This document shows, piece by piece, positions 1 through 23,112 of a DNA stretch of 23,112 nt. Each line of letters begins with the position of its first letter. Positions within the stretch are counted from its first letter, which is position 1. The notes beneath the pieces are model-generated. The model did no database searches. It saw only the letters and a list, made by a program, of their open reading frames with translations, and was not told where the DNA came from. This stretch comes from a virus. The position numbers and the translations under genes were made by a program. Location: the IMG/VR virus record IMGVR_UViG_3300047167_000015, positions 1 through 23,112 of that record; one strand, given 5' to 3'.

Positions 1-357
1 TTGTTTGAGGGGTTTACACAAGCCGAACAAAATCTCGTGGGAACAACTAATTTTGCACTTGATTGCAGTGGTTATCTCACTGTACCTGAAGATGGCCTAT
101 ATGCTTTTACCTTGACCTCAGATGATGGCTCAGAATTTGTTATTGATGATACTCCTGTTATCAACATGCCAAATACTCAAGCCGCAACTTCTGGATCAGC
201 TACTAACGTGTCACTCTACTCAGGTCGCCACAGTGTAAACATGCTTTATTACCAAAGTTTGGCAACGAATGTAGCTCTAAATCTTCAATGGTCTGGACCT
301 GCTAATGCCGGTCTTGGAACAATGTCAACTATTCCAGCTAGTTATTTTTCTCACTAA
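1..357 (+). CDS. PA14-domain protein, C-terminal part (cut by window edge)
   Basis: The reading frame is open from the first base, so the true start lies outside the window and the TTG at position 1 is only the first visible codon. The 118 visible residues match the second half of a PA14 domain: a hydrophobic strand SGYLTVPEDGLYAFTL, the hallmark SDDGSEFVID segment (about residues 39-48), then a GRHSVNMLYYQ strand and LNLQWSGP near the end. PA14 domains are beta-barrel carbohydrate-binding modules found in adhesins, glycosidases and phage fibre proteins. Here the domain ends the protein, so it may be a C-terminal glycan-binding module of a virion or secreted protein, but that role is inferred. 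A rho-independent terminator follows directly, so the gene ends its transcription unit. Confidence 0.8.
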   Translation: MFEGFTQAEQNLVGTTNFALDCSGYLTVPEDGLYAFTLTSDDGSEFVIDDTPVINMPNTQAATSGSATNVSLYSGRHSVNMLYYQSLATNVALNLQWSGPANAGLGTMSTIPASYFSH

Positions 358-370
358 ATTGGATAAATAC

Positions 371-402
371 CCCTAGGTCTAGAAATAGATCTAGGGATTT
401 TT
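371..402 (+). terminator. Rho-independent terminator after the PA14 gene
   Basis: CCCTAGGTCT (371-380) pairs with AGATCTAGGG (387-396) across a 6-nt loop, giving a 10-bp stem with one G-T wobble. It is followed by ATTTTTAA. It lies 14 nt after the PA14 stop codon and before the small-gene operon. Confidence 0.85.
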
Positions 403-409
403 AATAACG

Positions 410-423
410 AAAAGTGAATTTTA
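410..423 (+). promoter_or_regulatory. 14-bp motif AAAAGTGAATTTTA, copy 1 (candidate phage promoter)
   Basis: The same 14 bases occur at 1071-1084, directly before the tRNA gene. This copy sits just after a terminator and just before the AGGAG ribosome site of the first small gene, where a new transcript must start. No clear -35/-10 pair is visible, so a phage-specific promoter is an inference from position and repetition. Confidence 0.4.
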
Positions 424-432
424 GGAGTAAAG

Positions 433-633
433 ATGAAACAAGTAATTGCCTACGGTTTACAGTATGACAATGAAACTCTCAAAGCAGCAGCAAAACATTA
501 CCTTAATGGCGCCATGGCCTACGATACCAAGAAAGAAGCATTGGAATTTCTAAAGAGCCTTCGTAAAGATGGTAGTGTTGGTAAGAGAGAAAAGGTTAAA
601 TTGATTAAGTTTGTTGTAGAGAATGAAAAGTGA
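433..633 (+). CDS. Small hypothetical protein (66 aa)
   Basis: The ATG is preceded by a good AGGAG site 5 nt upstream. The product is small and basic, with a predicted mixed alpha/beta pattern: an N-terminal strand (QVIAYGLQ), then lysine-rich helices and a C-terminal strand (KLIKFVVENE). No motif or family is recognised. It is the first gene of the left accessory operon, just downstream of a terminator and the repeated 14-bp motif. The next gene starts 5 nt after its stop, so the two are probably co-translated. Confidence 0.7.
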   Translation: MKQVIAYGLQYDNETLKAAAKHYLNGAMAYDTKKEALEFLKSLRKDGSVGKREKVKLIKFVVENEK

Positions 634-638
634 AATCG

Positions 639-812
639 ATGACAACTAAAAAAATATTAGAAGGACTTAAACTTAGACTGAAGATGCTTGAAGATGGATA
701 CCAATGCATTGAGAAACAAGACGGTTTAGAGTTTATTAAGGCAGATTACGTATCCAAGATTGATGAAGTTGAATCGATTATTCATTGGATCGAAAGAAAG
801 AGTGGGAATTGA
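639..812 (+). CDS. Small helical hypothetical protein (57 aa)
   Basis: The chosen ATG follows the previous stop by 5 nt. A GTG at 630 in the same frame is the alternative start, three codons longer. The product is nearly all predicted helix, with heptad-like leucine/isoleucine spacing (ILEGLKLRLKMLEDGY and KIDEVESIIHWIERK), which suggests a short helical hairpin or dimerising coiled coil. No family is recognised. It sits mid-operon, with the next ATG one base beyond its TGA. Confidence 0.6.
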   Translation: MTTKKILEGLKLRLKMLEDGYQCIEKQDGLEFIKADYVSKIDEVESIIHWIERKSGN

Positions 813-813
813 T

Positions 814-1062
814 ATGAAGAGCTTTCAACGTTTGGGATGTGATAACGACGTAGTTAAGGAACTTCAAGGCTACGTATCTATGGTAATGGCTGAGAACTTT
901 GAGCTGAGATCCGCACTTCATGATTTTGTAGAAAGAGTTGACAGTGCTTTACTCTTAGACGAAGAACTGGCAGATGCTTGGACCGATCTTTGTGATGGAG
1001 TGGTTAAAGCTAGAAAGGTATTGGATGGGGTGGGGATGGTCGAAAATAAGGTTAAGGATTAA
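814..1062 (+). CDS. Small acidic helical hypothetical protein (82 aa)
   Basis: The frame is open from 760, but the ATG at 814 is preferred. It has a GGGA purine run upstream and begins one base after the preceding stop, matching the packing of this operon. The product is predicted to be almost entirely helical, with a hydrophobic/acidic alternation (FVERVDSALLLDEELADAW) and no catalytic motif. Function unknown. It is the last gene before the tRNA. Confidence 0.65.
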   Translation: MKSFQRLGCDNDVVKELQGYVSMVMAENFELRSALHDFVERVDSALLLDEELADAWTDLCDGVVKARKVLDGVGMVENKVKD

Positions 1063-1070
1063 CAAAGTCC

Positions 1071-1084
1071 AAAAGTGAATTTTA
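1071..1084 (+). promoter_or_regulatory. 14-bp motif AAAAGTGAATTTTA, copy 2
   Basis: An exact copy of the motif at 410-423, ending one base before the predicted mature 5' end of the tRNA. It could be a promoter or a tRNA leader/processing element. Which one is not shown by the sequence. Confidence 0.4.
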
Positions 1085-1157
1085 ACTCCGGTAAATCAGT
1101 AGTAAGAGTAGCGAGCTTATATCTCGAAGGTCGTAGGTGCAATTCCTACCCGGAGTA
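1085..1157 (+). tRNA. tRNA-Ile, predicted anticodon UAU
   Basis: A cloverleaf can be folded by hand. The acceptor stem ACTCCGG (1085-1091) pairs perfectly with CCGGAGT (1150-1156), and A1157 is the discriminator. The T-stem GTAGG/CCTAC (1133-1137, 1145-1149) is perfect, with loop TGCAATT. The anticodon stem 1111-1115/1123-1127 has four pairs plus one G-A mismatch at its base. The loop CTTATAT puts TAT at 1118-1120, with the expected T before and A after. The D-arm (1094-1109) is weak. No CCA is encoded. UAU would read AUA, a codon common in AT-rich phage genes and often rare in hosts. Oddities: the D-loop lacks the usual GG pair and the T-loop has G in place of the second T, so the elbow contact may be weakened. 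Confidence 0.75.
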
Positions 1158-1174
1158 AATTAAAAGGAGTCGGT

Positions 1175-1429
1175 ATGCTTATCTATGTAGTAGAAGGATC
1201 AACGGGGGAGTACTCAGACCACACGGAATGGTTAGTTAAGGCCTATAAGGATGAAAGTAAAGCTAAGGCTCATGTGGTAAGGGCCACTGAGGTAGCCAAT
1301 AAGTTATTCCAAAGCCGCGAGAGTAAGTTTAGTGAAGGCGAGAACGAAACCAATCCCTATGATCCAGACATGCGTATGGACTATACTGGAGTTCATTATA
1401 CTTATTTTAGTGTGGAATTGGAGGAATAG
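1175..1429 (+). CDS. Small phage-type hypothetical protein (84 aa)
   Basis: An AGGAG site lies 6 nt before the ATG. The N-terminus (a strand, then GSTGEYSDHTEWLVKAY) followed by a helix and a C-terminal strand YTYFSVELEE resembles, from memory, a family of small phage proteins of unknown function. The pattern is beta-alpha-beta with a long charged loop (SKFSEGENETNPYDPD). There are no catalytic residues or transmembrane segments. It immediately follows the tRNA. The next gene's ATG begins at the base after its TAG, and the GGAGG for that gene lies inside its last codons. Confidence 0.7.
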   Translation: MLIYVVEGSTGEYSDHTEWLVKAYKDESKAKAHVVRATEVANKLFQSRESKFSEGENETNPYDPDMRMDYTGVHYTYFSVELEE

Positions 1430-1687
1430 ATGAGTCTAACACCAAAAGATCTAACAGTAGGGACCTGGAACCGGCGCTATAGGGAGATGCGAGATCTACT
1501 ACATAAAGGGCCAGACGAAAGAAAGCTCATCGTCGAAGCCTTAAATATCGTTAAGACCCAAAAGGATCTTAGTTTTGGTGAGAGAAAGATGCTGGATGCG
1601 GCCCAAAATTATGAAGAGTATTTGAAAGAACAAAATAAGAACGTGATTAAATTCGAGGATGCCGTCAAGAGATTGAGGAATAGATGA
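1430..1687 (+). CDS. Small basic helical hypothetical protein (85 aa)
   Basis: It begins at the base after the preceding stop, with GGAGG 5 nt upstream. The product is rich in lysine, arginine and glutamate and is predicted all-helical. Its C-terminal half (MLDAAQNYEEYLKEQNKN, then a basic RLRNR tail) could form a helical hairpin. No recognised family. Its last codons carry the GAGG ribosome site of the peptidase-like gene, with which it overlaps by 4 nt (ATGA). Confidence 0.65.
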   Translation: MSLTPKDLTVGTWNRRYREMRDLLHKGPDERKLIVEALNIVKTQKDLSFGERKMLDAAQNYEEYLKEQNKNVIKFEDAVKRLRNR

Positions 1688-2100
1688 AACTAGTCCACCA
1701 ACGCACATGGGGAGATTGTGCTATAGCCTCGCTATCAACTTTTCTTGGTCTGGAGTACGCTAATGTACTAGAAGTATTCAAGGAGACGACCCAAAGATCT
1801 ATTGATGAGGTCGGTACCTATGAAAGTGAGTTCCCTCTATTAGCACAACGTCTAGGAAAGAAGATTAAAAAGAGGAAAGGAAAACCAAAGGGTAGGTGCG
1901 TCATCGTGGTAAAGTTTACAGAATTCGATAATAATCACCCTATTAGCTGTGTCGACAGCGAGTGGTATCACGCAGTTTATTTTGATGGTTACAGGATTTT
2001 TGATCCCGCAGTTCATGGGTCTGTTGCAACTGTATTAACCACTGAACAATATCTAGAGAAATCACATTGTTGGTTTAAAGAAAGTAGATGGGGCTTATAA
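1684..2100 (+). CDS. Putative C39/papain-like cysteine peptidase-fold protein
   Basis: The 138-residue product has the order expected of the C39/papain-like superfamily. Q6 and C12 lie in QRTWGDCAIASLSTFLGL at the N-terminus (oxyanion-hole glutamine and nucleophile helix). H96 lies in EWYHAVYFDG and D107 in YRIFDPA near the C-terminus. The length is that of a bare catalytic domain with no signal peptide or ABC-transporter partner, so it acts in the cytoplasm if active. In the family, such enzymes cleave peptides after glycine motifs or act as amidases; the substrate here is unknown. It is translationally coupled to the gene before (ATGA) and abuts the next gene. An inactive structural relative is also possible. 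Catalysis is inferred from residue order only. Confidence 0.65.
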   Translation: MKLVHQRTWGDCAIASLSTFLGLEYANVLEVFKETTQRSIDEVGTYESEFPLLAQRLGKKIKKRKGKPKGRCVIVVKFTEFDNNHPISCVDSEWYHAVYFDGYRIFDPAVHGSVATVLTTEQYLEKSHCWFKESRWGL

Positions 2101-2304
2101 ATGAAGCTGATTAAGATAATCCCTAAAAGCCAAAGAGCTAAAAATAGGGTTAGGGAGCATGGGGTGACTATGGAGTTACTACTTGACAGAGGCGATAGCT
2201 TTATAGTAAGGTCAGTAGAGGATACGTTTAAGAGCCAAGACGCTACTATGAGTAAGTGGATTGGAACTTTTAAGGAAGAGGAGGCGGCATGGGAGGAAGT
2301 ATGA
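2101..2304 (+). CDS. Small hypothetical protein (67 aa)
   Basis: The ATG follows the peptidase-like gene's TAA directly, with GGGG 7 nt upstream. The product begins with a basic strand (MKLIKIIPKSQRAKNRVREHG), then a beta-rich stretch (MELLLDRGDSFIVRSVEDTF) and an acidic end. This could be a small beta-barrel or SH3-like fold, but nothing is recognised. Its final codons carry the GAGG sites for the next gene, which overlaps it by 4 nt. Confidence 0.65.
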   Translation: MKLIKIIPKSQRAKNRVREHGVTMELLLDRGDSFIVRSVEDTFKSQDATMSKWIGTFKEEEAAWEEV

Positions 2305-2543
2305 CGTTCGATGAGAAGGTTTTAGAAGCGTGTGACAAGTGGTCCCGTAAAGTCTGTTTTACTGTTTCTGCCTCAAAGGCATTCCAAGCGGGAGCCGCCT
2401 TCGCGAAGGAGGAGTTTGAAGCAGAAAATAGCCACCTCATTTTGGCGATAGAAAAGATTCTAAGATACACCGACAATGAAGACGTGGAGATAGTTTGTAA
2501 GCAAGTCTTAGCCAAACTTAACTCTAGGGAAACCAATGAATAA
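2301..2543 (+). CDS. Small helical hypothetical protein (80 aa)
   Basis: Two in-frame ATGs have good ribosome sites: 2289 (GGAGG) and 2301 (GGGAGG at 4-nt spacing). The latter is chosen because it gives the ATGA overlap used throughout this operon. The product is predicted helical: FDEKVLEACDKWSRKV, then an Ala/Phe-rich helix (KAFQAGAAFAKEEFEAEN) and a Leu/Ile helix. The Cys residues are scattered and form no metal motif. No family is recognised. It overlaps the secreted PagL-like gene downstream by 8 nt. Confidence 0.65.
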   Translation: MTFDEKVLEACDKWSRKVCFTVSASKAFQAGAAFAKEEFEAENSHLILAIEKILRYTDNEDVEIVCKQVLAKLNSRETNE

Positions 2544-3018
2544 ACTAGCGTTTTTAATACTACTCTTAACCTCTGTCAGTTGGGCTGATGGGGATCAGAT
2601 CGTTATAGATGGTGGAGTAGGAGTATTCCATAGTGCCGATCATGGTTTGTCTGAAATGAAGATTTTTACCTTAGGTGTACAAGAAACACTTTGGGGCCCA
2701 TTGAAAGACAGAGCTGTTGTGGGCGGTTGGATCGATAACGTATCTGGTAGAAGCGGAAGCGGCCTAGTTTCTGGCCAGATCGGGTGGGAAGTAAATAGTA
2801 ATGGGCTAGTAGGTAGTATTTTTACCGGACCTGCTATTATTACTTCACCAGACAATGTTCTATTGGGTGGGTACTTTGAGTTTATGGACGATCTCCATTT
2901 GGGACTCCAAGATAGGAACGGAAGTTACATAGGTGTGATGTATCGACATATTTCTGATGCGGGATTAACTCCTATTAATATCGGCCGAGATATGATTTGT
3001 GTGGAATTGAGGTTTTAA
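2536..3018 (+). CDS. PagL-like (lipid A deacylase-type) outer-membrane beta-barrel protein
   Basis: The product has a clear Sec signal peptide (MNKLAFLILLLTSVSWA, cleavage before DGD), then alternating amphipathic strands and a C-terminal strand ending in Phe, typical of outer-membrane barrels. Near the C-terminus lies RHISDAGLTPINIGRD (137-152). This matches the PagL active-site layout His-x-Ser followed 12 residues later by an acid: H138, S140, D152. In Pseudomonas PagL the triad is His, Ser, Glu, so the acid here is Asp. PagL removes the 3-O-linked acyl chain of lipid A. A phage copy could remodel host LPS, for example to block superinfection, but that role is inferred. The length (160, about 143 mature) fits the family. 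The start overlaps the previous gene by 8 nt. Confidence 0.65.
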   Translation: MNKLAFLILLLTSVSWADGDQIVIDGGVGVFHSADHGLSEMKIFTLGVQETLWGPLKDRAVVGGWIDNVSGRSGSGLVSGQIGWEVNSNGLVGSIFTGPAIITSPDNVLLGGYFEFMDDLHLGLQDRNGSYIGVMYRHISDAGLTPINIGRDMICVELRF

Positions 3019-3019
3019 A

Positions 3020-3424
3020 ATGAAAAATAAAAAAGCAATAGATTTAGTTGAATGTTTGATTCTTGCTTATATGGATTTGTGCGCTAAGAGATATCAGAAA
3101 CTTGGGGAGAAGAAATATATTTTTATCTATCATTCTTGGGATGTCCAGACTTGGTATAACCTGAGAAATCTCTTCTTTAATTTGATTACCGACGAACCAA
3201 GCTTTGATAAATTCTATGATCGATTCGATGCACCAGGAAGTACTAAGGGATTACAACCCATTGCTTGGGGTCCTAGATTTTTACCAGATCTGATTAATGA
3301 TGAGATTTGGGACACCAAAACAAAAGTAGAAGAAAAGGTAAAAAGAATTAAAAAACTTTATCGCCAATGTATTAAGCTTGAAAAAGACTTTATACCAAAA
3401 GTGATCAGCAAATCGACACTGTAA
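3020..3424 (+). CDS. Hypothetical protein (134 aa)
   Basis: The ATG lies one base after the barrel gene's stop, with GAGG 8 nt upstream inside that gene. The product is rich in aromatic and basic residues and mostly helical: an N-terminal helix (AIDLVECLILAYMDLCAKRY), a central Trp-rich part (SWDVQTWYNLRNLFFNLI), a proline-rich loop, and a strongly basic C-terminal helix (KVEEKVKRIKKLYRQ). No family is recognised. It ends the first sub-operon, as about 108 nt of non-coding DNA follow before the recombinase. Confidence 0.65.
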   Translation: MKNKKAIDLVECLILAYMDLCAKRYQKLGEKKYIFIYHSWDVQTWYNLRNLFFNLITDEPSFDKFYDRFDAPGSTKGLQPIAWGPRFLPDLINDEIWDTKTKVEEKVKRIKKLYRQCIKLEKDFIPKVISKSTL

Positions 3425-3532
3425 ATAAGTTCGACGATTTATGGCTTCGAAAATAAACTCCTCGTAATTGATATTACTGAACTTTTTAGTTGGCATCCCT
3501 ACTGCAATATTCACAACCAAGGAGATTTTAAT

Positions 3533-4075
3533 ATGTCGGGCTCAAGACCATTATCAGATTCAGAAATCGAAGCAGTTCTGGGATATCTTACCTGCGTTAG
3601 AGATAAGACCATGTTCGTGGTAGGCCTTAGGAGTGGATTTCGTATCTCAGAAATTTTAAGCCTCACAGTCGCTAACGTAACCCAGTACGGCAAAGTAGCC
3701 AATCAAATCACAGTCAATCGTAAAAGCATGAAAGGTAAGCATTCTTCACGTACTGTCCCTCTTCATCCACAAGCTAAGAAAGCGTTGGAAGACTACATCG
3801 CAACCATGGGAAGCGTAAGACCTGAGACCAAGTTATTTGATTTCAAGCGCCAAAGGGGCCATAGTATTTTGAAAGAAGCTTTTAATAAGGCGCAGTTAGA
3901 GGGAAAGGTTTCAACTCATAGTTTAAGAAAATCTTTTGCATCCAGAGTCCATAAGGCATTGGGGGAGAATATCTATAAAACTCAACAAGCACTGGGACAT
4001 GCCTCTTTGAGTTCAACCGCACATTACTTGAGTTTTGACCAGTCCGAAATCAATGAAGCGATCGTGGGGGTATAG
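3533..4075 (+). CDS. Minimal tyrosine recombinase (catalytic domain only)
   Basis: The 180 residues contain the full tyrosine-recombinase signature: R37 in SGFRISEIL, a beta-hairpin lysine (K67 or nearby in KSMKGKHSSRTVPL), H129-x-x-R132 in THSLRKSF, H156 in LGHAS and nucleophile Y165 in AHYLSF. The N-terminal SAM-like core-binding domain of phage integrases (usually 300-400 aa in total) is absent, leaving a FimB/FimE-sized enzyme. These enzymes cut and rejoin DNA through a phosphotyrosine link. The role could be dimer resolution, inversion or integration. An AAGGAG site lies 7 nt upstream of the ATG. No inverted crossover sites were spotted around it. Confidence 0.88.
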   Translation: MSGSRPLSDSEIEAVLGYLTCVRDKTMFVVGLRSGFRISEILSLTVANVTQYGKVANQITVNRKSMKGKHSSRTVPLHPQAKKALEDYIATMGSVRPETKLFDFKRQRGHSILKEAFNKAQLEGKVSTHSLRKSFASRVHKALGENIYKTQQALGHASLSSTAHYLSFDQSEINEAIVGV

Positions 4076-4076
4076 G

Positions 4077-4283
4077 ATGGGTATGTGTTCAAAAGAAAAC
4101 TGTTATAATAGTGCAATGAGTACTGGAGTCTGTGGCGATTGTTCGGACGATTACGAGAATTACTCTAAGCCTAAAAAACCATTTGCGGAAGGAATGAACG
4201 AAGCTTTCCAGGCGATGGAAGAACGAATGGAAGCCTTGGAAGCAGATGTCAAACGTTTGAAAAGGGAATTGGGACTGAAATAA
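4077..4283 (+). CDS. Small zinc-knuckle plus coiled-coil protein
   Basis: It starts one base after the recombinase stop, with a GGGGG run upstream. A second ATG two codons on is possible. The N-terminus has C4-x4-C9-x8-C18-x2-C21, a likely zinc site, followed by an acidic linker. The C-terminus is a heptad coiled coil (AFQAMEERMEALEADVKRL, about residues 44-66). This suggests a small dimeric adaptor or nucleic-acid-binding protein. No family name can be given. Its position right behind the recombinase suggests co-expression and possibly a partner role (inference). Confidence 0.7.
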   Translation: MGMCSKENCYNSAMSTGVCGDCSDDYENYSKPKKPFAEGMNEAFQAMEERMEALEADVKRLKRELGLK

Positions 4284-4616
4284 ATGGATACCTTCTTCCT
4301 CTCCAAAAGTCTGCTAACCATTTCGAAACACAGACACTCCCGTATCCTATTCAAGAAAGAAAGACTTTACTATTACCGATATATGCTCAAGCTCAGTTAT
4401 AACCTAGAATATCTTGGAACCACAAAAATCGATAAGTGTTTAGAATATGTTAAGAGTTTTGAAGCCAAGCAAAGTAAAAGAATTAAAAATGGGCTTTTCT
4501 TTAAGCCGAAGAAGATGCTAGAGTTGGCGTGCAGGGATGCCGAAGACGTGCTGCACGGGATGAAGCGGTGGGATGGAGTAAGTCCTGGGCGGGAAGAGTT
4601 TGGTAATAATTTATGA
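4284..4616 (+). CDS. Basic hypothetical protein (110 aa)
   Basis: The ATG follows the previous TAA directly, with GGGA about 8 nt upstream. The product is strongly basic in its first half (SKHRHSRILFKKERLYYYRY), then helical with lysine-rich segments. The pattern would suit nucleic-acid binding, but no motif is present. It shares an ATGA overlap with the next small gene. Confidence 0.6.
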   Translation: MDTFFLSKSLLTISKHRHSRILFKKERLYYYRYMLKLSYNLEYLGTTKIDKCLEYVKSFEAKQSKRIKNGLFFKPKKMLELACRDAEDVLHGMKRWDGVSPGREEFGNNL

Positions 4617-4759
4617 AAAATAAAAACCACAAAAAAGTAGTTTTGGATGTTTCTAAGGTAACCTACGATGGAAATTCATTTGTCGTTACCTATAGTGCTA
4701 AGGAATTAAAGAAGAAGTTTAAGAAATTACAAAAGAGTCTAGCAAAGGGAGAAAAATAA
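4613..4759 (+). CDS. Very small basic protein (48 aa)
   Basis: A short frame with an ATGA overlap to the preceding gene and its stop directly before the next GTG start. The product has a strand-rich first half (KVVLDVSKVTYDGNSFVV) and a very basic helix (AKELKKKFKKLQKSLAKGEK). Upstream is GGGAAGAG, at rather long spacing. The seamless tiling with both neighbours supports it as a real gene. Function unknown. Confidence 0.6.
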   Translation: MKNKNHKKVVLDVSKVTYDGNSFVVTYSAKELKKKFKKLQKSLAKGEK

Positions 4760-4954
4760 GTGAGTGAGGAATTGACGGTTCTAAAAGAATATATCGATAG
4801 CTTGGGCTTAGACCCTAAGACTATGACCAGACAAGACCTGGTTACTCTAAGCAACGAGCTATTCGATGCAGATGAAGAAGGCTTGGCAAGACTTGTAGGT
4901 GGTTTAAAGAGTGGCCAAGAACTGGTGGATTACGTGGGAGGGGAGGAAGAATGA
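4760..4954 (+). CDS. Small acidic hypothetical protein (64 aa), GTG start
   Basis: It starts with GTG directly after the previous TAA, with GGGAG about 8 nt upstream. The product is acidic and predicted helical: LTVLKEYIDSLGLD, then a MTRQDLVTLSNELFDADEEG segment. It has the spacing of a small helix-loop-helix bundle. The C-terminal GGEEE is encoded by the purine-rich tract that also forms the GGGAGGGGAGGA ribosome site of the next gene (4-nt overlap). No family is recognised. Confidence 0.65.
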   Translation: MSEELTVLKEYIDSLGLDPKTMTRQDLVTLSNELFDADEEGLARLVGGLKSGQELVDYVGGEEE

Positions 4955-5220
4955 AAAGGTCTGAGATTGTCCTCAAATTAGAGAAAGCTTTCGGATTAGA
5001 TTGCGAAGGTCAACCATCCGCAGAAGATATCATTGATTTCTTAGAACAGAATGGAATGATTCCTCCTTTTAGTTCCAAGGCTGCAGCTAAATCTAATGAA
5101 ATTGATGCCGCTGGATACGAATGGGATTGCGAAGACCTTGATATGACCAACGTAACTAGGGCCGAGGTTCCGGGAACTGGGAAAACCATGGATGAACTAA
5201 GGAGAGGGGAGGAAGAATGA
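4951..5220 (+). CDS. Small acidic hypothetical protein (89 aa)
   Basis: A strong GGGAGGGGAGGA site precedes the ATG, which overlaps the previous stop (ATGA). The N-terminal helices (SEIVLKLEKAFGLD, AEDIIDFLEQNGM) resemble the packing of the preceding protein. The second half is acidic and probably disordered, ending in RRGEEE. The Glu-Glu-Glu ends of this and the previous protein both encode the ribosome site of the next gene, so C-terminal sequence and translation signal are shared. Confidence 0.65.
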   Translation: MKRSEIVLKLEKAFGLDCEGQPSAEDIIDFLEQNGMIPPFSSKAAAKSNEIDAAGYEWDCEDLDMTNVTRAEVPGTGKTMDELRRGEEE

Positions 5221-5378
5221 AAAATCATCTATTTATGTCAGCTTTTTATTTATTTATTGATATCATCTGGTGTATATGTTTAGACCCTAAATCACTTCCG
5301 GATATTGCCATAGCTTTACTCTTACTATTTTTGGGTCTTTATCGTCTTTCTCTTTACGAAAGAAGGCAATTCAAATGA
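5217..5378 (+). CDS. Small two-helix membrane protein (53 aa)
   Basis: ATGA overlaps exist at both ends (with the genes at 4951 and 5375), and GGGGAGGAAGA lies upstream. There are two hydrophobic segments: FMSAFYLFIDIIWCICL (about 6-22) and PDIAIALLLLFLGLYRL (about 28-44). The end is basic (YERRQFK), giving a hairpin with the C-terminus probably cytoplasmic. Such small inner-membrane proteins are common in phage accessory regions. The role is unknown, and holin-like or superinfection-exclusion functions are only possibilities. Confidence 0.7.
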   Translation: MKNHLFMSAFYLFIDIIWCICLDPKSLPDIAIALLLLFLGLYRLSLYERRQFK

Positions 5379-5587
5379 ACTGCGAAGTTTGTAAGGATCC
5401 TATTAAGTATATCTTTTATTCAGACCTGAACGCTGCTGGGAATACTGTGGTTTATTGCGAGGGGTGTTTCTGGAAGACGATTCTGGATAATTTCGAAGAT
5501 GCACCAAAAGATTGTGAGTGTGGGACTAAGGCTAGTAGGGGCCAAAACCACTCTGGCTGGTGCCAGATGTTTAAGAAGGAGTTTTAA
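5375..5587 (+). CDS. Small multi-cysteine, probably zinc-binding protein (70 aa)
   Basis: It overlaps the membrane-protein gene by 4 nt. Cysteines form C3-x2-C6, C28-x2-C31 and a further set (C-x-C in DCECG, then a His and C63 near the end). This suggests one treble-clef or zinc-ribbon site plus a second partial site. AAGAAGG lies upstream. The protein could bind nucleic acid or another protein. No family can be named. The next gene follows its stop by 1 nt, with AGGAG inside its last codons. Confidence 0.7.
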   Translation: MNCEVCKDPIKYIFYSDLNAAGNTVVYCEGCFWKTILDNFEDAPKDCECGTKASRGQNHSGWCQMFKKEF

Positions 5588-5588
5588 T

Positions 5589-5810
5589 ATGGGATGCTTT
5601 GATACTTATATTTTTGAATGTCCTTGGTGCGGTAAAGAAGTTAGAGAACAAGTCAAACCAGGATATATGAACACGTACAGGTTTGGAGAAGATCTAGAGC
5701 AAGACGTAGAGATGAAAGGTCATTATACCTGTTATGACGGATGTGGAAAAAATTTCTATGTTAAGTTCGAAACTTCTCCTAAAATGGTTATTGTGAAGGA
5801 CGAAACATGA
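5589..5810 (+). CDS. Small zinc-ribbon-like protein (73 aa)
   Basis: The ATG at 5589 has AGGAG 7 nt upstream; the frame is open further upstream but inside the previous gene. The product has C11-x2-C14 (FECPWCGKEV) and a second pair in YTCYDGCGKNF, the layout of a zinc ribbon with a long beta insertion. It resembles small phage proteins that mimic rubredoxin-type knuckles. Its function is unknown. An ATGA overlap joins it to the next gene. Confidence 0.7.
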   Translation: MGCFDTYIFECPWCGKEVREQVKPGYMNTYRFGEDLEQDVEMKGHYTCYDGCGKNFYVKFETSPKMVIVKDET

Positions 5811-6049
5811 AATTCGAACGAGGAAAAGTCTACACTCATCAGAATATGTTGGATCTAATTGTATTTGTCCAACAAGTATTTCCGGTGAATAAAGAATATG
5901 TAAGTCTAAAAGTAAGATGGTTTAACCGTAGGGGAATGGATATTAAACTAGAAGAAACGATTAAGATTAACAAGAGCGAACTTCCTAGATGGTATCAATG
6001 GAATGGGCAAACAGAGGATTGGTATTATAAAAAAGAAAACAAAAACTAA
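5807..6049 (+). CDS. Small basic hypothetical protein (80 aa)
   Basis: Its ATGA overlaps the stop of the zinc-ribbon gene. The product is beta-rich, with strands such as YVSLKVRWFNRRG and MDIKLEETIKINK, and it ends in an aromatic/basic tail (WYQWNGQTEDWYYKKENKN). No family is recognised. Its 3' end overlaps the next candidate gene by 47 nt in another frame, a longer overlap than elsewhere in the operon. Confidence 0.6.
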   Translation: MKFERGKVYTHQNMLDLIVFVQQVFPVNKEYVSLKVRWFNRRGMDIKLEETIKINKSELPRWYQWNGQTEDWYYKKENKN

Positions 6050-6167
6050 AAAACCAAAAAGAGAATGCGGGGAATGTTTTGCAAGTTTAAGGAGTTATGG
6101 AGCAGAACGGATTCTTTGTGGATGGTGTAGATTTAAGTCCCATAATTATGCTTTGGGTCTATTTTAG
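6003..6167 (+). CDS. Very small zinc-knuckle protein (54 aa)
   Basis: A short frame with an ATG inside the end of the previous gene. The product has a lysine-rich leader (KKKTKTKKPKR) and then C22-x2-C25 with C39-x2-C42 in RILCGWCRF, a plausible four-cysteine zinc site. The ribosome site is weak, and the 47-nt overlap is unusual. The paired CxxC motifs argue that the frame is real. The start could lie elsewhere. Confidence 0.5.
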   Translation: MGKQRIGIIKKKTKTKKPKRECGECFASLRSYGAERILCGWCRFKSHNYALGLF

Positions 6168-6181
6168 ATAAAGGAATCAAT

Positions 6182-6337
6182 ATGATTACTGTAATTAGTG
6201 CGGTTTTGGAAAATGTATGTTATTCGATTGTATTCGAAAAACTCAAATATCGGTTTATGGTAGATGAAGAATGCTTATTTGAATCTACTAGCTATATGGT
6301 CGTTAGAGCAGAATGGGGAAATGCTACTAAGTTTTAG
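6182..6337 (+). CDS. Very small hypothetical protein (51 aa)
   Basis: AAAGGAATC precedes the ATG. The product is 51 residues of mixed hydrophobic and acidic character, with no motif. It is the last gene of the left operon. Its stop overlaps the stop of the convergent - strand gene by 4 nt, with no hairpin terminator between them. Confidence 0.5.
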   Translation: MITVISAVLENVCYSIVFEKLKYRFMVDEECLFESTSYMVVRAEWGNATKF

Positions 6338-6807
6338 CCTTCTCTATCCTGGTTATTGAGTTTGTTAATCAAGCCCATATTGATTCCACCCGATTTAGGA
6401 AGTTCTTTTTTGGGTAGTTCGTCTTTAACGATAACCCGTTTATCTTTTTCCATGGAGCTATGTACGGCGCGACCTTCACGAATACGCTCGGCTTCACGCT
6501 CTTCAATTTGAGCCATTTCTTCACGGATAGCGGCTTCCTTCTTGGAATCGTAGTCAGCGTCGCTGAGATGACCCAAAAGATCCCGCAAGGATTCCATGTT
6601 CTCTTCTGGTTCCCAATCATCCAATTGATCAGAAAAGACGGCTGTTATAACAGTAAGAGGATCCATCTGTAAAACTTGACTTAATGGCTCTGAAAACTTC
6701 TTTGAGTAAGATCGACAATAACGCTGCCAAACTGCCGCCTCGTCTGGTACTAAACGAGCAGCTAAAGAAATAGTTTGGGCAGTATCAAGAAGATCACGAA
6801 GCGACAT
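6334..6807 (-). CDS. Putative tail-assembly-chaperone-type protein (157 aa)
   Basis: The ATG at 6807 is chosen over one ten codons upstream, because AAGG lies before it and the product then begins with a standard helix (MSLRDLLDTAQTISLAARLV). The N-terminal half (WQRYCRSYSKKFSEPLSQVL, then MDPLTVITAVFSDQL) resembles, from memory, proteins encoded between tail tube and tape measure in large myoviruses. The second half is a long acidic/basic helix (EEMAQIEEREAERIREGR) with a basic tail. These features suggest a tail-assembly chaperone or related cytoplasmic helper. The match is by pattern only. It is last in its operon and overlaps the HNH gene by 14 nt. Confidence 0.6.
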   Translation of the reverse strand: MSLRDLLDTAQTISLAARLVPDEAAVWQRYCRSYSKKFSEPLSQVLQMDPLTVITAVFSDQLDDWEPEENMESLRDLLGHLSDADYDSKKEAAIREEMAQIEEREAERIREGRAVHSSMEKDKRVIVKDELPKKELPKSGGINMGLINKLNNQDREG

Positions 6808-7735
6808 TTTTCTTAACCTTGTTAGCTTGATAATCAAGAATTTTCCGCATGTGTTCTAGGAATTCTTCTGGCGGTGTATCCATTTTACGTTGATTGCAAG
6901 GAAAACAACAAGGAACACAGTTTTCAATAGTATATCCTAGGCTACTATCTAATCTATCAATACCGTTAGCTTTTATCCATTGCTGGGAAACCCATTCATC
7001 TTTTATGTGAGAATGACTCGACGATTTACTACCGTCTTTTTTAGTATAAACATTGTAATCTCTAGGAGGTTCTCCATCCCAATAGCAATTTTGTCCTATT
7101 AAATATATAAATTGTTCGGTTGTTAGCTTATATTCTAAGTCCCTTGAAGTCGCAGCATTTTTACAACCACTTTCTAGAGCTTTATAGCTAGGCTGTCCAG
7201 CCAGTCCTCTATAAGTGCTTCCTCTTTCGGAGGACAATTCCGCAACTAAGCAACCGCAAGACTTTGTGTTTCCGCACTGTAAAGAGCTTCCTCTAATTTC
7301 CCTAGTAGTTCCACACTCACATCTACATAAAAAATATGTACATCTACCGGTATCGCTTTTATTGGTTTTTGACAATACCGTTAATCTGCCATACTTTTCG
7401 CCTGGCTGAACATGGTGACGTTCGGCTCGAAATAAACCAAGAAAACGGCACCTATGAATAGTCGCCATTCTCGTTCTTTTTAAGTTTTCGCTCATTTCGT
7501 CGTAGTTTAGAATTATAAAATTCTCTTTCAAAAAATCATCTTCTTCTTTTCTCCACCTATTACTAGTAATATCACGATTAAAAGACAAACCAAGTTCACC
7601 GCATTTTTTACGAATACAATTAGAGGTTACGTCAAAAATTTGTGCTAACTTTAAAGAGGTCGTTTTGTCACAATTGGCTATTAAATAATCCTCTTCTTCT
7701 TTGGTCCAAGCCTTTCTTTTGAAATAGTCACGCAT
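6794..7735 (-). CDS. HNH homing endonuclease with N-terminal SANT/HTH-like repeats
   Basis: The 313-residue protein has two N-terminal helical repeats resembling SANT/Myb or HTH DNA-binding units (RKAWTKEEEDYLIANCD near 8 and RWRKEEDDFLKENF near 60). A cysteine cluster follows (C137, C139, C141, C154, C160, C162), ending in the phage-HNH hallmark GNTKSCGCL. The C-terminal HNH module has NGIDRLD (258-263) and a zinc-coordinating ENCVPCCFPCNQRK (271-284). Such enzymes cut DNA at specific sites and spread by homing. AGGAAG precedes the ATG. It is a free-standing gene between two probable tail-assembly genes, not inside a visible intron. Confidence 0.9.
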   Translation of the reverse strand: MRDYFKRKAWTKEEEDYLIANCDKTTSLKLAQIFDVTSNCIRKKCGELGLSFNRDITSNRWRKEEDDFLKENFIILNYDEMSENLKRTRMATIHRCRFLGLFRAERHHVQPGEKYGRLTVLSKTNKSDTGRCTYFLCRCECGTTREIRGSSLQCGNTKSCGCLVAELSSERGSTYRGLAGQPSYKALESGCKNAATSRDLEYKLTTEQFIYLIGQNCYWDGEPPRDYNVYTKKDGSKSSSHSHIKDEWVSQQWIKANGIDRLDSSLGYTIENCVPCCFPCNQRKMDTPPEEFLEHMRKILDYQANKVKKNVAS

Positions 7736-7759
7736 TTTTCTTCCTTTTCTTTTTAGGGT

Positions 7760-7954
7760 TCAAACTATGTTTCTTGTAGATCTTAAAATTTGTTTCAGTT
7801 CTGCAATTTCTTCTTTCCTAGCAATTAACTCTAACTGTAATTCCACACACTTAGCACGCCATTTCTTTTTGCTATGAAGCTGATGATCATCGTAGACACT
7901 AAAATCTAAATCGAATAGATCATCGGGACCTAAAGCGTCGTCGTAGATAGACAT
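7760..7954 (-). CDS. Small coiled-coil hypothetical protein (64 aa)
   Basis: The product has an acidic aromatic N-terminus (YDDALGPDDLFDLDFSVYDD), a basic linker and a heptad helix (CVELQLELIARKEEIAELKQ). This fits a small dimer or an adaptor that docks on a partner. The ribosome site is weak. It lies between the two proteins resembling tail-assembly chaperones. No family is recognised. Confidence 0.6.
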   Translation of the reverse strand: MSIYDDALGPDDLFDLDFSVYDDHQLHSKKKWRAKCVELQLELIARKEEIAELKQILRSTRNIV

Positions 7955-7988
7955 GGATTACTTGCCCATTCTCTTTTTCATAATCTCG

Positions 7989-8468
7989 TTATTTTTCTTC
8001 TTCTTTCTTCTTTGGATTCAAACTCTCATGCAACGCTTGAGCGGCTTTTTGAGCTTTTTCTAAGGCTTCTTCTTTGCGTTTAACGAGGTGCTGCTTATAG
8101 GCTGCTTCGGCGGTGAGAGACCTATCCAAGATCAAGGAAAGTATATTTAAATCAGGTACGTTGCCGGTTTGATCTAGGTTCCACCAAGGCGGCCCTTTAA
8201 TTACACGCTTAGTGAGTTGAGACAAAGAAAAGGCAAGGTAACGATCTTGTTCCCCAGCGGCATCACCGTAAGGCCCTAGGAGTTCACGGAAGTGGCGACC
8301 TGCGGCCAAGCTATCTAGGGGGTTGAGATAGCAACGAAGGGTAAAGACCCCTTTGTACGAGCCCTGAAGCTGCCCTTCTTCGTTAATCGTGAAAATTGCG
8401 GTGCCTTCGGGATTCACAACTAAATCATCTGGTAGGACTACTGGCTTTAAATCTGTTGGTTGTTCCAT
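7989..8468 (-). CDS. Putative tail-assembly-chaperone-type protein (159 aa)
   Basis: The product has a beta-rich first third (GTAIFTINEEGQLQGSYKG, FTLRCYLNPLD), a helical middle with a VIKGPPWWNL motif, and a lysine/glutamate-rich C-terminal helix. This layout, including the PPWW and the charged tail, resembles small proteins encoded near tail tube genes in large phages and proposed as tail-assembly chaperones. It is recognised by pattern only. There is no Shine-Dalgarno sequence. The upstream -10 element TATAAA ends 7 nt before the ATG, so the message may begin at the start codon. It is the first gene of the short leftward operon. Confidence 0.6.
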   Translation of the reverse strand: MEQPTDLKPVVLPDDLVVNPEGTAIFTINEEGQLQGSYKGVFTLRCYLNPLDSLAAGRHFRELLGPYGDAAGEQDRYLAFSLSQLTKRVIKGPPWWNLDQTGNVPDLNILSLILDRSLTAEAAYKQHLVKRKEEALEKAQKAAQALHESLNPKKKEEEK

Positions 8469-8474
8469 GATCGG

Positions 8475-8483
8475 TTTATATCA
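8475..8483 (-). promoter_or_regulatory. Extended -10 promoter TGATATAAA for the leftward operon
   Basis: On the - strand the sequence ACTTATGATATAAA contains an extended -10 (TGN followed by TATAAA at 8480-8475). No good -35 is seen. The expected start site falls at or within a base or two of the ATG at 8468. Confidence 0.6.
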
Positions 8484-8521
8484 TAAGTTCGTAAGGCCAA
8501 AACGAGACGGATGGCACAACA

Positions 8522-8731
8522 TTGTTTTTAAGTGATTCTTTCCCATCTGACCAAAAGAAGTGTTTTGTGAGAGTTTTGGGCGAGTTTCAAATTGGGGCTC
8601 CTGGAAGCTTCTGGGAGGGGTTTAGGGGCAAGGAGACAGAAGAGAGAAAACTGTTTAACTCGGGGTATCCTGGAGCGGCTAATAGGATATTGGATGGTAA
8701 TCGATATAGGCGGTTTGGGCATTTTGTCTAA
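8522..8731 (+). other. Open frame without a convincing start; possible gene remnant
   Basis: A 69-codon frame runs from a TTG at 8522 to TAA at 8731. It has no ATG and no ribosome site. The DNA is purine- and G-rich compared with its surroundings, and the translation (for example NSGYPGAANRILDGNRYRR) looks more protein-like than random frames here. It may be a decayed gene, a gene with an unusual start, or part of an untranslated RNA. The opposite strand also carries an open frame of similar length. Confidence 0.25.
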
Positions 8732-8750
8732 AAATTGGCTTTTATATTTT

Positions 8751-8759
8751 TGATATAAT
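8751..8759 (+). promoter_or_regulatory. Extended -10 promoter TGATATAAT
   Basis: A perfect extended -10 element (TGN plus TATAAT at 8754-8759) after an AT-rich stretch. The predicted start is near 8766. There is no coding start for about 275 nt downstream, so the transcript would have a long leader or be non-coding. Confidence 0.6.
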
Positions 8760-8760
8760 T

Positions 8761-8872
8761 GCCGGGCTGCCGCCCGTAACCAAAAGAGAAGAAAAATACC
8801 ATAGCCTATACTATAGTCTTATCTATAACTAAGTCATGGTCTAGTCTTAATACCTATGTCTTTGGTATTCTT
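8761..8872 (+). other. Possible structured leader or small RNA
   Basis: Just after the TGATATAAT element lies a GC hairpin CGGGC-TGCC-GCCCG (8763-8776), in contrast to the AT-rich surroundings. Further on, AATACC (8795-8800) can pair with GGTATT (8864-8869), GAAG (8788-8791) with CTTC (8870-8873), and CATAG (8800-8804) with CTATG (8854-8858), forming an interrupted long stem. TAGTCTTA occurs twice inside the loop (8815-8822 and 8842-8849). No frame of note is present. An RNA is suggested, not shown. Confidence 0.3.
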
Positions 8873-8957
8873 CCTTATAGCAACAAAAAACCGGATTTTT
8901 GATTAGTATATTAGTAATATTAGAAAGGGGTTCTAATTAGTGGGCAATCCGTGCACC

Positions 8958-8982
8958 ATGCAAATTCTGCCCTATGCAAATT
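8958..8982. repeat. Tandem direct repeat ATGCAAATT, candidate operator
   Basis: ATGCAAATT occurs at 8958-8966 and 8974-8982, 16 bp apart start to start. It lies directly upstream of the -35-like TTGACT (8989) of the next rightward promoter, which is a usual place for an activator or repressor. Confidence 0.5.
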
Positions 8983-8988
8983 TTTCGC

Positions 8989-9015
8989 TTGACTCTATAA
9001 AAGTTATGATATAGA
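8989..9015 (+). promoter_or_regulatory. Promoter of the rightward accessory block
   Basis: TTGACT (8989-8994) is followed 15 bp later by TATAGA (9010-9015), preceded by TGA to give TGATATAGA. The predicted start is near 9022, leaving a short leader with a GAGAGAAG ribosome site before the ATG at 9041. Confidence 0.65.
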
Positions 9016-9040
9016 CTTTTGGGAGAAAGAGAGAAGTGAC

Positions 9041-9541
9041 ATGACCCCGTATAGTTTTTATAAATTGCCGTTTGAGGAACAACTTAAAAATGCTAATATG
9101 AGTATTCTTAACGAGTTTGATTTCTACAAACATTCCATGGAAAACCGACAACGACTCCTAGTTGCAGCCAACCCTCTATGGGAGGAACTTGAGAACAAAC
9201 TCTTGTTAGTTGGTGGAGACGGAGTGGTTTACAATACCGAACCACACCTGGATATACTTGTGTCGAGAGGAGTCCCATTCAAAGGGAAATCTACTTTACA
9301 AAAACTAGAGAATAGTCGTTGTCATAGCAATATAGCGTTTATGTGGTCAAGTCTAAAAGACGAAGGATTTCAGATTGTTACTGGATGGGCCTTAACCAAA
9401 TCAGATAACAGATGGAGACAACATACTTGGGGATTAACTAAGGATAAAATTACTGAGACCACAGTTAAACGATCTAAATATTTCGGTGTAATTTTAACAG
9501 ACGATGAGGCGAAGCAATTTTATGCAGAAAATTCATACTAA
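9041..9541 (+). CDS. Conserved-looking hypothetical protein with Cys/His/Glu motifs (166 aa)
   Basis: A purine-rich GAGAGAAG lies before the ATG. The C-terminal half carries an ordered set of motifs: CHSN (about 93-96), a VTGWALTKSDNRWRQHTWGL segment, ITETTVKRSKYFGVIL, and a final DDEAKQF helix. From memory this resembles a widespread uncharacterised bacterial and phage family. The order Cys, then His followed by a strand and an acidic residue, recalls papain- or transglutaminase-like folds, but this is speculative and no enzyme is claimed. It is the first gene of the rightward block, behind the promoter with the tandem repeat, so it is probably expressed early or under control. It overlaps the next gene by 20 nt. 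Confidence 0.7.
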   Translation: MTPYSFYKLPFEEQLKNANMSILNEFDFYKHSMENRQRLLVAANPLWEELENKLLLVGGDGVVYNTEPHLDILVSRGVPFKGKSTLQKLENSRCHSNIAFMWSSLKDEGFQIVTGWALTKSDNRWRQHTWGLTKDKITETTVKRSKYFGVILTDDEAKQFYAENSY

Positions 9542-9914
9542 TTTTTTTAAACTACCTACTAATATACTCAAGTTCGATTTGAAAGGACATGAACTTCCTG
9601 TTCTTGTTTATTTATTCTATCTATCAGACAACGATATAGTCCATCCCTCTAAACAAACTATAGCAAATAAAGTGGGCCTAAGTAGGCGTACTATTGATAA
9701 GATCATAGCCTCGTTGGTTAAAAAAGGATTTATCGAATACAACAGAGGCTTCATAAAGAATACTAAGAAAGTGTGTAATCAGTATCGCATTCGGGTTGAA
9801 AACTTTGCTCCGGAATGTCTCGATAAAAGCCAGAAACAAATTGATCGTGAAAACGAGAATGAAGAAGAATGTAATCAAATGATTAGGAAATCTATAACCG
9901 GAGAAGATGAGTAG
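9522..9914 (+). CDS. Winged helix-turn-helix DNA-binding protein (HTH_36-like)
   Basis: The ATG at 9522 (MQKIHTNFFKLPTNIL) is chosen. It has GAAG 7 nt upstream and starts like the family; an ATG six codons earlier is less likely. Residues 1-85 show the replication-initiator type winged helix: a FFKLPTNILKF start, PVLVYLFYLSDND, HPSKQTIANKVGLSRRTIDK as helix-turn-helix, then a wing (LVKKGFIEYNRG). The C-terminal part is acidic and probably flexible. In phages and plasmids such domains occur in replication initiators and regulators. The small size suggests a regulator or the DNA-binding part alone. It could act on the tandem repeat upstream, but that is inference. Confidence 0.75.
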   Translation: MQKIHTNFFKLPTNILKFDLKGHELPVLVYLFYLSDNDIVHPSKQTIANKVGLSRRTIDKIIASLVKKGFIEYNRGFIKNTKKVCNQYRIRVENFAPECLDKSQKQIDRENENEEECNQMIRKSITGEDE

Positions 9915-9972
9915 AAACTATTTGATATTTATAAGATAATATATTAAGCTATTTATTATAGGAGATTTCAAA

Positions 9973-10302
9973 GTGGATAAAAATATGATTGTTGAGCTTT
10001 TGATGCTCGCTAAGGAAATGGAATCTTGCCCATGTGTAGTGATTGATGACGATGACAATAAAACGATTCCCGCGTATGGAGACAGGCTTTTTAATTTGGG
10101 TCTAGATATGCTAGATGTACCCCCAGATAATACTGTTGATTGCAACGATCCATCTAGAATGTTTTGTAGGGACAGCTTCGGTTCCGACTTCATGGATCTA
10201 CCCCATGACAGAAAAGCAATTGAAAAATTTGCTAATCAGGTACTAAAGGACATTGAAGAATACGAAAAACAAACCATCAAAACTGCCCAGCTAGATTGCT
10301 AG
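9973..10302 (+). CDS. Acidic hypothetical protein (109 aa), GTG start
   Basis: The GTG start is set by a GGAG 8 nt upstream; an ATG four codons later lacks one. The product is acidic, with a helix (NMIVELLMLAKEMES), a Cys-Pro-Cys, an acidic loop (VIDDDDNKTIPAYGD) and a C-terminal helix (FANQVLKDIEEYEKQ). No family is recognised. AT-rich DNA (9915-9960) containing TGATATTTA precedes it and may hold a promoter. Confidence 0.65.
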   Translation: MDKNMIVELLMLAKEMESCPCVVIDDDDNKTIPAYGDRLFNLGLDMLDVPPDNTVDCNDPSRMFCRDSFGSDFMDLPHDRKAIEKFANQVLKDIEEYEKQTIKTAQLDC

Positions 10303-10311
10303 GAGACCCTT

Positions 10312-10599
10312 ATGTTTGAAACCTTAAACACCGCTGGATATGACCTATACCAATTACCGAATCATCCAGACCTTTGGGCTATTGACCCCAAGCATTCTGA
10401 CGAATATTCTGGAAGTTTAAAACAAGTTGTTGTTTACATGATTAAGAAATTAGGCTTTGACATGGACGAGATCGAAGAAGGTATTAATATCTTGGCCGAT
10501 AACGTGGATAAGTTCCACAATTGCTGCCATTTTGGAGCCTATAAAACCCCTATGTTCACTTACAAGAAAGAGAGTAATTATGACCGACGAGCAAGTTAA
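10312..10599 (+). CDS. Hypothetical protein (95 aa)
   Basis: GGAG lies 6 nt before the ATG. The product starts with a small beta-rich unit (TAGYDLYQLPNHPDLWAIDP), followed by helices (SLKQVVVYMIKKLGFD and EIEEGINILADNV). A FHNCCHFG segment carries two Cys between two His, which might bind metal. No family is recognised. It overlaps the next gene by 20 nt. Confidence 0.65.
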   Translation: MFETLNTAGYDLYQLPNHPDLWAIDPKHSDEYSGSLKQVVVYMIKKLGFDMDEIEEGINILADNVDKFHNCCHFGAYKTPMFTYKKESNYDRRAS

Positions 10600-10894
10600 T
10601 TCAGTTCTAGACAATCAAAGTCTTTTGTTTCAATGGGCTAATGAAATCGAAGATCTTAAAGCACAGCTTAAGCACAAACAGGGACAGTTAGAAAGTGTTA
10701 TGGTCAAGCTTGGTTTGAATACATACCATCAAGATCCAATTACTGGCGTGGTTTATAAGATTTATAAACCGGATGGCACGTTTATTGCGTACAAAAGTAT
10801 CGATGTTAAGCGTACAGCACTCCCTGGAGAAAAGGGTGGGACCGTGCTAGCTAAATCAGAAGCTGAAAGTATGGGATTTGTTTTAAGAAAATGA
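10580..10894 (+). CDS. Coiled-coil hypothetical protein (104 aa)
   Basis: The ATG at 10580 is preferred to the open upstream frame, because it has GAGAG 6 nt before it and opens on an ordinary protein (MTDEQVNSVLDNQSLLFQW). Residues 17-45 form a heptad helix (NEIEDLKAQLKHKQGQLESV). The rest is a small beta-rich part with several glycines. No family is recognised. The stop overlaps the next start as ATGA. Confidence 0.65.
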   Translation: MTDEQVNSVLDNQSLLFQWANEIEDLKAQLKHKQGQLESVMVKLGLNTYHQDPITGVVYKIYKPDGTFIAYKSIDVKRTALPGEKGGTVLAKSEAESMGFVLRK

Positions 10895-11046
10895 GCCTTA
10901 AGCTAATCAAGACCGACACTCTAGCTCCTTGTGAGAAATGCAAGGAAACCGACTTTATTTACATTACAAATGGGCAAGTGTGCATAAATTGCACTTTACT
11001 TAGATGGTCCACTTTATCTAATGATATAAAAGGCAAAAGAGGTTAG
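10891..11046 (+). CDS. Very small zinc-ribbon protein (51 aa)
   Basis: The start overlaps the previous stop (ATGA). The product has C14-x2-C17 (APCEKCKE) and C32-x2-C35 (QVCINCTLL), a compact four-cysteine zinc-ribbon layout, with a basic end. It is probably a small metal-stabilised protein like the similar ones in the left operon. The promoter motif TGATATAAA for the next gene lies in its last codons. Confidence 0.6.
   Translation: MSLKLIKTDTLAPCEKCKETDFIYITNGQVCINCTLLRWSTLSNDIKGKRG
11022..11030 (+). promoter_or_regulatory. Extended -10 promoter TGATATAAA
   Basis: TGATATAAA (hexamer 11025-11030) lies at the end of the zinc-ribbon gene. It would give a leader of only about 12 nt for the gene at 11049, so part or all of the ribosome site could be near the 5' end. 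Confidence 0.45.
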
Positions 11047-11048
11047 TT

Positions 11049-11297
11049 ATGACTCCAGATATGAGAGTTTTGAATCTTCAGCATTATGGTGAAACTCCCG
11101 AAGAAGATCTGGAAGTGACGCTTTCACCAATGACCATAAAAATGGTTGCGGCCAAAAATGTTACGGTTCAAGGTAGAGAAGTCAAAGAAACCACTATTTT
11201 ATTCCTTGATTCTGAGCCAGTGACCTTAAACCTTAATTCTATTGATTTACTTTCCCTACAAAGTGTCATAGGGGCTTACTCGTTTGGGTTTGAATAA
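11049..11297 (+). CDS. Hypothetical protein (82 aa)
   Basis: GAGG lies 8 nt upstream. The product is predicted beta-rich with repeated threonine/valine strands (EVTLSPMTIKMVAAKNVTV and ETTILFLDSEPVTLNL) and a C-terminal YSFGFE. This could be a small beta-sandwich. No family is recognised. The last base before the convergent - strand gene is its stop, so the two genes abut tail to tail. Confidence 0.6.
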   Translation: MTPDMRVLNLQHYGETPEEDLEVTLSPMTIKMVAAKNVTVQGREVKETTILFLDSEPVTLNLNSIDLLSLQSVIGAYSFGFE

Positions 11298-11672
11298 TTA
11301 ACGAGCGTCTACGAGCCGCGTTAAAAGTGCGACCATGGATGAATGTTGGTCCGACAAGTCCCTGCGTAACTCATCGATTTTATTACCTAAATTTTTTAAT
11401 TCTCCATCATACATCTGACGCATATGGCTTAAATCTTTGTCAATATTCTGCTTATTGCTTTCGATCTCTTCTTGAAGATTTCTGATTTTTAACTCTAATC
11501 TAGCTTCAATTTTGACTAATTGTTCATTAGCTTCATCCAAGATAGCCTGGCGCTCACGGTCCTTCTTGGCTTGTATTCCATACCGAACATGCCTAAACGC
11601 TGTATATAGGCCCCCGAGAGCTGTTATGGCTCCTGCTGATGTTCCTAACAAAGTCGATGGATCTACAATCAT
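11298..11672 (-). CDS. Membrane-anchored coiled-coil protein (124 aa)
   Basis: The N-terminal hydrophobic segment (about 7-27, STLLGTSAGAITALGGLYTAF) is a likely membrane anchor. It is followed by positive residues and a long heptad coiled coil (about 38-115, for example IEARLELKIRNLQEEIESN). The soluble coil is probably cytoplasmic by the positive-inside rule. Such layouts occur in phage spanin-like, scaffold-like and unknown proteins. It is the only leftward gene inside the rightward block and is transcribed divergently from the holin-like gene. GAGGAG lies 9 nt before the ATG and can pair with CTCC next to it, so translation may be structured. Confidence 0.65.
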   Translation of the reverse strand: MIVDPSTLLGTSAGAITALGGLYTAFRHVRYGIQAKKDRERQAILDEANEQLVKIEARLELKIRNLQEEIESNKQNIDKDLSHMRQMYDGELKNLGNKIDELRRDLSDQHSSMVALLTRLVDAR

Positions 11673-11713
11673 TGGAGTAATCTCCTCAGAATAAAGATTG
11701 AGTTTTTAACTTA

Positions 11714-11744
11714 TGATATAAGTAGTTTAGGTATTTGATATATA
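11714..11744 (+). promoter_or_regulatory. Two extended -10 elements upstream of the membrane gene cluster
   Basis: TGATATAAG (11714-11722) and TGATATATA (11736-11744) lie in the AT-rich gap between divergent genes. Both are on the + strand and would serve the gene at 11775. The first shares the 10-mer TTATGATATA with the promoter at 9004-9013. Confidence 0.55.
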
Positions 11745-11774
11745 AGCATAAAATGATTAATAGAGGCGTAAGTT

Positions 11775-12041
11775 ATGGAAACTAAAGAAGAAGGGTTTTT
11801 CGATTTCCTTCTAGGTTACAGGAAAACCTTGGCATGGGTGAGCTTATTCATTATTTCCATCATTTTTAGGCTCAAGGGCTATATTGATGGCGGCCAGTTT
11901 GTAGATCTAACCAAAGCGACTTTCCTAGGATTTATCACGGGAAACCTAGGAGAACATCTCGGTAACCTCGGTAAGTCTTACTTTAATAGTAAGACCTTGC
12001 CTCCAGCCATCAAAGAAGTCGTAAGTAAAGTAGAAAGATAA
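11775..12041 (+). CDS. Small membrane protein, possibly holin-like (88 aa)
   Basis: AGAGGCG lies upstream of the ATG. The product has an acidic, soluble N-terminus, a transmembrane helix (about 18-33, TLAWVSLFIISIIF), and a second weaker hydrophobic stretch (about 46-60, TKATFLGFITGNLG) before a basic C-terminus. The size and layout would suit a phage holin or accessory membrane protein, but no holin signature is identifiable. It leads a cluster of membrane-associated genes (11775-13653) behind two promoters. Confidence 0.6.
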   Translation: METKEEGFFDFLLGYRKTLAWVSLFIISIIFRLKGYIDGGQFVDLTKATFLGFITGNLGEHLGNLGKSYFNSKTLPPAIKEVVSKVER

Positions 12042-12043
12042 AT

Positions 12044-12169
12044 ATGAAAAACAAATATAATTGGCTTGTAGCTATCTTGGTTCTTGTCTGTATCGGAAAC
12101 GCGTGGTGGAGGCTTTATAAGACCTATCATCAGCTGTTTGACAAACCTCAGCAATGTAGGGTTAAATAG
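12044..12169 (+). CDS. Very small single-span membrane protein (41 aa)
   Basis: The ATG follows the preceding TAA by 2 nt, with AAGATAAAT upstream. The product begins MKNKYNWLVAILVLVCIG, a basic start followed by one transmembrane helix (about 6-20), then WWRLYKTYHQLFDK. The Cys in LVLVC is not in a lipobox context. Tight packing on both sides supports the gene. It could be a small lysis-cluster protein. Confidence 0.55.
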   Translation: MKNKYNWLVAILVLVCIGNAWWRLYKTYHQLFDKPQQCRVK

Positions 12170-12170
12170 T

Positions 12171-12476
12171 ATGTGGACTAAGGTTAAGGCCGTTGCGGCC
12201 AGTATTTGGACAGATGTAGTTGATACATATAAACGCACCAAAGTTTTTCTTCTAGGGATTTTGGCTCTCGTCGTTTATATTGAATGGCAGAAGATTAAAA
12301 CTACTTGGCTTGTAAAAAGCGGACAAGCCGAAGTCAAATCAGATAACAAGCAAGATGCTTCACTGACTAAGACGGAACAGGTAGACAATCAACAAGCTGA
12401 AGCCCTTGTTGCTCAGGCAAATCAACTACCTTCAACCGAACAACCAGTTACTGAAGACTGGTATAAAAAAGATTAA
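12171..12476 (+). CDS. Single-span membrane protein with a polar tail (101 aa)
   Basis: The ATG at 12171 is preferred to the TTG-opened frame upstream, because it directly follows the small membrane gene. The N-terminal part (about 1-22) is amphipathic, a transmembrane helix (KVFLLGILALVVYIEW, 24-39) follows, and the rest is a polar, Gln/Ala-rich tail (VDNQQAEALVAQANQLPSTE). The layout is like inner-membrane spanins or small anchored regulators, but the tail is shorter than usual and the identity is unproven. Confidence 0.6.
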   Translation: MWTKVKAVAASIWTDVVDTYKRTKVFLLGILALVVYIEWQKIKTTWLVKSGQAEVKSDNKQDASLTKTEQVDNQQAEALVAQANQLPSTEQPVTEDWYKKD

Positions 12477-12478
12477 TT

Positions 12479-13264
12479 ATGAATATTTTTTATGTTTATT
12501 TACATATTGATCCCAGAAGTAATCAAGTTAGATATGTGGGGAAGGGTAAAGAAAATAGAGCTTTTACTTTAACTCATAGAAGTGCACGCCATAAGAATTG
12601 GATTAATAAATTAAAATCTCTTGGTCTTATTCCTATTATACAAATAATAGAAAATAATCTTTCTGAAGAGGAAGCCTTTAGTAAAGAAAAATATCTTATA
12701 GCTGAATATAGAAGTAGGAATGTTGATCTAACCAATTTAACAGATGGAGGAGAGGGTATATCCGGTTACAAACATACTCAAGAAACACGTAAAAAAGTTG
12801 CAGAGGCAGGAAAAGGACGAACGGTTACTGACGAGACGAGAGAAAAGATATCCAAGGGATTGATAGGTAAAAAACGCAGCCAAGAAACTAAAGATAAGAT
12901 ATCTCTATTACACAAAGGAAGACCTTCTTGGCATAAGGGAAAGGTACGATCAGAAGAATTTAAAAACAAAGTAAGTGCTAGCAAACGGGGTAAACCACAA
13001 ACACAAAAAGCTCGTCAGAGCAGTATCTCTAATAGTTCTTTTAAGAAAGGATTTATACCCTGGAACAAGGGAATGTTGGGCTGGAATAGTGGAAGCGATA
13101 ACTATAGGTCCAAAGAGGTTATTGATATAAATACCGGTTTTATATGGATTTCTTTGACTCAAGCAGCGGAAGTTTATGGGATGTCTTTCAGAACACTGCA
13201 TAATTGGTTAACAGGTATTTCCCCAAATAAAAGCTCGTTACGTTACGTAAAGGATGTTGTATGA
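12479..13264 (+). CDS. GIY-YIG homing endonuclease with NUMOD3 repeats
   Basis: The N-terminal GIY-YIG domain has YVY at 5-7 and YVG at 19-21, followed by the conserved Arg near 27. Then come repeated NUMOD3-type units (GYKHTQETRKKVAEAGKGR, ETREKISKGLIGKKRS, and others to about residue 180), which contact DNA. The end is an IENR-type helix-turn-helix (NTGFIWISLTQAAEVYGMS). This is the SegA-like free-standing homing endonuclease layout. There is no ribosome site, and the 3' end overlaps the next gene by 4 nt. It separates membrane genes that otherwise form a series. Confidence 0.9.
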   Translation: MNIFYVYLHIDPRSNQVRYVGKGKENRAFTLTHRSARHKNWINKLKSLGLIPIIQIIENNLSEEEAFSKEKYLIAEYRSRNVDLTNLTDGGEGISGYKHTQETRKKVAEAGKGRTVTDETREKISKGLIGKKRSQETKDKISLLHKGRPSWHKGKVRSEEFKNKVSASKRGKPQTQKARQSSISNSSFKKGFIPWNKGMLGWNSGSDNYRSKEVIDINTGFIWISLTQAAEVYGMSFRTLHNWLTGISPNKSSLRYVKDVV

Positions 13265-13653
13265 AAAAAATATTTTTAATTTTATTTCTGATTTTATTCG
13301 CTGAAAATAGCTGTTTCGCGAATTGCGATTGGAAAACAGGAATCACTCCCGGACCTAATCATACGTTTATCTATACAGAATCCTGTCATTTGGCTGTAGG
13401 CCAACTCGTTTCTGATTCGGCTGTCAAGGATAAACAGATTTCCGATCTTACTACCGCTTTGGACTTAAAGAACGCTGCTTTGGTTATTGCTGATCAACGA
13501 ACCGCTTTGTGGGAAAAAACGAGTGATGACCAGCTTATGCGCTTAAACACTATGCAGGCAGACCAACACCATGATAATACGCTGGCATTCGCCCTCGGTG
13601 TTGCCACCACGTTTCTAGCCGCCTACGCTGCAGGACAGATTATTCACCGCTAA
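13261..13653 (+). CDS. Exported protein with signal peptide, cysteine pair and C-terminal membrane helix (130 aa)
   Basis: A Sec signal peptide (1-20, cleavage after CFA) is followed by a soluble part with C22 and C42, which could form a disulphide. A heptad helix (about 53-100, KDKQISDLTTALDLKNAAL) comes next, and a C-terminal hydrophobic helix (about 106-126, NTLAFALGVATTFLAAYAAG) with a short basic end. From memory similar proteins are found in phage lysis regions. The topology would suit a protein anchored in the inner membrane with its coil in the periplasm, spanin-like, but the class is not established. AAAGGATG lies in the end of the GIY-YIG gene. Its stop overlaps the convergent gene by 14 nt. 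Confidence 0.65.
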   Translation: MKKIFLILFLILFAENSCFANCDWKTGITPGPNHTFIYTESCHLAVGQLVSDSAVKDKQISDLTTALDLKNAALVIADQRTALWEKTSDDQLMRLNTMQADQHHDNTLAFALGVATTFLAAYAAGQIIHR

Positions 13654-14155
13654 CAGGTTTGTAGCCTTTAGATAAAATGTAATTATAAACGTCTTTTGGC
13701 GTCATACTTGAAGAATTTAAGTTTGTTCCGTTAATTTGATTTAACATGTCGACAACTAATTCTGAACAAACAAAACTATTTGCGTTGTAAAATGGATTTT
13801 TGACATTTTTACCAAAAAGTCTCATTAATAATACCCAAGCAAAACCAAATATTTGTCCCACCCCATAAGGCAATCCAACCTTATCAATTGCATTTTGAAT
13901 CAATGTTTGTTTTTGATTACTTTGTAATGGAATTTCAAATTCATAACAGACTATTTCTTTAGAATCAAAAAGAATTTGTCCCACAAAATTAACTGAAAGT
14001 CCTGATGATTGAAAAATTTCCCATCTGTTGGCATACGTATTATAATATTTTATGTACGCATGAGAAAAATTAGACCAAGTTACAAGTCTAATTAGCCAAG
14101 AAAATGGCTCAAAAAAAGATTTAGGTCTTGAAAAACCAATTACAATACTATCCAT
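13640..14155 (-). CDS. YiiX-like permuted papain-fold (NlpC/P60-type) protein (171 aa)
   Basis: The ATG at 14155 (MDSIVIGFSRPK) has a weak GGAA upstream and follows the previous stop by 1 nt; an ATG four codons earlier is an alternative. The order of motifs is that of permuted papain-fold proteins: H32 in NFSHAYIKYY first, an acidic strand (WEIFQSSG), and a nucleophile C130 in SFVCSELVVDML. A membrane-like stretch (QIFGFAWVLLMRLFG) lies between them. Members hydrolyse amide or ester bonds, sometimes acting on the cell wall. In phages they are often of unknown use. It is the last gene of the virion operon. No signal peptide is present. Confidence 0.7.
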   Translation of the reverse strand: MDSIVIGFSRPKSFFEPFSWLIRLVTWSNFSHAYIKYYNTYANRWEIFQSSGLSVNFVGQILFDSKEIVCYEFEIPLQSNQKQTLIQNAIDKVGLPYGVGQIFGFAWVLLMRLFGKNVKNPFYNANSFVCSELVVDMLNQINGTNLNSSSMTPKDVYNYILSKGYKPVSGE

Positions 14156-14156
14156 A

Positions 14157-14657
14157 TTAGGTTCCATTTGTTAAATAATTTTGGAGTTCTTGCGAGTACG
14201 TATTGATTGTTTCTTGTGTTATCAAGCTACTGGGAGTCAGTGCTTGAATTAAACTCAATGCGGTTTCTATAGACCCCGACGATAAAAGTGCCTGAATGGG
14301 GGCTAGCTGTTCTGCGACTTGCACTATTTGAGCTGTTGTTAAATTTGCAACTCTATTTGCGGCACCAAATTGAGAAATTATACTCATGCCAAAAGCAATA
14401 TCTTTATTAATTTGATTTATGGCAATTTGTAAAGGTGTTAAAGAATTTACGTAAGCCGCCATAATTGAATTTAAATTTGTTTGATCTGTGGAAGATAGAA
14501 CATCACTAAAGAACAAAGACACTTCCATGGTTGGACCAGACCCAGAAGTTTCTATATTAACTATAGGGGTAACAATTGTACTTGCTTGTATGGTTTCAAT
14601 TAAAATAGTGGGATAATCAACTTGTTGAATAAAATTGTATTCAGTCATAGTAGGCAT
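14157..14657 (-). CDS. Small phage structural or fibre-associated protein (166 aa)
   Basis: The stop-start junction TAATG couples it to the previous gene. The first half is beta-rich with isoleucine/threonine strands. The second half is alanine-rich and helical (IAFGMSIISQFGAANRVANL, IQALLSSGSIETALSLIQAL), a pattern I recall from small proteins next to phage tail-fibre genes. No catalytic motif or signal peptide is present. Its position between a fibre protein and the YiiX-like gene suggests a late, virion-related role. Confidence 0.65.
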   Translation of the reverse strand: MPTMTEYNFIQQVDYPTILIETIQASTIVTPIVNIETSGSGPTMEVSLFFSDVLSSTDQTNLNSIMAAYVNSLTPLQIAINQINKDIAFGMSIISQFGAANRVANLTTAQIVQVAEQLAPIQALLSSGSIETALSLIQALTPSSLITQETINTYSQELQNYLTNGT

Positions 14658-15598
14658 TATGCTATCCTCATCACGTCAAAGTTTAGACCTGTTATGGTAA
14701 TGGTCCCCGCGCTAGTTGAAGCCGTGATTGCAATAGCCTGAGATCCATTGACGGTTACAATTTTGTTTGTGCTAATCGACATATTTTGAAAAGCGTCAAA
14801 AGCTCCAGTTCCCGTTGGCATAGCAGTCCTTAAAGTATCTGTCTGAGCGGTGCCCCCCACGCTTATTTGCACTCTCAATATGTTTCCTGCTGCACTTGAT
14901 GCGGTAATGTTGCAGCTAGAAATAACGAGGTAAGTACCAGCGGCAGGTGTTACGGTTGCGCCACCTATGGTTCCTGCGGTTGTGCTGATTGTAAGAGCGC
15001 TTGAACTATTAACTTCATTGTAGTAAACTCCACCGACAATGGTTTGACCGCTATTAATAGAAAGTGGCGCACCTGCTACTGAAGTTGCTAAGCCAGTATC
15101 TTGTATGTTGATTGCTGTCAGTTGAGTAGGAGTTACTTGAGAAACAATATTGTTATAGCCACCAGCAGAAAAAACAATGTTGTCTGTTCCTCCACTTGCC
15201 ACGTTGACATCGCTTACGAGCCATAAAGCACTAGAGCCAGAAACACGGGTGGCATTGCTCAAATATGTTGCTACAAATCCATTTGCAAAAACGGTTAAAG
15301 CTCCTGTTGCGCCATTTGCATTTGTCAAGTTGTATGCCAAACTTGCAGAAGTGCTCGCACTCGAATTGGTTATGTTTGCGCCTATTGGTCCAGCCGCACT
15401 ACCTACGATTTGTAAAGCCGATGTAGGAGTATTGGTGCCGATTCCCAATCGTATGTTGGTGTTGTCCCAAAATAGGTTGGCGTTGTTTTGAACTAAAGCT
15501 GTTGCTGAACCTTGGAATATAACGCTTCCAGGCGTGTATGGACTATAAAGAGATTGAATTGTATCTGTAGCAGTCGTGTAAGGGTCATTTGCAGCCAT
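14657..15598 (-). CDS. Tail-fibre-like protein (313 aa)
   Basis: The N-terminal part contains RLGIGTNTPTSALQIVG (about 50-66), a beta-helix motif typical of trimeric phage fibre shafts and heads. It is followed by Gly/Ala/Ser-rich, beta-type sequence. The C-terminal third (about 195-313) is a jelly-roll type unit (GGVYYNEVNSSSALTIS to ISTNKIVTVNGSQAI) that could be a receptor- or host-binding head. A GAGGG site lies before the ATG, whose first base follows the stop of the upstream gene. The identity as a fibre or baseplate protein is inferred from sequence style and location. Confidence 0.75.
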   Translation of the reverse strand: MAANDPYTTATDTIQSLYSPYTPGSVIFQGSATALVQNNANLFWDNTNIRLGIGTNTPTSALQIVGSAAGPIGANITNSSASTSASLAYNLTNANGATGALTVFANGFVATYLSNATRVSGSSALWLVSDVNVASGGTDNIVFSAGGYNNIVSQVTPTQLTAINIQDTGLATSVAGAPLSINSGQTIVGGVYYNEVNSSSALTISTTAGTIGGATVTPAAGTYLVISSCNITASSAAGNILRVQISVGGTAQTDTLRTAMPTGTGAFDAFQNMSISTNKIVTVNGSQAIAITASTSAGTITITGLNFDVMRIA

Positions 15599-17224
15599 TT
15601 AACTACCCTCAAAAACATTCACGGTAATATTAGATGCCGCAATAAGATAAAGAGTTACATTTGCAGAAAATGCAAAAGATCTAGTTTGACCTTGATAAAT
15701 GGGAGTTCCGTTTGCCGTAGTAACTGCGCTTGAAGCTCCAAAATAAATTGTTCCGTTAGACGGCGTTATCATTAACATTTTACGATTTGTAAAATTTGTC
15801 CCGCTTACATTTGCTGCTAAAGCAGTCGTTTCCACTGTAATATTTCCGCTGGATATAGCGGTATTGATTATATCAGCTACATCCAATTGAGAATTGTAAG
15901 AACCGATCGCATTACCCGATCCATCTTGAGTTTTACTATTAACTGTCCCTATTGGGTTTGTTCCAGTAGGAAGAGGGGTGTTTGGCGAAAAAGCAACCAC
16001 AATTGCAGTGTTATTTGCACCTGCGGCAGTAGCGCCTGCGACAATATTCATTGTGGTGGAAGAAGTTTGAGAAGAGCCGTCTACAAGTTTTATGGAATTG
16101 GCAACGTATATATTTGAAGGATTTTGGGATTGAATTAATCGAATTGTAGCTGTACCGGTAATAGGTTGAGTCGCTCTTACCCTAAAATTAGTCTTACCTG
16201 CTAAACTAAGAGAGCCCGCTATATTTCCAGTAAAAGTATTTAAATAAGCAGCACTACCAATTTGATGAATAGTGTGAGCAATCCAATTTGCGCCGCTATC
16301 AACAGAAACTTCAGTTTCAAGAGTTCCTGTCCAAGTACCGGAAATTTCAACCATACCCGTTTCTATTCCGGCGGTAGAAACTGCAAAAACAGAACCGGCT
16401 GTAGGAGTGCCAGAATACCAAACCTGTCCGTTGTATTCAGTGGTAGGCGTGCTACCTGTATCTTGGGTTGTTATTGTGCCCGTAACAAATGTGTCGGTAG
16501 CGGCAACCTCGCTAACATTCAATGCACCATTAGTAGACGTTAGCGCATTTCCAACGCCGTCATTCAAATAAGAAGTAACTAAAACGTTTGCTGCATTGGC
16601 CGAGTAAGGCATCATTATGTATGGAGCGGTAGAACCATAAATGTTAACTGTTGCGCTGCCAGAAGTATAGGAGCTAAATTGAACAGTAATAGTGCTAGAA
16701 GTAGCCAAACCCACTACACGGTAATTTCCATTCGCAGTAATGGAAGCAGCTATAGGACTAGAGTTTGTATTAAAAACCCCCAAAACTCTTGCCTGAGATG
16801 GAGTATTTTCTATGACAACAAGTGTTCCAACAAAACCAGATCCAGAAACATCAATGTTGACGGAAGCGGTGCCTTGTAACGTTAAATTTACAGTTTGTCC
16901 AGTACCCGTTAAAGTGCCAGTAGCAATAATGTTATTTGGAGGGGCGGTAGACCCTACATTGACGATTAAACGCGAAGAAGAATCTAATTGAATTGCCGAT
17001 TGCTGACCGCTAGTTAAGCTTGGAGTTGTAGAATTATATTGACCACCAATAAGAATCGAGTTTAAAGCTGCAGTGCCGGGAGCTACTGGTCCTTCCGATG
17101 GATTAATAACCTTGAGCTGTCCAATCGAAGTTACATCTGCGTAATTGTCTGGAAGTCCGCTACTAGAGCTAACGCCACCTACACGAACAGGTAATGTATC
17201 GTTTACTCCGGTCAAGTCGGCCAT
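15599..17224 (-). CDS. Large modular virion protein A (541 aa)
   Basis: Entirely beta-type, threonine/alanine/serine-rich and without cysteine, as is usual for fibre or baseplate proteins. It has an N-terminal cassette GPVAPGTAALNSILIGGQYN (about 40-60) continuing into SGQQSAIQLDSSSRLIV, which recurs in protein B. A beta-sandwich unit (about 95-205) follows, then a linker DGVGNALTSTNGALNV. A second similar unit (about 245-375, containing EISGTWTGTLETEVSVD and NFRVRATQPITGTATI) comes next, then DGSGNAIGSYNSQLDV and a C-terminal domain. The repeats suggest growth by duplication. It lies between the two other virion proteins in the late operon. No enzyme motif is visible. Confidence 0.75.
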   Translation of the reverse strand: MADLTGVNDTLPVRVGGVSSSSGLPDNYADVTSIGQLKVINPSEGPVAPGTAALNSILIGGQYNSTTPSLTSGQQSAIQLDSSSRLIVNVGSTAPPNNIIATGTLTGTGQTVNLTLQGTASVNIDVSGSGFVGTLVVIENTPSQARVLGVFNTNSSPIAASITANGNYRVVGLATSSTITVQFSSYTSGSATVNIYGSTAPYIMMPYSANAANVLVTSYLNDGVGNALTSTNGALNVSEVAATDTFVTGTITTQDTGSTPTTEYNGQVWYSGTPTAGSVFAVSTAGIETGMVEISGTWTGTLETEVSVDSGANWIAHTIHQIGSAAYLNTFTGNIAGSLSLAGKTNFRVRATQPITGTATIRLIQSQNPSNIYVANSIKLVDGSSQTSSTTMNIVAGATAAGANNTAIVVAFSPNTPLPTGTNPIGTVNSKTQDGSGNAIGSYNSQLDVADIINTAISSGNITVETTALAANVSGTNFTNRKMLMITPSNGTIYFGASSAVTTANGTPIYQGQTRSFAFSANVTLYLIAASNITVNVFEGS

Positions 17225-18276
17225 ATTATTTTACTACCTTAGCTTGGTTGATTGCCTTCAATTGTTACGTAAACGTCAAAAGCAAGTAAATCTAAATTTG
17301 TTATAATAACAGAGACAGTATTTCCAGCAACAATAGTGGGGGGAGCGACAACGGTGATATCAATGTTTGGGTTTGCAGTACTATTAAATCCTGCAAATAT
17401 AGTTGAGCCATTGTTTTGAACTACAGCTTTAATTTTGCCAGAAGCTGAAGCCCAAACTCTTTCAAAACTAAAAGTATGAGACGCTGGAACCGTATAAGTA
17501 ATTGTTGCAGATGCTCCAGCTGGTAAAGCCGCAGAAGTTCCATAATATTGGATATTGGTTCCAGGAACACTAGAAACAACTGTAACCGGCACTGGGTTAG
17601 CAGTAGTAACGTTTGCTCCGCTAACTGCTAAGTTTGCAGCTACTCGAAGTGTTTGAGAACCTGTTACACCATTATTAAAATCTGCAGCCCCTGTAGCATT
17701 TCCAATTTCAGCTGCAACCCTTAAAGTTGTAGCGCCAACGGTACCCCAGTTTTCGTCATAAGGGAGAGTTACTGGAACGGTATTAGTAATGTAAGCGTTA
17801 ACGCCCATTACTTCAGTGCCGGTCGGAGCTGTACCGTAAGCCGAAATGGCAGATGTAATTTGGTTAGTACCATCTGTAATAGTAGTAAAAATTGGATTTG
17901 TTTTACTGACTGCGGACCCAAGGAAATATTGTAAATCAACGTTAGTATTACCCGCAAGGTCAGTCACCAAAAGGACTTGATCTCCGCTAGTATAACGAGC
18001 AGCATTTAACGTTCCTTCAGCTAAACCAACAAGGGCTCCAAAGTTATTTGTAGAAGGAGCAGCGTTATTGTTAGTCAAAGTTCCAACAAAAGACCAAGGT
18101 GCAGAACCTTGTTGAACAGTCCAAGTTCCAGATTGTACGGCGCTGACTTGTAAAGCTCCTGTTGATGTAAGCTGTAAGGCAGATTGTTGACCGTTTGTTA
18201 AGGTGATACCGGCAGCAGTATAAACTCCACCAACTAAAGAAGAATATGAAGCTGCAGTACCGGGAGCTACTGGTCC
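17067..18276. repeat. Near-identical 26-bp segments in virion genes A and B
   Basis: The 26 bases at 17067-17092 and 18251-18276 differ at one position. They encode the GPVAPGTAA part of the shared cassette. They mark a fairly recent duplication or gene conversion between the two genes. Confidence 0.85.
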
Positions 18277-18501
18277 GTTATTTGGGCTTACAGTTTGTAA
18301 CCAGTAAGTGGTGCTTAAAAGTTGGTCACCAATTGCATTTCCGGAAATATCTTTGATGATGCTTGAAAAACTGCCGTGGGTATCAACAGCTGCAATTTGC
18401 GTAGTTGGATTTGTAGCGTCTCCAACATTAACGATTACACTTTGATAAGTTACTTGCCCTGTTAATTCTGTTCTAATGGGAAGGGCACTATTAAAATCCA
18501 T
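17239..18501 (-). CDS. Large modular virion protein B (420 aa)
   Basis: AGGAG lies 7 nt before the ATG. It is beta-rich and Thr/Asn/Val-rich. It shares with protein A the cassette GPVAPGTAA...LVGGVY...LTNGQQSALQL (about 75-115) and a GNAIG linker. The DNA of one stretch is nearly identical (25 of 26 bases). The C-terminal region (about 310-420: GASATITYTVPASHTFSFER to VSVIITNLDLLAFDVYVTIE) resembles the C-terminal domain of protein C (19457-20344), so a jelly-roll-type domain is shared. It is probably a fibre, baseplate or decoration protein, not more precisely assignable. Confidence 0.75.
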   Translation of the reverse strand: MDFNSALPIRTELTGQVTYQSVIVNVGDATNPTTQIAAVDTHGSFSSIIKDISGNAIGDQLLSTTYWLQTVSPNNGPVAPGTAASYSSLVGGVYTAAGITLTNGQQSALQLTSTGALQVSAVQSGTWTVQQGSAPWSFVGTLTNNNAAPSTNNFGALVGLAEGTLNAARYTSGDQVLLVTDLAGNTNVDLQYFLGSAVSKTNPIFTTITDGTNQITSAISAYGTAPTGTEVMGVNAYITNTVPVTLPYDENWGTVGATTLRVAAEIGNATGAADFNNGVTGSQTLRVAANLAVSGANVTTANPVPVTVVSSVPGTNIQYYGTSAALPAGASATITYTVPASHTFSFERVWASASGKIKAVVQNNGSTIFAGFNSTANPNIDITVVAPPTIVAGNTVSVIITNLDLLAFDVYVTIEGNQPS

Positions 18502-18516
18502 GAAATTCTCCTATTA

Positions 18517-19197
18517 TTATACGTACTTAAAAGTGTATTTTTTTGAAATTGTCTTATATCTTGTGGGATACTTTAATACGCAATGAATTCTTCTTTTATC
18601 TACTTTAAATTTATCAGCAGCATCCTGAAGAAGTTCGAATATCTCTCCAGTTTCTATACAAATAAAAGGTTTGCCACCTTTTTTAGCAGCTCTTTTTAAC
18701 TTAGAATCCCTATCGTTTGCTAATTTTTTTAATCTATTAGAACAATCCGATTTCCATTTTCTCACATCTTTGGAATCAGATTTTACCCATTGGTTAAATC
18801 CATCCGTATTTAAGTGAGCTGTTATATTCTTCACCCACTCAGGATTGGAATAGTATTTTTCCATGCTTACACGCCAACGATTTCTGGATTCCTCACTCAT
18901 GATATCTCCAGCCATGCCACCCTTGGCTTGGTTGTATCCAAAATTTCTACTGGTAGCATGGAATTTTGCAATGTATTCTATTTCTTTCAATTCAGCTTCT
19001 ACTTTAGACAAACCGGTCTCTAAAGTTTCCCAGATAAAATTACAACCATATTTATGCATAGCCCTATGGAATATTTTATTACTATTACTATTAGTGTGCC
19101 ACTCATGCTCTTTACGACGTTCATCAATAGTTTTTTTGGTCATACCGATGTAGACTTTTCCAGAGGGGCTTGTTGCTTTATATATTAAGTAAAACAT
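18517..19197 (-). CDS. GIY-YIG homing endonuclease (226 aa)
   Basis: The N-terminal domain has YLIY (3-6) and VYIGMTK (15-21), with the conserved Arg at 27-28 in DERRKEHEWHT. Further GIY-YIG landmarks include ELKEIEYIAKFHA (the catalytic Glu region), then a helical linker with many Lys. A C-terminal helix-turn-helix unit (EIFELLQDAADKFKVDKRR) like NUMOD/IENR completes the layout. No ribosome site lies before the ATG, as is common in free-standing homing genes. It separates virion protein B from the small coiled-coil gene. Confidence 0.88.
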   Translation of the reverse strand: MFYLIYKATSPSGKVYIGMTKKTIDERRKEHEWHTNSNSNKIFHRAMHKYGCNFIWETLETGLSKVEAELKEIEYIAKFHATSRNFGYNQAKGGMAGDIMSEESRNRWRVSMEKYYSNPEWVKNITAHLNTDGFNQWVKSDSKDVRKWKSDCSNRLKKLANDRDSKLKRAAKKGGKPFICIETGEIFELLQDAADKFKVDKRRIHCVLKYPTRYKTISKKYTFKYV

Positions 19198-19231
19198 AAT
19201 AATTACAGTACATTAGATATTTTTATATCCA

Positions 19232-19420
19232 TCAAACCTTATTTTTGTTTTCTGTCATCTTAGCCAAAAGCTCCTGCTCTTTAAGAATCGATATTTCAAT
19301 ACTTTTTTGCAATCGATCGACCTGTTCTTGGATCTCTAAAACACGCAATTCTTGCTCTTCCCTAGCGGCATTAACTCGCTTATATTCAACTTGGAGTTTT
19401 TTCAATTCATATGCGTTCAT
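19232..19420 (-). CDS. Small coiled-coil protein (62 aa)
   Basis: AAGGTG precedes the ATG. Nearly the whole product is one heptad coiled coil (KKLQVEYKRVNAAREEQELR to SILKEQELLAKMTENK), which would form a dimer or trimer. It lies between virion protein C and the GIY-YIG gene, so a structural or assembly role is likely. No family is recognised. Confidence 0.65.
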   Translation of the reverse strand: MNAYELKKLQVEYKRVNAAREEQELRVLEIQEQVDRLQKSIEISILKEQELLAKMTENKNKV

Positions 19421-19456
19421 AAAACACCTTGCTTTAAAGATTAGGCTTACACTAAT

Positions 19457-20344
19457 TTACACTGGAATTTCAAGAACTTGAATACGCGCTTCAAAGCTAG
19501 CAGCCGTAGGCCTAATGTTGTAAACCTGGACTGCTATGGTAGAGCCAGTAGATAGAACTAAGCCTGAATCGTTGCCGGTTTCAAAGTTGAATTCTCCAGT
19601 GAGGTCACCGCCAAACATAGTCCTAGCCGTATCTTGGGGTTGGCTATTGATGAGGAGGTCATATCTGGCTATGTTTTCGCCTGAAAAAGCAGCTCTTTGA
19701 AAAACGGCTTGCTTTGAACTAGGAACCGTATAAGTAACTATGGTTACAGTGGCACCAGCAGCTACAGCAACAAGCTCATTATAAGTGTTCACAACCGTAG
19801 TATTGGGGCTTGGCGTAGACTCTACTACAACGTTAATGGAACCATCAGGGTTGGGTTGGAGAGGGTAGTTGTTCGGTCCGGTTCCAACTACGGTAACATC
19901 ACCAATAGATATGGTGCCATCAAATGAGACAGGAATGGGATTGTCGTCATCGTAGAAATTACCATGAGGATCGACTGGTATAACTCTGTCTGCAGATACA
20001 GGGGCCGGTAAAAAAACAGAAAGATAGTGGTCGTCGGGCTTAATAGGGAAGTTGTTTTGTTCTTGTGCTGAAATAGTAGCACTATCTGATACAAGATAAC
20101 CAGAAAGGTCTGTGGGTTTTTGAGGAGCGTTAAGAGAATTATCAGGAGGACCCAAGATAAGCTGAGTAGGGCTTAAGACGTTTTTGACTTGAAATCCAGC
20201 GGGTTGGAGGGTATCAGACTTGAGGCTTACGAACTGCTTTATATAAAAGCCAGTCGTATCATCGATTGTAACTACGCCTGTGGACGTACCATTAGCTGTG
20301 AAGGCTTGCGGAGGAACCGCTGCCAATTTTCTTTCGAAACTCAC
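19457..20344 (-). CDS. Virion protein C (295 aa), GTG start
   Basis: The GTG start (VSFERKLAAVPP) is set by GGAGGAG 5 nt upstream, which lies in the end of the HNH gene; a TTG four codons earlier has no site. The N-terminal unit is beta-rich (TSTGVVTIDDTTGFYIKQFV), the centre has proline-rich loops (PVSADRVIPVDPHGNFYDDD), and the C-terminal domain (GATVTIVTYTVPSSKQAVFQ to IAVQVYNIRPTAASFEARIQ) is related to that of protein B. It is probably a fibre or baseplate component. It follows the tube gene after the HNH insertion and would be read on the same late transcript. Confidence 0.7.
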   Translation of the reverse strand: MSFERKLAAVPPQAFTANGTSTGVVTIDDTTGFYIKQFVSLKSDTLQPAGFQVKNVLSPTQLILGPPDNSLNAPQKPTDLSGYLVSDSATISAQEQNNFPIKPDDHYLSVFLPAPVSADRVIPVDPHGNFYDDDNPIPVSFDGTISIGDVTVVGTGPNNYPLQPNPDGSINVVVESTPSPNTTVVNTYNELVAVAAGATVTIVTYTVPSSKQAVFQRAAFSGENIARYDLLINSQPQDTARTMFGGDLTGEFNFETGNDSGLVLSTGSTIAVQVYNIRPTAASFEARIQVLEIPV

Positions 20345-20997
20345 GGGCTCCTCCAACTTTCATTAGTAGAAGTTCCATCAAATTTATTGTGCTTTTTTGC
20401 ATTATCGTTTGCGTCTAAATACTGTAAATTCCATGGTACATGCAAACCGCATATATCAGGGTGAACCAAAGGGATAATATGGTCAACTTCTTTCCCTTCG
20501 GGTCTATTTTCATATATTTTTTTGATTTCTTCTTCATTGATCCACGACAACAAAGCACTTTTCTTTATAACCCTTCTCTTTGTTTCTCTATGTGATCTTT
20601 GATTTTTATTTTCTTTGTCATAAATAGATTGTTTGGCTCTTATAGATTCTCTATGTTTTTGATACGATCTACTATCGATGCTTGGATCTCTTTTTCTAGT
20701 GTTTTCTGAACTGCAAGCCGAGCACACCCCATTAGTTATATTTGTTATTTTTATTTGATTACATTGAGGGCAATGATATTCTGTTTTTCTTTGTGCTCTA
20801 TCTTTTCTATGATAACATGCTTGGCAAAGCCCTTTAACCATTTTTTTAGTGTATGTAGGCCCGCATTCTATACAATTAACTTCTATTTTAGGCTTACTTT
20901 GGCTTAGATGGCGACCATAGCACTTATTAAAGCAAAAGCCTTTAATTAAGCGTTTAGAGGACGTGGAACCACATCCTAGACAAGGTTTTGTACTCAT
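20341..20997 (-). CDS. HNH homing endonuclease with three zinc-ribbon repeats (218 aa)
   Basis: The ATG at 20997 (MSTKPCLGCG) is preferred; a TTG three codons earlier would place the AAGG too close. The first 95 residues hold three Cys-x2-Cys repeats paired with a second Cys pair (CLGC with CFNKC, CIEC with CQAC, CPQC with CSAC), a tandem zinc-ribbon array likely to bind DNA. After a basic helical linker comes the HNH core VDHIIPLVHPDICGLHVPWN with NLQYLDANDNAKKHNKF. A 4-nt overlap joins it to virion protein C. It is a free-standing gene between tube and fibre genes. Confidence 0.88.
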   Translation of the reverse strand: MSTKPCLGCGSTSSKRLIKGFCFNKCYGRHLSQSKPKIEVNCIECGPTYTKKMVKGLCQACYHRKDRAQRKTEYHCPQCNQIKITNITNGVCSACSSENTRKRDPSIDSRSYQKHRESIRAKQSIYDKENKNQRSHRETKRRVIKKSALLSWINEEEIKKIYENRPEGKEVDHIIPLVHPDICGLHVPWNLQYLDANDNAKKHNKFDGTSTNESWRSP

Positions 20998-21079
20998 TTT
21001 GCCCAATCCTTTTAAGCACTTAGCTTAAATTTAGGAATCGTTGCCACCAACGATAGTACTCTTAGCCCACGCTAAAAGC

Positions 21080-21099
21080 GCCCTTATATTTATAAGGGC
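21080..21099 (-). other. Perfect hairpin in the gap after the tube gene
   Basis: GCCCTTATA (21080-21088) pairs with TATAAGGGC (21091-21099) with a 2-nt loop; four more unpaired loop bases are likely in reality. No T-run follows on either strand, so it is not a standard terminator. It could be a processing site, an attenuator arm or a protein site. Confidence 0.5.
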
Positions 21100-21160
21100 T
21101 ATATAGTAAAGATTGGTCTAATAGGGATTAGATGGGTAAGATCAAGAATAAAATAAAAAA

Positions 21161-21182
21161 GGCTTCCTATTTCTAGGAAGCC
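21161..21182 (-). terminator. Rho-independent terminator after the tube gene
   Basis: A 9-bp stem (GGCTTCCTA at 21161-21169 with TAGGAAGCC at 21174-21182) has a 4-nt loop. Reading leftward it is followed by TTTTTT (complement of 21155-21160). It would stop most sheath/tube transcripts before the fibre genes. Confidence 0.85.
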
Positions 21183-21210
21183 CTTTAAATAATTTAATAA
21201 TTTCAATAAC

Positions 21211-21738
21211 TTAAGGCCATGATGGGGTTCCTTCGCCGTCCGTAGGATTACCAGACGAATCAGAAGTTGCCTCGTCAAATGCCGCTATTCCGGTATACGA
21301 TAATGAAGTTTTAGTTGTAGCTCTTGCAGACGCATTTTCGTTATCACTTGTAGGAACAGCTCCAACAACTATCATAGTAGTAAGCCCTGTTTGTCTATCT
21401 ACAGCTTTAAGTGTAACAGATTGATAATTTAAAAGATCAGCAAGAGTTGGAAAGTTGCCAAGAACAGTAGTTCCGGCGCCTACAACTCTAAACCCACTAA
21501 CATTTAGTGTTACTTCATTATAAGAAGTAATTGCGATTTCGCGAGCTGAATACTGACCTAGGGTATGGATTGCTTCAGTTCCAAGACCTTTTGCTCTACT
21601 ATAAGTATCAAAAACACCAGCAAGAACTAATGTTCCTACGCTATTAGGAAGATAAAGTTCCAATCTGCCGCCAGTTAAGGTGTACGATTGTCCAGGTCCG
21701 CCATTTGTAGGGCTTAATCCAGGTAATTGTCCAGCCAT
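21211..21738 (-). CDS. Tail tube protein (175 aa)
   Basis: AAGGAG lies before the ATG. It directly follows the sheath gene, the usual order in contractile-tailed phages. The product is a single beta-sandwich-type domain with REIAITSYNEVTLNVSGFRV, a LADLLNYQSVTLKAVDRQTG segment and a TKTSLSYTGIAAFDE strand near the end, matching the tube proteins of large myoviruses. It polymerises into the inner tail tube, through which the DNA passes. The acidic, glycine/proline-rich C-terminal tail is short. A strong terminator lies just after it. Confidence 0.8.
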   Translation of the reverse strand: MAGQLPGLSPTNGGPGQSYTLTGGRLELYLPNSVGTLVLAGVFDTYSRAKGLGTEAIHTLGQYSAREIAITSYNEVTLNVSGFRVVGAGTTVLGNFPTLADLLNYQSVTLKAVDRQTGLTTMIVVGAVPTSDNENASARATTKTSLSYTGIAAFDEATSDSSGNPTDGEGTPSWP

Positions 21739-21762
21739 TTTAAATTCTCCTTATTCTAAAAA

Positions 21763-23112
21763 TTATGCCGATTGCTGAACAGCAGAAATGCTGAAAGTAA
21801 TTGGAATAAAGTAAATTGCAGTTGCAAGGTAGATGTTAACCGAAATTGTCATTGTAGGTGCAGAGATAGTTACCTTAGCATTGTTGAATCCGAGTGGAAC
21901 TCCATTGCTTGGTGCGATTAATTTCAACTGCATGTATTGGGCCATCTTTTGTGTCAAGAAGGCAGAAGCTGATGCAGCAGAAACGTCTGCTAAACTTTGA
22001 CCAACAAAGGCCTGAGTGAAACTAGACTTCAAATCAATGGTGATAACGTCTGCGTCATAAACCGCTTGAATTGAATTGTATACGAAGTTGGTATCCGTGA
22101 GATAGGTAGTCTGGTCAGAAACCCACTTAGGTCCACCGACATCCGTCCACAGCGGTAGCAATCCCGCGCTCAATGCCTCCGACGTGTCTCCTGGATCACC
22201 AGAATTATAGTCAGATGGATCGATTACGCTGATAACATTTGCATACTTGTTACAAATGCTCTTGTAGAATCCACCTAATTGCATTCCCATTGCGATACAT
22301 GCTGCGTACCAAGGTTGGAACTGAGTGATAACTCCAGCCGAATTAACCTGTGTAACATTTTGGAAGGCAAGAGTACAACGGAAAGTTGCAAGCGTTTGTG
22401 CAACCATTTGTGCTGCAGCAAAAGTTCCATTGTTGGAGAGAATAGCCATACGATTTCTATCAAGGCTAGGATCGCTCATTTCCAAACAATGCGATTTAAG
22501 AAGAGCGTCAATAGCAGCGATAGTATAAGTACTTGCAGGATCGGTTTGTCCAGCAGTAATATCTGCACTTGCGTTTTGTGACATCAAAGGAACAATGATA
22601 TTACAAGTAATAGCGGCCAAGTCATTAACAGCGTTAACGATATCAGACGCCAAAGTTGCACCACGAGCACCGCCAGCAAGATAAGCTGGAAGAGCCATTG
22701 GAGCTGGCAAACCTGCGGTAGCCGTAGCCGCAAAGGTCATAATTCTAGAAATGGACATTGCCTGTTCGAAAGCAGCTAAGCCATTTTTAATACGACCTGG
22801 TTCATCCCCTGCACCAGTCGAAGCTATACCGATTGAAGAGACATCGTCAAGAGCACTGGTAGGAAGTTGGTTTGCAGCAGGAACCACCGAAGCAGAATAT
22901 CCTGGTTGGCTTGCAATGAATCCCGCAAGAGTCCCGATGGTTGAATACTCAGTCAATTTAATGGAGAGGTTTCCACCCGTTCCGTCGACCACAGTAGTAG
23001 AAAGTGTTCCAGCGGCTTGATTAATGGTCAACGTAGCACTGGTACCGAGATAACCAACAGTCAAAGCAACATCAGCTGCAGCAGAAAGAGTTTCAGAAAC
23101 TCCACGAGTCAT
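21763..23112 (-). CDS. Tail sheath protein (C-terminal part, cut by window edge)
   Basis: The last 449 residues are visible. The ATG at the very edge may be internal, because sheath proteins are commonly longer. The first part is a beta-type domain (GYLGTSATLTINQAAGTLST to TLAGFIASQPGYSA). A middle helical/beta region with RNRMAILSNNGTFAAAQMVA follows. The C-terminal region holds GGPKWVSDQTTYLTD and NFVYNSIQAVYDADVI, then APTMTISVNIYLATAIYFIP, the C-terminal arm strand of sheath subunits. Sheath monomers form the contractile outer tail tube. The following gene is the tube protein, 24 nt downstream, which supports the call. Confidence 0.8.
   Translation of the reverse strand: MTRGVSETLSAAADVALTVGYLGTSATLTINQAAGTLSTTVVDGTGGNLSIKLTEYSTIGTLAGFIASQPGYSASVVPAANQLPTSALDDVSSIGIASTGAGDEPGRIKNGLAAFEQAMSISRIMTFAATATAGLPAPMALPAYLAGGARGATLASDIVNAVNDLAAITCNIIVPLMSQNASADITAGQTDPASTYTIAAIDALLKSHCLEMSDPSLDRNRMAILSNNGTFAAAQMVAQTLATFRCTLAFQNVTQVNSAGVITQFQPWYAACIAMGMQLGGFYKSICNKYANVISVIDPSDYNSGDPGDTSEALSAGLLPLWTDVGGPKWVSDQTTYLTDTNFVYNSIQAVYDADVITIDLKSSFTQAFVGQSLADVSAASASAFLTQKMAQYMQLKLIAPSNGVPLGFNNAKVTISAPTMTISVNIYLATAIYFIPITFSISAVQQSA

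Follow-up and report, generated by a model that had tools for sequence, protein, structure and literature searches.

The DNA analysed here (the window) is the whole of the 23,112-bp IMG/VR record IMGVR_UViG_3300047167_000015, in which non-coding DNA totals 2,201 nt and gaps make up 9.5% of the length. The biggest non-coding gap, at 8469-9040, measures 572 nt against 284 nt for the runner-up, so that the large gap claimed in a preliminary description was borne out at about twice the size of the next; the strings named there were likewise all in place. The sole relative found with matching gene order was IMGVR_UViG_3300029908_000007 (G003, 162,308 bp). The features of the gap, its flanking genes and a second divergent gap are as follows:

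6794-7735, - strand: HNH/endonuclease VII-like gene, the only recognisable one among the other leftward genes
7989-8468, - strand: gene of unknown function, ortholog of G003 8387-8863 (47% identity, with the alignment extending to the first residues)
8474-8489, - strand: predicted extended -10 promoter AACTTATGATATAAAC, TATAAA hexamer at 8480-8475, with 6 nt to the ATG at 8468
8475-8483, - strand: TGATATAAA, string confirmed at this place
8749-8759, + strand: extended -10 element TTTGATATAAT without a -35, predicted start ~8766
8751-8759, + strand: TGATATAAT, string confirmed at this place
8763-8776, + strand: short GC hairpin CGGGC-TGCC-GCCCG where the 8751 promoter is predicted to start, with no terminator-like T run
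8791-8873, + strand: imperfect long-range pairing of 8791-8804 with 8860-8873 (86% complementary)
8952-8983, + strand: two direct 16-nt units containing ATGCAAATT, directly upstream of TTGACT
8989-9015, + strand: predicted TTGACT-15-TATAGA promoter with extended -10 TATGATATAGA, predicted start ~9022
9041-9541, + strand: first rightward gene, function unknown, predicted leader ~19 nt
9504-9914, + strand: winged-helix protein (start 9504 or 9522), resembling the N-terminal domain of DnaD/O-type initiators
11700 (G003 11256), leftward: CAATCTTTA motif, conserved in the second divergent gap
11712 (G003 11267), rightward: extended -10, conserved in the second divergent gap

Gene order is common to window 3533-13653 and G003 4532-12380, and the tail sheath protein encoded at 21763-23112 shares 75% identity with that of G003 and 42% with its counterpart in Myxococcus phage Mx1. 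The orthologous gap in G003 (8864-9505, 642 nt) is likewise divergent; the window gap is flanked leftward by the ortholog of G003 8387-8863 and rightward by genes non-homologous to those of G003. DNA searches with the gap among phage records, both near-identical and distant, gave no significant match. The flanking proteins retrieved G003 alone from viral contigs, and only via an alignment including G003 or a direct search of G003, and they had no match in bacterial genomes. Across the viral and bacterial genome collections no record besides G003 carried the locus, and its conservation as described here rests on this one relative. Two ORFs within the gap (8522-8731 on the + strand, 8528-8722 on the - strand) were rejected as hidden genes, being without counterpart in relatives. 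Conservation of the gap interior against G003, the promoter excepted, was significant against Markov shuffles but was dropped because shuffles preserving local composition gave 2%, 10% and 42%, depending on the gap penalty; the CCAAAACGAG word beside the leftward promoter is suggestive only of possible conservation. The content of G is twice that of C across 8469-8700, and the + strand at 8590-8640 holds runs of GGGG, GGG, GGGG and GGGG, a possible G-quadruplex that is not evidently conserved. Elsewhere in the window, Rfam identified a tRNA at 1085-1157 on the + strand (53.6 bits) that ARAGORN missed, and its predicted anticodon loop, CUUAUAU, points to UAU as the anticodon (Ile, AUA codons). 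In G003 two genes overlap (11677-11991, 11988-12380); between their orthologs in the window lies a gene that by sequence is a GIY-YIG-like endonuclease (12479-13264, +), a mobile endonuclease cleanly inserted.

In each of the three extended -10 elements of the gap, TGn directly precedes a TATAAT-like hexamer (TGA-TATAAA, TGA-TATAAT and TGA-TATAGA). A generic scan for -35/-10 pairs gave no excess in the gap (3 sites vs 3.3 expected) and no -35-paired site for 8475 or 8751, TTGACT being found only at the 8989 site. In G003, TGATATA topped the 7-mer enrichment within 60 nt upstream of 207 predicted starts (17 vs 1.6 expected, p = 8e-13), and T[AG]TGNTATA sites were mostly intergenic and oriented toward the next gene, with agreement in nearly all intergenic cases; several copies carried TTGAC upstream at the usual spacing. 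A matrix was trained on 18 G003 sites, leaving out the orthologous one, and scanned over the window. Its top six matches, 9005 (+), 11712 (+), 8485 (-), 8749 (+), 11734 (+) and 11020 (+), were all intergenic, after which the score dropped from 11.5 to 8.8. Three lay inside the gap: the 9001-9016 element with TTGACT ranked first in the entire window, the leftward element third and the 8749 element fourth. About 0.6 matches per window are expected at the score of the leftward element vs three found, and single matches are weak alone. We judged the -10 elements real because of the comparison with G003, not because of generic tests. Enrichment, matrix ranking and this comparison support the earlier proposal of divergent control by three extended -10 promoters, which, read from sequence, appear to be members of a phage-wide family. 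The second divergent gap (11673-11774) is also kept in G003, before orthologous genes.

At the leftward promoter, the 16 nt GGTTTATATCATAAGT (window 8473-8488) are identical to G003 8868-8883 at the orthologous place, where matches of at least 15 nt arose in 0.2% of shuffles; the proteins encoded next to it are 47% identical. Both phages have 6 nt between the last -10 base and the ATG, and a Shine-Dalgarno sequence is absent before the ATG in both (CCGATC in the window, CCCACC in G003). In both phages the motif supplies an in-frame stop, its TGA, 15 nt ahead of the ATG, reading TGA TAT AAA CCG ATC ATG in the window and TGA TAT AAA CCC ACC ATG in G003; because of this stop, together with homology to the first residues, the start codon of 7989-8468 is fixed. 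Going by the usual sigma-70 spacing from the -10, the first transcribed base would be the A of the ATG or its neighbour, and the predicted start near 8468 stands out in that position 8468 is this very A. Since the spacing is 6 nt, no Shine-Dalgarno sequence is present and the motif holds the in-frame stop, the mRNA of this gene is probably leaderless. The genes transcribed leftward had been described as tail genes, a label that found no support: 7989-8468 matched nothing in PHROGs or NCBIfam and gave a Pfam match only below threshold, 6794-7735 is an HNH endonuclease gene, and the recognisable tail gene, the sheath at 21763-23112, is ~13 kb away beyond the rightward block. G003 has unrelated genes at the place of 6794-7735, with similar proteins encoded at 79180-79914 and 28646-29260.

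The short spacing recurs elsewhere in G003. Among 17 gene-tied intergenic sites, the start codon lies 17-20 nt past the first base of the motif (6-9 nt past the -10) in nine, at 29 nt or more in the remainder, and at 21-28 nt in none. Counting ATGs after TRTGNTATANN, a procedure independent of gene calls, gave a maximum at exactly 6 nt (6 sites vs a mean of 0.85 per offset). Genes with the short-spaced motif in G003 include those for a sigma-70-like factor, RNase H, a portal-like protein and homing endonucleases. In Mx1, TRTGNTATA is nearly absent (3 sites, none before an ATG).

On the rightward side, TTGACT at 8989-8994 and TATAGA at 9010-9015 are 15 nt apart by direct reading, with TG before the hexamer. 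G003 has TTGACT in the matching relative place (~9380), after which the sequence differs. A counterpart of the 8751 element was not found in the G003 gap, where the nearest string, TTTACGATATAAG, is without TG. Gene 9041-9541 has no match in Pfam, PHROGs, NCBIfam or the phage collection. The next product (136 aa) matched Pfam HTH_36 (37.3 bits, cut-off 25) and DnaD_N (28.8 bits, cut-off 27), as well as PHROG 186, a DnaD-like helicase loader (E = 8e-14); a PDB search gave no match. The winged helix of the supposed regulator gene was thus confirmed, but its product most closely matches replication initiators and helicase loaders rather than repressors, and a role of this product in the gap region is a possible one. 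In G003, the leader of gene 9506 contains a very stable hairpin with a 12-bp outer stem (9449-9502); the GGGAG just before the ATG falls within the 3' arm of this hairpin, raising possible translational control, and the region 9406-9505 folds at z = -5.9. This hairpin is absent from the window.

Other readings of these elements were weighed against promoters. The TTATGATATAA element, with its TTAT/ATAA arms, forms a small palindrome and could be an operator or other DNA signal, with transcription beginning elsewhere; the 11708 copy is palindromic (ACTTAT-GAT-ATAAGT), and a site right on a start codon would suit a repressor. The element nevertheless conforms to TRTGnTATAAT, the extended -10 consensus, down to its asymmetric TG, and the TTGAC upstream of several copies and the agreement of motif direction with the next gene also speak for promoters, making an operator here quite improbable. 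The ATGCAAATT copies, starting at 8958 and 8974, had been proposed as an operator; in a switch reading, the 9504/9522 winged-helix protein would bind them and balance both directions as in immunity regions. They are present on the + strand as direct repeats, spaced by one unit and immediately 5' of the -35, and the winged-helix gene lies downstream. The corresponding position in G003, upstream of its rightward TTGACT, holds a direct repeat of different sequence, with GTGGAGTATTG at 9296 and 9319 (23 nt apart, region 9296-9329), a third AGTATTG between them and a repeat run of 11 that 0.8% of shuffles reach. The ATGCAAATT pair is absent from the G003 gap and borderline by chance (5-8%), since 8.4% of shuffles hold a 9-nt repeat run within 40 nt and 5.3% a 16-nt unit (13/16), so that the pair is an unproven, putative operator. 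The G003 gene at the winged-helix position is without such a domain by Pfam or PHROGs, the best relatives of the 9504 protein are initiators, and there is no sign of a temperate phage immunity region. With these points against it, the control switch is unsupported and we consider it unlikely.

A replication origin was considered as well, with the repeats as iterons for the initiator-like 9504 protein and the AT-rich stretch 8890-9015 as unwinding element. The DnaD/O-like matches, the AT-rich stretch and the position of the repeats next to the gene are in its favour, but there are two repeats only, the protein is an N-terminal domain alone (136 aa against ~300 aa), and in G003 the cumulative GC skew peaks near 120-124 kb and shows no extreme at the gap; an origin here is very unlikely. 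The preliminary description had also raised an untranslated regulatory RNA from the 8751 promoter, running from 8766 to ~9020. The -10 element is good and is followed by 275 nt without a gene, and a selected 129-nt segment (8757-8885) folds at z = -2.3 (4/200 shuffles). This signal is lost in the putative 256-nt transcript (8766-9021), which is no better than shuffles (z = +0.98). Rfam returned no credible family for the gap, no terminator for the 8751 transcript was found in the gap, no element in the G003 gap matches the candidate RNA, and the interior similarity to that gap is not robust. The RNA is unsupported on this evidence and appears to us a remote prospect.

We consider it fairly likely that the gap holds the divergent promoters of a large contractile-tailed phage. 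Leftward, the extended -10 TTATGATATAAA would begin transcription at, or about 1 base from, the ATG of 7989-8468, and ribosomes would enter this leaderless mRNA by its 5'-terminal AUG. Rightward, TTGACT-15-TATAGA with its extended -10 would give a start at ~9022 for the block of gene 9041 and the winged-helix gene, to which the weaker extended -10 at 8751 may add a transcript with a 275-nt leader. These promoters would belong to the phage-wide set, presumably read by RNA polymerase with the host primary sigma factor. As judged from sequence, the gap is a genuine divergent promoter region and looks like ordinary back-to-back phage start signals, the leftward one being kept in a distant relative.

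A wider reading is that the phage group uses leaderless mRNAs extensively, through TRTGATATAnn-N6-ATG for early/middle genes and CAATCTT-N6-ATG for structural genes read with a sigma factor of its own. Upstream of G003 genes a second word, CAATCTT(TA), is enriched; it also occurs in G008 and Mx1. In Mx1 it precedes portal, baseplate and other genes, and the ATG count peaks 6 nt after it (5/32 sites, mean 0.54). This peak at offset 6 is thus shared by two independent motifs, which lends support to the predicted RNA 5' end at or near the AUG of 7989-8468. The recurring intergenic motif [CT]AATCTTTA occurs in the window at 11692-11700, 19435-19443 and 21107-21115 (all - strand) and also in G003, G008 and Mx1, often with an ATG 6 nt past CAATCTT, and many copies precede structural genes; the gap 8469-9040 contains no CAATCTT. 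The motif looks like a candidate late promoter of the group, perhaps read by the phage sigma-like protein. The gene for the sigma-70-like factor of G003 (3701-4776), which has homologs in G008 and Mx1, has a TTATGATATATA element of its own, with 9 nt between this element and the ATG. We hold this wider reading tentatively, with the balance leaning slightly against it; it counts the sigma-factor gene itself in the TRTGATATAnn class with a 9-nt spacer, and the gap holds one such promoter. If true, a lytic-type phage group with two AUG-start promoter classes would offer a handle on non-canonical initiation in phages, and the motif a way to time-stamp genes in phages whose only cultured member is Mx1. 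The gap matters mainly as the clearest conserved instance of the arrangement.

Neither extended -10 promoters nor leaderless mRNAs in phages are new in themselves. The elements described here resemble the extended -10 (TGn) promoters of sigma-70/sigma-A in their TRTGnTATAnn form and dispensable -35, but they appear as a phage-wide set, often 6-9 nt before an ATG, with starts that are predicted. Most known cases of leaderless phage mRNAs concern single genes, the lambda cI repressor among them. In PY54, mapping placed the 5' ends of the cI and cro transcripts at the AUG, and the cro promoter lies immediately upstream of the start codon (PMC4488713). Unlike lambda cI and PY54 cI/cro, the present locus is no repressor locus, and its layout, predicted from sequence, recurs at other genes. 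As with the gp55-type late promoters of T4 (TATAAATA), G003, G008 and Mx1 have sigma-like proteins and a short -10-like element, CAATCTT, before structural genes, but the sequence differs, the motif is not in the gap and the sigma dependence is putative. In the jumbo phages phiKZ and AR9, recurring short motifs define temporal classes, and the genes of G003 and the window can be sorted likewise. AR9 has leaders of 26-491 nt and its own multisubunit RNA polymerases, and the AR9 paper (PMC5312081) notes that transcripts of phages are often leaderless. Set against these systems, what may be new is that the arrangement recurs among the members of a phage group and in two putative promoter classes.
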